From the NCBI GenBank assembly GCA_900316995.1, contig ONEZ01000014.1, positions 1-55,776 on the forward strand: a DNA stretch of 55,776 nucleotides, read 5' to 3'. Under the pieces are notes generated by a model. It worked only from the letters and a program-made list of their open reading frames with translations. It had not been told where the DNA came from and did not search any database. The translations under genes and the position numbers were made by a program. The stretch comes from an uncultured Bacteroidales bacterium (lineage in GTDB: Bacteria > Bacteroidota > Bacteroidia > Bacteroidales > Paludibacteraceae). Shown piece by piece: positions 1 through 55,776 of the stretch; position 1 is the first letter of the stretch; each line of letters begins with the position of its first letter.

Positions 1-2400
1 CTGAGCGTTCTTAACTTCGTCCATCTTAACAGGGAACGGAACTGTGAATGCGTACCACTTGTCACGTTTCACGTTGTCAAACTGAACATCGATGTAGGCG
101 TCACCAAGTATGGTAAGGTTCTTATCATGCTCGTCATACTGGCCAGCCTTGTCAGGAGTAACCTCCAGACCAAAGTCCATAACCACGTTAACATCGCCGG
201 TAAGCTCAACATTACCAGTCTTTTTGATGTACAGGTTATTTATTTTGTGACCGTTACCATTGAAGTATATGTGCTTGTTTACAACCAAGTCTTGCTCCAC
301 GTCACCAAGAAGGTTGATGTTTGCGCCATCTTCTGCTTTGTCAACAGCATCTGTGAGTGTGCCGTAAACCACATTGCCGTGATCATCAACCACTTCTGCT
401 ACACCAGTGCCGGTATATCTATATGTTACAATTACTGTGTTTAACTTCTCTATAGTGAATTTTGCAGTTGCTGAAATATCAGCACCGTTAGCTATTATTG
501 TTTCAATCACGCAATCTTCTGGAAGTGAGTTTACTGCAATGGTAGCGGTTGAGCCTATGGCGTAAGATTTCTCGATGGCGTTCCACTTATCAGATGTGAT
601 ATTGTATGATACATCCTTGCTTCCCATTGGTCCGTTGACAGTTACAAGCATTGATGTGGTGTTTGTTGTGGCCGATATAGTTTCTGATACACTTTCCTCG
701 CCACCTCTTACGGCTTTCACATAGAATGTATAATCTGTTGCCTCGCTCAGAGATGTGAAATTGTATGTGCTTTCTGTAACACCGCTTGCTACTTTTTCTC
801 CATTTTTGAATATGGTGTAGGTGTCTGAACATTCCACCACATCCCATTCTATAGATATGTTGCTAATGCTGTTGTTCTCACTTACACTTGCAACGGGTTT
901 GTCAAGCCCTTTGAACTTATAATATACGGATGCGGTAGCAGGTGCAGTTATGGTAATAACGGCTGGATTTGTTTTATACTCATTGCTGCCAACCTTTATT
1001 TTGTCAAATACAGCGCATGAATTTGTACATGTGGCTGTTAAGGTGGCTTTGGAATTGTGGGCAAAAGATGTTTCACTCTGGTTCCACTTTCCGCTCTCTC
1101 CGCTAATAGTGTAATTTATATAACTTGCAAACTCACCTTCTTTTTCAACTGTAAGTTTTGAATATGTTTTTGCAGTTGCTTTGTCAGATAGGTCTGAGTC
1201 ATACTTAGCACCCACACCGCTTATGGCTTTTACCACAAATCCGTACTCTGTGTTTTGAGTTAGGTTTCCTACATGATAAGATGTGGTGGTCAGACCCTCT
1301 GCGATAGGAGTGTCTTGTCCGTAATAGTATAGGTTATAAGATTCAGCGCCTGTTACTTCATTCCATGATACTGTAATATCTTTCATTCCAGATGCTGTGG
1401 CGGTAACCTCTGGTTTTGCAAGCTTGGCCTCGCCTGAAACCTTGACTCTCTGATTGCCCACATATACGTAACCTGTGTGCAGACCAGGCAGAGTAGGGTT
1501 GAAGCTCACTGTTATGATTTGGTTGTCATTGTACTTACAATCATCATCGCTGCCTATTGATGTTGGGGTTACGCTGAACTGGTTGCTTGTGCAGGTTACA
1601 TCACCTTTATATGACGCCCACTTTGTGCCAAATGTTTTATCGGTCCAAGTGGAGCCTATGGTCTTAACGTCACCAAAGGAAATATCTGATTTATCCTTTA
1701 TCTCTGCATATTTGGCCTGAGTTATCTTGATATTTGTAACATCTATCTTACCCCAGTATTTAATTTTTATTGTGTTTTTATTGCTGGTGCATTGATAAGA
1801 GCATGTTCCCTTAAGACCGTGTTCAGTTGTGGACCAAACAGTTTCGTTGTTAACTATTAATTCTATTTTTCCTTCGAACCACAAAAATTTTGTAGCATTA
1901 TAGTCAAATGTAATAACAGGCAGGCGTCTTTTGCTATCCTTAACAATGACTGTTTCGCCTGATCTTATTCCAGTTATATCGTCATATTCATCATGGCAAT
2001 TTCCCACTGCAGGATCCTCGCCCTCCCATACAACATCATGTATATACTCGTTAGCTACATCGTTGGTGTTTATAATAGCCACTTTTATAACATTATGGCT
2101 TAACTCTACAGTGGCTTCTTGATAGGTTTGTACAGCCTTGCCGCTAAAAGACCTTGTCTCTTCTGTATAGGAGGTGCTACTTGTGTATTTACGCACCTTT
2201 ACGTCGTACCCTCCCCAGTATAAACCACTTGCTACAGAAAAGTGGAATTTTGTAGGGTTGCTTTTCCCATCCGGCAGTTTGTATTCGCGTGTTTTGCCTA
2301 CACCAAGTGCCTCGTCAGAGTCTCTTAAACCCTCGGTCCAAGCCCACGCATTTCCAACAAAAAGTAGTAAAGTAAAAAGAAGTGAGATAAATTTTTTCAT
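1..2400 (-). CDS. secreted fibronectin type III repeat protein, 3' part cut by the window edge
   Basis: An open frame of 800 codons starts at ATG 2400 and reads without a stop to base 1, so the C-terminus is missing. Residues 1-20 form a signal peptide (MKKFISLLFTLLLF then VGNAWA, cleavage after AWA). Two fibronectin type III-like domains are visible at about residues 328-402 (ends TEYGFVVKAISG) and 498-582 (ends YTFYVKAVRGGEE). Repeat-like beta segments follow, with a stretch near residues 660-720 (DAVDKAEDGANINLLGDV) typical of Bacteroidales surface or secreted proteins. The role is unknown: possibly adhesion, carbohydrate contact or a cargo of an export system whose C-terminal signal would lie off the window. 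I chose the frame because it alone stays open and carries a signal peptide; short plus-strand frames here are shadows. Confidence 0.85.
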   Translation of the reverse strand, partial: MKKFISLLFTLLLFVGNAWAWTEGLRDSDEALGVGKTREYKLPDGKSNPTKFHFSVASGLYWGGYDVKVRKYTSSTSYTEETRSFSGKAVQTYQEATVELSHNVIKVAIINTNDVANEYIHDVVWEGEDPAVGNCHDEYDDITGIRSGETVIVKDSKRRLPVITFDYNATKFLWFEGKIELIVNNETVWSTTEHGLKGTCSYQCTSNKNTIKIKYWGKIDVTNIKITQAKYAEIKDKSDISFGDVKTIGSTWTDKTFGTKWASYKGDVTCTSNQFSVTPTSIGSDDDCKYNDNQIITVSFNPTLPGLHTGYVYVGNQRVKVSGEAKLAKPEVTATASGMKDITVSWNEVTGAESYNLYYYGQDTPIAEGLTTTSYHVGNLTQNTEYGFVVKAISGVGAKYDSDLSDKATAKTYSKLTVEKEGEFASYINYTISGESGKWNQSETSFAHNSKATLTATCTNSCAVFDKIKVGSNEYKTNPAVITITAPATASVYYKFKGLDKPVASVSENNSISNISIEWDVVECSDTYTIFKNGEKVASGVTESTYNFTSLSEATDYTFYVKAVRGGEESVSETISATTNTTSMLVTVNGPMGSKDVSYNITSDKWNAIEKSYAIGSTATIAVNSLPEDCVIETIIANGADISATAKFTIEKLNTVIVTYRYTGTGVAEVVDDHGNVVYGTLTDAVDKAEDGANINLLGDVEQDLVVNKHIYFNGNGHKINNLYIKKTGNVELTGDVNVVMDFGLEVTPDKAGQYDEHDKNLTILGDAYIDVQFDNVKRDKWYAFTVPFPVKMDEVKNAQ

Positions 2401-2597
2401 GATTTATATATACATTTGTTTTATCCAACAAAATAGACATGTGGAATGTGGGTTTTGTAATTTGCTGAGAATCAAGCAAAACGCTCTTTGCCCCATTATT
2501 TTGGCGCAAAAGTAAATAAAAACAAATGTTAAATTATGGTTTGGAATGTTAATTTTCCTGAGAGGTGGGGTTTTTTAACATTTCACGTAGTAGAATG

Positions 2598-3173
2598 TTA
2601 CAATGATGTTACTGTTGTATTATTAAGTTGCAGCTCCAAATGCAGGTAGTTGTGGTCAAAGGCGCGTACCATGCGTGTGGGTCTGAACCCAAGGGAACTG
2701 TAGAGGCGTAGCGCATGAGGGTTCTTTGGACTGACAAGCAGAGTGGCTTTTTCAAAACCAAGAGCTTTGCCTTGCTCTATGGCGGCTGTTAGTAGCGCAC
2801 GGCCAATGCCTCTGTGGCGGAATTCATGGCTCACTGCCAGTGAATCAAGGTAGTATTCGCCAGCCTTGGTTTCATCGGCCATAGTGGAGAAGTCACATTT
2901 TATGCTATGCCCCACCTCACTGAAGGTCTTTACGCGCAGGGTGGAGTAGAGGGCGCCGTCGTATGAAATCATGATGCCGGCAGGCTGTCCGTCAACTTCT
3001 GCAATAAGGGTGTTCTCATAACTGTATAGAACATCTTCCATGGCGCAGACAGTGCTAAGTTTTTTTATGTCTGTATCCTTTGCATCGGCGATGCCAATAG
3101 CCCACAAAATGCGCTCTGCCATAAACAGGGCATCTTCTTTAACGGCTTTACGTATAGTTAACTGGTTGTTCAT
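2598..3173 (-). CDS. GNAT family N-acetyltransferase
   Basis: About 191 residues with the Gcn5-related acetyltransferase fold: a central LDSLAVSHEFRHRGIGRALL segment holds the acetyl-CoA-binding R-x-x-G-I-G-x-A motif, followed by a helix and the NPHALRLYSSLGF motif that closes the domain. The substrate cannot be told; the family acetylates amines of small molecules or proteins in the cytoplasm. The frame is open to ATG 3200, but a good -7 box (TAATTTTG on the minus strand, 3205-3198) would start transcription near 3191. That makes ATG 3173 (MNNQLTIRKAVKED) the better start. It is transcribed divergently from the aldo/keto reductase gene. Confidence 0.85.
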   Translation of the reverse strand: MNNQLTIRKAVKEDALFMAERILWAIGIADAKDTDIKKLSTVCAMEDVLYSYENTLIAEVDGQPAGIMISYDGALYSTLRVKTFSEVGHSIKCDFSTMADETKAGEYYLDSLAVSHEFRHRGIGRALLTAAIEQGKALGFEKATLLVSPKNPHALRLYSSLGFRPTRMVRAFDHNYLHLELQLNNTTVTSL

Positions 3174-3263
3174 AGAGCATTTGTCAGATTCTTCAAACAA
3201 AATTACTAAAAATTACTCATTTTTCACTAATTTTGGAGCACTTTCTTTTTTATTTGCAATTAC

Positions 3264-4187
3264 ATGAAAACAATAACGCTGAAACAGACCAGTACAAACG
3301 TGCCAGCCATAGCTATGGGCTGTATGCGCATAGCCGATAAGAGCATATCTGACGTGGAGAATTACATACGCCATTGCATGGGGTTAGGGCTTAATTTCTT
3401 TGACCATGCTGACATCTACGGTCGCGGCGTTTGTGAAGAGAAGTTTGGCACGGCGATGCGTAACATGGGCGTAAACCGTGAAGATATTTTTATTCAGTCA
3501 AAATGTTCCATTGTGCCGGGAGTAATGTACAATATGTCAAAAGATTACATACTCAATGCAGTAGATGGAATCCTCTCCCGCCTAAGGTGTGACTACCTTG
3601 ACTGCTTGCTGATGCACCGTCCTGATGCACTTGTGGAGCCAGAGGAGGTGGCGGAAGCGTTTGATATTCTGTACAGTAGCGGCAAGGTGCGCCATTTTGG
3701 AGTGTCGAACCATAAGCCCATGCAGATAGAAATTCTCAAGCGTTATGTGAAGCAGCCTATTGAGTTTAACCAGCTGCAGTTCAGTATTCCCGTGAGCGGC
3801 ATGGTGGCAAACGGTATTGAGGTGAATATGAACACAGAAGGCTCTATTGATCGTGACGGCAGCGTGCTTGACTACTCCCGTTTGCACGATATTACCATTC
3901 AGGCGTGGTCTCCGTTCCAGTATGGGCATTTTAGCGGAGTGTTTGTGGGTGACTATGAGCATTTTAACGGGCTTAACCAAGCCTTGCATCGTATGTCTGA
4001 AAAGTATAGTGTAACTCCCTCTGCCATAGCTGTGGCATGGATAATGCGTCACCCTGCCAGGATTCAGACCATTGTGGGAACCACTAATATAGGTAGAATA
4101 AATGATGTGGCTGCTGCTTGCTCTGTGAACCTTACAAGAGAAGAGTGGTATGAACTCTATATGCAGGCAGGACACCCGTTGCCGTAA
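3264..4187 (+). CDS. aldo/keto reductase, YdhF-like
   Basis: 307 residues of the AKR TIM-barrel family, NAD(P)H-dependent reduction of carbonyl compounds in the cytoplasm. The complete catalytic tetrad is visible: D47 and Y52 in FFDHADIYGRG, K80 in FIQSKC, and H118 in CLLMHRPD. The C-terminal IAVAWIMRHPARIQTIVGTTN segment is the cofactor-phosphate binding region. Overall it resembles the E. coli YdhF subgroup; the physiological substrate is unknown. It leads a plus-strand group with the Dabb and C_GCAxxG_C_C genes (gaps of 27 and 13 bases), so the three may be co-transcribed. A -7 box TAATTTTG lies at 3228-3235. Confidence 0.9.
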   Translation: MKTITLKQTSTNVPAIAMGCMRIADKSISDVENYIRHCMGLGLNFFDHADIYGRGVCEEKFGTAMRNMGVNREDIFIQSKCSIVPGVMYNMSKDYILNAVDGILSRLRCDYLDCLLMHRPDALVEPEEVAEAFDILYSSGKVRHFGVSNHKPMQIEILKRYVKQPIEFNQLQFSIPVSGMVANGIEVNMNTEGSIDRDGSVLDYSRLHDITIQAWSPFQYGHFSGVFVGDYEHFNGLNQALHRMSEKYSVTPSAIAVAWIMRHPARIQTIVGTTNIGRINDVAAACSVNLTREEWYELYMQAGHPLP

Positions 4188-4214
4188 GCTTAATAAATTC
4201 TAATATAAATAATT

Positions 4215-4520
4215 ATGGTAAAACATGTGATTTTATGGAAGTTCAAGGGAGATATTCCCGCAGAACAGAAAACTGAGATTAAAGAGGGTATTAAATCAGG
4301 GCTTGAAGGCCTGAAGGGCAAAGTATCTGGCATCGTGGAAATCAAGGTGAATATTAACGGCTTGGAGAGTTCTAACGCCGATGTCATGCTTGACTCCACT
4401 TTCACAGATTATGACAGTTTGAAGGCCTACTCGGTGAACCCGCTTCACGTGGAGGTGGCTAACACCAAGGTGCGCCCGTTTACTGAGGTGCGTTTATGTC
4501 TGGATTTTCCAATAGATTAA
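4215..4520 (+). CDS. Dabb (dimeric alpha/beta barrel) stress-responsive family protein
   Basis: 101 residues starting MVKHVILWKFK, the hallmark N-terminal strand of Dabb proteins, followed by an amphipathic helix (QKTEIKEGIKSGLEGLKGKV), a central strand pair and the LKAYSVNPLHVEVANTKVRPF segment with the conserved Y-x-x-(H/N)P-x-H pattern. These small proteins form dimeric ferredoxin-like barrels; no precise function is established for the bacterial members. It sits between an oxidoreductase and a cysteine-rich redox-type protein, which hints at a shared role in stress or redox chemistry, but that is inference only. Confidence 0.88.
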   Translation: MVKHVILWKFKGDIPAEQKTEIKEGIKSGLEGLKGKVSGIVEIKVNINGLESSNADVMLDSTFTDYDSLKAYSVNPLHVEVANTKVRPFTEVRLCLDFPID

Positions 4521-4533
4521 ATAATATACGTTT

Positions 4534-4974
4534 ATGACAAGAGAAGAGGCTGTACAAAGAGCCGTGGATAATTTTAAGCAGGGTTACGCCTGTTCACAAG
4601 CAGTGGTGTTAGCATTTGCAGATACCGTGGGTCTTGATGAAAAAACCGCCAAGCGTATATCGGGTACTTTTGGCGGTGGAATGGGGCGTTTACGTCAAAA
4701 GTGCGGTGCCCTTACCGGCTCCTTTATGATTTTAGGAATGGCTCAGGGATATGACCGTCCTGACGATATGGAAGGCAAGCTTGCCGTATATAAGAAGGTG
4801 CGCGAGCTCAACCGCCGTGTGGAAGATGAGTTTGGCACCTCCCAGTGCAATGAGCTGTTAATTAAATACTCTCAGCCGGAGCATGTTAAGGAACGTTCAC
4901 ATCATCAGGATATATGTGTGAAGATAGTGGCTGACGCCGCTGGCAAGCTTTACGATATGCTGCAGGAGGGCTGA
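4534..4974 (+). CDS. C_GCAxxG_C_C family (probable redox) protein
   Basis: 146 residues with the family signature: a first cysteine in GYACSQAVVLAF, then TFGGGMGRLRQKCGALTGSFM carrying G-G-G-x-G and C-G-A-x-x-G, and two later cysteines (TSQCNELL and HQDICVKIV). The family is defined by these conserved cysteines and glycines and is thought to bind metal or take part in redox reactions; no enzymatic activity is firmly assigned. It is the third gene of the 3264-4974 group and ends 8 bases from the stop of the convergent MFS gene. Confidence 0.88.
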   Translation: MTREEAVQRAVDNFKQGYACSQAVVLAFADTVGLDEKTAKRISGTFGGGMGRLRQKCGALTGSFMILGMAQGYDRPDDMEGKLAVYKKVRELNRRVEDEFGTSQCNELLIKYSQPEHVKERSHHQDICVKIVADAAGKLYDMLQEG

Positions 4975-4981
4975 CAGCCTG

Positions 4982-6154
4982 TTACTGCACCTGCTTACGG
5001 CCGTAACTGCGCCATACGTATGCAAAGAACCATACCACGCCTGCAAATGTAACCGCCCAGGCGCACCAGAATGAGGCGTGGTAGTTGAACGCTTGTGCCA
5101 ACGCTCCGCCACAGAGCACACCTAAGCCCACTCCCACATCCCAGGAGACTAACAGTGTGGAGTTTGCTGTGCCTCGGCGGCTGTTTGGTGCCAAGTTTAT
5201 AAACATATTCTGCACCGATGGAAACATTCTGCCGTTCCCAAGTCCTATTATAAGCGCCGATGTGTAGTACGCCCACTCTACATGCACTGTTGCAAAAATA
5301 AGGTATCCTATTAGTGACACCACCATTCCTATGCCTGCGTTCAGCCTGATAAGCCCCTTCCTTAATATTCTGGTGCCTGCAAGGCGTGAGAGAATAAGCC
5401 CTAATGCAAGCAGAAAGAAGAACAGTCCCGTGCCACCTATTATATTAAGCTCCTCCTTGGCGTATATGGCCACGTAGGTTGAAAGCACTCCCCATGATAG
5501 TCCAAAGCAGACCATGAGAATAGACTCGCTCCATGCACTCAGCAGGAAGAAACGGTCAAGTGAGATGGCGGGAAGCCCTTTCTGAGTCTCCCTCTTGGGA
5601 ATATCCACCGTGGTGTCTATAACAAAACCTGCAATGGCGAACAGCAGTGCAAGCACAAACAGCAGTGTGAAACTGCCTGTAAAATTAAGTATGTATATGG
5701 CCACTGTGGGTCCTATGGCGGTGGCTATGTTATTGGCAAGCCCGTAGTATGCTATGCCTTCTGTGCGGCGTGACGGCGCCAGCACATCTATAGCCACGGT
5801 GCTGTTAGCCACAGTGGTGGCTCCGAACGGCGCTCCGTGCAATGTGCGCACCACCGCAAAAAGCACAAGCGAGCCTGCCGCAAGATAGCCTGCAAAAAAC
5901 AGTGCGAATATGCTGTAGCATATAAGCAGCACCATCTTGCGTGGAAATGAATCCACTATGAATCCGCTGAAAGGACGTATGAGCAGTGCTGTTATGGTGT
6001 AGCCTGAAAGCACTATGCCAATGGTCTGCTTGTCTGCACCGTATGTTTCACTAAGATAGAGTGGAAACAGCGGCATAAGCAGCATGAAGGAGAAGAATAG
6101 CATGAAGTTTGCTATCCACACCTTAGTGTAATTGCTGTTCCATAGTTTTTCCAT
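4982..6154 (-). CDS. MFS transporter (drug/sugar efflux-like)
   Basis: 390 residues with about twelve hydrophobic segments. The loop after helix 2 carries the MFS motif A variant SGFIVDSFPRKMVLL, which marks it as a major facilitator secondary transporter in the inner membrane. The N-terminal half (FPLYLSETYGADKQTIGIVLSGYTI) and the later GNGRMFPSVQNMFINLAP segment look like the arabinose-efflux and multidrug-like branch; substrate unknown. A -7 box TAATTTTG on the minus strand (6166-6159) stands only four bases before the ATG, so the transcript would have almost no leader unless another promoter lies upstream. Confidence 0.88.
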   Translation of the reverse strand: MEKLWNSNYTKVWIANFMLFFSFMLLMPLFPLYLSETYGADKQTIGIVLSGYTITALLIRPFSGFIVDSFPRKMVLLICYSIFALFFAGYLAAGSLVLFAVVRTLHGAPFGATTVANSTVAIDVLAPSRRTEGIAYYGLANNIATAIGPTVAIYILNFTGSFTLLFVLALLFAIAGFVIDTTVDIPKRETQKGLPAISLDRFFLLSAWSESILMVCFGLSWGVLSTYVAIYAKEELNIIGGTGLFFFLLALGLILSRLAGTRILRKGLIRLNAGIGMVVSLIGYLIFATVHVEWAYYTSALIIGLGNGRMFPSVQNMFINLAPNSRRGTANSTLLVSWDVGVGLGVLCGGALAQAFNYHASFWCAWAVTFAGVVWFFAYVWRSYGRKQVQ

Positions 6155-6186
6155 GATGCAAAATTAGTGAAAAAATGTAAGAAAAG

Positions 6187-6218
6187 TTTGTGTATCAGAA
6201 AAAATAGCCGTATCTTCG
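6187..6218 (+). promoter_or_regulatory. promoter of rplM-rpsI
   Basis: TTTG at 6187-6190 and TATCTTCG at 6211-6218 with a 20-base gap fit the Bacteroidota sigma-ABfr pattern TTTG-N19/20-TAnnTTTG with one mismatch. This leaves a leader of about 120 bases before rplM; that leader could hold an autoregulatory site for L13 but I see no convincing structure. Confidence 0.6.
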
Positions 6219-6345
6219 CAGTCCGATTATTATTCTTTATAAGCTAAGCAGCTGATAATGAGTGTAAAGCATCTTTTTAGCCTAAGATGATTCCGGTTTA
6301 TGCGCATATTTTGGCTGTAGTTAAGAACAATAAAAATTAAAAAAA

Positions 6346-6801
6346 GTGGATACTTTAAGCTTTAAAACTGTTTCAGCTAACGCCGCTACCGTAACTAAAG
6401 AGTGGGTGGTGGTTGATGCAACCGACCAAATAATGGGTCGTCTTTGCTCTAAGGTTGCCAAACTTGCAAGAGGTAAGTACAAACCAAATTTCACTCCTCA
6501 TGTAGATTGCGGTGACAATGTTATTATCATCAATGCCGACAAAGTGAAAATGACCGGCAAGAAGTGGACAGACCAGATATCTTACACCTTTACAGGTTAT
6601 CCAGGTGGTCAGCGTGAGTGGAATCCTGCCAAATTGCAGGCAAAAGGCTCAAGAGCTTTCTTTGAGAAAGTGCTTAAGGGTATGCTCCCAAAAACAAAAC
6701 TCGGTGCCAAGATACTAAAGAACATTTATGTATATGACGGCCCAGAGCACCCACATCAGGCACAGAATCCAAAATCAATTGATATTAACGCTCTTAAATA
6801 A
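6346..6801 (+). CDS. rplM: 50S ribosomal protein L13
   Basis: 151 residues of L13, a 23S rRNA-binding protein needed early in large-subunit assembly. Family blocks are plain: WVVVDATDQIMGRLCSKVA at residues 20-38, GDNVIIINADKVKMTGKK, and the RAFFEKVLKGMLPKTKLG segment near the C-terminus. The start is GTG at 6346; no ATG lies upstream in frame close enough. rpsI follows after 8 bases, the almost universal rplM-rpsI pair. Confidence 0.97.
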   Translation: MDTLSFKTVSANAATVTKEWVVVDATDQIMGRLCSKVAKLARGKYKPNFTPHVDCGDNVIIINADKVKMTGKKWTDQISYTFTGYPGGQREWNPAKLQAKGSRAFFEKVLKGMLPKTKLGAKILKNIYVYDGPEHPHQAQNPKSIDINALK

Positions 6802-6809
6802 GGAATAAT

Positions 6810-7199
6810 ATGGAATATATAACAAATGCATTAGGTAGAAGAAAAGCCGCCATCGCTCGTGTTTATGTAGCTGAGGGTTCTGGCAATATCACCGTAAACG
6901 GTCGTGACCTTAAAGTATATTTTCCTTCCGGTATTCTGCAATATGTTGTTAAGCAACCTCTTGCAAAATTGGGCGTTGAGGGTAAGTATGATATTAAAGT
7001 AAATCTTAAGGGTGGTGGTAGCACTGGCCAGGCTGAGGCTCTCAGACTTGCTATTGCACGTGCTCTTGTGAAGATTGATCCAGAGAATAAGCCAGTGCTT
7101 AAGTCTGAAGGCTTTATGACTCGTGACCCACGTGAGGTTGAGCGTAAGAAGCCAGGTAGGCCAAAGGCACGTAAGCGCTTCCAGTTCTCTAAACGTTAA
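6810..7199 (+). CDS. rpsI: 30S ribosomal protein S9
   Basis: 129 residues of S9, whose C-terminal tail reaches the P-site tRNA anticodon. The N-terminal block NALGRRKAAIARVYV, the GGGSTGQAEALRLAIARAL core and the basic tail ending RKRFQFSKR (the final K-R is the conserved tRNA-contacting end) are all present. Second gene of the rplM-rpsI operon. A structured intergenic region separates it from rpsB. Confidence 0.97.
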   Translation: MEYITNALGRRKAAIARVYVAEGSGNITVNGRDLKVYFPSGILQYVVKQPLAKLGVEGKYDIKVNLKGGGSTGQAEALRLAIARALVKIDPENKPVLKSEGFMTRDPREVERKKPGRPKARKRFQFSKR

Positions 7200-7522
7200 T
7201 CATAACGGTCTTTTTACTCTATCCCTCTCAGTCATGTACCCACGTACACTCCTTCGAGCGATAGAAGCAAAAATCCTCGTTATTATAAATGTTTAGCTGA
7301 GTAATCAGTTCTCTTTGAAATTTTCCTCTCAAATAGACCCGCCGATGTCTTTCATCGGGGGTCTGAAATAGAGGATGCTGTATCTAAACCAATAAGACTT
7401 TTGGTTTTGTGGCTGTGGGAGTCTCCTAAACTCCTAAACTCCTAAACTCCTAAACTACTTATTGGTTGATATTATCCCAAAACAATATTAGAAAGATAAC
7501 AACAATTTAAAACTTAATTTTT
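7200..7522 (+). other. gene-free stretch before rpsB with stacked inverted repeats (candidate leader RNA)
   Basis: Non-coding, 323 bases. Three things stand out. First, a hairpin at 7325-7375: stem AGACCCGCCGATG (7335-7347) against CATCGGGGGTCT (7353-7364), extended by CCTCT/AGAGG across symmetric A-rich internal loops. Second, four exact copies of CTCCTAAA at 7423-7454. Third, a perfect 10-bp inverted repeat AACCAATAAG (7387-7396) and CTTATTGGTT (7458-7467) that brackets the octamer array. The array and brackets could shape a leader controlling rpsB-tsf, or terminate the rpsI transcript. No known riboswitch class is recognised. Confidence 0.5.
7423..7454. repeat. tandem octamer CTCCTAAA x4
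   Basis: Four exact head-to-tail copies in the rpsB leader. A close relative, alternating CTCCTTAA and CTCCTAAA, lies at 12319-12358 next to the topoisomerase gene. Confidence 0.9.
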
Positions 7523-8377
7523 ATGGCAAGAACAAATTTTCAAGATCTGCTTGACGCAGGTTGTCACTTTGGACACCTCACACGCAAGTGGAATCCAGCA
7601 ATGGCTCCTTACATCTTCATGGAGCACAATGGTATTCATATCATTGACCTTAACAAAACAGTAGTTAAAATTGACGAGGCTGCAAACGCTCTTGAGGCTA
7701 TGGCTAAGCAGGGCAAAAAGATTCTTTTTGTGGCTACTAAGAAACAGGCTAAGGAGATTATAGCTGAGAAGGCTTCTTCTGTAAACATGCCTTACATTAC
7801 AGAGCGTTGGGCTGGTGGTATGCTTACAAACTTCACCACTATCCGCAAGGCTGTTAAGAAGATGGCATCTATTGATAAGATGGCAACTGACGGTACTTTT
7901 GACAACCTCTCTAAGCGTGAGAAGCTTCAAATTTCACGTCAGCGTGAGAAACTGGAGAAGAACCTTGGCTCTATAGCAGACCTAACACGTCTTCCAGCTG
8001 CGCTTTTCGTAGTTGATATTGTAAAGGAGCACATCGCTGTTAAAGAGGCAAAACGCCTTGGCATACCTGTATTTGGTATAGTTGATACAAACTCTAACCC
8101 TAACGATGTTGATTTTGTAATCCCAGCTAACGACGATGCTTCAAAGTCAATAGACATTATTCTTGGTGCTGTGTGCGCAGCTATTGCTGAGGGTCTTCAG
8201 CAGCGCAAGATGGAGAAAGAGGCTGAGGCCGCCGATGCTGAGTCAGCTCCAGAGAAGAAGGAGAAGGGTGGTGCCGGCAAGCCAACTCGTAACCGTATAA
8301 AGAGAGGAAACGAGGGTGCTCTTAACAACGCCCTTGCAGATAAATATAAAACAGAATCTGAAAAAGAGGAGGAATAA
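7523..8377 (+). CDS. rpsB: 30S ribosomal protein S2
   Basis: 284 residues of S2, the last-joining small-subunit protein that anchors S1. Signature blocks are [72 protein letters not shown] and [21 protein letters not shown] lysine- and glutamate-rich tail after about residue 232 extends it beyond the E. coli length, common in Bacteroidota. It forms an operon with tsf, three bases downstream, and has a long structured leader upstream. Confidence 0.97.
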
Positions 8378-8380
8378 TTT

Positions 8381-9202
8381 ATGGCTGTTACAATAGCTGA
8401 TATAGCTAAGCTCCGCAAGATGACAGGAGCTGGCATGATGGACTGCAAGAATGCTCTTGCAGAGGCCAATAATGATTTTGAGAAGGCTATAGAGCTTATC
8501 CGCAAGCGTGGACAGGCTATAGCTGCAAAGCGCTCTGACCGTGAGGCTTCAGAGGGTTGCGTGCTTGCTGCCAGCAAAGACGGTTTTGCTGCTATAGTTG
8601 GTATTAAGTGCGAGACAGACTTTGTGGCTAAGAACGCTGATTTCATAGCTCTCACACAGAAGGTTCTTGACGCAGCTATGGCTGAGAAACCTGCTGATTT
8701 GGAGGCTCTTAAGAATGTAAAGATAAACGGTCGCACTGTTGCTGAGCTTATTACAGAGCAGAGCGGTATTACCGGTGAGAAGATGGAGCTTGGTGCATAC
8801 GAGTTTGTACAGGGTCCTGCCACCGAGGCTTATATTCACAATGGTAACAAACTTGCCACTGTTGTTGCATTTACTGAGAATGCAGAACATCAGGTTCTCC
8901 GCGATGTTGCAATGCAGGTTGCCGCTATGAGCCCTATCTCTGTTGACCGTGACTCTGTTCCTGCTGACGTTGTGGCTAAGGAGCTTGAGATTGGTAAGGA
9001 GAAGGCTCGTGAAGAGGGCAAGCCAGAGGCTATTCTTGACAAGATTGCTCAAGGCCGTCTTAACAAGTTCTTCCAGGAGAGCACTCTTATGGAGCAGGCT
9101 TTCATTAAAGATGCTAAGATGAGCGTTAAGCAGTACCTGCAGGAGGCTTCTAAGACTCTTAAAGCTACAGCATTCAAGCGCTTCACCCTAAATCAGGAGT
9201 AA
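8381..9202 (+). CDS. tsf: elongation factor Ts
   Basis: 273 residues. EF-Ts is the guanine-nucleotide exchange factor of EF-Tu. The N-terminal UBA-like domain (ADIAKLRKMTGAGMMDCKNA) and the TDFVAKN exchange motif are present, in KCETDFVAKNADF. The C-terminal part PEAILDKIAQGRLNKFFQES matches the family end. It follows rpsB as usual. Its downstream region holds a very strong hairpin terminator. Confidence 0.97.
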   Translation: MAVTIADIAKLRKMTGAGMMDCKNALAEANNDFEKAIELIRKRGQAIAAKRSDREASEGCVLAASKDGFAAIVGIKCETDFVAKNADFIALTQKVLDAAMAEKPADLEALKNVKINGRTVAELITEQSGITGEKMELGAYEFVQGPATEAYIHNGNKLATVVAFTENAEHQVLRDVAMQVAAMSPISVDRDSVPADVVAKELEIGKEKAREEGKPEAILDKIAQGRLNKFFQESTLMEQAFIKDAKMSVKQYLQEASKTLKATAFKRFTLNQE

Positions 9203-9213
9203 GTAATTAGTAA

Positions 9214-9281
9214 ATATTCTTTATATGCGAGCCCCCGCAACGGCATTAGCCTTGCGGGGGCTTTACGCATATAAAGAATAT
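9214..9281. terminator. long hairpin terminator after tsf
   Basis: Inverted repeat of 26 paired bases: outer arms ATATTCTTTATATGCG (9214-9229) and CGCATATAAAGAATAT (9266-9281), inner arms GCCCCCGCAA (9231-9240) and TTGCGGGGGC (9252-9261), with a small bulge. The inner part and right flank recur at about 9364-9418 (GAGCCCCCGC, then GCGGGGGCTTTACGCATATAA). Confidence 0.85.
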
Positions 9282-9463
9282 GTTCCTTCTTTAATGGGGC
9301 TGCGCCCCTTTTCGTGCTTTGCACGGAGCCCAGAAGCGCTCTTGTCACTTCGTTCCTTATTCTCGAGCCCCCGCCCCGCAACGGCGTAAAGCCTTGCGGG
9401 GGCTTTACGCATATAATTCTAATAAATGTCAACCGTCAACCGTCAACTGTCAACTTTTTTTAC

Positions 9464-9471
9464 TATCTTTG
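9464..9471 (+). promoter_or_regulatory. -7 box of the fumarase gene
   Basis: TATCTTTG is a perfect TAnnTTTG. No TTTG stands 19-20 bases upstream; that spot is taken up by the GTCAAC repeats. About 25 bases separate it from the ATG. Confidence 0.55.
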
Positions 9472-9496
9472 AAAGTTCAAATACTACAAAAACAAT

Positions 9497-11113
9497 ATGG
9501 CTACAGAGTTTCATTATCAGGCTCCTTTCCCACTTGGAGAGGACACTACAGAGTACTATCTGCTTACAAAAGACTATGTTTCAGTAAGCGAGTTTGAGGG
9601 CAAACCTATCCTTAAGATTGAGAAGGAGGCCCTTACAGCTATGGCTAACGCCGCGTTCCGTGATGTGTCTTTTCTTTTACGCCGCTCCCATAATGAGCAG
9701 GTTGCTAAGATTTTAAGTGACCCGGAGGCTTCTGAGAATGACAAATATGTGGCTCTTACTTTCCTGCGTAACGCCGATGTGGCGTCAAAAGGCAAGCTGC
9801 CTCTCTGCCAGGATACCGGTACTGCTATTATTCATGGTGAAAAAGGGCAGCAGGTATGGACAGGATACTGTGATGAGGAGGCTCTTAGCCTTGGAGTGTT
9901 CAAAACATATACGGAGGAGAACCTACGTTATTCACAGAACGCTCCTCTTGATATGTATAATGAGGTTAACACTAAGTGTAACCTTCCTGCCCAGATAGAC
10001 ATTGAGGCTACAGAGGGTATGGAGTATAAATTCCTTTGTGTTACAAAGGGTGGTGGCAGCGCAAATAAAACATATCTGTATCAGGAGACAAAGGCGCTTC
10101 TTAATCCAGACACTCTGCTTCCTTTCCTTGTTTCAAAGATGAAGACCTTGGGTACTGCCGCTTGTCCGCCGTATCACATTGCGTTTGTAATTGGCGGTAC
10201 TTCTGCTGAAAAGAATCTGCTTACTGTAAAATTAGCATCCACCCATTATTATGATAATCTGCCTACATCGGGTAATGAGTACGGCCGTGCCTTCCGCGAT
10301 GTTGAACTTGAGAAGCAGGTGCTTGAAGAGGCCTATAAGATTGGTCTTGGGGCGCAGTTTGGCGGTAAGTATATGGCTCACGATGTGCGCATCATCAGGC
10401 TCCCACGTCATGGAGCTTCGTGTCCTGTTGGTTTAGGAGTGAGTTGCTCGGCAGACCGTAACATTAAGTGTAAGATTAATAAAGACGGAATATGGATTGA
10501 GAAGATGGATGATAATCCGTCATCACTGATTCCTGAGGCTTTGCGTAATGCAGGTGAGGGTGATGCTGTTAAGATAGACCTGAACCAGCCTATGTCTGAA
10601 ATCCTAAAGGTTCTTGACAAGTATCCTGTTTCCACACGTCTCTCTCTCAATGGAACTATTATAGTTGGCCGTGATATAGCTCACGCCAAACTAAAAGAGC
10701 GTCTTGACCGTGGTGAAGGTCTGCCTCAGTACATCAAAGACCATCCAATCTATTACGCTGGTCCTGCTAAAACTCCAGCCGGAATGGCTTGTGGCAGTAT
10801 GGGTCCAACCACGGCAGGCCGTATGGATCCATACGTTGATCTGTTCCAGTCAAACGGTGGTAGCATGATTATGCTTGCCAAGGGTAACCGCAGCCAGCAG
10901 GTTACTGACGCTTGTAAGAAGCATGGTGGTTTCTATCTTGGCTCTATAGGCGGTCCTGCCGCTATTCTTGCTCAGAATAACATTAAGAGTATTGAGTGTG
11001 TGGAGTATCCTGAGCTTGGCATGGAGGCTATATGGAAGATTGAGGTTGAGAACTTCCCAGCGTTCATCCTCGTGGATAATAAGGGAAATGATTTCTTTAA
11101 AACATTGAAATAA
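9497..11113 (+). CDS. class I (iron-sulfur, oxygen-sensitive type) fumarate hydratase
   Basis: 538 residues, the full length of the single-chain class I fumarases of E. coli FumA/FumB type. It interconverts fumarate and malate using a 4Fe-4S cluster. Visible family blocks: [21 protein letters not shown], with a cluster-ligand cysteine, in the N-terminal alpha-domain; [33 protein letters not shown] with another cysteine; and in the C-terminal beta-domain [20 protein letters not shown]. In a fermenting Bacteroidales cell it feeds the reductive branch to succinate. Monocistronic by spacing: strong hairpins lie on both sides. Confidence 0.95.
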
Positions 11114-11118
11114 TTTTC

Positions 11119-11227
11119 GTGGAACATCTATTGCATAAGTAAGCCTCTCCACCCACGGAGAGGTACAGTGGGAGGGCCGAAGCCCCTTACAAAGGGGCTG
11201 AGTCTTACGTTGTAATAGATGTTCCAC
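11119..11227. terminator. multibranched hairpin between fumarase and tsaE
   Basis: Outer stem GTGGAACATCTATT (11119-11132) with AATAGATGTTCCAC (11214-11227), a perfect 14 bp. It encloses two inner hairpins: CCTCTCC/GGAGAGG (11144-11163) and AGCCCCTT/AAGGGGCT (11181-11199). The shape resembles a four-way junction more than a plain terminator. Its right arm is related to the hairpin at 11635-11679. Confidence 0.7.
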
Positions 11228-11237
11228 AAAACTATTT

Positions 11238-11642
11238 ATGAAGTTTACATTCGAAAACATAGATAAAGCGGCATCGGAGTTCCTGAAGGAGCTCGGCGAC
11301 AGGAAGATAGTGGCTTTCTACGGCTCCATGGGAGCTGGGAAAACCACCTTCATTAAGGCTATATGTGATGTTCTGGGTGTTACAGACACTGTGAACAGTC
11401 CCACGTTTGCCATTGTGAATGAGTATCTTGCTGCAAGTGGTGAGAGTGTATATCATTTTGACTTTTACCGCATTAAGAAGATAGAGGAGGCGTACGATTT
11501 TGGCTATGAGGATTACTTCTACAGCGGGAACCTTTGCCTTATAGAGTGGCCGGAACTTATTGAGGAGCTTCTGCCTGAGGATACTGTCAGAGTTAAGATT
11601 GAGGAGGTTGATGAAGGAGAAAGACTTTTAACCCTAATCTGA
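11238..11642 (+). CDS. tsaE: tRNA threonylcarbamoyladenosine biosynthesis ATPase TsaE
   Basis: 134 residues. TsaE is the small P-loop ATPase that works with TsaB, TsaC and TsaD to make t6A at position 37 of ANN-decoding tRNAs. The Walker A motif GSMGAGKTT spans residues 29-37; the switch-like NSPTFAIVNEY and the Walker B-like LCLIEWPELI with the conserved E-W follow. Length is normal. Its TGA stop falls in the left arm of a hairpin shared with the convergent folate cyclo-ligase gene. Confidence 0.93.
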   Translation: MKFTFENIDKAASEFLKELGDRKIVAFYGSMGAGKTTFIKAICDVLGVTDTVNSPTFAIVNEYLAASGESVYHFDFYRIKKIEEAYDFGYEDYFYSGNLCLIEWPELIEELLPEDTVRVKIEEVDEGERLLTLI

Positions 11643-11679
11643 ACAGCTTCGGCCTACGTTGTAAGGGATGTTCAGATTA
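11635..11679. terminator. bidirectional hairpin containing both convergent stop codons
   Basis: Perfect arms TAATCTGAACA (11635-11645) and TGTTCAGATTA (11669-11679). The tsaE stop and the cyclo-ligase stop both lie within the arms. The interior TACGTTGTAAGGGATGTTCA matches 17 of 20 bases of the sequence at 11208-11227. Confidence 0.65.
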
Positions 11680-12213
11680 AAGGGGTAGAACCTTATCCAT
11701 TAGAACATCATGCGGCTCATGGAGCGCAGCAATAAGGGGTGTGATTTGCACAGCAAAGCACACCCCTGTTTTATGTGCGCTTGTGGTCTTTAACAGACGG
11801 TCATAGTAGCCCTTGCCTCGTCCAAGACGGTGCCCGTCTCTACTGAACGCCACACCTGGCACTATTACATAGTCAATGCTCTCAGGGGCTGTGTAGTCTG
11901 AACCTACTGGTTCGCCAATGCCGTAGGCACCTGTTTTCTGTTCATCAGTGTATGGGAGTATCTTTAAGGTGTTGTCATCAGCCACCACTGGCATGAAAAA
12001 CTGTTTCTGAGCCTTGTATTTATGGAGAATAGGCAGGACATCAATCTCGTCTGGCAACGGATTGTAGATGAGCACACGCTGAGCGCTCTGGAAGTTGGGC
12101 TCTTCTGCTATGAGCCGCAACAGCCTCTCTGCCTCGCACCGCCTCTGCTCAGCACTCAGCTCCCGCACAAGCGATTTGATCTGTTTCCTTATATCTGACT
12201 TACTTTTATTCAT
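11677..12213 (-). CDS. 5-formyltetrahydrofolate cyclo-ligase
   Basis: 178 residues. It converts 5-formyl-THF to 5,10-methenyl-THF with ATP, recycling a folate storage form. The N-terminal KSDIRKQIKSLVRELS, the YNPLPDEIDVLP segment and the family signature VIVPGVAFSRDGHRLGRGKGYYDRLL (D-x-x-G-x-R-L-G-x-G-x-G-Y-Y-D) are clear. Between the stop of topoisomerase IV A and this gene lies a repeat-filled spacer at 12214-12358. Confidence 0.93.
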   Translation of the reverse strand: MNKSKSDIRKQIKSLVRELSAEQRRCEAERLLRLIAEEPNFQSAQRVLIYNPLPDEIDVLPILHKYKAQKQFFMPVVADDNTLKILPYTDEQKTGAYGIGEPVGSDYTAPESIDYVIVPGVAFSRDGHRLGRGKGYYDRLLKTTSAHKTGVCFAVQITPLIAALHEPHDVLMDKVLPL

Positions 12214-12220
12214 AATTTAT

Positions 12221-12255
12221 TGGTGAATCGGTCAATCGGTTAATCGGTTAATTAT
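12221..12255. repeat. CGGTTAAT-type intergenic repeat
   Basis: Imperfect tandem words TGAATCGG, TCAATCGG, TTAATCGG, TTAAT directly upstream of the cyclo-ligase ATG. Relatives occur at 15122-15147, 16694-16765, 45796-45855, 46738-46815 and 47908-47945. Confidence 0.75.
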
Positions 12256-12293
12256 GAGATTCTTCGTTACACTACGTTCCACTCAGAATGACG
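12255..12293. repeat. dispersed CATCCTGAGCGAAACG-type repeat (reverse orientation)
   Basis: GAGATTCTTCGTTACACTAC and the following CGTTCCACTCAGAATGACG form the reverse complement of the sequence at 47869-47908 (CGTCATCCTGAGCGAAACGT then AGTTTAGCGAAGGATCTC) with a few changes. This class of short dispersed repeat is familiar from several Bacteroidota genomes. Confidence 0.65.
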
Positions 12294-12318
12294 AGATAAA
12301 GCCTCAGCATGACGTCAA

Positions 12319-12358
12319 CTCCTTAACTCCTAAACTCCTTAACTCCTAAACTCCTTAA
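12319..12358. repeat. alternating octamer CTCCTTAA / CTCCTAAA x5
   Basis: Five octamers in strict alternation, ending one base before the stop codon of the topoisomerase gene (minus strand TAG at 12361-12359). Related to the array at 7423-7454. Confidence 0.88.
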
Positions 12359-15016
12359 CTAAAAAAGATTCAACTGCCCGTCCTCATCAGGTTCTGGCGC
12401 CTCGTCAGAGTCAGAGCCCTCGGCCTCCTCCGCATCGGAGGCTGGCTCCTCAATATCATCTTCCGGGAAACGTAAAGGCTCCAGTGGCAGTATCTCCGCT
12501 ATCTCTTTTGTGCTTATACGCTTGCCCTTGGCTTTCAGACTCTTGATTCCTATAAACTCATCTGCGTCAATAATTTGAGGCTCACTCTCCGCATCGGCGC
12601 CGCCAAAGCGAACCTCTATGCGGGCGTAGTAGTCATCAAGCAGCAACAGCATGCGGCTGTGTGGGTTCTCACCAAGGAAACTGACCTCCTTTTTGCTCTC
12701 CTCAATGGGGAAGCGTTTGAGGTAAGGGAACTTCTGGTCCGCATCATAGAGCGCCACAGTCCATATCTTCTCAGGGTCAAACTTCTCTACGCGCAGTACA
12801 TCGTCAGCGAAGTGTGTTGTGAGGTCAAACGATAGGTTCTGGTAGGTGCCTCGCTTGGTTATCATCAGTATGGTGTCATCAGACTCAAACTCGCCAAGCA
12901 GTGTGCCTCTGCCGTCATAGTTAAGGCGGTTTACATCGGCGTCATACCATACCTGACGGCCTCCAAGGGTTGAGACTCCTTTTTGTTTCATGTTAATTTT
13001 GAGCACGTCATTCTTTGTGAATATGTTGCCCATGCTGGCACGCCCTTTTATGGCTATATCGCTAAAGTCCTTCTCAAACACTAAGTTCTTCAGTTTTGGA
13101 CGTGGCTTGAGCCAGCACTTTACAATCTCCGCCTCGCCGTTTGGATTGGCGCTGAAATATAGAATCTTAGTGCCTGGCTTGCCTTGGGTTATGTCATATT
13201 CCTTGTCTCTGGCTGTGCCTCCGGCTGCAAAACGTTTGATGTATGATATGCCGTTCTTTCCGTCGCGATAAATAACATTGTATATGGTGCGGTTGTCCCC
13301 TTTTTTGAATACGCCTGTCCAGAGTACGTTCTTGCCCACATATACTTTATCCTGCACCTTTATCACCTTGAACTTTCCGTCACGATAGAATATTATTATG
13401 TCATCTACGCTGGAGCAGTTGCATACAAACTCGTCATGCTTGAGACTTGTGCCTATGAAGCCCTCCTCTTTGTTTATGTAGAGTTTCTCATTGGCGTCTG
13501 CCACTTTGGTTATCTCTATATTGTCAAAGTTACGTATCTCTGTACGGCGTGGGTAGCGCTCTCCGTACTTCTCTTTCAGGTGCTCAAACCACTCTATGGT
13601 GTATTCTGTTATATGCTCCTTATTATAGCGTACATTCTTTAGCTCATCCTGGAGTGCCGCCAACGCTTTGTCGGCTGCATCGGAGTTAAAGCGCAGAATG
13701 CGTTTCATCTTGATTTCAAGAAGGCGGAGTATGTCCTCTTCCTCCACTGGACGTATGAATTTGGCTGTGAACGGCTCCAAACGGCGGGCTATGTGAGCCA
13801 CTGCCTCTTCATTGCTCTTGGCCTGCTCATATTCCGCATCCTTGTATATGCGCTCCTCTATGAATATGCGCTCTAATGTCATAAAGAATATGCTCTCCAG
13901 TATTTCGCTTTCACGGATTGAAAGCTCACGTTTCAGCAGCCGCATTGTGTTGTCTGCGCTAAAGCGTAGCACGTCACTTACACTTAAAAAGTGTGGCTTG
14001 GCTTCATATATTACGCAGCAGTTTGGCGATATGCTTACTTGGCAGTCTGTAAAGGCGTAGAGTGCGTCTATGGTCTTATCGCATGAGCGGCCTGGTGCCA
14101 GATGCACCACTATCTCTACGTTCTGTGCTGTGTTGTCATCCACCTTCTTAATTTGAATCTTGCCCTTCTCATTGGCTCGCAGTATGCTGTCTATCAGGCT
14201 GCCTGTGGTGGTGCCGAATGGTATCTCTGTGATGCTTAGTGTCTTATTGTCTATCTTGTTTATCTTGGCTCTTACACGTAGTTTGCCTTTGCGGCGGCCG
14301 TCCATATAGCGGCTCACATCCATGTATCCTCCTGTTGGGAAATCTGGGTAGAGGGTGAACTCCTCGCCTTTAAGATAGGCTATGGATGCGTCAAGCAGCT
14401 CGTTGAAGTTGTGAGGCATTATGGTGGTGGAGAGACCTACGCCTATACCTGTGGCTCCCTGTGCCAGTACGAGAGGAAACTTTACAGGTAGCGCCTCCGG
14501 CTCCTTGTTACGTCCGTCGTATGACAGTTTCCAGTCTGTGGTTTTGGCGTTAAAGAGCACCTCCAATGCAAATTTGGTTAGACGTGCCTCTATGTAACGG
14601 GGGGCTGCCGCACCGTCACCTGTGAGTATGTTCCCCCAGTTTCCTTGGCAGTCTATAAGCAAGTCCTGCTGGCCCAGAGTGACAAGGGCGCTGCCAATGG
14701 AGGCATCGCCGTGGGGGTGGAACTTCATAGTTTCTCCCACAATGTTAGCCACTTTGTTATACCGGCCGTCATCCATGCGTTTCATGGTGTGCAGAATACG
14801 GCGCTGTACAGGCTTGAGCCCGTCTGCCAAATGGGGCACAGCCCTCTGTAGAACTACATACGATGCGTAGTCCAGAAACCAGTTCTGGAACATTCCAGAG
14901 AGGTGGTGCTTAATGGTGGCGTTGTTTATGTCTGGAATCTTATAGTTTGAATGCGAGGTGCTTACATCGTCGTTTTCAATTATTTCATCCTGCTCTTTTA
15001 TGTCGTCGTCATTCAT
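12359..15016 (-). CDS. parC: DNA topoisomerase IV subunit A (type IIA, GyrA/ParC family)
   Basis: 885 residues. The A subunit cuts and rejoins DNA for decatenation and relaxation. The breakage-reunion domain begins near residue 40 (ASYVVLQRAVPHLADGLKPV, then QRRILHTM), with FHPHGDASIG and the catalytic tyrosine Y141 in AAAPRYIEARL. The C-terminal part has several beta-propeller-like blades but not a clear GyrA box, and it fits the second, ParC-like paralogue of Bacteroidota. The last 30 residues are acidic and end DGQLNLF, resembling a beta-clamp binding motif. It is divergent from glyS across a 141-base spacer. Confidence 0.88.
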   Translation of the reverse strand: MNDDDIKEQDEIIENDDVSTSHSNYKIPDINNATIKHHLSGMFQNWFLDYASYVVLQRAVPHLADGLKPVQRRILHTMKRMDDGRYNKVANIVGETMKFHPHGDASIGSALVTLGQQDLLIDCQGNWGNILTGDGAAAPRYIEARLTKFALEVLFNAKTTDWKLSYDGRNKEPEALPVKFPLVLAQGATGIGVGLSTTIMPHNFNELLDASIAYLKGEEFTLYPDFPTGGYMDVSRYMDGRRKGKLRVRAKINKIDNKTLSITEIPFGTTTGSLIDSILRANEKGKIQIKKVDDNTAQNVEIVVHLAPGRSCDKTIDALYAFTDCQVSISPNCCVIYEAKPHFLSVSDVLRFSADNTMRLLKRELSIRESEILESIFFMTLERIFIEERIYKDAEYEQAKSNEEAVAHIARRLEPFTAKFIRPVEEEDILRLLEIKMKRILRFNSDAADKALAALQDELKNVRYNKEHITEYTIEWFEHLKEKYGERYPRRTEIRNFDNIEITKVADANEKLYINKEEGFIGTSLKHDEFVCNCSSVDDIIIFYRDGKFKVIKVQDKVYVGKNVLWTGVFKKGDNRTIYNVIYRDGKNGISYIKRFAAGGTARDKEYDITQGKPGTKILYFSANPNGEAEIVKCWLKPRPKLKNLVFEKDFSDIAIKGRASMGNIFTKNDVLKINMKQKGVSTLGGRQVWYDADVNRLNYDGRGTLLGEFESDDTILMITKRGTYQNLSFDLTTHFADDVLRVEKFDPEKIWTVALYDADQKFPYLKRFPIEESKKEVSFLGENPHSRMLLLLDDYYARIEVRFGGADAESEPQIIDADEFIGIKSLKAKGKRISTKEIAEILPLEPLRFPEDDIEEPASDAEEAEGSDSDEAPEPDEDGQLNLF

Positions 15017-15063
15017 AGTATCAATAATTGTGCGGTTTGGGTGTAAAATTACAAAAAAAGGAC

Positions 15064-15071
15064 TAACTTTG
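15064..15071 (+). promoter_or_regulatory. -7 box of glyS
   Basis: TAACTTTG matches TAnnTTTG. A TTTG stands at 15036-15039, slightly too far (24 bases); a TGGGTG overlapping 15038-15043 gives a weaker -33. The TTGACAG repeats fall in the resulting 5' leader. Confidence 0.5.
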
Positions 15072-15089
15072 CAAATTATATTTAATTTA

Positions 15090-15147
15090 GTTGACAGTTG
15101 ACAGTTGACAGTTGACAGTTGACGAATAACCGATTCACCGATTCAAC
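15090..15147. repeat. TTGACAG x5 followed by CGATTCACCGATT words
   Basis: Five head-to-tail copies of the heptamer TTGACAG run from 15090 to 15123; the second repeat type continues to the glyS start region. Confidence 0.88.
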
Positions 15148-15157
15148 AATTAAAAAA

Positions 15158-16705
15158 ATGGCAACTCAAGAAGAAGTATTTAAGAAAATGGTGTCACACT
15201 GCAAGGAGTATGGTTTTGTTTTTCCTTCAAGTGACATATATGATGGTCTGGCCGCTGTGTATGATTACGGACAGATGGGTGTTGAACTAAAGAATAACAT
15301 TAAGAAATACTGGTGGGACAGCATGGTTCTGCTGCATGAGAACATAGTTGGTATAGACGCTGCTATTTTTATGCACCCTACCACATGGAAGGCCTCTGGT
15401 CACGTGGATGCGTTTAATGACCCTCTCATAGATAACCGTGACAGTAAAAAGCGCTACCGTGCAGATGTGCTTATTGAGGAGCAGATAGCCAAATATGATG
15501 AGAAGATTAACAAGGAGGTGGAGAAGGCTGCAAAGAAGTTTGGCGAAAGTTTTGACGCTGAACTGTTTAAGTCAACCAATCCGCGTGTTCAGGAGCATAT
15601 TCAGAAACGTGAGGCTCTTCACACCCGTTTTGCCAAGGCTCTCAATGACAATAATCTTGATGAGCTTAAGCAGATAATCCTTGATGAAGGTATAGTCTGC
15701 CCTATAAGCGGTACTAAGAACTGGACAGACGTACGCCAGTTTAACTTGATGTTCACTACAGAGATGGGTTCCACCGCTGACGGTTCCACCAAGATTTACC
15801 TGCGTCCTGAAACTGCACAGGGTATATTTGTAAACTACCTTAATGTTCAGAAGACAGGCCGTATGCGCATACCTTTTGGTATAGCCCAGATAGGCAAGGC
15901 GTTCCGTAATGAGATAGTTGCACGCCAGTTCATATTCCGTATGCGTGAGTTTGAGCAGATGGAAATGCAGTTCTTTGTGCGTCCTGGCAGTGAGATGGAG
16001 TGGTTCAAACACTGGAAAGAGTTCCGCCTGAAGTGGCATAAGGCTCTTGGTCTGGGCGACGAGAAGTACCGCTTCCATGATCATGAAAAATTAGCACACT
16101 ACGCTAACGCAGCCACTGATATTGAGTTCGAGATGCCTTTTGGCTTTAAGGAGGTTGAGGGTATTCACTCTCGTACAAACTTTGACCTTAGCCAGCACGC
16201 CAAGTACAGTGGCAAAAAGATAGAGTACTTTGACCCTGAACTTAATGAGTCATACACTCCGTATGTTATTGAGACTTCTATAGGTGTGGACCGTATGTTC
16301 CTCTCCATCATGTGCGGTTCTTACAAGGAGGAGCAGCTTGAGGGTGGTGACAGCCGTGTGGTTCTGCAACTGCCTCCGGTACTTGCTCCTGTAAAGGCTG
16401 CAATACTACCTCTTGTTAAGAAAGACGGTCTGCCGGAGAAAGCCCGTGAGATAATGAACTCTCTTAAGTTTGACTTCAAGTGTGTTTATGATGAGAAGGA
16501 TTCAATAGGCAAGCGCTATCGCCGTCAGGATGCAGTGGGTACTCCGTTCTGTATCACTGTGGATCATGACACTCTTAACGATAACTGTGTGACAGTACGT
16601 TACCGTGACTCGATGAAGCAAGACAGAGTTAAGATAGATGACCTGCATGCTCTTATTGACGCTCAGGTTAATATGAAGAATTTATTTAGAAAGTTAATCG
16701 ATTAA
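15158..16705 (+). CDS. glyS: glycine-tRNA ligase (single-chain, dimeric type)
   Basis: 515 residues of the class II alpha2-type glycyl-tRNA synthetase found in Bacteroidota, archaea and eukaryotes. Motif 2 region FGIAQIGKAFRNEIVARQFIFRMREFEQMEM and motif 3 ETSIGVDRMFLSIM are clear; the C-terminal anticodon-binding domain starts near VVLQLPPVLAPVKAAIL. The frame stays open upstream to 15119, but those 13 residues are translated repeat, so ATG 15158 (MATQEEVFKKMV) is the start. The stop codon lies inside a CGATTAA-type repeat. Confidence 0.95.
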   Translation: MATQEEVFKKMVSHCKEYGFVFPSSDIYDGLAAVYDYGQMGVELKNNIKKYWWDSMVLLHENIVGIDAAIFMHPTTWKASGHVDAFNDPLIDNRDSKKRYRADVLIEEQIAKYDEKINKEVEKAAKKFGESFDAELFKSTNPRVQEHIQKREALHTRFAKALNDNNLDELKQIILDEGIVCPISGTKNWTDVRQFNLMFTTEMGSTADGSTKIYLRPETAQGIFVNYLNVQKTGRMRIPFGIAQIGKAFRNEIVARQFIFRMREFEQMEMQFFVRPGSEMEWFKHWKEFRLKWHKALGLGDEKYRFHDHEKLAHYANAATDIEFEMPFGFKEVEGIHSRTNFDLSQHAKYSGKKIEYFDPELNESYTPYVIETSIGVDRMFLSIMCGSYKEEQLEGGDSRVVLQLPPVLAPVKAAILPLVKKDGLPEKAREIMNSLKFDFKCVYDEKDSIGKRYRRQDAVGTPFCITVDHDTLNDNCVTVRYRDSMKQDRVKIDDLHALIDAQVNMKNLFRKLID

Positions 16706-16765
16706 TCGGTTAATCGGTTAATCGACTCTTCGATTCACCGGTTCACCAGTTTACCGATTCACCTA
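16694..16765. repeat. CGATTAAT/CGGTTAAT then CGATTCACCGGTT intergenic repeat
   Basis: TTAATCGATTAATCGG repeats followed by GATTCACCGG and GTTCACC words. It starts within the last codons of glyS (supplying its TAA) and ends at the ATG of the next gene. Confidence 0.78.
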
Positions 16766-16767
16766 CC

Positions 16768-18678
16768 ATGAAGAGTCAAAACTTATATAGATGGCTTGCA
16801 GTGCTGCTTACTGTGGCACTGCTTTCGGCTTGTGCAAACCGTGGAGCTGGTCCGCAGGGTGGTCCGAAGGATGAAAAACCGCCTGTGTTCAACTATTCCG
16901 AGCCGTCTATAAGGTCTGTAAATGTTGACACTCTCACAGATGAGATAAACCTATACTTTAATGAGCTTATAGCAATTAAGGATGCCTACAAGCACGTTAT
17001 GATGTCGCCACCCCTCAAGTCAAAGCCTGGCGTAAAGGCTATAGGCAAGAGGGTTAAGGTGGAGCTTACAGACACTCTAAAGCCAAACGCCACCTATACG
17101 CTCTATTTTGGTGATGCTATAACAGACAACAATGAGGGTAATCCGTTAAAGAACTTTGTATATACGTTCTCCACTGGTTCCACCATTGACTCGTGCTATA
17201 TAGACGGTTATGTGATTGATGCGGCCTCTCTTGCTCCTCAAGCTGATATGGTGGCTGGTATCTACTTTAATGCTACAGATACAAGTTTTATTACGGTACC
17301 GTTTGACCGTGTGGCTAAGACTGATGCCACGGGCCGTTTCAGCATTATGAACATTCCTCCGGGAGATTATACTATTTATGCTCTCAACGATGCGGCCTCC
17401 ACATGGTACTACAGTCAAAAAAGCGGTGGTCAGATAGCGTTTCTGCCTCATACGGTAAGTGCAAAGTGTGATTCCAAACCGGCGGTGGCAGAGGCTGACA
17501 CATCGGCTGTACTAAAGGTGCTTAACCATAAGCGTGACAGTCTGGCGGCGCAGAAGGCTATAGAGGAGGCTCTTGTATTTAGAATGTTTAAGGAGAACCC
17601 TACACGTGAATATTTCAAGAAGGCTTCTCGTCCCGGCAAGGAGAAGTTTACACTGGTGTTTGGCAACAAACCATCCATGCCCCCCAAGCTTAGGATTATA
17701 AAAGGCTCCATGGCTGAGGGTGGGGATTCCGCTGTGGTGATTCCTGAGTTTCCTGTAAATGAAGGGTGGATTATGGAAAAGCCCATCAGGGAGGATTCTC
17801 TTACATATTGGCTGACAGATACAGTGCTTCTCAAACTTGACACTCTCAAGATGGAGATGACGTACCTAAACACTGACACTCTTGACCAGCTGGTGGAGAA
17901 GACAGACACTCTTAATTTGGTGACACCTAAGAAGCGCACTGTCAATGTAAAGAAGAGGAAGGGTGAAGCTGAAAAGGCCAAACAGGTGTTCTTGGAGATT
18001 AAGCATAACATAAACGGCACGCTTGAAGCTCCGGACACCATAACACTGGAATTTAACGAGCCTATACGCACTATTGTGTATGACAGCATTAAACTGAGCA
18101 TCCAAGTGGACACCTTGTTCAATCCTGTGCCAATCAGATTTGAGACTGGCGACAGTTTGTGTAACAAGACTCTAAAGGTTCTATTTGAAAAAGAATTTGG
18201 AGCCACTTATAAAATAAACCTTGACTCAGCCTGCATCGTCAGTATGTATGGAAAGGTGAATGATAAGTTCTTCAAAAAATTTGAACTTAAAAAGCTTGAG
18301 CAGTACTCCAATCTCTACATAACCTTTAAGGAGAATCCGGAGAACGCTATTTTAGAGCTTATGAACTCATCTGAGAAAGTTCTCTATAAGAGCGTGCTTG
18401 AAGATGGGGAGGTTTCATTCCAGGATGTAACCCCGGGCAAGTATTTTTTGAGAATGATAATAGATGAGAACCGTAACGGCAAGTGGGATACTGGTGAGTT
18501 TAAGAGCGGGACAGAACCTGAACCTATATACTATTTTCCTAAGGAGATCAATCTGCCGGCAAACTGGGACGTGGAGCAGGAGTGGGACTACAAATCATTC
18601 CCTATACTGCAGCAGAGACCTTCTGAGTTAAAGGGCGGAGGATCTCAGACAAAGTCAAGACAAAATGCGTTAAGATGA
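16768..18678 (+). CDS. Ig-like domain lipoprotein
   Basis: 636 residues with a lipoprotein signal: AVLLTVALLSACANRG puts the lipobox cysteine at residue 22. The first domain (ETKPVF-like start EKPPVFNYSEPSIRS, then EINLYFNELIAIKD and ATYTLYFGDAITDNNEGNPL) is a bacterial Ig-like Big_5 module. A carboxypeptidase-regulatory-like segment follows (TDATGRFSIMNIPPGDYTIYAL), and a second one near the C-terminus (GKYFLRMIIDENRNGKWDTG). Outer-membrane lipoprotein of unknown job, widespread in Bacteroidales. It overlaps the DUF3108 gene by four bases, so the two are probably translated together. Confidence 0.82.
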   Translation: MKSQNLYRWLAVLLTVALLSACANRGAGPQGGPKDEKPPVFNYSEPSIRSVNVDTLTDEINLYFNELIAIKDAYKHVMMSPPLKSKPGVKAIGKRVKVELTDTLKPNATYTLYFGDAITDNNEGNPLKNFVYTFSTGSTIDSCYIDGYVIDAASLAPQADMVAGIYFNATDTSFITVPFDRVAKTDATGRFSIMNIPPGDYTIYALNDAASTWYYSQKSGGQIAFLPHTVSAKCDSKPAVAEADTSAVLKVLNHKRDSLAAQKAIEEALVFRMFKENPTREYFKKASRPGKEKFTLVFGNKPSMPPKLRIIKGSMAEGGDSAVVIPEFPVNEGWIMEKPIREDSLTYWLTDTVLLKLDTLKMEMTYLNTDTLDQLVEKTDTLNLVTPKKRTVNVKKRKGEAEKAKQVFLEIKHNINGTLEAPDTITLEFNEPIRTIVYDSIKLSIQVDTLFNPVPIRFETGDSLCNKTLKVLFEKEFGATYKINLDSACIVSMYGKVNDKFFKKFELKKLEQYSNLYITFKENPENAILELMNSSEKVLYKSVLEDGEVSFQDVTPGKYFLRMIIDENRNGKWDTGEFKSGTEPEPIYYFPKEINLPANWDVEQEWDYKSFPILQQRPSELKGGGSQTKSRQNALR

Positions 18679-19475
18679 TGATAAAGAGAATATTATGCGT
18701 TGTTTGCGTAATCATGGCATGGGCGCTTTCAGTTTGCGCTCAAGGTAGTTCAAGTCATGTTTTCTCCAACGATGAGAAATTAGAGTATATGGGGTACTTT
18801 CAGTGGGGTGCCATCAAGATAGACGGCATAGACATAACCACTCAGGTAAACCCGGACACGTGTCGTGGAGAAAAGGCGCTTACAGTATGGGCGCACGCCA
18901 TTACAAAAAAGACCATTAAGACATTCTTCCAGATGAGTGACACTTTTATGGTGAAGATGAGACATGCGGATTTGGCGCCTCTCTACTTCTACGAGCATGA
19001 TAAAGAAAAAGATTATGAGGCGTTTTTCCACTATAAATTTTATCCAGCTGCAAACGGAATGGCTGTGAGCGCATTTCAGCAGAAAAACGGCAAAGTGGAG
19101 ACTCAGGAGATTCAGTTTAACAACTCGTTCCCAACTGATGTCCTCAGCATACTCTATAAAGTGAGAGAGTTAAAATTCAAGGACATTCAGCCTGGAGACA
19201 GTTTTGGCTTTGCCAACTATATATTCAATGATAACCCTATGGTTATGTCTATAGTGTATGAGGAGACAGAGATGGTTAAGCTGCGCAAGCAGGCTGAAAA
19301 GGTGGAGGCTATGAAGTTCCGCTTTAACACCGCTGACGGCTCTCTATTCTCCAAGGACCATCCTGTGTATATATGGATAGAGACAGCTCCCGCCCACCGC
19401 ATTGTTCACATGGAGGCTAAACTCAAGGTGGGACATGCTAAATTGGATATTAAACAGGCGACAGTTGACAATTGA
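18675..19475 (+). CDS. DUF3108 domain periplasmic protein
   Basis: 266 residues with a signal peptide (RILCVVCVIMAWALSVCAQG). The body, from EKLEYMGYFQWGAIKI through FQMSDTFMVKMR and FNTADGSLFSKDHPVYIWI, fits DUF3108: a beta-rich secreted protein of unknown function. It is coupled to the preceding lipoprotein gene by an ATGATG overlap. The last codons (ATVDN) and the TGA stop are written by TTGACAG-type repeat sequence, suggesting the original C-terminus has been replaced. Confidence 0.8.
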   Translation: MMIKRILCVVCVIMAWALSVCAQGSSSHVFSNDEKLEYMGYFQWGAIKIDGIDITTQVNPDTCRGEKALTVWAHAITKKTIKTFFQMSDTFMVKMRHADLAPLYFYEHDKEKDYEAFFHYKFYPAANGMAVSAFQQKNGKVETQEIQFNNSFPTDVLSILYKVRELKFKDIQPGDSFGFANYIFNDNPMVMSIVYEETEMVKLRKQAEKVEAMKFRFNTADGSLFSKDHPVYIWIETAPAHRIVHMEAKLKVGHAKLDIKQATVDN

Positions 19476-19505
19476 CAGTGAATAAATGATTATTGGTTAA
19501 TTAAT

Positions 19506-20636
19506 ATGAAGATAGTACAGGTTCAAAACAAGAAGCAGTTAAATCAGTTTATTCAGTTCCAATTGGATTTGTATAAGGATTGCGAATTTTTCTGTCCTCC
19601 GCTGATTTCAGATGAGTTGAAGACTCTGGATAGTACTCAAAACCCTGCATTTGAGGTTTGTGAGGCTGCATATTTCATGGCTGTTGATGAAAGCGGCAGG
19701 GTGTTAGGCAGAATTGCCGGCATAGTAAACCACAGAGCTAACAGCTATTGGAATGTAAAGAAGACACGTTTCGGTTGGTTTGACTTTGTAGATGACTTGA
19801 GCGTTTCCAAGGCGTTGCTTGATGCTGTGGCTGAGTGGGGCAGGAGCATGGGTATGGAGACTTTGAACGGTCCTGTAGGTTTCTCTGATATGGATCATGA
19901 AGGTTTGCTGCTTGACCATTATGATACCATGCAGGTTATGGCTGCCATCTATAATTTTCCGTACTATGTGAAACACTATGAGGCATACGGTTTTGAGAAA
20001 GAGACTGACTGGCTTGAGCGCAGGCTTATAGTGCCTGAGCAGGTGCCTGAAAAGATGTCAAGGGTGGCTGAAATTGCCAAAGAGCGCAGTAAACTGCGCG
20101 TGTTGCCTGTACGTTCAAGCAAAGACGTTCTCAAATATGTGGGGTATGGATTCTTTGACCTTATAGATGAATGTTATAAAAATTTGTATAACTACTCTCC
20201 TCTTACACGTAGGCAGAAAGAGGCATATAGCAAGGAGTATTTCCCTATACTGAATTATGATTTTGTAACCCTTGTGGTTAATGAGAAGGATGAACTTGTA
20301 TGCGTGGGTGTGACCATGCCAAATCTTTCTAAAGTTCTGAGAAAGACAAAGGGTTCGCTCAAACGTTTAGGCTGGTTTCACCTATGGCGCACCATGCACG
20401 CTAAAAAGCATGATGAGGTGGATTTGCTGCTTTTTGCAGCCAAGGAGGAGTACCAGCGTAGCGGCGCCGTGGCTTTGCTTTTCTCCCATCAGCTGCCTAA
20501 CTATTTCAAATATGGTGTAAAGTACGCCAATGTGACCAATGTGCTTGAGACCAATGACAATAGCGGCAATATTTGGGACGGTAATTTTGAAGTGGAATAC
20601 ACTAAACGCCATAGGGCATATATAAAGGCATTATGA
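19506..20636 (+). CDS. GNAT-like protein of unknown substrate
   Basis: 376 residues. The first third (FIQFQLDLYKDCEFFCPPLI, FMAVDESGRVLGRIAGIVNH, then WGRSMGMETLNGPVGFSDMD) and a C-terminal part (EEYQRSGAVALLFSHQLPN) look like an acyl-CoA N-acyltransferase fold in two halves. I know homologues only as conserved Bacteroidota proteins with no tested role. It overlaps the SDR gene by four bases (ATGA), and metK follows five bases after that, so these three form one transcription unit. Confidence 0.72.
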   Translation: MKIVQVQNKKQLNQFIQFQLDLYKDCEFFCPPLISDELKTLDSTQNPAFEVCEAAYFMAVDESGRVLGRIAGIVNHRANSYWNVKKTRFGWFDFVDDLSVSKALLDAVAEWGRSMGMETLNGPVGFSDMDHEGLLLDHYDTMQVMAAIYNFPYYVKHYEAYGFEKETDWLERRLIVPEQVPEKMSRVAEIAKERSKLRVLPVRSSKDVLKYVGYGFFDLIDECYKNLYNYSPLTRRQKEAYSKEYFPILNYDFVTLVVNEKDELVCVGVTMPNLSKVLRKTKGSLKRLGWFHLWRTMHAKKHDEVDLLLFAAKEEYQRSGAVALLFSHQLPNYFKYGVKYANVTNVLETNDNSGNIWDGNFEVEYTKRHRAYIKAL

Positions 20637-21445
20637 TAGTAATTCTTACAGGAGGCAGTGCAGGTATAGGCAAGGCTACGGCGGAGCTTCTGATGAGCCG
20701 TGGGGACACTGTGTATTCTCTTTCAAGGCGTGGAGGCGAGGATGTCAGTGACAGCAAATCAGGAGGCTCTATAGTAAACATTAAGGCGGATGTGACCAAA
20801 CCAGAGACATTGCAGGCTGCTGTGGCTGAGGTGGTTGCTAAAAACGGGCGTGTTGATGCTCTTGTATGCAACGCAGGCAATGGCATTGCTGGCGCTATAG
20901 AGGAAACAAGCCTTGATGAGGTGAGGTATCAGTTTGAGACAAACTTTTTTGGTGTGGTGAACACTGTTAAGGCTTGCCTGCCGCAGATGAGGAGTCAGCG
21001 CAGCGGACGTATTATTGCAGTCAGTTCTGTGGCTGCCGTGGTGCCTATAATGTTTCAGGCCTTTTACAGCGCATCTAAGAGTGCGGTGCTTATGTATATG
21101 CAGGCTCTTGGAATGGAGCTTGCCCCGTGGGGTGTTGAGTGTGGCTGTGTTTTGCCTGGTGATACCAAAACCGATTTCACCGCATCACGCAAATATACGG
21201 TGGAGAGCCAGAACCCTGCATCGGCGTATGCGGCTCAGATGAAGGTGTCTGTGGGTAAAATGGAGAAGGATGAGCGGAATGGGACATCGCCAGAGGTTAT
21301 AGCTGAGGCTATAGCGTCACAGCTTACGCGCCGCCATGTGAAACCGGCTCTTGTGCCAGGTATGCAGTACAAGTTCATCTGTTTTCTTATGAAAATTGTT
21401 CCTGCAAGGTTGAGACTTAATATTGTACGTAAAATTTATTCTTAA
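20633..21445 (+). CDS. short-chain dehydrogenase/reductase
   Basis: 270 residues with a Rossmann fold. The cofactor motif [13 protein letters not shown] is at residues 6-18, [12 protein letters not shown] follows near 80, and the catalytic S-Y-K set is visible in AVSSVAAV and [12 protein letters not shown]. It belongs to the classical SDR group; substrate not predictable (lipid or steroid-like alcohols are common for this branch). Translationally coupled to the preceding GNAT-like gene and close to metK. Confidence 0.9.
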
Positions 21446-21450
21446 TAGAT

Positions 21451-22698
21451 ATGAGCTATTTTTTCACTTCTGAATCTGTATCTGCCGGTCACCCAGACAA
21501 GGTGGCTGACCAGATTTCTGACGCTTTACTTGATAATTTTCTTGCTCAGGACCCGTCATCGCATGTGGCGTGTGAAACTCTTGTGACTACTGGTCAGGTG
21601 GTGCTTGCGGGTGAGGTTACAACTGATGCCTACGTAGATGTCCAGAGCGTCGCCCGTGACGTTATAAGTAGTATAGGCTATAACAATAGCGCCTATAAGT
21701 TTGAGGCTGAAAGCTGCGGTGTGCTCTCCGCCATTCATGAGCAGAGTGCTGATATAAACCGTGGAGTAAGCCGAAAAGACCCTAAGGAGCAAGGTGCTGG
21801 TGACCAAGGTATTATGTTTGGTTATGCCTGCTCTGAAACCAAAAATTACATGCCAGTGGCGCTTGACATGGCTCACTCTATACTTAAGGAGCTTGATACT
21901 CTCAGGATTGATGGCACTCTTATGCCATACCTCCGCCCCGATGCCAAAAGCCAGGTGACCATTGAGTACAGTGAGAGTGGTAAACCGCTGCGTATTGAGG
22001 CTATAGTGGTATCTACTCAGCATGATGAGTTCATGGCTGATGATGAAGCTATGCTTGCCAAGATAGAAGAAGATGTACGAAATATTCTGCTGCCCCGTGT
22101 TTTTGCTCTTGACAGTGCTTATTCTCAGCTGAACAAGGGTGATTTCAAACTCTATGTAAATCCTACTGGCAAGTTTGTAATAGGAGGTCCTCATGGTGAC
22201 ACGGGTCTTACGGGGCGCAAGATAATTGTTGACACCTACGGAGGCAGAGGTGCTCACGGTGGTGGTGCGTTCTCTGGTAAAGACCCATCCAAGGTTGACC
22301 GTAGCGCTGCGTATGCGGCAAGACACATAGCAAAGAACATGGTGGTTGCAGGTGTTTGTGATGAGGTTCTTATTCAGGTGGCATACGCCATAGGCGTGGC
22401 ACGCCCAATGAATCTCTATGTAAATACATTTGGCACAAACAAAAGCCGCTACACAGATTCTCAGCTGGCTGCCAAGATGCTTGAACTCTTTGATATGCGT
22501 CCGTACGCCATAGAGCAACGCCTTAAACTTCGTAACCCCATTTATAAGGAGACTGCTTCATACGGACACTTTGGACGTACTCCTGAAACAGTAACCAAGC
22601 GCTTTAATGTGAATGGTAAAACTGTTGAAAAACAGGTGGAACTCTTCACATGGGAGAAAACGGACTATGCTGAGGCAATAGCAAAGGCTGTATTATAA
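21451..22698 (+). CDS. metK: S-adenosylmethionine synthase
   Basis: 415 residues. It makes S-adenosylmethionine from methionine and ATP. The ATP/methionine site motif [15 protein letters not shown] is at residues 11-25, the hexapeptide [12 protein letters not shown] near 112-123, and the P-loop-like [18 protein letters not shown] near 265. Normal length. It starts only five bases after the SDR gene, leaving no space for a SAM riboswitch. Confidence 0.97.
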
Positions 22699-22748
22699 TC
22701 TATTACAGGTCATCCAAATATCTCTCCTTTCAAAAAAATTGCAAAACA

Positions 22749-22780
22749 TTGTGTTTTGTGATTTTTTTTTGTTAACTTTG
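22749..22780 (+). promoter_or_regulatory. promoter of the RSH gene
   Basis: -7 box TAACTTTG at 22773-22780; a TTG at 22749-22751 lies 21 bases upstream as a weak -33. A run of nine T separates them. Confidence 0.5.
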
Positions 22781-22842
22781 TCTATGAGTTTTCTTTTTTT
22801 TTAGGCTAAAATCATACGTTTTACTCTAAAAATCAATAGCTT

Positions 22843-24741
22843 ATGGACATAGAATCTCTACAAAACAACTTCTTTTCACAGGTAAGCGCACGCCATACCC
22901 CAGAAGAGGTGGAGCAGATTAAGAAGGCTTATTTTCTTGCAAAAGAGCTGCACAAGGGGCAGACTCGTAAGAGCGGAGAACCATACATTATCCACCCTAT
23001 TGCAGTGGCTCAGATTGTGAACAGCGATATGCAGTTAGGCGTGGCTCCTGTTATTGCCGCACTTCTCCATGATGTTGTAGAGGATACGGACTGCACTATA
23101 GAGGATATAGAGACTATGTTTGGCAGTGAGGTGGCGTATCTTGTTAACACTGTCACCAAGCAGAAATCAGTAAAAAAGAGTGCTTCCAAGCAGGTGGAGA
23201 ACTTCAAGCAGATGCTTGCTGCGTTCAATTTTGACATCAGGGCGCTGCTTATTAAGCTGGCTGACCGCTTGCACAACATGCGTACTTTAAAGAGTATGAA
23301 GGTGGAGAAGCAGCTTAAGATAGCATCGGAGACAGACTTTTTCTACGCTCCCCTTGCTAATCGTTTAGGGCTTTACCGCATAAAGAGCGAACTTGAGAAT
23401 CTGGGTCTGCAATACCGCTCTCCTCATGAGTATCGCATGATACAGGAGCGTGTTAATGAGTACGTGCTACAGCACTCTGACGCCACAGAACGCTGGCTTA
23501 AGCCAATACGTGAGATTTTGGAGAAAAACGGCATAGAGGCCACTGTAACCTGTGAGGCCCGTAGCGTATATTCCCTGTGGTACAAGATGCACACCACACG
23601 GGTGTCATTAAAGGAGCTGGAACATATACGTGTAGTTCATATATGTTATAATAACAATCTGCCTGATATTTGCACTCGTAATGGTAATAACACAGAAAAG
23701 GACACTGCTCTGTTTATATACTCTTTAATCACCGGCATTTATACTGAAAAGCCTTACAGCCTGCTAAACTACATTGACTCCCCTAAGGAGAATGGGTACC
23801 GCAGTTTGCACTGCAAACTTATGGGCAATGAGGGGCGCTGGATGGAGGTTCATATTCAGAGCCGTGAGATGTACCGTATAAGCCAGTACGGCTGTCTGGC
23901 TGAGCAGGTGATAGGTATAGATAACTGGATAGAGAAGTTCAAGCGCGTGCTTCAAGATGTGGCGGCGCAGAGCAAGGATCAGATATTTGATGATGTCATT
24001 GCCAGCTTCTACCATGATGATATACTGGTGTTTGCATCGGACGGAAGCAAGGTTTTGCTGCCTAAGAAGGCGAGTGCGGTGGATTTTGCATACGAGATTC
24101 ACTCTGATGTGGGAGACCACGCAAAGTACGCCATTGTTAATGATCATCTGTGCCCTATAACCACAGTGCTTGAACGTGGAGACAGGGTGAGAATTGGCAG
24201 TGACCCGCAGTACCATCCGCAGGAGTCATGGCTCAAGGTGGCTCAGACATACCGCGCCAGAGTCCATATACGCCGTTACTTAAAGTCTTTGGAGGAAGAC
24301 TCCACCGATGCGCACCCGGAGTACGTTCTTTGCACCAAGTGCAACCCTCTGCCAGGGGATGAAGTGGTTGGGTTCAAGCGTCCTGATGGTAAAGTGCTTG
24401 TTCATAAATGTAACTGTGACGAGGCTCTTTCTCTGTCATCGCAGGAAGGTGACGTGATAACCAAAGTGGAGCTTGAGGCTCGTGAAGACAAAACTTATCC
24501 TATAAGTTTCTGGATTAGGGCTGTGAACAGGGATAATTTCCTTTTTGACATTATGAGCTTCATATCTGGTGAGATGCACCTGAGCATTGACAGTATAAAC
24601 AGTGTGACGTCTGATGAGATTATAGACTGCCATATAAAAGTTTTAGTCCACTCTATAAGTGAACTAAAAGCTTTTGTTACAGGCGTTATGAAGATTGATA
24701 ACGTCTATGAGGTGAGACGTGAAAACGGAAGAATCCTGTAG
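22843..24741 (+). CDS. RelA/SpoT homologue with intact (p)ppGpp hydrolase and altered synthetase motifs
   Basis: 632 residues, shorter than the roughly 730 usual for Rel. Hydrolase: H51, H76-D77 and E80-D81 in LLHDVVEDT, and D140/N144 in LADRLHNMRTL are all present. Synthetase: the G-loop reads CEARSVYSLWYKM instead of R-x-K-x-I-Y-S; the Mg-binding Asp of the D-L-x-A-I-R block is replaced by Glu (E259 in LEHIRVV) with loss of its Arg; the catalytic Glu remains (E334) but in EVHIQS rather than E-x-Q-I-R-T. A TGS region (KASAVDFAYEIHSDVGDH) and a C-terminal ACT-like domain follow. Probably a SpoT-like hydrolase with weak or no synthesis. Confidence 0.88.
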   Translation: MDIESLQNNFFSQVSARHTPEEVEQIKKAYFLAKELHKGQTRKSGEPYIIHPIAVAQIVNSDMQLGVAPVIAALLHDVVEDTDCTIEDIETMFGSEVAYLVNTVTKQKSVKKSASKQVENFKQMLAAFNFDIRALLIKLADRLHNMRTLKSMKVEKQLKIASETDFFYAPLANRLGLYRIKSELENLGLQYRSPHEYRMIQERVNEYVLQHSDATERWLKPIREILEKNGIEATVTCEARSVYSLWYKMHTTRVSLKELEHIRVVHICYNNNLPDICTRNGNNTEKDTALFIYSLITGIYTEKPYSLLNYIDSPKENGYRSLHCKLMGNEGRWMEVHIQSREMYRISQYGCLAEQVIGIDNWIEKFKRVLQDVAAQSKDQIFDDVIASFYHDDILVFASDGSKVLLPKKASAVDFAYEIHSDVGDHAKYAIVNDHLCPITTVLERGDRVRIGSDPQYHPQESWLKVAQTYRARVHIRRYLKSLEEDSTDAHPEYVLCTKCNPLPGDEVVGFKRPDGKVLVHKCNCDEALSLSSQEGDVITKVELEAREDKTYPISFWIRAVNRDNFLFDIMSFISGEMHLSIDSINSVTSDEIIDCHIKVLVHSISELKAFVTGVMKIDNVYEVRRENGRIL

Positions 24742-24749
24742 AACTCCTC

Positions 24750-25205
24750 TTATTGTATTACTTGCGCTATTTTTGTTACCCGGCGCTCATGGCGGCCTCC
24801 CTCAAAATCGGTGCTGAAGAATGTGTCAACAAAGCGCTCGGCCTCAGCCTCGGATATGAAGCGGGCAGGGAGTGAGATTATGTTTGCATCGTTGTGCTGA
24901 CGGGCAAGTAGAGCTATCTCATCTTTCCAGCAGAGGGCTGCGCGTACATTGCGGTATTTGTTCACGGTCATGCTTATGCCGTTGCCGCTGCCACATATTG
25001 CAATTCCGTAATCCACTTTGCCATTGTTTACGGCGGAGCCAAGTTTGTGCCCGAAATCAGGGTAGTCAACGCTGTCTGAACTGTCTGTTCCAAAATCAAC
25101 TATCTCAAACACTTTTGGCTTAAGATAATCTTTAAGATACTCTTTGAGTTGGTAGCCGGCGTGGTCACAGGCCATGCCGATGCTAAGATTTGCAAGTGGC
25201 TTCAT
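24750..25205 (-). CDS. rpiB: ribose-5-phosphate isomerase B
   Basis: 151 residues. It interconverts ribose 5-phosphate and ribulose 5-phosphate in the pentose phosphate pathway. Active-site residues of the RpiB/LacAB family are visible: D14-H15 in MACDHAGYQL, the base C71 in AICGSGNGISM, and H104 in ARQHNDANI. It reads convergently to the RSH gene with an 8-base gap. A -7 box TATTTTTG lies on the minus strand at 25246-25239. Confidence 0.95.
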   Translation of the reverse strand: MKPLANLSIGMACDHAGYQLKEYLKDYLKPKVFEIVDFGTDSSDSVDYPDFGHKLGSAVNNGKVDYGIAICGSGNGISMTVNKYRNVRAALCWKDEIALLARQHNDANIISLPARFISEAEAERFVDTFFSTDFEGGRHERRVTKIAQVIQ

Positions 25206-25299
25206 TTTTTAGTTAACTAAGTTTTGAATACGATGTTACAAAAATACGCAGAATAATTGATTATTTAACACTATGGAGTTGTTTTTTTCAAATATTGTC

Positions 25300-25330
25300 T
25301 TTGCATTCTCAAAAATAAATTTTATTTTTG
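25300..25330 (+). promoter_or_regulatory. promoter of pckA
   Basis: TTTG at 25300-25303, a 19-base gap and TATTTTTG at 25323-25330: an exact match to the Bacteroidota consensus. Predicted start of transcription about 60 bases before the ATG. Confidence 0.8.
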
Positions 25331-25397
25331 CATTGTGGATTACGAGGGGTATGTCGCAAATAGATTTTTTTTTATAAATCATAACAATTTTTAAATT

Positions 25398-27011
25398 ATG
25401 GCTAACTTAGATTTAACAAAGTACGGCATCACTGGTTCCACAGTGATTGCCCACAATCCTTCTTATGAGGAGCTTTTCAAGGCTGAGACATGTTCATGCC
25501 TTGAGGGTTATGAGAAGGGACAGGAGACAGAACTTGGTGCGGTAAATGTAATGACTGGTATCTTTACAGGTCGTTCTCCTAAAGACAAATACATCGTTGA
25601 CAACGATGAGAGTCACAATAACGTATGGTGGACTTCTGATGCCTACAAGAATGATAACCACCCAATGAGCGAGGCCGTTTGGAATGAAGTTAAAGAGATA
25701 GCCAAGAAGGAGCTTTCTAACAAGAAACTTTATGTAGTTGACGCATTCTGCGGAGCTAACGAGGCTACACGTCTTGCAGTACGTTTCATTGTTGAGGTTG
25801 CATGGCAGGCTCACTTTGTTGAGAACATGTTCATTCGTCCTACAGAGGAGGAGCTTAAGAACTTTGAGCCTAACTTTGTTATTTACAATGCTTCTAAGGC
25901 TAAGGTTGAGAACTATAAGGAGCTTGGTCTTAACTCTGAGACTTGCGTTGCTTTCAACACAAAGAGCCGTGAGCAGGTTATTATTAACACATGGTACGGT
26001 GGTGAGATGAAGAAAGGTATGTTCTCTATGCAGAACTACTATCTTCCACTTCAGGGCATAGCTTCAATGCACTGCTCTGCTAACACTGATATGGAGGGTA
26101 AGAACACAGCTATCTTCTTTGGCCTTTCTGGTACAGGTAAGACTACACTTTCTACAGATCCTAAGCGTCTTCTCATCGGTGATGACGAGCACGGATGGGA
26201 TGATGAGGGCGTGTTCAACCTTGAGGGTGGCTGCTACGCTAAGGTTATCAATCTTTCTAAGGAGAATGAGCCTGACATCTACGGCGCTATCAAGCGTGAC
26301 GCTCTTCTTGAGAACGTAACTGTTGACGCTGCAGGTAAGATTGATTTCAACGATAAGTCAGTTACTGAGAACACTCGTGTTTCTTATCCTATTGACCACA
26401 TTAAGAATGTAGTTAAGAAAGTTAACGGTAAGAGCGCAGGTCCTGCTGCTAAGAATGTTATATTCCTTTCTGCAGATGCATTTGGCGTATTGCCTCCTGT
26501 ATCAATCCTTACTCCAGAGCAGACCAAGTACTACTTCCTGAGCGGCTTTACAGCTAAGCTTGCCGGTACAGAGCGTGGTATCACAGAGCCTACTCCTACA
26601 TTCTCTGCTTGCTTTGGTCAGGCATTCCTTGAGCTGCACCCAACAAAGTACGCTGAGGAGCTTGTAAAGAAGATGGAGAAATCAGGTGCTAAGGCATACC
26701 TTGTAAACACTGGCTGGAACGGAACTGGCAAACGTATCTCAATTCCTGATACTCGTGGTATCATCGATGCTATCCTTGACGGCTCTATCCTCAAGGCTGA
26801 GACCAAGAAGATTCCTTACTTTGACTTTGAGGTTCCAACAGCTCTTCCAAACGTTAACCCTGCAATTCTTGATCCACGTGACACTTACAAGTGCGCATGT
26901 GAGTGGGAGGAGAAAGCAAAAGACCTTGCTGCCCGCTTCATCAAGAACTTTGCAAAATATGAGGGTAACGAGGCTGGTAAGGCTCTTGTTGCCGCTGGTC
27001 CAAAACTATAA
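25398..27011 (+). CDS. pckA: phosphoenolpyruvate carboxykinase (ATP type)
   Basis: 537 residues. In anaerobic Bacteroidales the enzyme runs toward oxaloacetate, fixing CO2 and making ATP on the way to succinate. The family motif [14 protein letters not shown] (kinase-1a loop, near residue 240) is followed by [20 protein letters not shown], which carries the metal- and PEP-binding acids. The N-terminal [20 protein letters not shown] includes the substrate-binding R. An exact promoter precedes it and a strong terminator follows, so it is monocistronic. Confidence 0.97.
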
Positions 27012-27032
27012 TTTGAGACTATATAGAAAAGA

Positions 27033-27070
27033 AAATCCCCCGATGGAACTCCATCGGGGGATTCTTTTTT
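27033..27070. terminator. rho-independent terminator of pckA, probably bidirectional
   Basis: Stem AATCCCCCGATGG with CCATCGGGGGATT around an AACT loop, followed by CTTTTTT on the plus strand and preceded by AGAAAA, so it can also stop ispG on the minus strand. Confidence 0.9.
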
Positions 27071-27083
27071 AGAATGGTTTTAT

Positions 27084-28616
27084 TTACCGCCAGTCTCCGT
27101 TTTCTTTTATTAGGTCTATTAGTGCTTCAACCGCCTCTTCCTGTGGGATGTTCCTCTTGACCAGTGTCTGGCCTTTGTAGAGGCTTATATGGTCTGGTGA
27201 TGCTCCCACATAGCCGTAGTCTGCATCCGCCATCTCACCAGGGCCGTTCACTATACAGCCCATAATGCCTATTTTAAGATGAGAGAGATGTCCGGTAGCC
27301 TCCTTTATGCGGGCTATAGTGCCCTCTATGTCAAACAGAGTGCGGCCGCAGCTTGGACATGAGATGTATTCTGTCTTGCTCATGCGAGCCCTTGAAGCCT
27401 GCAAAATGGTGAGCATAAGCTCTTGCAAGGTGGCGTCGTCCACACCGTCTGCAGTGATACGGATTCCGTCTCCAAGGCCATCCACAAAGAAAGGACCAAG
27501 CTCGCACGATGCGGTTACTATGAGCCTCTCAAAAGGCATCTTACCGTAATGTCGGCTGAGTACCACTGGAGCGTTATTGCCTTCTGCTGCAAGTTTTGCA
27601 AAAAAGAGCCTACCCTCGCCAAGAGCGTTCTCATGGGTGAGCCTGCACTCAATAACCCCGTTAGGAACTACATCTGACGTGGTGAGCACTACTGGCACCT
27701 GACCGTCACCGTATTCACCCACTCTGACACTTTCTCTGCGTTTATACTTAAACGGGTCAATGTTAAGTCCTGTTTCAGGCAGCAGTGGAGCCTTGGCCTT
27801 CTTTTCTATGAAACGTACAATCTCCTTTGCCACAGGTATCTCTTTTTCAGGGGCTTCACTCAGTGATACTCTGATTGTGTCGCCTATGCCGTCGCTAAGA
27901 AGCGTACCTATTCCTACGGCGCTCTTTACCCTTCCCTCATAGTCATTACCTGCCTCAGTAACACCAAGGTGCAGAGGGTAGTCCATACCCTCATTGTGCA
28001 TGGTTTCAGACATAAGTCTTACTGTATGAACCATGACCCTCACGTTTGATGCCTTTACAGAGATTACCACGTTGCTGAAATTTTGCTCCTTGCATATTCT
28101 CAGATACTCCATGCAGCTTTCAACCATCCCCTCTGGTGTATCGCCGTAGCGGTCAAGAATACGCTTACTGAGAGAACCATGGTTCACACCAAGTCTTATG
28201 GCGGTGTTGTTCTCTTTGCATAGCTCTATGAAAGCTGTAAACTTCTCCTTGGCCTCTTGATATGTCTGGGCAAAATTGCCAGGGTTTATTCTAACTTTCT
28301 CTATGTGTCTGGCGGCTTCAAATGCAGCTTTAGGATTAAAATGGACATCCGCCACAAGTGGAATATGACTAAAGCCTAAGATGTTAAGCTCTCTTCTGAT
28401 ATTAGCCATATTGGCGGCCTCTTTCTCTCCTTGCGTTGTGAGGCGTACCATCTGACCTCCAGCCTCAATAACCCTTACAGCCTGCGCCACACACGCCATT
28501 GTGTCATTGGTTGACGTGTTTAGCATTGACTGCACACGAATAGGAGCCTTACCTCCAAGGGTTAAGGCTCCTATATTTACACATTGTGTGTTATTTCGCT
28601 TATAGTTGATTTGCAT
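27084..28616 (-). CDS. ispG: 4-hydroxy-3-methylbut-2-enyl diphosphate synthase
   Basis: 510 residues. IspG makes HMBPP from MEcPP in the MEP isoprenoid pathway with a 4Fe-4S cluster. The TIM-barrel part starts APIRVQSMLNTSTNDT; the cluster ligands are in YISCPSCGRTLFDIEG and GIMGCIVNGPGEMADADYG near the C-terminus. Between them sits an extra domain absent in E. coli IspG (372 residues), as usual for the three-domain form of Bacteroidota and plants. The frame is open to 28667, but that overlaps the aquaporin gene; ATG 28616 lies 13 bases after the aquaporin stop and gives the normal N-terminus MQINYKRNN. Confidence 0.94.
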   Translation of the reverse strand: MQINYKRNNTQCVNIGALTLGGKAPIRVQSMLNTSTNDTMACVAQAVRVIEAGGQMVRLTTQGEKEAANMANIRRELNILGFSHIPLVADVHFNPKAAFEAARHIEKVRINPGNFAQTYQEAKEKFTAFIELCKENNTAIRLGVNHGSLSKRILDRYGDTPEGMVESCMEYLRICKEQNFSNVVISVKASNVRVMVHTVRLMSETMHNEGMDYPLHLGVTEAGNDYEGRVKSAVGIGTLLSDGIGDTIRVSLSEAPEKEIPVAKEIVRFIEKKAKAPLLPETGLNIDPFKYKRRESVRVGEYGDGQVPVVLTTSDVVPNGVIECRLTHENALGEGRLFFAKLAAEGNNAPVVLSRHYGKMPFERLIVTASCELGPFFVDGLGDGIRITADGVDDATLQELMLTILQASRARMSKTEYISCPSCGRTLFDIEGTIARIKEATGHLSHLKIGIMGCIVNGPGEMADADYGYVGASPDHISLYKGQTLVKRNIPQEEAVEALIDLIKENGDWR

Positions 28617-28629
28617 CACACGTAAGTTA

Positions 28630-29313
28630 TTACTCTTTCTCAAGATAACGATAAAGCAGACCTGCAAGAGCTGCGCCTACAAGTGGAGCAACAATGAAGA
28701 GCCAGAGCTGTGGCAATGCGTATGCGCTATCAGCAAAAATTGCCTGGCTGATAGAACGTGCAGGGTTTACAGATGTATTTGTAAGAGGTATGCTTATAAG
28801 GTGGATAAGTGTAAGAGTAAGACCTATTGCCAAACCGCCAAAGCCTGCAGCGGCACGTTTCTCTGTAGCACCAAGTATTACAATAAGGAAGATGAATGTA
28901 AGAAGGCACTCAACTGTGAAAGCGCCACATGCGCTAACCTGGAAATAGTTTGCAGCACCAGCAAAAGCCTCACCGTAACCGTTGGCTGCGAATCCGCCAA
29001 TCTCCATGTTAGCTGCTTTTGCAACTCCAAACAGAACTGCAGCAGCTGCAATGCCACCAAGAACCTGAGAGCACATATAACCGCACATATCCTTTGCACT
29101 CATTCTGCCAGCTGCAAAAACGCCCAATGAAACGGCAGGATTAAGGTGTGCGCCTGAGATATGGCCAATGCCGTATGCCATAGCCACTACTGTAAGACCA
29201 AAAGCTAGTGCAACTCCAAGAAAACCTACTGCGCCACCTGCAAATATTGCAGTACCGCAACCACCAAGTACAAGCACAAATGTACCGATGAATTCACATA
29301 AATACTTTTTCAT
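28630..29313 (-). CDS. aquaporin (MIP family channel)
   Basis: 227 residues with six membrane helices. Both half-helix signatures are present: HLNPAVS with NPA at residues 58-60 and SVNPARS with NPA at 183-185. The arginine after the second NPA and a histidine on helix 5 (near LTLTLIHLISIP) match the water-selective AqpZ branch rather than glycerol facilitators. Inner-membrane water channel. It lies upstream of ispG on the same strand with a 13-base gap; the pairing has no obvious functional meaning. Confidence 0.92.
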   Translation of the reverse strand: MKKYLCEFIGTFVLVLGGCGTAIFAGGAVGFLGVALAFGLTVVAMAYGIGHISGAHLNPAVSLGVFAAGRMSAKDMCGYMCSQVLGGIAAAAVLFGVAKAANMEIGGFAANGYGEAFAGAANYFQVSACGAFTVECLLTFIFLIVILGATEKRAAAGFGGLAIGLTLTLIHLISIPLTNTSVNPARSISQAIFADSAYALPQLWLFIVAPLVGAALAGLLYRYLEKE

Positions 29314-29395
29314 AACAATTAGTTTTAGTTTTTAATGATAGGCAAATTTAAGAATTTTTAGTAATAAAAGTTAATAAATGTTCATTAAAAATAAT

Positions 29396-30682
29396 TTATA
29401 ATGCGTCAACAATGGTTGAAAGGCGGTTTGAGAGGGAACCTTTTATCAAAATTGTAACATTTTTTAGCGGATTGGAGGCAAGATGCTCCTTTAAGGCGGT
29501 TACATTATCAAAGTATTTGTAGCCGCTGCTTGCTTCACGGAATATATGTCCCACAAAGATAACATCATCTATACCGCTCTCTTTAAGAAGCTCCACAATC
29601 TTCCTGTGCTCGTTAAGGCTCTCTGCTCCTATCTCACCCATATCTCCCAGAATACACATCTTACCATGCATATCCAGCTGTGCAAAGTTGCGTATGGCGG
29701 CTGCCATGCTGGTTGGGTTTGCATTGTAAGCGTCAACTATAAGAGTGTTAAAATTAGTCTTTACAAGCTGGGAGCGGTTATTTGTTGGTGTGTAAGCCTC
29801 AATAGCGCTCCTCACATCAGATAGAGGCACGTCAAAAAAGCGACCTACGCATACAGCGGCAAGCACATTAGGCAGGTTATATACGCCTATAAGGTGAGTC
29901 TTAATCTCAGTGCTTTGATCAAAACACTTCACCTTTACACTTATAAAAGGAGATGAGGCCTCACTTGTAAGTTCTCCGCTCACATAATTTGTATCGCAGT
30001 CTGATGAGCCGTAGCCTATTGTTCTAAGCCCCGATGCCATCTCTGTAAGATCTGCGCTGTCTGTTAGCAAAAACGCCATTCCACCGTGGGAACGCAGATA
30101 GTCATAAAGCTCTCCCTTTGTTTTTTTCACCCCTTCAAAACTGCCAAATCCTTCAAGGTGTACACGCCCCACATTTGTAATAAGTCCGTAATCCGGCTGG
30201 GCTATGTTTACAAGGGCGGCAATCTCCCCTGGGTGGTTCGCCCCCATCTCTATTACAGCCATTTTGTGCTGCGGTGTAAGGCGAAGCAGAGTAAGCGGAA
30301 CTCCTATATGGTTGTTAAGATTTCCTTGTGTGTAGAGCACATTGCCTTTTTTTGAAAGCACGGCGCTCACAAGCTCCTTGGTTGTGGTCTTGCCATTTGA
30401 GCCTGTGATTCCTATAATGGTGGTACCCAAAGTCTTACGATGCCAAGCTGCAAGTTCTTGCAATGCCTTCAATACATCTTTCACTAATATGAAACGGTCA
30501 TCCGCAGCTACTTTTGTATCATCAACAACAGCATATCTACAGCCTTTCTCCAAAGCGCTCAAAGCATATTGATTCCCGTCAAAACTGGCTCCTTTAAGTG
30601 CAAAAAACATTGAGCCTTCAGGGCAGTTCCTGCTATCAGTTGTAACTGCACCGCACTCTAAGAATTTCTGATATAGTTCCAT
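29396..30682 (-). CDS. murF: UDP-N-acetylmuramoyl-tripeptide--D-alanyl-D-alanine ligase
   Basis: 428 residues. MurF adds D-Ala-D-Ala to complete the peptidoglycan precursor. The ATP-binding GITGSNGKTTTKE is at residues 91-103; NNHIGVPLTLLRL, EMGANHPGEIA, and the C-terminal VDAYNANPTSM (D-x-Y-N-A-N-P) are typical Mur ligase motifs. It stands alone here rather than in a division cluster, as is common in Bacteroidota. A minus-strand -7 box TAACTTTG lies at 30727-30720. Confidence 0.95.
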   Translation of the reverse strand: MELYQKFLECGAVTTDSRNCPEGSMFFALKGASFDGNQYALSALEKGCRYAVVDDTKVAADDRFILVKDVLKALQELAAWHRKTLGTTIIGITGSNGKTTTKELVSAVLSKKGNVLYTQGNLNNHIGVPLTLLRLTPQHKMAVIEMGANHPGEIAALVNIAQPDYGLITNVGRVHLEGFGSFEGVKKTKGELYDYLRSHGGMAFLLTDSADLTEMASGLRTIGYGSSDCDTNYVSGELTSEASSPFISVKVKCFDQSTEIKTHLIGVYNLPNVLAAVCVGRFFDVPLSDVRSAIEAYTPTNNRSQLVKTNFNTLIVDAYNANPTSMAAAIRNFAQLDMHGKMCILGDMGEIGAESLNEHRKIVELLKESGIDDVIFVGHIFREASSGYKYFDNVTALKEHLASNPLKNVTILIKGSLSNRLSTIVDAL

Positions 30683-30716
30683 CTTTTTAATGTGTAAATG
30701 GTATAAAAATTAAATA

Positions 30717-30747
30717 TTGCAAAGTTATACAAAAATAGTTACCTTTA
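30717..30747. promoter_or_regulatory. divergent promoter region of murF and the DUF6242 gene
   Basis: Minus strand: TAACTTTG at 30727-30720, a full -7 match for murF. Plus strand: TACCTTTA at 30740-30747 (one mismatch) with TTG at 30717-30719, gap 20. The two promoters face away from each other and overlap. Confidence 0.5.
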
Positions 30748-30776
30748 CACCCAAATTTGAGTCATATAAACCAGCT

Positions 30777-32114
30777 ATGAGGAATAATTTAATTAAAATA
30801 TCATTTTTTACACTGTTTGTGGTGCTGTTAGCCACTGTAAGCTGCTCAAGCGGCAAGAAATCATCAGACGCCACCATCAAGACTTTTACATTTGGGGCTT
30901 GTAACGCAGCGCCGGATCTTACACTGAAAAAATATTACATTGACAGCATCGCCGGAACTATAAAAAACACAGATTCCATAAACTACACCTCAAACATAAC
31001 CAAGGTGTTTCCTGTTATGACGTTTAAGGTGACCCCGTCTGAAATAAGGATTAATGATGTGGCTTGGAACAGGACAGATTCAATTGACGCCACATCTCCT
31101 TTCAAACTCACCATTGTTGCGCCAAACGGCAAGAACATTAAAGATTATATGGTAACTGTTAACAAGCACACGGTGAACCCTGATTCTATTGTATGGACAA
31201 AATTAGAGCACAATCTGCCTGACGGCTTTGAGAACGCAAAGGTTTTTGACTGCTATGATGACTTTGTGTTTGTGGGAAAGAAGTCTGATAAGATAGATGT
31301 ATATTCCAGTATAGACGGCAAGTCATGGAGTGAGGTTGTCACAGGTCTTGATTTGGTCGTGGACCCTATGTCGGGCTACGTGCCTCAGGGCTCTGCACTT
31401 GAAGACTCCATATATGTTCTTGGGTATAATTATGACGCCCTTTATGTGTTTGACCGTTCAGGTAAGGCTTTTGTAAAGATTGCAGATTTCACCGGATATG
31501 ACGTTGAGGCTATTTTAGGCGAGTATAAGACTGAACTTCTTATTCTTGCCAAGAAAGATGAGAAGCCTGTAATTCTCTCATATCATGACGGCATGCTTAC
31601 AGTGAAAGACAGTTCTCTACCTCCTTCATTTCCTGTTGGTGGAGAGTTCTCCCCTGTGATGGTGAAGTATGACATGCGTTCTTCATTTAATGTGGAGTCA
31701 ATGTTTATAGTTGGCGGTTTACTTGCTAACGGTTCCCCCTCTGAAGGTGTTCATGCCACTGATAACGGCTGGTACTGGTCAAATGTTGTTAAATCTCCTG
31801 CACCTGTCTATTTTACTGGAGTGAGGCAAACTGCTGCGGTGTTCTATGCAAGGTATCTCTTTACTTTTGGCGGTATTACAGAAATTCTTTCGCCCATGTT
31901 TCTGGATATGCAGGTGAGCTATGACAATGGCTTTACATGGGATGACGCCATGAGTTACCAGCAGCTACCGGCAGGATTCTCTCCAAAATACGGCATCAGT
32001 GCTTTAGCAGACAATAGTGATAATATCTACCTGTTTGGCGGTTATGATGAAAATGACCGGTATAAGATTGAAATATACAAGGGTAGAATGAACTCCGTTG
32101 ACTTTAAAAAATAA
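30777..32114 (+). CDS. DUF6242-type lipoprotein
   Basis: 445 residues. A lipobox LLATVSCSSGKK gives lipidation at C24. An N-terminal beta-sandwich (PVMTFKVTPSEIRINDV, then TIVAPNGKNIKDYMVTVNK) is followed by a kelch-like propeller with recurring blades: DGKSWSEVV, MFIVGGLLANGSPSEGVHAT, DNGWYWSN, YLFTFGGI, DNGFTWDDAM and YLFGGYDENDRYKIEIYKGR. This fits DUF6242 proteins of Bacteroidales, function unknown, probably on the cell surface or periplasmic face. The frame opens at 30717, but ATG 30777 starts the signal peptide. Confidence 0.8.
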   Translation: MRNNLIKISFFTLFVVLLATVSCSSGKKSSDATIKTFTFGACNAAPDLTLKKYYIDSIAGTIKNTDSINYTSNITKVFPVMTFKVTPSEIRINDVAWNRTDSIDATSPFKLTIVAPNGKNIKDYMVTVNKHTVNPDSIVWTKLEHNLPDGFENAKVFDCYDDFVFVGKKSDKIDVYSSIDGKSWSEVVTGLDLVVDPMSGYVPQGSALEDSIYVLGYNYDALYVFDRSGKAFVKIADFTGYDVEAILGEYKTELLILAKKDEKPVILSYHDGMLTVKDSSLPPSFPVGGEFSPVMVKYDMRSSFNVESMFIVGGLLANGSPSEGVHATDNGWYWSNVVKSPAPVYFTGVRQTAAVFYARYLFTFGGITEILSPMFLDMQVSYDNGFTWDDAMSYQQLPAGFSPKYGISALADNSDNIYLFGGYDENDRYKIEIYKGRMNSVDFKK

Positions 32115-32125
32115 CATACCGCCCT

Positions 32126-32548
32126 ATGAGAGTGCTCTTTCCAGGGTCATTCAACCCTTTCACCATAGGCCATAAAAACATTGTAGATAGAGCTTTGAAA
32201 CTCTTTGACAGTGTGGTGGTAGCGGTTGGTGTGAATAGTGAAAAAAATGAGAACGCCACTGGCGCAACCCTTAGGGCTGAGCATATAAGGGCCATCTATA
32301 AAGACGAACCTAAAGTAGAGGTTATAAGTTACAATACTCTAACCGCCAATGTGGTGAAAGAGTATGACATTGACTGCATAATACGTGGCATACGCAATGC
32401 CGCAGACCTTGAGTATGAGAATGAGATAACTCGTGTAAACTACACTGTGTTTGGGGTTGAAACCATCTACATGCTTGCAGACCCTCAGCTAAAGGAGGTC
32501 TCCTCAACCGTTGCCCGTGAACTTCACAAGTACGGGGTGGAAATTTAG
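32126..32548 (+). CDS. coaD: phosphopantetheine adenylyltransferase
   Basis: 140 residues. CoaD forms dephospho-CoA from phosphopantetheine and ATP, the fourth step of CoA synthesis. The nucleotidyltransferase T-x-G-H motif is in FPGSFNPFTIGHKN (H16), and IIRGIRNAADLEYE and VSSTVARELHKYG are the other conserved blocks. It is 10-20 residues shorter at the C-terminus than E. coli CoaD. Overlaps the convergent nucleoside kinase gene by four bases. Confidence 0.94.
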   Translation: MRVLFPGSFNPFTIGHKNIVDRALKLFDSVVVAVGVNSEKNENATGATLRAEHIRAIYKDEPKVEVISYNTLTANVVKEYDIDCIIRGIRNAADLEYENEITRVNYTVFGVETIYMLADPQLKEVSSTVARELHKYGVEI

Positions 32549-34173
32549 TACTTAAACCCGCTGCCGCCAAGGAACTCACGCAGAAGCGATGTGGCTGGTA
32601 TGGAGCTGAACGGTATGGGCTTTATAAAATTGAGTAGCCTTAAGAGGCGGTGCGCCACAGGGTAGGCATCGCTGTAGTGCGGCACCTCTAAAAGAATAGG
32701 CTCCGCTTGGCGGCGTATGGCGGCAAGTTCAAACAGCAGTGAAGAGTTGAAAATTTCATCTACGCTCTCCTGAAACGGTTCAATCCATTTCTTTTCCCCA
32801 CGGCGTACACTCGGCCAGCGTAAAATGGTGTCCTCTGCGCTGTAGCAGCGGTATTTGTAGTCTCTGATTATGCGGCGTAGCAGTCTGGTGTCATCAGCTG
32901 GGATACAGTTATGGTTATTGAGTGAAAGCGTGTTAAGTGCTGATACAAAAACCTTAATAAGCGCCTCTTGCGGAAGAGATTTTGTAAGTTCAGGATTTAT
33001 TGCGTGCAACCCCTCTATAATCAATACTTCATTGCTGTTTAACTTCATCTGTATCCCTTTCTCATTCCTCTTCCCTGTCTCAAAGTTATAAACAGGGGTT
33101 TCCACCTCCTCTCCTTTTATAAGGGCTTGAATGTCTGTGTAGAAACGTTCCAAGTCAAGAGAATATAGGCTCTCAAAATCATGTTCTCCGTTTTCATCAA
33201 TTGGAGTGTCTGCTCTGTTCACAAAATAGTTGTCGAGCGAAAGGGGGATAGGTCTGACCCCCGATGCGGCAATCTGAACGCTAAGACGTTTTGAAAATGT
33301 GGTTTTACCCGATGATGACGGACCAGCTACAAGAACCACCCTGATTTTAGGATTGTTTGTCACCTTGTCTGCTATACGGACGATGTTCTTTTCATGTAGA
33401 GCCTCTGATATCTTGATAAGTATTTGAAGTTGGTCTGTGCTTATTGCGTTTATGTCTGCAATATTTGTAAGGCGTGCCTTTTGCTCCAAACTCCAGTTGT
33501 TCTTGTATGTCTGATACAGTTTAGGCATGGGTGTAATCTGTGCGGAGTCTTGAAGCAGCATACCATCATAATATGGCTGCAGGTCAAACTTCTTGAGGTA
33601 GCCGGTGGATATAACCAGCGTGCCAGGAAAATAATCCAACACGTTGTCAATGGCGTAGTATGTGGTGTAGAAATTCTTTCTGTATTTTAGAATGTCAGAC
33701 ACTGAATTCAGCCCTTTGTCTGAGAATAGTTTGATGGCGTCTTTTGTAGGTGTGGAAATATGCAGTATAGGTTTGTCAGCCTCTATAATTTCTGCCATTC
33801 TTTGCCGCAGAGAGGCTATGACTGCCTCATTTATGTGCTCTCCGTTTTTTGATACAATACAGAAGAAACCGTCACTTATTGAATGCTCCACACGTAGTGT
33901 TGCACCAGGGATTATATCATTAACAGCCTTGTTAAGAACAAGCACAAGAGAGTTCATGTAGATCATCTTCCCGTCAGTGCAGTTACGGTCAATAAACCTG
34001 ATGGTTTTATTCATGAACAGGCAGGTGTTAAGCCCCACAGGCAGGTTGTTCATAGTGGCGGCTACAATACTCTCTGAATTAGGAATGCCAGACGCTTCAA
34101 GTAGTTGAAGTATGGATGTGCCTTCTGGAACATGCACTGTCTGATTTGTGTTTGCAATAACTATGTCCAACAT
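32545..34173 (-). CDS. nucleoside (uridine-type) kinase with threonyl-tRNA-synthetase-like N-terminus
   Basis: 542 residues. The N-terminal 60 residues form a TGS-like domain (TVHVPEGTSILQLLEASG), then a ThrRS-like editing region (VEHSISDGFFCIV), then a P-loop kinase domain: VAGPSSSGKTTFSKRL near residue 288, LSLDNYFVNRADTP and FEGLHAINPELT-like VLIIEGLHAINPE. This architecture is standard for Bacteroidota proteins annotated as nucleoside kinase; the kinase part matches uridine/phosphoribulokinase-type enzymes. The role of the tRNA-synthetase-like portion is unknown. Confidence 0.88.
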   Translation of the reverse strand: MLDIVIANTNQTVHVPEGTSILQLLEASGIPNSESIVAATMNNLPVGLNTCLFMNKTIRFIDRNCTDGKMIYMNSLVLVLNKAVNDIIPGATLRVEHSISDGFFCIVSKNGEHINEAVIASLRQRMAEIIEADKPILHISTPTKDAIKLFSDKGLNSVSDILKYRKNFYTTYYAIDNVLDYFPGTLVISTGYLKKFDLQPYYDGMLLQDSAQITPMPKLYQTYKNNWSLEQKARLTNIADINAISTDQLQILIKISEALHEKNIVRIADKVTNNPKIRVVLVAGPSSSGKTTFSKRLSVQIAASGVRPIPLSLDNYFVNRADTPIDENGEHDFESLYSLDLERFYTDIQALIKGEEVETPVYNFETGKRNEKGIQMKLNSNEVLIIEGLHAINPELTKSLPQEALIKVFVSALNTLSLNNHNCIPADDTRLLRRIIRDYKYRCYSAEDTILRWPSVRRGEKKWIEPFQESVDEIFNSSLLFELAAIRRQAEPILLEVPHYSDAYPVAHRLLRLLNFIKPIPFSSIPATSLLREFLGGSGFKY

Positions 34174-34202
34174 AATGATACTTTTTTATAACTATCAACT
34201 GA

Positions 34203-34427
34203 TTACGGTACAGGGTCATAGCCGCTGCCGCCCCAAGGATGGCATCTGAGCAGCCTTTTTATGCCAAGCCATCCGCCTTTGAATATCCCGTACTTTGTAA
34301 CAGCCTCTACCATATACTGTGAGCATGTGGGAGTGTAGCGGCACGATGGTGGAAGCAGCGGAGATATGCAGGCTCGGTAAAAATAGACTGGCAGCAGGAA
34401 TATGTTTCTCAGCAGTTTTTTACACAT
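34203..34427 (-). CDS. yidD: membrane protein insertion efficiency factor YidD
   Basis: About 74 residues from ATG 34427. The full family signature is present: [20 protein letters not shown], then [11 protein letters not shown] and [17 protein letters not shown], with three conserved cysteines. An amphipathic protein that aids YidC-dependent insertion at the inner membrane. An upstream ATG at 34439 would add four residues and deepen the overlap with pssA. In most bacteria yidD neighbours rnpA; here pssA, the recX fusion and uvrA separate them. Confidence 0.92.
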
Positions 34428-35139
34428 CGTCAGTGTCAATAATCATCTTAATCCATGAGATGGTTATGTATGTGGCCATGGCTACTGCAAGACCTAAAAA
34501 GCCGCATAGCAGTATAAGAATGGCGCTAATTGCCAAAAATGCGTATTGCAGCTTGCCTCTCTCTTTGAGAGAGAACATAGGTATCTCTGACACTAAGAGG
34601 TAACATAGTGTGCCAGTGAGTATTATAAGCACAGATAGTCCTACGCCCGGACATCTCCATAGCGTGGCGAACTCAGGCCAGTCCATCCACATGAATGATG
34701 CCATGGGAGCGTTGGCTATACCTGCTATAAGAAGTGCGTTTGCCGGCGTGGGCAGACCAATGAAAGATTTGGTCTGGCGTGCGTCATTGTTAAACTTTGC
34801 GAGCCTTATTGCAGAGAATGCGGCAATTAAGAAGGCTGTGTAAGGAACGTATGTGGCGCCAAATTCTGTGACGTAAGGGTACTGCTTGAATAGCGAGAAC
34901 ATAAGGGCTGCAGGAGCCAGCCCAAAGGTAATGTCATCTGCAAGTGAATCCATATCCTTGCCAATGATAGAGTGTGCGTCAAGCAGACGTGCTAAGAATC
35001 CGTCAAAAAAGTCAAAAACCGCACCTGCCATGATGAAAATGGTGGCTGTAAATGCGTCTCCTTGCAAGGCGAACACAGTAGCCACGCAACCTGATAGCAG
35101 GTTGAGGCAGGTGACCATATTAGGTATATGTTGTTTCAT
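34420..35139 (-). CDS. pssA: CDP-diacylglycerol--serine O-phosphatidyltransferase
   Basis: 239 residues with several membrane helices. It makes phosphatidylserine, the precursor of phosphatidylethanolamine. The CDP-alcohol phosphotransferase motif D-G-x2-A-R-x8-G-x3-D-x3-D fits exactly: D46, G47, A50, R51, G60, D64 and D68. It starts within the stop of the recX-fusion gene (ATGA overlap at 35136-35139) and overlaps yidD, so the three are one operon read on the minus strand. Confidence 0.94.
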
Positions 35140-36770
35140 AAGTTGATATTAAAGTTCTCAGGGCTTGCAGCTGGCGATTCCAGAATTTTTCCATTGGCGT
35201 CAATTCTGAAATAGGCAGGTGCATTCTTAACTCCGAACGCTTTTATAAATTCACTATTCTCTGTACTGAAAAGTATATTGTCTCTTGACTTTAGCTTTTG
35301 TGTCAGGCGGTAAATGTTCTCCGCATCGGAGTCAAGAAAAACCACCAGTACGGCGCATTTCCCTCTCCATTTCTCTGTGCGTTGCACGGCAAAATCCAAG
35401 TCAGACTGACTTTTTCCTAACATTGAATTAGCAAAAATAATAAAAATTTGCGGACTTTCAAAATCTTTGAGGTCAAGAGTTTTTCCGTCGATGCTTGTAA
35501 CGCTTGTTGTGTATGTGTAAGAACCGCTTGCTCCGGTCTCCTTAATTTTTTGAACTTGCTCTGCTATTAGTTTGTTCTCAGGGGTTTGAATGGTCTTTAG
35601 CGCACTAAGTGGCATGGTGCCTGCAAGCACATGGTGTATTATCACAAGTTCTTCAAGCGGTTTGTTAGAGGCAAGTTTTGTAACATCCTTGTATTGCTCA
35701 AACAGTACTGAGAACGCCTCCCAGTAGGCTGGGTTGTTGTATGCCACAGGCTCGTTTATGAAAAAGGCGTCGATGGCGGTGTCTGGCTGTGTGGGCCCAT
35801 ACAGATTCACCAAAATGGCGTAACTGCAATAGCGGTAGGTGGTGAAGAACGGGGATTTGTCTCCAAACTTGTACTCCAGTTCAAAGAATTCATTCTCAAT
35901 TCTCTCAGGTGTTATTTCTGAGCGGATAAGGCGGTTCAGCGCTACATCAAAGGAGTCATCAAATGCTGTGATTTTTATGTTGAGGTCATCTGGCGCAGGA
36001 TTAATGAGGCTTAGCAGCACCTCTTTGGGTGAAAAGTACGGGTTTGAAAGCTCCTGCTTTGATGGCTCTCGGTATGGTGGCAGGTTCACGTTGTATATCT
36101 TGTATGGCTCCACGTAGAGTACCCCCTTGTAGTAGCCAAGGTCAATAAGGCATTTCTGTGTGGTCTCAATTCGGGTATCCAGACTGAAGTTTCCTGCATT
36201 GTCAACCGTGCAGCTGTCAACTGCGGCTCTTGTGTGAGTGATGCCGTCCGTCTCGTAAGTGAGCACTAATTTACGCCCAGCATAATCAGGCTCCCTGCCT
36301 GTTATAAGTCCGTCAGCTTTTACAAGACCAACGTTAATCAGTACAAGCATAAGCAACATAAAACCTCTTCCTGCCATAAATCTGAGTATCCTGGCTCTGT
36401 TTTCCATGCTGCTTCTGTCTCCTTTCAGAGTTCTGGCCTTGGCCTCTGTGAGCTCTTGCCGTGTGCGTTCGTATTCAACTGGGTCTATGGCGTCAATGGC
36501 CTCCCCGATGCAATCTTCTGGCACCCTCTTTGCCCGTAACGCAAACTCTATCTTGCGCTTGCCCCATTTGCTAAAACGGAACTTGTCTGCTGCAAACGCC
36601 TTGGCGTAGCGCCTCTCATCAATGAACCCCTCTGCCACAAGCCTCTCCAGTATGTTTTCTTTCTCCTCCTCTGACGCCTCCGCTTTGCGTAGCTTCTCCT
36701 CCACATCCGCCCTGCACCGCTCCGCTGCGGAACAGTAACTCGCAAGTTTATTGTATATTTGTGTATTCAT
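35136..36770 (-). CDS. RecX-like domain fused in frame to an exported DUF5106/thioredoxin-like protein
   Basis: 544 codons in one frame. Residues 1-133 look like RecX, which modulates RecA: SYCSAAERCRADVEEKL, LVAEGFIDERRYAKAFAADK, KWGKRKIEFALRAKRV and, at 120-135, MENRARILRFMAGRGF. That last stretch runs straight into a hydrophobic segment (MLLMLVLINVGLVKADG) that makes a good signal peptide. After it come a beta-rich domain (GREPDYAGRKLVLTYETDG) and a thioredoxin-like fold (LKDFESPQIFIIFANS to FGVKNAPAYFRIDANGK) with no C-x-x-C. ATG 36407 (MENRAR) has AAAGGAGA 11 bases upstream, so the second half may be translated separately, with RecX end and signal peptide sharing codons. Confidence 0.8.
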   Translation of the reverse strand: MNTQIYNKLASYCSAAERCRADVEEKLRKAEASEEEKENILERLVAEGFIDERRYAKAFAADKFRFSKWGKRKIEFALRAKRVPEDCIGEAIDAIDPVEYERTRQELTEAKARTLKGDRSSMENRARILRFMAGRGFMLLMLVLINVGLVKADGLITGREPDYAGRKLVLTYETDGITHTRAAVDSCTVDNAGNFSLDTRIETTQKCLIDLGYYKGVLYVEPYKIYNVNLPPYREPSKQELSNPYFSPKEVLLSLINPAPDDLNIKITAFDDSFDVALNRLIRSEITPERIENEFFELEYKFGDKSPFFTTYRYCSYAILVNLYGPTQPDTAIDAFFINEPVAYNNPAYWEAFSVLFEQYKDVTKLASNKPLEELVIIHHVLAGTMPLSALKTIQTPENKLIAEQVQKIKETGASGSYTYTTSVTSIDGKTLDLKDFESPQIFIIFANSMLGKSQSDLDFAVQRTEKWRGKCAVLVVFLDSDAENIYRLTQKLKSRDNILFSTENSEFIKAFGVKNAPAYFRIDANGKILESPAASPENFNINL

Positions 36771-36780
36771 GTTTAATTCA

Positions 36781-36827
36781 AACTGTCAACTGTCAACTGT
36801 CAACTGTCAACTGTCAACTGTCAACTG
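36781..36827. repeat. tandem AACTGTC x6 (complement of TTGACAG)
   Basis: Six exact heptamers at 36781-36822 plus a partial one. The minus-strand TGA stop of uvrA (36823-36821) is part of the repeat. It fills the whole gap between uvrA and the recX fusion. Confidence 0.93.
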
Positions 36828-39568
36828 AATAAGTATCTGCTGGTTTCCCCAACCCCTGCCGCTTTCACCTCTTCCGGAGTGCCGGTGCAAACTACAGTGC
36901 CACCTGCGCTTCCACCTTCCGGTCCCATGTCAATGATATAGTCAGCATGACGCATTACATCGGTGTTGTGTTCTATTACTATAAGACTGTTGCCACGGTT
37001 CACAAGTTTATCAAGCACCCCCATAAGAATGTTTATATCCTCAAAATGTAGCCCTGTGGTGGGCTCGTCAAGTATGTATAGTGTCTTGCCTGTGTCTTTC
37101 TTTATCAGTTCTGTGGCAAGTTTCACTCTCTGGTTCTCTCCTCCTGACAGAGTGTTTGACGGCTGCCCTAATTTCAGATAGCCCAATCCCACACTTTGTA
37201 CTGTTTCAAGTTTGTGAAGCAGTGTGGGCACTCCCTCAAAAAACTCAACCGCCTGGTTGAAGGTCATGTCAAGCACATCTCCAATTGATTTGCCTTTATA
37301 GCGAACCTCAAGAGTTTCACGGTTATAGCGTTTGCCACGGCATACCGGACATGGTACATAGACATTTGCCATAAAGCCCATCTCCAAACATTTGTAGCCG
37401 TTTCCGCTACACTCCGGGCATCGGCCGCCTTTAACATTAAAGGAGAAACGCCCGGCTTTATAGCCTCGTATCTTAGATTCCGGCAGAGCTACAAAAAGTT
37501 CCCTGATGTCAGAAAATAGACCTATATATGTAGCTGGGTTTGAGCGCGGAGTGCGTCCGATGGGGGATTGGTCAACCGCTATTATCTTGTCAATGTTCTC
37601 AATGCCCTCTATCGCCTGGTATGGCAGCGGGTCTGCAAGACTGCCGTAAAAGTGTTTGCTGAGCGCTTTTTTGAGTGTGCCGTTTATAAGGCTTGACTTT
37701 CCACTGCCAGACACGCCTGTCACGCACACAAACTTGCCAAGCGGTATTTCTACGTCTATGTTTTTAAGGTTGTTGCCAGTGGCTCCTTTTATGCGGAGTG
37801 TCTTGCCGTTGCCGATGCGTCGCTTTGCAGGGACAGTAATCATTTTCTCCCCCTTTATGTAAGCGGTTGTCAGAGTGTCTGACTTCATCATATCTTCAAG
37901 GGTTCCGGCAAAAACCACGTTGCCGCCTAATCTGCCGGCTTTGGGTCCCATATCCACAATGTAGTCAGCGGAGAGCATCATCTCCATGTCATGCTCCACC
38001 ACTATAACCGTATTGCCAATGTCACGCAGAGCCTTGAGTGAGTTTATAAGGCGGGTATTGTCTCGTGGATGCAAACCTATACTTGGCTCATCAAGGATGT
38101 ATAGTACGTTCACAAGGTTGGAGCCTATCTGTGTGGCAAGCCTTATGCGCTGGCTCTCTCCTCCTGACAGTGAGTTTGAGGAGCGGCTGAGCTGCAGGTA
38201 GCTAAGCCCTACGTCAAGCAGGAACTTCAGCCTTTTAAGTATCTCCTTGACTATAGGCGTTGCTATGGATTTCTGTCTTTCTGTAAGTTGAGGTTCCAGG
38301 TTCTCAAACCAAGAGTACAGCTCGCATATATCCATATTAGACAGTTCTACTATATTCTTTCCGGCGATGCGGTAGAAAAGCGCCTCCTTCTTTAATCTGC
38401 TGCCTCCGCATTCAGGGCATATAATAGTTTGTGAGAACTGTTCAGCCCATTTTTTTTCTGTGGCTGAGGCCTCAGTCTCTTCAAGATTCAGGTATTGTGC
38501 TATGCCGTTGTAGGTGGTGGCGTAACCGCTAACTCCTTCCACTGGGCTCTTTATCACTATGCGCTCTTCACTGCCGTTGATGATGATGTCTATAATATCA
38601 TCAGGCAACTCCCTTACTGGAGTGTCTATGCTGTAGCCGCCAGTTTCACATATAGTTGCTATCTGTGTGAAAATAAGGCTGCTTTTGGATTTTCCAAGAG
38701 GTGCTATAGCCCCTTCCTTTATGGAGAGGTTCTTGTTTGGAATAATTTTATCTATATCAACTTGTGTCACAAAACCTGTGCCGTGGCACTTGTGGCAGCA
38801 TCCCTTAGGAGAGTTGAAAGAGAAATCATTTGGTGCCGGGGTGGCGTAGGATATACCAGATGTGGGGCACATCAACCGGCTTGAGAAGTAGCGTGTGCGG
38901 CTTTCATCATCTTTGTCTATAATCATAATAACGCCGTCGCCCTGTTCAAGCGCTGTCTTTACTGAACGTCGTATGCGTGGTTCGTCCTTGTCAGTTATAA
39001 GCAGACGGTCTATAACCACCTCAATGTCATGGGTCTTGTAGCGGTCAAGTTTCATGGCTGGGGCTATTTGCTCTATTCTGCCATCGATGCGAACATTCAG
39101 GTAGCCCTTTTTACGCAATGTCTCAAATAGTTCACGGTAGTGCCCCTTGCGTGAGTGTATGAGAGGGGAGAGCAGATAGATTTTCTTGTCACGGAACTCT
39201 GACATGAGAAGCTCCAGTATCTGGTCTTCCGTGTATTTCACCATCTTCTCACCTGTTACGTAGGAGTATGCATCGGCGGCTCTGGCGTAAAGCAGGCGTA
39301 GGTAGTCATATATCTCTGTGGTGGTGCCCACGGTGGAGCGTGGGTTGTTGTTGGTGGTCTTTTGCTGAATGGCAATTACCGGGCTCAGACCTGTAATCTG
39401 GTCAACATCAGGTCGTTCTCCTCCGCCCAAGAACTGACGTGCGTATGCAGAGAAGGTCTCTATATAACGTCTCTGACCCTCAGCATAAATGGTGTCAAAA
39501 GCAAGAGATGACTTGCCGCTGCCGCTCAAACCGGTAATAACGGTGAGCGTGCCGTGCGGTATCTCCAC
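36821..39568 (-). CDS. uvrA: excinuclease ABC subunit A (start codon unclear)
   Basis: UvrA recognises DNA damage in nucleotide excision repair. Both ABC modules are complete: Walker [10 protein letters not shown] and GVSGSGKSS, signatures LSGGESQRI and LSGGENQRV, and zinc modules CHKCHGTG and [11 protein letters not shown]. From GTG 39568 the frame gives 915 residues, but homology runs further upstream: codons at 39619-39569 read [17 protein letters not shown], the normal UvrA N-terminus. No ATG, GTG or TTG exists between the in-frame TAA (near 39637) and 39568. ATA 39613 (ISVLGARV) or another non-standard codon may be used, or the start was lost beside the repeat at 39622-39645. Confidence 0.93.
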
Positions 39569-39649
39569 TGAAATGTTTTTCAGGTTGTGAACCCTTGCAC
39601 CAAGTACTGATATTTTATTTAGTTGAGAGTTGATAGTTGAAAATTAGAT

Positions 39650-40006
39650 TCATGGGTTCTCTGATCTACTGATTAAACAACTATGTATCTTTTTTATAGC
39701 GTATTGTAGATCATTTGTATTCTCGTTCCCTGTGCCTATGTAGATTAGGGCTACATCATAGCCGGCGGGAAACTTGCCTGAAGTGCGGTAGGCTGCACGT
39801 ATGCGGCGCTTTACCTTATTACGCTCCACGGCGGTATGAAACCTTTTCTTGGAAACACTTATGAGTATGCGGGCAGGCTCCTCCGTGTCACGCTTAAGCC
39901 AGACTGAAAGAAATGGGTAGCTGTGAGTTTTTCTGCCGCTCTTGAACAGTAGCTCGATGGCGGTCTCACTGCAAAGTCTCTCGTTTTTCTTAAATGTTTC
40001 TGCCAT
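39650..40006 (-). CDS. rnpA: ribonuclease P protein component
   Basis: 118 residues. RnpA binds the RNase P RNA and helps it remove tRNA 5' leaders. The family signature RNKVKRRIRAAYR (R-N-x-x-K-R-x-x-R) lies near residue 61; FKSGRKTHSYPFLSVWLK and RILISVSKKRFHTAV precede it. A terminator-like hairpin lies between hemD and this gene, so rnpA expression would need readthrough or a promoter inside that 63-base gap. Confidence 0.95.
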   Translation of the reverse strand: MAETFKKNERLCSETAIELLFKSGRKTHSYPFLSVWLKRDTEEPARILISVSKKRFHTAVERNKVKRRIRAAYRTSGKFPAGYDVALIYIGTGNENTNDLQYAIKKIHSCLISRSENP

Positions 40007-40012
40007 AGATAT

Positions 40013-40044
40013 AAAAATCCCCCAAATTTAGTAAAAATGGGGGA
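40013..40044 (-). terminator. terminator between hemD and rnpA
   Basis: Read on the minus strand: TCCCCC at 40044-40039 pairs with GGGGGA at 40023-40018, the T/A-rich flanks extend the stem, and a run of five T follows. Confidence 0.75.
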
Positions 40045-40069
40045 GTTTTCAATATAATAGATATAATTT

Positions 40070-40825
40070 TTATTTTTTGTTCACCTTGTTCTCCTTAAAG
40101 TATAGGTCGATGGCTCCCGTCATTGACGGTGCGGCGGCGTTAGGGGCTGAAAGGTCAAGCCTTAGGCCTGCATCGGTGACGGCTTTTGCGGTGGTGGTGC
40201 CAAATGTGGCGATTATAGTGTCACCCTGCTCAAAGTTAGGGAAATTCTTAAGCAGTGAGTTTATACCCTCCGGGCTGAAAAACACCAGCATGTCATAGTC
40301 AAACGGCTCATCGGGGGCGAAGTCATTACTTACTGTCTTGTAGAATGCCGCCTTGGTAAATGTTATGTTATTCTCTATAAGAAGTGAGACGTTGTTATCT
40401 TTGTTCACGTCTGCCACCGCCATAAGGTACTTCTCATTGCTGTGTTTCTTAATGGCTGGTATGAGGTCTTGGAACTTGCCAGTAGGAGAGAAGAATATCT
40501 TGCGCTTGCGGTACTGGATATACTTTTGCAGATAGAGCGCCACACTTTCAGAGATGCAGAAATACTTCATGTCCTCAGGTATGTTTATTCTCATCTCATG
40601 GCTGAGACGAAAAAAATGGTCAATGGCTGTGCGTGCTGTAAAAATAATTGCTGTATAGTTCAGAACCTCAACTTTCTGGGACATGAACTCCTTGAATGAT
40701 AGCCCTTCAACCTTTATGAACGGACGAAAAACAACCTCAACGCCATACTTTGCAGCTATGTCATAATACGGTGACTTCTCAGTCTGGGGCTTTGGCTGTG
40801 AAACAAGAATTTTCTTAATTTTCAC
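40070..40825 (-). CDS. hemD: uroporphyrinogen-III synthase
   Basis: 251 residues. It cyclises hydroxymethylbilane to uroporphyrinogen III. HemD is poorly conserved, but the two-domain layout is recognisable: KKILVSQPKPQTEKSPYYDI and NYTAIIFTARTAIDHFF in the first half, and PFDYDMLVFFSPEGINSLL and IATFGTTTAKAVTDAGLRLD in the second (the last being the best-conserved motif). The gene order DUF4271-hemD-rnpA is a Bacteroidota habit and supports the call. Confidence 0.88.
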   Translation of the reverse strand: MKIKKILVSQPKPQTEKSPYYDIAAKYGVEVVFRPFIKVEGLSFKEFMSQKVEVLNYTAIIFTARTAIDHFFRLSHEMRINIPEDMKYFCISESVALYLQKYIQYRKRKIFFSPTGKFQDLIPAIKKHSNEKYLMAVADVNKDNNVSLLIENNITFTKAAFYKTVSNDFAPDEPFDYDMLVFFSPEGINSLLKNFPNFEQGDTIIATFGTTTAKAVTDAGLRLDLSAPNAAAPSMTGAIDLYFKENKVNKK

Positions 40826-40861
40826 CTCTATATTCGTTTATTCGTAATACTTCTTTTGCCT

Positions 40862-41497
40862 TTATACCAATGAGAGTGCCCTCAGGAACACAAGCCACGG
40901 TATAATTTCGAGGGTGCAAAGGTACAAAAAAAGACGTAATATAGAGCGTATATATTTAATAAATGTGGTAAAGATTATGTAAGCGGCAGCCGTACAATAG
41001 ATTACACCTATCACAATTGCAGTTGTCTTTGCGCTTTCCATAGTGTAATCTATAGAGAAGGAGAGCACAATCCTGCCCAAAAGGCAAAGCAGGCCGCCCA
41101 GCACAGTAAACTGATGGTATCTAGACATGAAACCTGGTTCGCGGTTAGGGTACAGAGTCTTGAAAGTGGTGAACACCAAAAGATACTTTAAGGCTATAAA
41201 AAGAATAGCAGCCAGCATTATAAGGCCTAAATTTTCCCATGTGTCTGCAATGGCGGTGAGGCTCATGGCCATAGAGGCGTAACCAAACACGCTGAATCCG
41301 GTAAGTATGAGAGGCAGCAGCTGTGTGCTTGACACAGGGTTGTTGAACCCTCTGGCGTCAGCTGGCATAAGAATGCTTGAGAGTATGTTGAATCTGCCAG
41401 TGTGGTGTACGTAGATAAACAGGCTGATGGCAACTGTAAACACCAGCAGGAGAGTTATGTACGCTGTGGAATTAAAAATAGGATGATATAAAGGCAT
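40862..41497 (-). CDS. DUF4271 membrane protein
   Basis: 211 residues with about six hydrophobic helices (YITLLLVFTVAISLFIYVHH, LIMLAAILFIALKYLLVFTT, TVLGGLLCLLGRIVLSF and others). Position before hemD and the pattern of helices fit DUF4271, an inner-membrane protein of unknown function in Bacteroidota. A -7 box TATATTTG on the minus strand (41524-41517) gives a short leader. Confidence 0.82.
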   Translation of the reverse strand: MPLYHPIFNSTAYITLLLVFTVAISLFIYVHHTGRFNILSSILMPADARGFNNPVSSTQLLPLILTGFSVFGYASMAMSLTAIADTWENLGLIMLAAILFIALKYLLVFTTFKTLYPNREPGFMSRYHQFTVLGGLLCLLGRIVLSFSIDYTMESAKTTAIVIGVIYCTAAAYIIFTTFIKYIRSILRLFLYLCTLEIIPWLVFLRALSLV

Positions 41498-41516
41498 AAT
41501 TCGTTTTAATAGTGTG

Positions 41517-41544
41517 CAAATATAGCAAAAAATTACTAATTTTG
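41517..41544. promoter_or_regulatory. divergent -7 boxes for DUF4271 (minus) and the TrmH-type gene (plus)
   Basis: TATATTTG on the minus strand at 41524-41517 and TAATTTTG on the plus strand at 41537-41544, 12 bases apart and pointing away from each other. Confidence 0.55.
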
Positions 41545-41565
41545 CACCAATATATTGACACTAAT

Positions 41566-42210
41566 ATGAAGAAACTTACCATAGAGGAGATGGGGCGTAT
41601 AAGTGTGGCTGAATTTAAGGCTGCAGCTAAGGCTCCGTTGATACTGGTTAGTGATAATGTGCGAAGCCTTAACAATATAGGTTCTTTTTTCCGTACCGCC
41701 GATGCGTTCCGCCTGCAGGGAATATGGCTTTGCGGAATCAGTGGCACACCGCCGTCGGCTGAGATACATAAGACAGCGCTTGGAGCGGAGGATAGTGTGG
41801 AGTGGCGTTATTTTGAGAATACACTTGACGCAGTTTCGCATCTAAAGGCGGACGGATATGAGGTGTGGGCGCTGGAGCAGGCTCATGACAGTGTAAAATT
41901 GGAGAATTTCTCAGTCTCCCCCGATGCCAGAATAGCACTTGTTGTGGGAAATGAAATAAAGGGTGTCAGCCAGAATGTCATAGATGAATGTAGTGGCTGC
42001 ATAGAGATTCCCCAATACGGAACCAAACATTCACTAAACGTTAGCGTTGCCGCTGGAATCACTTTATACAATATTGTTAAGCAGTTGAATTATTGTGCAA
42101 GCGAGAGCAGAAGCCAAACTTGTTTGGGTTATGCCGAGCGCAGCCAATATTATTCGGGGCAAGCCCTCATCAACACGTCACGGAAAGGCGAAGCCTTGAC
42201 GTACAATTAA
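41566..42210 (+). CDS. TrmH/SpoU-type RNA 2'-O-methyltransferase
   Basis: 214 residues. The SPOUT knot motifs are plain: motif 1 LVSDNVRSLNNIGSFFRTADAF (N-x-G-x-x-x-R-x-A), motif 2 IALVVGNEIKGVS, and motif 3 CIEIPQYGTKHSLNVSVAAGI. It methylates a ribose in tRNA or rRNA; the exact target is not clear. Start ATG 41566 follows from the promoter at 41537-41544; the 18 codons upstream are not conserved. After NIVKQLNY the last 38 or so residues are translated from a palindromic repeat (42108-42202), not from the original gene. Confidence 0.9.
   Translation: MKKLTIEEMGRISVAEFKAAAKAPLILVSDNVRSLNNIGSFFRTADAFRLQGIWLCGISGTPPSAEIHKTALGAEDSVEWRYFENTLDAVSHLKADGYEVWALEQAHDSVKLENFSVSPDARIALVVGNEIKGVSQNVIDECSGCIEIPQYGTKHSLNVSVAAGITLYNIVKQLNYCASESRSQTCLGYAERSQYYSGQALINTSRKGEALTYN
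42112..42202. repeat. palindromic dispersed-type repeat inside the 3' end of the TrmH-type gene
   Basis: Contains a TTGTTTGGGTTATGCCGAGC segment and ends in the stem ACGTCA (42175-42180) / TGACGT (42197-42202) around AGGC-GAA-GCCT. GC-rich, palindromic and unlike methyltransferase coding sequence. Confidence 0.6.
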
Positions 42211-42245
42211 ACAGTTGACAGTTGACAGTTGACAATTGACAGTTA
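42211..42245. repeat. TTGACAG-type repeat upstream of argB
   Basis: Three to four copies of CAGTTGA plus a degenerate CAATTGA, directly after the stop of the TrmH-type gene. Confidence 0.85.
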
Positions 42246-42315
42246 AAAGTCTAAATCTGTACATAATTATTAACTATTAACTAAAAACAAAGTTCACCGC
42301 TTAAACATTAAGTTC

Positions 42316-43080
42316 ATGAATATAAACGTAATAAAAGTAGGAGGAAAGATTGTGGAGGAGCCAGATACACTCCACAGTCTGCTTGAGAGTTTTTCTAAGA
42401 TAGAAGGTGCCAAGGCGCTTGTGCATGGAGGCGGACGTTCCGCCACTCGCATAGCCACTCTGCTTGGCATAGAGAGCAAGATGGTTGACGGACGCCGCAT
42501 AACTGATGCGGAGACGCTTAAAGTGGTGACTATGGTGTATGGCGGGCTTGTAAACAAAAACATTGTGGCAAGTTTGCAGCAAATGGGCATAAACGCACTT
42601 GGACTTACAGGGGCGGATATGGGGGTTATAAAGAGTGAGAAACGCCCCGTAAAAGATATTGACTATGGTTTTGTGGGCGACGTAAAGAGTGTTGACGGAG
42701 AACGTCTTGCAAGCCTTGTAAAAGATGGTGTTACACCTGTCATGGCTCCGCTAAGTTTCAGTAGTGAGTATGGTCTGCTAAATACAAATGCTGATACCAT
42801 TGCGGCGGAAACGGCCAAATCACTTGTCCCATACTACGATGTAACCCTCACATTCTGTTTTGAGAAAAAGGGCGTGCTTATGAATGAGGCGGACGATGAC
42901 AGCGTAATACCTGTGATTACTCGTGAACTATATGCTAAATATAAAGCTGACGGTATAATAACTGGAGGCATGATACCAAAGCTTGACAATGCCTTTGACG
43001 CTATAGACAGCGGCGTTAAACGTGTGGTGATAACACGAGCAGATATGCTTGACGCAGGAAGCGTTATAGTTGACAGTTGA
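42316..43080 (+). CDS. argB: N-acylglutamate kinase (acetylglutamate kinase family)
   Basis: 254 residues of the amino-acid kinase family. It phosphorylates N-acylglutamate, step two of arginine synthesis. NVIKVGGKIVEE (phosphate-binding K and G-G) and ALVHGGGRSATRIATLLG are the N-terminal motifs; ADGIITGGMIPKLDNAFDAI is the C-terminal ATP-site block. In Bacteroides the acyl group has been shown to be succinyl rather than acetyl; whether that holds here cannot be read from ArgB alone. The last residues (VDS) and the stop are written by TTGACAG repeat. Confidence 0.93.
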   Translation: MNINVIKVGGKIVEEPDTLHSLLESFSKIEGAKALVHGGGRSATRIATLLGIESKMVDGRRITDAETLKVVTMVYGGLVNKNIVASLQQMGINALGLTGADMGVIKSEKRPVKDIDYGFVGDVKSVDGERLASLVKDGVTPVMAPLSFSSEYGLLNTNADTIAAETAKSLVPYYDVTLTFCFEKKGVLMNEADDDSVIPVITRELYAKYKADGIITGGMIPKLDNAFDAIDSGVKRVVITRADMLDAGSVIVDS

Positions 43081-43100
43081 CATTTGATAGTTGACAGTTA
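43069..43100. repeat. TTGACAG-type repeat supplying the argB stop
   Basis: ATAGTTGACAGTTGACATT followed by TGATAGTTGACAG: four heptamer-like units. The TGA of the second unit is the argB stop codon. Confidence 0.82.
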
Positions 43101-43112
43101 TTCCATCATTAT

Positions 43113-44150
43113 ATGATAGAACTTCTAAAAACATTAATCTCCATTCCATCAGTCAGCCGTGATGAGGCAGCCAAGGCTGATTATCTTGAGAGCTATCTCA
43201 AGCAGTGGGGGTGTGAGGTGCAGCGCAGTGGAAACAATGTGTGGTGTGTGGCATCGGGGTATGATGAGAAGAAACCCACGATACTGCTAAACTCGCATAT
43301 AGACACGGTAAAGCCAGTGACGTCGTGGACTCGTGACCCATACTGCGTGGAAGAGATTGACGGAAGGATTTACGGTCTTGGCAGTAATGATGATTTAGGC
43401 GGACTGGTATCTCTCACACACACATTCCTTAAACTTAAAGATACCGTTCAACAGTATAATTTGGTGCTTGCTCTTACGGCAGAGGAGGAGGTTTCAGGTA
43501 AAAACGGAATAGAGAGCGTAATTCCATTATTACCTAAAATAGATTTGGCTATAGTGGGAGAGCCCACATCTTTGCAGATGGCAGTGGCGGAGAAGGGACT
43601 TATGGTGCTTGACTGCGAGTCAGTAGGCAAGAGCGGACACGCAGCCCGTGAGGAGGGCGTGAACGCCATATATGAGGCGTTGCCTGATATGGAGTGGTTC
43701 AGAACCTATAGGTTCAGCAAGGTTTCAGACCTGCTGGGGCCTGTTAAAATGCAGGTTACAATAGTGAATGCGGGCACACAGCATAATGTGGTGCCAGACA
43801 AATGTACTTTTACCGTGGATGTAAGGCTTACCGAGCAATACACCCATGAGCAGGTGCTGGAGATAATCCGTAGTAATGTGAAGTGCAGTGTAACCCCCCG
43901 TTCCACAAGGCTAAAACCGTCAGGCATTGCGCTTGACCACCCTGTGGTGCAAAAGTTCAAGAGTATGGGGGGAGAGATATTCGGCTCTTCAACCATGTCT
44001 GACCAGGCGCTCATGCCGTTCCCTTCTGTTAAGTTAGGACCTGGGGATTCCTCACGCTCACATACCGCCAATGAGTACATTCTTCGTAGTGAGGTTGAGG
44101 AGGCGAAGCGGATTTATTTGCAGTTACTCAATGAGTTGAATGTATGTTAG
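43113..44150 (+). CDS. argE: ArgE-like M20 deacylase
   Basis: 345 residues of the M20 zinc peptidase family. It would remove the N-acyl group of acylornithine or, in Bacteroidota, of acylcitrulline. Metal-site motifs: LLNSHIDTVKP (H-x-D), GLGSNDDLGGLVSL, ALTAEEEVSGKNGIE (E-E) and IVGEPTSLQMAVAEKG. Residues GPGDSSRSHTANEYI near the end hold the last zinc histidine. It follows argB with a repeat-filled 32-base gap and overlaps the CYTH gene by seven bases. Confidence 0.9.
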   Translation: MIELLKTLISIPSVSRDEAAKADYLESYLKQWGCEVQRSGNNVWCVASGYDEKKPTILLNSHIDTVKPVTSWTRDPYCVEEIDGRIYGLGSNDDLGGLVSLTHTFLKLKDTVQQYNLVLALTAEEEVSGKNGIESVIPLLPKIDLAIVGEPTSLQMAVAEKGLMVLDCESVGKSGHAAREEGVNAIYEALPDMEWFRTYRFSKVSDLLGPVKMQVTIVNAGTQHNVVPDKCTFTVDVRLTEQYTHEQVLEIIRSNVKCSVTPRSTRLKPSGIALDHPVVQKFKSMGGEIFGSSTMSDQALMPFPSVKLGPGDSSRSHTANEYILRSEVEEAKRIYLQLLNELNVC

Positions 44151-44641
44151 AGATAGAGCGTAAATACCTGGTGAACGAAAAGTGGCACGCTCCTGAAAGT
44201 GGTGGGGAGTATTACCGTCAAGGCTACTTGGCTGAGAAGGGAGCAACCACAAGGGTTCGCATCGTGAGCGGAGCAGACAAGGTGTCAGACAAACGTGCCT
44301 TCCTCACCATAAAGGGAAAGACCGTGGGTATTTCAAGAGCTGAGTTTGAATACCAAGTTCCCGTGGAGGATGCGGAGAATATGTTAAAGATGAGCCTATA
44401 TCCGCCCATAGAAAAAATACGTTACAAGGTTAATGTGGGCGGAAAGATTTGGGAGGTGGATGAATTTCTGGGCATACATAAGGGGCTTATTGTGGCAGAG
44501 ATAGAGCTAAAAGACGAGAATGAGCAGTTTGAAATGCCAGAGTGGTTAGGTGCGGAGGTATCATTTGACCGCCGTTACTCAAACGCCGCACTCTCACGCA
44601 ATGGACAGTTGACATTTGAGAGTTTAGGAGTATTAACTTGA
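44144..44641 (+). CDS. CYTH domain protein (possible inorganic triphosphatase)
   Basis: 165 residues beginning LEIERKYLVNEKW, the E-x-E-x-K signature of the CYTH tunnel fold. YRQGYLAEKGATTRVRIV, FLTIKGKTVGISRAEFEY and EVDEFLGIHKGLIVAEIEL supply the charged strands that line the tunnel. Relatives such as E. coli YgiF and NeuTTM hydrolyse tripolyphosphate; substrate here is inferred only from the family. It overlaps the argE end. Confidence 0.9.
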   Translation: MLEIERKYLVNEKWHAPESGGEYYRQGYLAEKGATTRVRIVSGADKVSDKRAFLTIKGKTVGISRAEFEYQVPVEDAENMLKMSLYPPIEKIRYKVNVGGKIWEVDEFLGIHKGLIVAEIELKDENEQFEMPEWLGAEVSFDRRYSNAALSRNGQLTFESLGVLT

Positions 44642-44654
44642 TTACATACATATA

Positions 44655-45815
44655 ATGAAGTATCCGGAAAGATTTGACAACATTCGTAGGTTCTATGATG
44701 AAGAGGTGGCGCAGATGCTGCCTCAGATTAGGAAAATGCCTGAGATAGGCGGTATTTTGCAGATAGTGCTTGGCAAAGATTACGCTGAATATCTGCTGCG
44801 TAATCTGGGTCCTGTAAATACAGTGGATGATTTTCAGCGAGAGGTGATAGGTGTGCTTGTTACCGCTATAGAGCATAAGACTTGCAAAGATGTACAGCTT
44901 CTTGGCACTGAAAATTATGATTTGGAGCATGGGAACCTGTTTGTGTCAAACCACAGGGATATAGTGCTTGATTCAGCACTGCTTAACTCACACCTTTTTT
45001 ACAAAGGCCTGCCAACCACTCAGATAGCCATTGGAAATAACCTTCTCGCTTATCCATGGATTACAGCTGCCGTGAGAATGAACAAGGCTTTTGTGGTTAA
45101 ACGTGACGGTTCTGTAAAAGAGCAGTTTATAATATCTAAAGAGCTTTCTGAATATATTAGAATGGTGCGCACAGAGTATAATGAGTCTATTTGGATAGCT
45201 CAGCGTGAAGGACGTGCAAAGAACTCAGATGACCGCACTGCACCAGCCATTATAAAGATGTTAACCATGTCAGGGGCACGTGATATGGCGGCATCGCTGG
45301 AGGAACTTAACATAACCCCTCTTTCAATTAACTATGAGTTTGACCCGTGTGATTACCTTAAAGCCCGTGAATTCCAGCTCAAGCGTGACATGCCTGATTA
45401 CAAGAAGAGCCAGCAGGAGGATTTGTTAAGTATGAAGACAGGTATCATGGGTTACAAGGGAAGAGTGGTGTTTGTTATTGGCAAACCTTTAAGCAATTTG
45501 AAGGCAGTATGTGGAGATGCTCCAAGAAACGAGCAGGCTGAGATTATTGCTGAGGCTCTTGACAAGGAGATATTCAAGGGTTACCATCTGTTCCCTATAA
45601 ACTATGTGGCAGCTGATATGCTTGAGGGAGGCACCCGTTTTGCATGTAACTATACCGCCGCCGATGTCAAGGCTTTTGAGAAGTATTTAGCCTCCAGAAT
45701 AGAGTTGATTGACATACCAGGCAAGGATGAGGCGTTCCTGAAAGGCAAGATTCTGGAAATGTATGGTAATCCGGCCTTAAATCAGGATAAAATCGGTGAT
45801 GCGGTGAATCGGTGA
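44655..45815 (+). CDS. 1-acyl-glycerol-3-phosphate acyltransferase family protein
   Basis: 386 residues. The PlsC-type motif I is FVSNHRDIVLDSALL (N-H-x4-D), with motif III-like IWIAQREGRAKNSDD (E-G). Much longer than E. coli PlsC, so closer to the large Bacteroidota acyltransferases placed near lipid genes; membrane-associated, transferring fatty acids to a glycerol-phosphate or related acceptor. The C-terminus (DKIGDAVNR) and stop are encoded by CGGTGAAT-type repeat. Confidence 0.85.
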   Translation: MKYPERFDNIRRFYDEEVAQMLPQIRKMPEIGGILQIVLGKDYAEYLLRNLGPVNTVDDFQREVIGVLVTAIEHKTCKDVQLLGTENYDLEHGNLFVSNHRDIVLDSALLNSHLFYKGLPTTQIAIGNNLLAYPWITAAVRMNKAFVVKRDGSVKEQFIISKELSEYIRMVRTEYNESIWIAQREGRAKNSDDRTAPAIIKMLTMSGARDMAASLEELNITPLSINYEFDPCDYLKAREFQLKRDMPDYKKSQQEDLLSMKTGIMGYKGRVVFVIGKPLSNLKAVCGDAPRNEQAEIIAEALDKEIFKGYHLFPINYVAADMLEGGTRFACNYTAADVKAFEKYLASRIELIDIPGKDEAFLKGKILEMYGNPALNQDKIGDAVNR

Positions 45816-45855
45816 ACCGCAGTCAGTGATTATTCGATTAACCGATTACCCGAAT
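45796..45855. repeat. CGGTGAAT / CGATTAACCGATT intergenic repeat
   Basis: Begins in the last seven or so codons of the acyltransferase gene and ends right at the xerD ATG. It causes a spurious GTG start for xerD at 45826. Confidence 0.75.
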
Positions 45856-46734
45856 ATGCTGAAAGGTTTCAAGAGATATTTAGTGCTTGAAAAAAGCTAC
45901 TCTCCAAACACTATAGAGGCGTATGTGCGTGATGTAGAGAAATTGTTGGAGTTCTTTGAGGAGACAGGGGTTGATTACAAAACTCCCAAACTTGATGATT
46001 TCACCGCTTTTCTGGTTGAGATAGGTTCAATGGGGATAGCCGTAAGGAGCCAGGCCAGAATAGTGTCAGGGATAAAGCAGTTCTATAAGTTCCTTGTAGT
46101 GGAGGATATATTAAAGGATAGCCCGGCGGAGCTTATAGAGGCGCCCAAAATAGGGCGTCACCTGCCCACAGTGCTGAGTGTGGAGGAGATAGACGCCATA
46201 AAGGGTGCAATAGACCTGAGCAAGGAGGAGGGGCACCGTAACCGAGCCATAATAGAGACTATGTATAGTTGCGGTCTGCGTGTGAGTGAGCTTGTGAATC
46301 TAAAGATAAGCAACGTATTTTTTGACGAGCAATATATAAGGGTTGAAGGCAAGGGTAGCAAACAGAGGCTTGTGCCAATATCGGAGCTTGCCATAAAAGA
46401 GATAAACAACTACCTGCCGTGGCGCAGGAGTCTTGAAATAAAACCAGGCAACACAGATTATCTGTTCCTAAACCGTAGAGGCGCAAAACTTACACGCCAG
46501 ATGGTCTTTATAATGTTGCGCAAGTATGCTGAAGAGGCCGGAGTTAAGACAGAGCTCAGCCCGCATACGCTTAGGCACTCATTTGCCACGCACCTGCTTG
46601 AAGGCGGGGCAAACTTAAGAGCCATACAGCAGATGCTTGGACATGAGAGCATACTAACTACTGAGATATACACTCACATTAGTATGGACACACTCAGAAA
46701 TACTATAGCGGAGTTTCATCCGAGAGGAAGATAA
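45856..46734 (+). CDS. xerD: tyrosine recombinase XerD
   Basis: 292 residues. XerD acts with XerC at dif to resolve chromosome dimers. N-terminal SAM-like domain FKRYLVLEKSYSPNTIEAYV; catalytic residues in SCGLRVSELVNL (R), KGSKQRLVPI (K), LSPHTLRHSFATHLLEGGA (H-x-x-R), LGHESILTTEIYTH (H and nucleophile Y). Length and motifs are those of core-genome XerD rather than a mobile integrase. Start ATG 45856; the ten codons before it are translated repeat. Confidence 0.93.
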   Translation: MLKGFKRYLVLEKSYSPNTIEAYVRDVEKLLEFFEETGVDYKTPKLDDFTAFLVEIGSMGIAVRSQARIVSGIKQFYKFLVVEDILKDSPAELIEAPKIGRHLPTVLSVEEIDAIKGAIDLSKEEGHRNRAIIETMYSCGLRVSELVNLKISNVFFDEQYIRVEGKGSKQRLVPISELAIKEINNYLPWRRSLEIKPGNTDYLFLNRRGAKLTRQMVFIMLRKYAEEAGVKTELSPHTLRHSFATHLLEGGANLRAIQQMLGHESILTTEIYTHISMDTLRNTIAEFHPRGR

Positions 46735-46737
46735 TAA

Positions 46738-46815
46738 CAGGTGAATTGGTGAGCAGGTGAATCGTTGAATCGAAAATGGATTAATAGATTAACCGATTGA
46801 CCGATTCACGATTAA
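46738..46815. repeat. GGTGAATCG / CGATTAACCGATT intergenic repeat before pta
   Basis: Imperfect CAGGTGAAT, TGGATTAAT, AGATTAACCGATTGACC words fill the whole gap between xerD and pta and end 13 bases before the pta ATG. Confidence 0.75.
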
Positions 46816-46828
46816 ACATAAAAGAAAA

Positions 46829-47830
46829 ATGAACATATTTGAACAGCTGGCTGCAAAAGCCAAGGCAGACAAAAAGAGAATTGTGTTGCCTGAATCATTA
46901 GAGCCTCGTACACTTGAGGCTGCTTCCAAGGTAATAACAGATGGGTTAGCGGATATAATCCTGTTGGGTAAAAAACAAGAGATAATGGTAAAAGCCGCAG
47001 AAATGGGGCTTGCAAACATAGACAAAGCCACCATTTTTGACGTAGAGTCAGACCCTAAGGCGCAGGTTTATGTGGATTTGCTATACAATCTGCGTAAGAA
47101 CAAGGGAATGAGTGAGGAGGAGGCCAGGAAACTTGTATTTGGCAATCCGCTCTATCTTGCTTCTCTTATGGTTAAGAACGGCGATGCAGATGGTGAGGTG
47201 GCTGGAGCTATGAACGCCACAAGCAATGTTCTCCGTCCTGCTCTCCAGATAATTAAGATGAAAAAGGGCATTAGCGTGGTGTCTGGTGCGTTCCTTATGA
47301 TAATACCTAAACCTGAGTATGGCAATAATGGTATGTTTATATTTGCAGATTGCGCAGTTACTCCAGACCCAACCGCAGAGCAGCTTGCTGAGATTGCTGT
47401 TGTGAGCGCATCAACCGCCCGTGTGCTTGGCGGATATGAGCCAAAAGTGGCTATGCTCAGCTTCTCAACCAAGGGCAGTGCCAAACATGAGTGTGTGGAG
47501 AAGGTGCAAACCGCCACACGTCTTGCCAAAGAGATGGCTCCAGAGCTTTGCCTTGACGGAGAGTTTCAGGCAGATGCAGCCATTGTGCCATCTGTGGGTA
47601 AGAGCAAAGCCCCGGGCAGTTCTATACAGGGTGATGCCAATGTGCTTGTGTTCCCTAACCTTGATGCCGGAAACATAGGCTACAAACTTGCACAGCGTCT
47701 AAGCGGCGGTATAGCAGTTGGCCCTATCCTGCAAGGTATGGCGGCACCAGTAAATGACCTGTCACGTGGCTGTAATGTAGATGATGTGGTTAAGATGATT
47801 ATCATAACCTCAAATCAGGCGCAGGCTTAG
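46829..47830 (+). CDS. pta: phosphate acetyltransferase
   Basis: 333 residues. Pta converts acetyl-CoA and phosphate to acetyl phosphate. The catalytic domain motifs KKRIVLPESLEPRTLEAA, GEVAGAMNATSNVLRPALQ, LSFSTKGSAKHECVEKV and NVLVFPNLDAGNIGYKLAQR are present. It is the short form without the N-terminal regulatory domain of E. coli Pta. With ackA downstream it forms the acetate-producing, ATP-yielding pathway. A repeat-rich 122-base gap separates it from ackA. Confidence 0.96.
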   Translation: MNIFEQLAAKAKADKKRIVLPESLEPRTLEAASKVITDGLADIILLGKKQEIMVKAAEMGLANIDKATIFDVESDPKAQVYVDLLYNLRKNKGMSEEEARKLVFGNPLYLASLMVKNGDADGEVAGAMNATSNVLRPALQIIKMKKGISVVSGAFLMIIPKPEYGNNGMFIFADCAVTPDPTAEQLAEIAVVSASTARVLGGYEPKVAMLSFSTKGSAKHECVEKVQTATRLAKEMAPELCLDGEFQADAAIVPSVGKSKAPGSSIQGDANVLVFPNLDAGNIGYKLAQRLSGGIAVGPILQGMAAPVNDLSRGCNVDDVVKMIIITSNQAQA

Positions 47831-47945
47831 TTGACGGTTGATAGTTGACATTTGACAGTTAAATGATGTGCGTCATCCTGAGCGAAACGTAGTTTAGCGA
47901 AGGATCTCACGATTCACCAATTAACCGAATAACCGATTAAACAAT
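47828..47945. repeat. composite repeat between pta and ackA
   Basis: Three repeat families in a row: TTGACGG/TTGATAG/TTGACAT/TTGACAG heptamers at 47828-47862, the dispersed GTCATCCTGAGCGAAACG unit at 47869-47908, and CGATTCACC/AACCGATTAA words at 47908-47941. The pta TAG stop directly touches the first. Confidence 0.78.
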
Positions 47946-47952
47946 AATAATT

Positions 47953-49149
47953 ATGAAAATTTTAGTAATAAACAGCGGAAGCTCATCTGTGAAATACAAA
48001 CTGTTTGACATGGCAGCTGGTGGAGAAATTCTTGCATCGGGAGGTGTGGAGAAGATTGGTCTTCCAGATTCATGTCTCGTTCTTAAAATGAAGGACGGCT
48101 CTAAAAAGACCCTGATGCGTAATATGCCTACACACACAGAGTCCATAGCATTTATATTTGAAACTCTCACATCCAAGGAGGAATGGGGTGCTATAAAATC
48201 TTTAGATGAAGTAAATGCCGTTGGTCATCGTGTGGTTCATGGCGGTGAGAAGTTCAATAAGAGCGTTCTAATTACAGATGAGGTTCTTGAGCAGATAGAG
48301 AAGTGCGCTGATATGGCTCCGCTCCATAACCCTGCCAATATTGAGGGCATACGCACTATTGCAGCCCTGCTGCCGTCTGTGCCTCAGGTTGCTGTGTTTG
48401 ATACGGCATTTCACCAGACCATGCCTAAGAAGGCGTTTATGTATGCTTTGCCGTACTCTCTCTATGAGAAATACGGAATACGTCGCTACGGATTCCACGG
48501 AACCAGCCACCGCTATGTGAGCGCACGTGCCTGTGAGTTCCTTGGCATCCCTCAGAAGGGCACAAGAATGATTACTTGCCATATAGGAAACGGCGGTTCC
48601 ATTACAGCTGTAAAAGATGGTGAGAGCATAGATACCACTATGGGTTTCACGCCGCTTGAAGGTCTTATGATGGGTACTCGCTCTGGCGATATTGATGCAG
48701 GTGCGGTAACCTATATAATGAACAAAGAGGGTCTTGACGCAAACGGAATATCAAACCTGCTAAACAAGAAGAGTGGTGTGGAAGGCATATCAGGTGTTTC
48801 ATCAGATATGCGTGACGCCCAGGCTGCCGCTGAGGCTGGCAACGAGCGTGCCGCACTGGCGCTTGATATGTACATTTACCGCATAGTCAAGTACATAGGC
48901 GCATATACTGCAGCTCTTGGCGGTGTTGATGTTATCGTCCTTACCGCAGGAGTGGGAGAGAATCAGGCTCCTATCCGCAAGTCTATATGTGAGAAACTTG
49001 GATTCCTCGGCGTTAAGTTTGATGAGGAGGCTAACAAGTGCCGTGGTATTGAACGTGTTATAACCACTCCGGATTCTCCTGTTACTGTGGTTATTATACC
49101 TACCGATGAGGAACTTATGATAGCAAATGATACTGTTGAACTCATTTGA
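47953..49149 (+). CDS. ackA: acetate kinase
   Basis: 398 residues. AckA makes ATP and acetate from acetyl phosphate. ASKHA-fold motifs: MKILVINSGSSSVKYKLFD (phosphate 1), VGHRVVHGGEKF with the substrate Arg, YGFHGTSHRYVS with the catalytic-site His, ITCHIGNGGSITAV, and LTAGVGENQAPIR. Full length. The stop codon (49147-49149) lies inside an 18-bp perfect inverted repeat. Confidence 0.97.
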   Translation: MKILVINSGSSSVKYKLFDMAAGGEILASGGVEKIGLPDSCLVLKMKDGSKKTLMRNMPTHTESIAFIFETLTSKEEWGAIKSLDEVNAVGHRVVHGGEKFNKSVLITDEVLEQIEKCADMAPLHNPANIEGIRTIAALLPSVPQVAVFDTAFHQTMPKKAFMYALPYSLYEKYGIRRYGFHGTSHRYVSARACEFLGIPQKGTRMITCHIGNGGSITAVKDGESIDTTMGFTPLEGLMMGTRSGDIDAGAVTYIMNKEGLDANGISNLLNKKSGVEGISGVSSDMRDAQAAAEAGNERAALALDMYIYRIVKYIGAYTAALGGVDVIVLTAGVGENQAPIRKSICEKLGFLGVKFDEEANKCRGIERVITTPDSPVTVVIIPTDEELMIANDTVELI

Positions 49150-49164
49150 GTTCAACAGTATCAT
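49127..49164. terminator. perfect 18-bp inverted repeat over the ackA stop
   Basis: ATGATACTGTTGAACTCA at 49127-49144, two T, and the exact complement at 49147-49164. There is no clear U-run, so it may act as a rho-independent-like barrier or an RNA-stability hairpin rather than a canonical terminator. Confidence 0.75.
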
Positions 49165-49186
49165 ACCTGATCTCACATTTTCCAGT

Positions 49187-49792
49187 ATGAACGATTCTCT
49201 TGCAAAGATACTCACCATTGTGTTTCAGCCTCTGCTGATGCCTCTCTACGGGCTGCTGATGCTGATAGCGGTACCAGAGTTTTATGGCTACAATATGCTC
49301 ATAAAACTTATAGTTATTGGCATTGCCATATTACTTATGGTGGTGCTGCCGGTACTGTGGTATTTTATGCTTGTTAAGTTAGGTGTTATAACCACTCCGC
49401 AGGCGTCTGATAGGCGTGAACGTGTGTGGGCGTACCTGTTCACTATATTATGCTATGCAGGTACTGCAGCGTTTTTCTATGCTGTGGAGTCTTATACTAT
49501 AGCTCACGTAATCACAATGGCGGTAGCGTTACTCGCCACGGTGCTGGTTATAAATTTCTTCTGGAAGATTTCAGCTCATGCCACTGGTGTGAGCGGTCTG
49601 CTTGGTGCGTCAATCTCCATAGGCTTGGCATACGGAGCATATAATCCGGCATTATATGTAGCACTCATTATGATATGCGGTTTTGTTTGCTCTGCGCGCT
49701 TGCAGCTTGAGGCTCATACGCCCGCACAGCTTGTTGCCGGCACCATATTGGGCTTTACCTTCATGCTTCCACTACTGTTGCTAATGTGGTAG
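49187..49792 (+). CDS. PAP2-like membrane protein
   Basis: 201 residues with about six membrane helices. The C-terminal half has weak PAP2-phosphatase-like motifs: KISAHATGVSGLLGA (S-A-H in place of S-G-H) and ARLQLEAHTPAQLVAG (S/A-R, then H). The first phosphatase motif K-x6-R-P is not obvious, so activity is uncertain. The frame opens at 49127 inside the ackA hairpin, but ATG 49187 starts the natural N-terminus MNDSLAKILTIVFQP. It ends eight bases before the integrated element. Confidence 0.72.
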   Translation: MNDSLAKILTIVFQPLLMPLYGLLMLIAVPEFYGYNMLIKLIVIGIAILLMVVLPVLWYFMLVKLGVITTPQASDRRERVWAYLFTILCYAGTAAFFYAVESYTIAHVITMAVALLATVLVINFFWKISAHATGVSGLLGASISIGLAYGAYNPALYVALIMICGFVCSARLQLEAHTPAQLVAGTILGFTFMLPLLLLMW

Positions 49793-49800
49793 CGATTTTC

Positions 49801-49814
49801 GTACCTCCGAGGGG
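49801..49814. repeat. left attachment-site copy
   Basis: GTACCTCCGAGGGG, identical to 55678-55691. It copies the last 13 bases of tRNA-Arg plus one flanking base; sequence beyond differs (GGTCAA against AATCGA). Confidence 0.9.
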
Positions 49815-49930
49815 GGTCAAATTATTACATTTGCTTATATCAAAGAAATATGGAAATGCAGAATAAAGGCAAATGAAGCACTTCTGATGATGCTGCAAAG
49901 ATATAATAAAATGTAATAGAAAGCAAAAAA

Positions 49931-49953
49931 AGTTTCAGCAGTGTTTCAGTAAT
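49931..49953. repeat. left arm-type repeat pair (GTTTCAG motifs)
   Basis: AGTTTCAGCA then GTGTTTCAGTAAT: two spaced copies of TTTCAG(C/T)A. A matching pair stands at 55597-55619 near the right end, and an inverted copy (TTACTGAAAT) overlaps the integrase ATG at 49995-50004. They look like integrase or excisionase binding sites. Confidence 0.65.
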
Positions 49954-49975
49954 ACAGAAAGATTCATTATATTTG
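49944..49975 (+). promoter_or_regulatory. integrase promoter overlapping an arm repeat
   Basis: -7 box TATATTTG at 49968-49975; TTTC at 49944-49947, 20 bases upstream, serves as -33 with one mismatch and is part of the second GTTTCAG copy. Integrase binding could therefore repress its own gene. Confidence 0.55.
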
Positions 49976-50001
49976 TAGTGGATATTAAATGAATTACTGA
50001 A

Positions 50002-51399
50002 ATGGCTATTACTATCAACTTTGAAATTAACAACAGGGCTAATTCTTCTGGCCACTATGTTGTAATGCTGAGGCTCACTCAGGATAGGAAATTAAAAAGA
50101 ATCAAGACATCAATTCAGCTTAAGAGTAAATCTGATTGGAATGCAAAGAAGCAGTTAGTCAGGTCTTCTGAGCCTAATTATGAAGTATGGAACACTAACC
50201 TTCAGGACTTGAAAGAGGCCTACAGAAAGAATGCTGAGGCTCTTAAATCTGCTGGCAGATACACTATTGAGTGCCTTATGGCAAATGTTCAGTCTTCTGA
50301 AAAGACTTCATCCTTTTTGACTTATGCAGATGATAGAATTAAGGAGCTTAAAACATCAGGCAATTATCATAACTACAAAAAATACAACAATTTTTATAAT
50401 AAGCTGACAGACTTTCTTAAGAATGACTGCAAGAAGGATGATTTGTTATTTTCAGAACTAACTCCTGCCTTGCTGAATAAATTTGACACTTATTTACATA
50501 CATTACACAATGATAGGCAGCCAGACAGGCTGCTTCATCAGAACACTATTCAAGTTGCATTTAAGGTGTTTAAAGCATTGGTAAATAGGGCTATTAATGA
50601 TGATAAAGGCTATTTAACAATTGATGAAAGCCCTTTCAAGGTGTTTAAATTCTCTGGCATCAAAACTTGCAAGGAGAAGCTATATAAATCAGAAATACAA
50701 GCTATCAAGTCACTTGATTTGAAAGAAGGCAGCTTAATATGGCATTGCAGAAATTACTTCCTATTCAGCCTTTATTGTGCTGGCATAAGGTGTGCTGACT
50801 TCTGCTGCCTGAAGTGGTGTAATGTTATTGAGAATGGCAATAGGTTAAAGTATGTGATGCAGAAAAATAATAAAGAGAGAGATTTGCCTCTTATTGATGC
50901 AGCAAAGGCCATCCTAGAACATTATATAAGGCCAGAAGCAAAACCTTCAGACTACATTTTTCCACTACTTAACAATGATGCTGAATTTGTAAAAACTGAG
51001 TTTAATGTTATGCCTGCTGATAAAAAGAAAATGCTTTTTGATGCGATAGGTGCAAAGAATGCCCTTATCAATAAGGAGTTAAAAAAGATTGGTAAGCTGG
51101 CAGGCATTGAAAAAAATATTTCCTTCCATATAAGCAGGCACTCCTTCGCAAATATGGCAAAAGAGAAAGGAGTTGATGCTAGAATTATTCAGAGTCTTCT
51201 TGCACATTCTGAGTTAAGCACCACAGAAAGGTATATGGGGAGCTTTGATACTGATTCAAATGATAAGGCTTTAAGAGATGTTTTTGATAATTCTTCAGAT
51301 GTGGCTTCTGATACTGATGCACTGCTTCAGCAGCTGAAAAGTCTTGATGCTACATCATTGGCTGACCTGTTGAACAAACTTCAATCATCCAATAAATAA
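50002..51399 (+). CDS. tyrosine recombinase/integrase of the element
   Basis: 465 residues in the layout of Bacteroidota mobile-element integrases: an N-terminal arm-binding region (INFEINNRANSSGHYVVMLRL), a SAM-like core-binding domain (FLTYADDRIKELKTSGNYHN), and a catalytic domain with R in CAGIRCADFCCLKW (about residue 263), the H-x-x-R pair in FHISRHSFANMA (about 375), H in LLAHSELSTTERYMG and the nucleophile Y (about 410). It should catalyse integration at tRNA-Arg. Arg codons are only AGA/AGG, unlike host genes. The gene lies at the end away from the tRNA. An imperfect inverted repeat (51415-51448) follows it. Confidence 0.93.
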   Translation: MAITINFEINNRANSSGHYVVMLRLTQDRKLKRIKTSIQLKSKSDWNAKKQLVRSSEPNYEVWNTNLQDLKEAYRKNAEALKSAGRYTIECLMANVQSSEKTSSFLTYADDRIKELKTSGNYHNYKKYNNFYNKLTDFLKNDCKKDDLLFSELTPALLNKFDTYLHTLHNDRQPDRLLHQNTIQVAFKVFKALVNRAINDDKGYLTIDESPFKVFKFSGIKTCKEKLYKSEIQAIKSLDLKEGSLIWHCRNYFLFSLYCAGIRCADFCCLKWCNVIENGNRLKYVMQKNNKERDLPLIDAAKAILEHYIRPEAKPSDYIFPLLNNDAEFVKTEFNVMPADKKKMLFDAIGAKNALINKELKKIGKLAGIEKNISFHISRHSFANMAKEKGVDARIIQSLLAHSELSTTERYMGSFDTDSNDKALRDVFDNSSDVASDTDALLQQLKSLDATSLADLLNKLQSSNK

Positions 51400-51565
51400 A
51401 GCTGGCTCAGGAATGCAGAATTTGCCCTGTTTTCTGCCCAAATTCAGCAGGTAATTCTTCTGTTGTAGAAGTGTTCTGAACTTGAATTGGAGGCTTGCAA
51501 GGTGGCAAATAACAACACAGAGAATGTTTTTAAATATGATGTAAAAATACAAGAATTCTTATTAT
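51400..51565. other. short gap after the integrase with an imperfect hairpin
   Basis: GCAGAATTTG (51415-51424) and CAAATTCAGC (51439-51448) form a 10-bp stem with one mismatch; no U-run follows. No promoter of the TAnnTTTG type is visible ahead of the next gene. Confidence 0.4.
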
Positions 51566-52396
51566 ATGAAACTGAACATTATAGAGGCTGTTGAAGATTT
51601 TTCAGCCATTACAGAGAAGTGCAAAACTATCCTATCAAAGTATGATATCACACTTGAAGAACACAGGTACTTTGACCTTTTCAATATAGTTACTAAACTA
51701 TTCTTCAAGTATATAGATGTGAAGCATCCTGACAACATTAAACATAATGCATTAATGCTTACAAGCCTTTTTAAGGAAGCTAAAGATATCAGGATAAGTG
51801 GATATGTCAAGGGTGTTGGAGTAAAGAAATATAAGATTGAAAAAGGCCTTCAGGAGCTGCTTTGGCTTTTCTTGAATGACTATGTAATAAAAGCCTGCAA
51901 TTATAATTGTGACTATAAATGCAGTGAAGAACACAAAGTTTACTCTTTGGAGGCTTTTATATGTTACTTGGAGGCTCTGGAAAGCAACAAATTAAATTCT
52001 GAGGTTAAAGAGTATCAAAGGAATTATTTCAGCCCAAATCTTGATAATAAAAGTTATGTTTTGCCTGATGATATGCTAAAATCATTAATTGAATATGAGT
52101 CATTGCGAATTGGAAAGGTTAAGTCCTTAGCTGGTTATGGTGACAAGTTTATTCCATTGTATGGGTGGGCAGTGGAACAGATGCTGGCAAAACTACCTGA
52201 ATTGAATGGTCTGAACAAGACTCAGAGGCTCTGTCTTATTGGAGATATTTTGGAAGCTAACCATTGCTTCTCTGATGATATGTCTGAAACATGGAAGCTT
52301 GCTTCAAATGATGATAAGATGCATATAATTGACAACTGCTATAAAAGCTACAAAAATGCTTTGAAAAAAAACAAGAAGGCCTGCAAAGGCAAATAA
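51566..52396 (+). CDS. unknown element protein
   Basis: 276 residues, not recognised. Lys-rich and mostly helical by composition; a middle segment YNCDYKCSEEHKVYSLEAF has two cysteines four apart, and the end is a basic tail (YKNALKKNKKACKGK). Position after the integrase recalls the accessory protein of other small Bacteroidota elements, but I find no RteC, relaxase or toxin motif. It contains the only CGA arginine codon I noticed in the element (52106). A hairpin with a T-run follows. Confidence 0.7.
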   Translation: MKLNIIEAVEDFSAITEKCKTILSKYDITLEEHRYFDLFNIVTKLFFKYIDVKHPDNIKHNALMLTSLFKEAKDIRISGYVKGVGVKKYKIEKGLQELLWLFLNDYVIKACNYNCDYKCSEEHKVYSLEAFICYLEALESNKLNSEVKEYQRNYFSPNLDNKSYVLPDDMLKSLIEYESLRIGKVKSLAGYGDKFIPLYGWAVEQMLAKLPELNGLNKTQRLCLIGDILEANHCFSDDMSETWKLASNDDKMHIIDNCYKSYKNALKKNKKACKGK

Positions 52397-52417
52397 TTAT
52401 CTTCACATATAACTTAG

Positions 52418-52470
52418 AATCGTAAAAATGTGGTCTGAAAAATGGCTGATTTTTACGATTTGTTTTTTTT
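52418..52470. promoter_or_regulatory. 12-bp palindrome AATCGTAAAAAT, operator or terminator
   Basis: AATCGTAAAAAT (52418-52429) and its exact complement ATTTTTACGATT (52449-52460), 19 bases apart, then TGTTTTTTTT. The T-run allows a terminator reading for the upstream gene; the place just ahead of the HTH-gene promoter allows an operator. The two arms hold two of the seven CG pairs in the element. Confidence 0.6.
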
Positions 52471-52493
52471 GATTTTACTCAAATTCTCTCTAA

Positions 52494-52501
52494 TATATTT
52501 G
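52494..52501 (+). promoter_or_regulatory. -7 box of the HTH gene
   Basis: TATATTTG, full match. TTTG at 52468-52471 stands 22 bases upstream, slightly long. The likely transcript covers the remaining element genes. Confidence 0.5.
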
Positions 52502-52563
52502 CATCAGGAATCAGGACAAAAAAAGCAGTGTTGCAATTGGGATGCCTGATATATTAGAATAAT

Positions 52564-52878
52564 ATGAATAATACAGATTCAACAGGGAATGCCTCTCTTT
52601 CAATGGTGGTTATCCCTAAAAGTGTGTGGGAAGGACTTGCAAAAGATGTTCAAGAGGTCAAGTCCATTCTCACAAAGAAGGCAGAAGATGCTGTGAATAG
52701 TCAGTACATTGAATCTTCTGAGGTTAAAAAAATTTTGGGTGTTTCTCAAAAGACTTGGCAGAACTACAGAGATGAAAGAAGACTTCCATTTGTTCAATTT
52801 GGAAGGAAAATCTTTGTTAAGAGAGTGGACTTGGAATCTTTTATGGAGTCACACAAAATATGTTGCACTAATGGTTGA
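52564..52878 (+). CDS. excisionase-like helix-turn-helix protein
   Basis: 104 residues. After a charged N-terminal helix, the C-terminal half YIESSEVKKILGVSQKTW, then QNYRDERRLPFVQFGRKIFVKRVDLESFM, is a MerR-like winged HTH (HTH_17) as found in Xis-type directionality factors. It probably helps excision or regulates the element. It is the first gene after the AATCGTAAAAAT palindrome, whose symmetry suits binding by this protein (inference). Confidence 0.82.
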   Translation: MNNTDSTGNASLSMVVIPKSVWEGLAKDVQEVKSILTKKAEDAVNSQYIESSEVKKILGVSQKTWQNYRDERRLPFVQFGRKIFVKRVDLESFMESHKICCTNG

Positions 52879-52890
52879 AAGGGTATTAAA

Positions 52891-53403
52891 ATGAATAAAG
52901 ATTTTATCAATGCAACCAGACAGACTGCAATTTATAAGTTAAAAGAGGGTACTAAAGGCAGTTATTATTGGTTCAGTGGTTCAAGGTGCTTGCCTAATAG
53001 AATAAGCCTCAGCATTGGTGGTGAGTACTCAAAGGTTCAGAAGAAAGGAAGAAATTTGCAGGATGTTATTGCAGGGCAATTAATATCAACCTTTAAGGTT
53101 TGCGAGTCTTCTCCACTCAAAATGTTCAGGCCATACTGCTGTAGAACTCAGATTTGGCAGAAGGCAGAATATCCTGCCCTGTTTGGATATGGTACATTGG
53201 GCATAACTGGTGAGGATGGGAGAATTTTTGACACAAAAGATTTGATAGTGCTTAGGTGTAATTCAAATTGTGATATTGTAAAAGTGCATATCTTCAATGG
53301 CTTGGGTACTCCTGATGCAGTGCTTGATGTTATGGGCTTTGTGAATGAGCTGGAGAAAGGTGAGTTTGAGCAAGTGAGTATAAATCAGGAGGGCAGACTC
53401 TGA
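52891..53403 (+). CDS. unknown element protein before the replication gene
   Basis: 170 residues, not recognised. A Lys/Gly-rich start (KLKEGTKGSYYWFSGSRC), a cysteine-bearing middle (FRPYCCRTQIWQKAEYP) and a compact mixed alpha/beta end (VHIFNGLGTPDAVLDVMGF). It lies 12 bases after the HTH gene and 27 before the replication-like gene, so they are probably co-transcribed. Its size and place ahead of the replication gene allow a helper or DNA-binding role, but nothing shows it. Confidence 0.68.
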   Translation: MNKDFINATRQTAIYKLKEGTKGSYYWFSGSRCLPNRISLSIGGEYSKVQKKGRNLQDVIAGQLISTFKVCESSPLKMFRPYCCRTQIWQKAEYPALFGYGTLGITGEDGRIFDTKDLIVLRCNSNCDIVKVHIFNGLGTPDAVLDVMGFVNELEKGEFEQVSINQEGRL

Positions 53404-53415
53404 GCCTGCCCTCCT
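53388..53415 (+). terminator. hairpin over the stop of the 170-residue gene
   Basis: GGAGGGCAG (53388-53396) with CTGCCCTCC (53406-53414), 9-base loop containing the stop codon, followed by TTTGG. A strong stem without CG; may attenuate transcription into the replication gene. Confidence 0.65.
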
Positions 53416-53430
53416 TTGGATATTAAATGA

Positions 53431-54384
53431 ATGATGATAGATTTTATTTCTACTACCAAACATCTTGAAGGCAAAGATACTCCTTTTTTGGGAAATCTGC
53501 AATTTGTTTCAGGCAATAATTCAGGGTGGCTCACATTTGAAGCAGTGGGATGCAGGAGAATTAAAGTCCAATACAATGAGCATCTCAACATCTTGAAAGT
53601 TAGTGGGAGCATAATGTATTTTATGCAAGGCCATAACTTCAGCTATGACAGGAAACTATTTGTTCAAGGCATTCAATACTTATCAACAATATTAAAGGTT
53701 GGTGACCTGTGGTCTTCACAGGTTGCAGCCTTTGAGAATGGAGTTATTATGAATGTTCCACTTGCACCAAAAGACTACATCCAACATCATACAACATTGC
53801 AGGCTGAGAAGTTGAAAACTTATGAGAATTCAATTGATAGAGGCTACTTCAGGGGGTGGAGGGATAAGGATGTTTTTTTGAAAATGTATGATGTTAAGAA
53901 TAACTTCAAACATAAGCTCAGCAGGCAGGAAAAATCTGATATTGGCCTTCAGGATGATGCTCAATACCTCAAATTTGAAGCTCACTATATAAGGCCAGAA
54001 TGCCTCAACAAAGGCAGGATGATACTTCTTTCAGACTTGGTCTGTCCTGAGTGGGAGTCTGTGTTCAGTGAAGATTTGTATTTACAATATAAAAGACTTG
54101 TTCCTATGAAAACACTTATTGCACCAACAAACAAAAAAGATTTGTCTTCTGCTGATATTATTGCACTGACCTTTGCTGAAGAAGGCCTACAGGCTGGAAA
54201 GAGCATTGGTGACATTAAAAAGCTAATCTATAGCAGAATTGATGCTATCTCTGAGGATGTTCTTAATATCTATGATAAGAGAGCAAGGAAGGCGCAAATT
54301 AATGGGCTGCTGAAGAAGTTACAGGAAGCACCTGAGAGTAAATATGACCTTTGCAATAAGCTTGCATCAGCTTTGGAAGTTTAA
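53431..54384 (+). CDS. putative phage gene II/X-type replication initiator
   Basis: 317 residues. The order of conserved pieces matches II/X-family (Phage_CRI) proteins of Bacteroidota: an early VSGSIMYFMQGHNFS block, then LFVQGIQYLSTIL, VAAFENGVIMNVP, DYIQHH, VFLKMYDVKNNF (in place of F-Y-D-K), AQYLKFEAHYIRPECLNKG (R-x-E-x-R-like) and LYLQYKRL. Such proteins nick DNA and start rolling-circle replication of single-stranded phages and plasmids. I cannot identify the nicking tyrosine with certainty. If right, the element has a replicating single-stranded or plasmid stage. Another reading is a relaxase-like protein of a mobilizable element. Confidence 0.6.
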   Translation: MMIDFISTTKHLEGKDTPFLGNLQFVSGNNSGWLTFEAVGCRRIKVQYNEHLNILKVSGSIMYFMQGHNFSYDRKLFVQGIQYLSTILKVGDLWSSQVAAFENGVIMNVPLAPKDYIQHHTTLQAEKLKTYENSIDRGYFRGWRDKDVFLKMYDVKNNFKHKLSRQEKSDIGLQDDAQYLKFEAHYIRPECLNKGRMILLSDLVCPEWESVFSEDLYLQYKRLVPMKTLIAPTNKKDLSSADIIALTFAEEGLQAGKSIGDIKKLIYSRIDAISEDVLNIYDKRARKAQINGLLKKLQEAPESKYDLCNKLASALEV

Positions 54385-54478
54385 GGAGTATCTTCAGGGA
54401 AATCTCTTTTAGTAGTAATCAGAATGTATAAGAATTTTTATTATTAGTATGTATTTAAAATTTTTTTTTTTTTTAATT

Positions 54479-54934
54479 ATGAGTAAAGAAATGTTTTCAG
54501 AAGATTATTTAAAGCAGTATGGACTGACTCCACTTCAGGAGAAGTCTGTTAGTTTGCTAATGTCAGGTAAGAATATTTGTCAGGTGGCCTCTGAGTGTGG
54601 CCTGCCTGAAGAAACTATCCTTCAATGGCAGGGCTTAGTTTCTGTTCAGTGTTATAAAAACAGGCTTATGCAGAGGGCAAGAGGCCAAATGGAGTTTAGG
54701 CTGTCTTCTATGTATGAAGATGCATTGAAGGCCTTACAGGACTGCCTTAACTCTGAGAATGATTCTATCAGATTGAAAGCAGCCTCAGCAGTTGTTGAGA
54801 TGATTAATGCTCTGAAGATTGGTGGAACTGATGCAAGGAAGGAAATAAAGAGCCTATGTGAATACTCCATTGACACAATGAGAATGGACAGTCAGAAGTA
54901 TGCCCAGATGCTTAAGGAGAATGGGCTTGAATAG
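54479..54934 (+). CDS. phage-type HTH protein (phBC6A51/terminase-small-subunit-like)
   Basis: 151 residues from ATG 54479; the ten codons before it are translated T-run. LTPLQEKSVSLLMSGKNICQ, then VASECGLPEETILQWQ form an N-terminal helix-turn-helix of the kind seen in phage small terminase subunits and phBC6A51-like proteins. The rest is long helices (RLMQRARGQMEFRLSSMYE, SENDSIRLKAASAVVEMINAL). No large terminase is nearby, so DNA packaging is unlikely to be done alone; a satellite using a helper phage is one possibility, DNA-binding regulation another. Confidence 0.65.
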   Translation: MSKEMFSEDYLKQYGLTPLQEKSVSLLMSGKNICQVASECGLPEETILQWQGLVSVQCYKNRLMQRARGQMEFRLSSMYEDALKALQDCLNSENDSIRLKAASAVVEMINALKIGGTDARKEIKSLCEYSIDTMRMDSQKYAQMLKENGLE

Positions 54935-54985
54935 TTTTTAGACATCAGATTATTATCTTCACTAATTATTTAGGTTTAAAAACAG

Positions 54986-55570
54986 ATGGATAGAAAAAAG
55001 GTCTGTATAAACCATCTTATCAGTATCAATGCAGGAGCTATCCCTGATTTTATCAAGTATGGAGCTGGCACACTGAATTTAATATTCATTCAAAATAATG
55101 TTAAGTTAGTTGCTGCAATGCCTTTTGTGGTGAATCAGCCTAAACAGGTTGTTATATTTAATGTCAGGGATGCTGATGGTACTGAATCAAAAAGGGTGGT
55201 GCATTATAAGTTTCTGCCTTCAAATTTGGGTGCTGGTGAAGTGCCTTACTTTGTCTGTCCTGTATCTGGTGAGCTATGCAAAAAGCTGTTCCTGAAAGAT
55301 TCTTTTTTGCTGTCCAGAAAGGCATTCTGTCATTATTACAGAGTGCAGCATTTGAGCCATTCTCAAAGATTGTGGGATACTTACTACAGAGAATCTTCTC
55401 TGAAGAACAGAAAAAGATATTACAAGGGTAGGCTAACTCCTTTTGGCTTCAAGGTTATCAAAGAGAAGTATCAGTCAGAACAGGCATATAGGGAGCTATT
55501 ATTTGCCATTGCTGGTTCTTTGAAGTCAAGAAGTGGAAGGGCTGGAAGGTCAAAGAATGCAGGAAGATAG
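54986..55570 (+). CDS. unknown element protein with cysteine/basic C-terminal half
   Basis: 194 residues. The first 70 are beta-like (FIKYGAGTLNLIFIQNNVKL). The middle FVCPVSGELCKKLFLKD, then CHYYRVQHLSHSQRLWDTYY has the layout of small proteins common on Bacteroidota and proteobacterial mobile elements (C-P-x-C-G-x-x-x-x-K-L-Y and C-x-x-C-x-x-L-x-Y-x-S-Q), but most of the zinc-type cysteines are replaced. The C-terminus is very basic (RSGRAGRSKNAGR). Probably nucleic-acid binding; function unknown. Confidence 0.65.
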   Translation: MDRKKVCINHLISINAGAIPDFIKYGAGTLNLIFIQNNVKLVAAMPFVVNQPKQVVIFNVRDADGTESKRVVHYKFLPSNLGAGEVPYFVCPVSGELCKKLFLKDSFLLSRKAFCHYYRVQHLSHSQRLWDTYYRESSLKNRKRYYKGRLTPFGFKVIKEKYQSEQAYRELLFAIAGSLKSRSGRAGRSKNAGR

Positions 55571-55596
55571 GCCTTTTTTACTCAAAAAATATGAAA

Positions 55597-55619
55597 AGTT
55601 TCAGTAATGTTTCAGTAAT
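55597..55619. repeat. right arm-type repeat pair (GTTTCAG motifs)
   Basis: AGTTTCAGTAAT followed by GTTTCAGTAAT, the counterpart of 49931-49953 at the other end of the element, in the same orientation. Confidence 0.65.
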
Positions 55620-55677
55620 GTACATTCAGAAGCACCTCTTAATTGCTGAATATCAATAAATTATATCATCTTCTCTT

Positions 55678-55691
55678 GTACCTCCGAGGGG
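55678..55691. repeat. right attachment-site copy within tRNA-Arg
   Basis: GTACCTCCGAGGGG, identical to 49801-49814; the last 13 bases are the tRNA 3' end (T arm and acceptor strand). Confidence 0.9.
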
Positions 55692-55750
55692 AATCGAACC
55701 CCTATCTAAAGTTTAGGAAACTTCTATTCTATCCGTTGAACTACAGAGGC
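55679..55750 (-). tRNA. tRNA-Arg(CCT), restored integration target
   Basis: 72 bases on the minus strand. Acceptor GCCTCTG pairs with CGGAGGT (with wobbles), D arm GTTC/GAAT-type, anticodon arm GAAGT-TTCCTAA-ACTTT with anticodon CCT, T arm AGGGG-TTCGATT-CCCCT, discriminator A, no encoded CCA. The anticodon stem starts with a G-T pair. CCT reads AGG, the very codon the integrated element uses heavily. The gene stays complete after insertion because the element carries the matching 3' end. Confidence 0.93.
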
Positions 55751-55776
55751 GTATGTTTATTTTGCCAAATGCTCGG

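Follow-up and report, generated by a model that had tools for sequence, protein, structure and literature searches.

A small integrated element at a Bacteroidota tRNA gene is nearly free of CpG and belongs to a CpG-poor family

The DNA analysed here (the window, a stretch of 55,776 nucleotides from a Bacteroidales bacterium) carries an integrated element nearly free of CpG, and this depletion is a family trait of these elements. The desert is confirmed as real, and it spans the whole integrated element up to its att borders. Between the two att copies (49815-55677, 5863 bp), seven CpG were counted, at 51044, 51147, 52106, 52421, 52456, 53103 and 54293, compared to 186 expected, a rho of 0.04, against a CpG rho of 0.71 for the window's host part. 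The preliminary description of this DNA had listed the same seven positions, which our recount matched exactly, and an expectation above one hundred, for which base composition gave the figure of 186. In 2000 base shuffles of the element, the mean was 185.9 CpG and the minimum 148, and the lowest-CpG stretch of 5863 bp in the host part holds 178. The features of the element and its integration site are as follows.

49801..49814, no strand: attL, a 14-bp copy GTACCTCCGAGGGG of the tRNA-Arg 3' end
49815..55677, no strand: CpG desert, coextensive with the whole integrated element, 5863 bp
50002..51399, plus strand: tyrosine integrase (Phage_integrase PF00589, E 1.2e-22; Phage_int_SAM_5 PF13102, E 5.2e-17)
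51566..52396, plus strand: g2, 276 aa, without Pfam match
52418..52460, no strand: inverted repeat AATCGTAAAAAT / ATTTTTACGATT, then a T-rich run
52564..52878, plus strand: HTH_17 excisionase/AlpA-like regulator (PF12728, E 2.4e-11; phrog_66, E 1.2e-7)
52891..53403, plus strand: g4, 170 aa, without Pfam or PHROG match
53431..54384, plus strand: rolling-circle replication initiator-like Rep, 317 aa, by fold match
54449..54934, plus strand: terminase-small-subunit (TerS)-like HTH protein, a weak match (phrog_2538, E 5.6e-4)
54986..55570, plus strand: g7, 194 aa, with a homologue in L005/L019 at 27 percent
55678..55750, minus strand: tRNA-Arg(CCT), the integration site, with its 3' end (55678-55691) as attR

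The coincidence of desert and element, claimed before, is borne out by sharp edges at both att copies. On the left, CpG is present up to 49808, inside the att copy, and the next one is at 51044; on the right, the final CpG of the element, at 54293, is followed by that at 55685, inside the att copy and tRNA gene. Bases 25561-25620 of the host do hold the three CG described, and the reverse order is indeed frequent in the element (GpC 277 versus 186 expected). Arginine is encoded by AGR in 73 cases and by CGN in one, and NCG codons number two, in agreement with the reported use of AGA/AGG and avoidance of NCG. At codon boundaries, 2 CpG were observed versus 68 in synonymous shuffles (300 shuffles, minimum 51), and the element's proteins recoded with GC-matched host codon usage contained 128 CpG (300 runs, minimum 102) versus 5 observed. 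The codon-matched control proposed in the preliminary description thus gave no similarly low CpG, and the depletion stands. Expected counts, base shuffles and codon controls together rule out chance or base composition as its cause.

No primase was matched among the seven window proteins (Pfam, PHROG), and no structural virion genes were recognisable among them by Pfam, PHROG or the synteny of relatives. Homologues of the TerS-like protein in L013, L014 and L016 match TerS families at E 1.5e-9 to 2.4e-9. A gene stands at the place of g2 in several relatives, with hardly conserved sequence, and g4 is conserved directly upstream of rep (alignment of 13 sequences); L018 was left out of the g4 alignment and L013 out of the integrase alignment, as the coordinates used contained a stop, both being kept in other comparisons. 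The 12-bp inverted repeat at 52418..52460 harbors two of the seven CpG, one per arm, and with its T-rich run may serve as g2 terminator. By eye, L012, L013 and L014 have comparable hairpins, again with CpG in each arm.

Over most of its length, Rep adopts the rolling-circle initiator fold of RepD/RepDE (PDB 4cwc, 4cwe, 4cij) at about 10 percent identity, and by sequence it has no meaningful match to solved structures. This fold makes a single-stranded stage plausible. The fold is common to RepD/RepDE and the window's Rep; the latter sits in integrated DNA, and its catalysis is putative. A link to Phage_CRI (Pfam E 0.11) is unproven, since the filamentous-phage gene II protein was not among the fold matches. 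Rep had no match among phages or among plasmids (threshold E 1e-5), and a pattern search of viral_contigs gave no confirmed match for the window's Rep or TerS.

All 16 relatives found in genome_contigs are CpG-poor (rho 0.00-0.64), and the flanks of the 15 with any flank have rho 0.65-1.03. The preliminary description had also asked how homologous elements behave: the related ones are CpG-poor too, and no intact homologue with normal CpG appeared. Eleven elements are complete (rho 0.03-0.51), and all eleven have att repeats of 13-23 bp at tRNA genes, the window's being 14 bp; a TerS-like gene occurs in 7 of the 11, including the L025/L026 type, called TerS by synteny only. The depletion is shared by a congener's copy that is 94 percent identical along 4.5 kb and truncated at the contig end. 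In 14 of 14 elements tested, boundary CpG fell under all 300 synonymous shuffles. The highest value, 0.64, belongs to L023, a single decayed copy with no family integrase close by and a stop in Rep.

The trait does not extend to Bacteroidota mobile DNA at large. CpG poverty as a property of all mobile DNA in these hosts was rejected, as 28 of 28 other PF13102 integrase loci (rho 0.70-1.33) and all 15 prophage contigs whose integrases were the nearest found in viral_contigs (rho 0.66-1.10) are CpG-normal; since those nearest integrases lie in CpG-normal contigs, the trait is not carried by the integrase lineage either. Nor does it belong to TerS-bearing satellites generally: L225, L226 and L227, related satellite-like loci with another Rep and the same TerS type, have rho 1.21, 0.74 and 0.62. 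Separately, a CpG-poor phage contig (L277, rho 0.33) was observed in a congener's genome. None of its proteins significantly matches the element or the CpG-poor phage group described below, and the contig may be a binning error.

To our mind the leading account, held tentatively and at a little under an even chance, is that the desert marks a minimal phage-satellite-like element of Bacteroidota from which CpG was removed by selection through restriction-type nucleases. Judging from gene content, the element would excise from the tRNA-Arg gene by means of its integrase and HTH excisionase, replicate by rolling circle through Rep, as the fold also suggests, and be packaged into a helper phage particle by its own TerS-like protein. 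During the mobile phase, on entry into new cells and copying in infected ones, CpG-containing DNA would be attacked by restriction-type nucleases. A genome of 4-9 kb could afford the loss of targets, largely through synonymous change, and the attacked contexts would vary by lineage, so that some elements keep CCGG, GCGC or CCGA and the window's almost none. The findings suggest a CpG-directed threat that the elements meet during movement.

Residual CpG bears on this account, as its permitted contexts differ sharply from element to element. In L022, CCGG makes up 43 of 67 CpGs; in L021, GCGC makes up 32 of 95, and TCGA and CCGG are at 0. Additional palindromes are lost in L014 (GGCC 0 versus 13.3 expected, flank 63 versus 69; CCWGG 0 versus 7.8, flank 39 versus 44.7) and in L021 (AGCT 1 versus 18.5, flank 29 versus 32.9; GGCC 0 versus 9.9, flank 51 versus 48.6), in a comparison that left out the flanks of L013, L015 and L016. 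The GGCC loss of L019 is partly common to its flank (5 versus 12.3). Element-specific contexts, together with the extra palindrome loss in L014 and L021, point to a restriction-like pressure, and escape from CG restriction or sensing, the second cause proposed in the preliminary description, is best supported as a class, though no CG-directed enzyme was identified.

In the window's element, each of the ten NCGN contexts is almost empty, whether palindromic or not. Apart from CpG, the words it clearly avoids are GATC and CTAG, and the host shows the same avoidance (GATC 18 versus 90, CTAG 2 versus 61); CATG, at 1 versus 24 by a Markov expectation, is at 1 versus 5.7 and within the shuffles. L022 shows no palindrome loss except that of CTAG, which is common to its flank. 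Restriction avoidance beyond CpG is therefore unsupported in the window's copy and in L022. Plain avoidance of 4-bp palindromes was rejected as the whole cause in the window, since non-palindromic CpG contexts are equally empty and the GATC/CTAG loss is common to the host. We know of no restriction enzyme with bare CG as its target, which, with all ten contexts emptied, counts against a restriction reading.

Tailed phages are another possible source of the pressure. A gene common to L025, L026 and L027 has 173 relatives in IMG/VR, and among the 80 of these listed, 66 lie in contigs with rho below 0.35, whereas a rho of at most about 0.35 was seen in 4 of 80 control phage contigs (viral relatives were taken among the matches listed, 80 of 173 and 80 of 192). 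Two contigs of 32 kb have this gene immediately before that of the terminase large subunit. One group of phages that carries a related packaging gene is thus itself CpG-poor, so a pressure imposed by the helper is a live rival: a CpG-directed nuclease, or something similar, of CpG-poor tailed phages would destroy host DNA during infection, and phage and satellite would both escape by lacking CpG. Taken together, these phages are depleted of CpG whatever its context, with other palindromes little reduced and CGN in 1036 of 6772 arginine codons. However, they are essentially one group (single linkage at 80 percent puts 75 of 79 TerS-type proteins into one cluster) within which rho spans 0.08-1.27, and no CpG nuclease was recognised among their scanned proteins, a minority of genes. 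The nuclease and methylase matches there were to HNH, a RecE-like exonuclease, an endonuclease family and an N6/N4 methylase. The L026 TerS-type gene had no match in named phages. The lack, by pattern search, of a confirmed relative of the window's TerS in viral_contigs also speaks against the helper, which we regard as a rather unlikely origin of the pressure. The same phages show little avoidance of GATC, GGCC or CCWGG, an observation that, with the replacement of lost C mainly by T, runs against a restriction reading.

An improbable alternative is mutation, in which the mobile form would have its CpG cytosines methylated (or edited) and then lose them to deamination, the chromosome being spared since the process hits only excised or infecting DNA, or acts in other hosts. 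Consistent with this, the C lost before G at fourfold sites is replaced mainly by T, a test that separates selection and deamination poorly. The TpG/CpA excess that the preliminary description suggested looking for is present and also fits mutation, both standing at 1.31 in the element and at 1.22 and 1.14 in the host part. C5 methyltransferase (PF00145), likewise to be sought in carriers, was detected in 5 of the 16 genomes, those of the CpG-poor L024 (Bacteroidetes bacterium UKL13-3, 9 matches) and L025 among them, with two C5 methylases in G696, the carrier of L022; it was not found in the other 11, including the window's host G000 (83 percent complete). A phage-borne C5 methylase was rejected for the CpG-poor phages, since only 2 of 11 phage records carry one, one of the two being CpG-normal; PF00145 was not found in 8 of 9 CpG-poor phage records, possibly fragments. 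Non-coding parts are CpG-poorer than the whole element in L019 and L026, but not in the window's element, L024 or L025, and the sharply permitted contexts that vary among relatives also oppose mutation. In the five CpG-poorest copies, CGN accounts for 2 of 215 arginine codons versus 204 of 350 in 14 AT-rich control loci. Deamination in these codons would alter the protein, yet their loss is as complete as that of silent CpGs, which favours selection over deamination. Past CpG methylation and deamination, proposed first in the preliminary description, is therefore not favoured, the adjoining DNA not being comparably depleted; of the single-stranded editing proposed third, the stage is plausible from the Rep fold, but the arginine codons argue against editing alone.

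Very unlikely is that no agent continues to act and the composition was inherited from a CpG-poor ancestral genome, slowly ameliorating towards each host: low CpG does accompany the Rep module in relatives with as little as about 26 percent identity, and the decayed L023 has the highest value, but two distinct regions of the Rep tree hold near-zero values (the window; L024/L025/L027), at protein divergences where silent sites would be long saturated, so that CpG would be expected to have come back had the pressure ceased.

That restriction sites of 4-6 bp are avoided is already known. A family of small integrative elements that has shed nearly every copy of a dinucleotide, while the adjoining hosts retain it, indicates a strong, lasting pressure, and we can name no defence that accounts for it. 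We consider it possible, if unlikely, that Bacteroidota and their phages harbour a new CpG-directed attack on foreign or host DNA, either a defence or a host-shredding phage weapon, with the bare dinucleotide as target and lineage-specific exempt contexts, which satellites and some phages survive by being CpG-free. If so, a missing two-letter word, and not modification, would distinguish self from non-self. A testable question is thereby raised, namely, what attacks CpG in Bacteroidota cells. CpG far under that of the flanks also provides a composition marker: it picks out such elements together with the precise limits of each, and possibly the helper phages as well.

The element can be set beside known systems. 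It combines att-bounded, site-specific integration with an integrase and an AlpA/excisionase-type regulator, as satellites do. We found no report of CpG-free satellites in the titles and abstract openings covered, which included few subscription journals. Charybdis elements were set aside, having different genes and marine, archaeal hosts (PMC12324425). Phage-inducible chromosomal minimalist islands (PICMI) of Vibrionaceae carry a DUF3987-type primase and Fis and have been shown in virus particles, and their model accepts PF12728 (PMC10803314). The window's element resembles them as a very small integrated satellite with integrase and AlpA-type regulator (PF12728) and without capsid-remodelling genes; it differs in its rolling-circle-like Rep, TerS-like gene, Bacteroidota host and CpG desert, and its mobilisation is a prediction. 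With PICIs/SaPIs it has in common specific att sites, a terminal integrase, a regulator, a replication gene and, in some members, TerS (a weak match in the window's element), whereas PICIs carry a primase and replication initiator (pri/rep) and no primase was recognised in the window's element; the available portion of that source makes no mention that we found of CpG depletion in PICIs (PMC6092414). Small plasmids are reported to avoid restriction targets by sequence change, mainly 6-bp targets (PMC10359461). Both are small mobile DNAs that lose targets; in the elements CpG lies under codon-preserving shuffles and under the host level, and nearly a whole dinucleotide has been removed.

The integrated element at the tRNA-Arg gene (49815 to 55677, between the two att copies) contains 7 CpG dinucleotides compared with 186 expected, and all seven lie where the preliminary description had placed them. 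The first 49,814 bases of the window hold 1,795 CpGs versus 2,525 expected, an observed/expected ratio from base composition (rho) of 0.71, and host stretches of the element's length within the window carry at least 178 each. Base-shuffled versions of the element never fell below 148 CpGs in 2,000 trials. The desert also withstood the codon-matched control proposed in that description: only 2 CpGs cross codon boundaries, versus a mean of 68 after synonymous shuffling (minimum of 300 shuffles, 51), and recoding the element's proteins with GC-matched host codon usage predicted 128 CpGs versus 5 seen. CGN accounts for 1 of its 74 Arg codons. Two of the seven CpGs occupy the arms of an inverted repeat at 52418 to 52460 and, since similar hairpins were seen by eye in three other loci (L012, L013, and L014), look to have been kept for function.

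Next, relatives were sought with the Rep protein. Counting the window's genome, Rep was found in 2 of 16 genomes of the genus, 3 of 300 of the family, and 4 of 393 of the order (two-row profile); it was also found at 16 loci of genome_contigs, five of which (L012, L017, L019, L022, and L023) duplicate loci reached by another route. The measured module was CpG poor at 16 of 16 loci, with rho from 0.00 (L025 and L027) to 0.64 (L023, a decayed copy), and the flanks of the 15 loci having any gave 0.65 to 1.03. The whole elements bounded by att copies were as follows.

Whole att-bounded elements and their rho
49815 to 55677, forward-strand numbering, the window's element: 0.04
L025: 0.03
L024: 0.10
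L026: 0.16
L019: 0.25
L014: 0.26
L015: 0.32
L022: 0.38
L016: 0.42
L021: 0.44
L020: 0.51

Integration sites were tRNA-Arg, Leu, Ala, Phe, and Glu, and near-zero rho occupies two places on the Rep tree. Carriers are named as Bacteroidales (one from roe-deer omasum), Mariniphaga, Dysgonomonas, other Bacteroidetes, and a Chitinophaga MAG; the 5.95-kb contig L013 sits in a Clostridia bin, perhaps by misassignment. L020 (6280 to 15297), the complete copy with the least CpG loss, has grown to 9 kb and carries an 818-residue protein, TPR-like by eye, and other cargo. Among 30 PF13102 integrase loci from relatives, the two lowest rho values belong to the window's element and a congener's copy, and the remaining 28 range from 0.70 to 1.33; 15 viral contigs with related integrases gave 0.66 to 1.10. 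Overall, the dinucleotide desert is real and sharp, and common to every relative found of this phage-satellite-like element.

Deamination of a CGN codon is never silent, so a purely mutational process combined with purifying selection should retain CGN. In the five CpG-poorest copies, CGN made up 2 of 215 Arg codons, compared with 204 of 350 in 14 AT-rich control loci and 1,050 of 1,672 in L258 to L272. This loss matches that at silent sites, which favors selection on CpG itself rather than mutation. Selection against CpG during the mobile phase is our best reading of the desert. A restriction-type attack on CpG in that phase would select CpG out of the elements; such an attack, by a putative enzyme, is the leading though tentative candidate for the selecting force.

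The residual CpGs are distributed nonrandomly by context. The window's element has GCGA 4, ACGA 2, GCGC 1, and no others; L021 has GCGC 32, GCGA 23, and ACGC 14, with TCGA, CCGG, and ACGG at 0; and in each of L013 to L020 CCGA is commonest, with ACGT, ACGG, and ACGC rare. CCGG makes up 43 of the 67 CpGs of L022, where 5.6 were expected (7.7-fold; flank ratio, 2.9). By codon shuffles, GGCC was absent from L014 and L015 (13.3 and 14.3 expected), as was CCWGG (7.8 and 10.2 expected), and the L014 flanks retain both; AGCT and GGCC were lost in L021 and retained in its flanks. The same shuffles revealed no element-specific palindrome loss in the window's element or L022. Avoidance of GATC and CTAG is common to elements and hosts. 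In host DNA of the window (1 to 49000), CTAG occurs 2 times versus 61 and GATC 18 versus 90 by codon shuffle, and among CpG contexts TCGA (0.12) and the remaining CGA ones (0.34 to 0.39) are avoided. The pressure reads as restriction-like, with a family-wide CpG part and variable losses of other words.

Alternatively, the selection could originate from the helper phage, which we consider doubtful. IMG/VR contains 173 relatives of the TerS-type gene of L025 to L027; rho for the 80 contigs among the matches listed was below 0.35 in 66, above 0.7 in 9, and between in 5, and in two 32-kb contigs the gene lies immediately upstream of the terminase large subunit, so the probable helpers of such satellites are often CpG poor themselves. 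However, single linkage at 80 percent joins 75 of the 79 TerS-type proteins into a single group that includes CpG-normal phages, which limits the weight of this evidence. No CpG nuclease was recognized among the phage genes scanned. A PP-loop ATPase-like gene near and upstream of TerS was observed in 54 of the 66 CpG-poor versus 0 of the 9 CpG-normal contigs (L069, L094, L131, and others), accompanied by a glycosyltransferase-like and at times also a methyltransferase gene; these possibly represent DNA modification, an association confounded by relatedness and contig size.

Deamination is less likely, as CGN was lost equally to silent sites. Counting against the selection reading, C lost before G mainly becomes T, a change both models permit, and the noncoding parts of L019 and L026 are CpG poorer than the whole element, but those of the window's element, L024, and L025 are not. 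CpG methyltransferases had been suggested as worth seeking in carriers; the C5 methyltransferase family PF00145 was found in 5 of the 16 carrier genomes searched (those of L013, L014, L022, L024, and L025) and not in the window's genome or G040. Among the causes the preliminary description had offered, escape from CG-targeting restriction is tentatively favored over methylation and deamination.

Turning to other mobile DNA, satellite-like elements with another Rep and a related TerS gave rho values of 1.21 (L225), 0.74 (L226), and 0.62 (L227). These are a sister kind of element, with an integrase, a TerS of the window's type, and a larger Rep (420 to 465 residues, starting MIDFI), in which CpG loss is not strong; L225 avoids GATC (0 versus 7.5) and GANTC (1 versus 9.7). 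Phage contigs with Terminase_2-type TerS (80 among the matches listed) had a median rho of 0.90, with three at 0.01 to 0.05 and one at 0.35. The phage contig L277, from a congener genome (G131, contig C160), has a rho of 0.33 over 16.7 kb, lacks CCGG, CCGC, and GGCC, and has ACGC and GCGC in abundance; the CpG loss here is context specific, in an unrelated phage that is possibly misbinned. Finally, the IMG/VR phage contigs L206, L213, and L216 have rho values of 0.01 to 0.05. L206 and L216 have near-identical proteins in common and appear Bacillota-like by eye. Pooled, the three contigs lack AGCT, CTAG, GATC, GGCC, CCWGG, and GGNCC altogether, a restriction-type word loss more thorough still.
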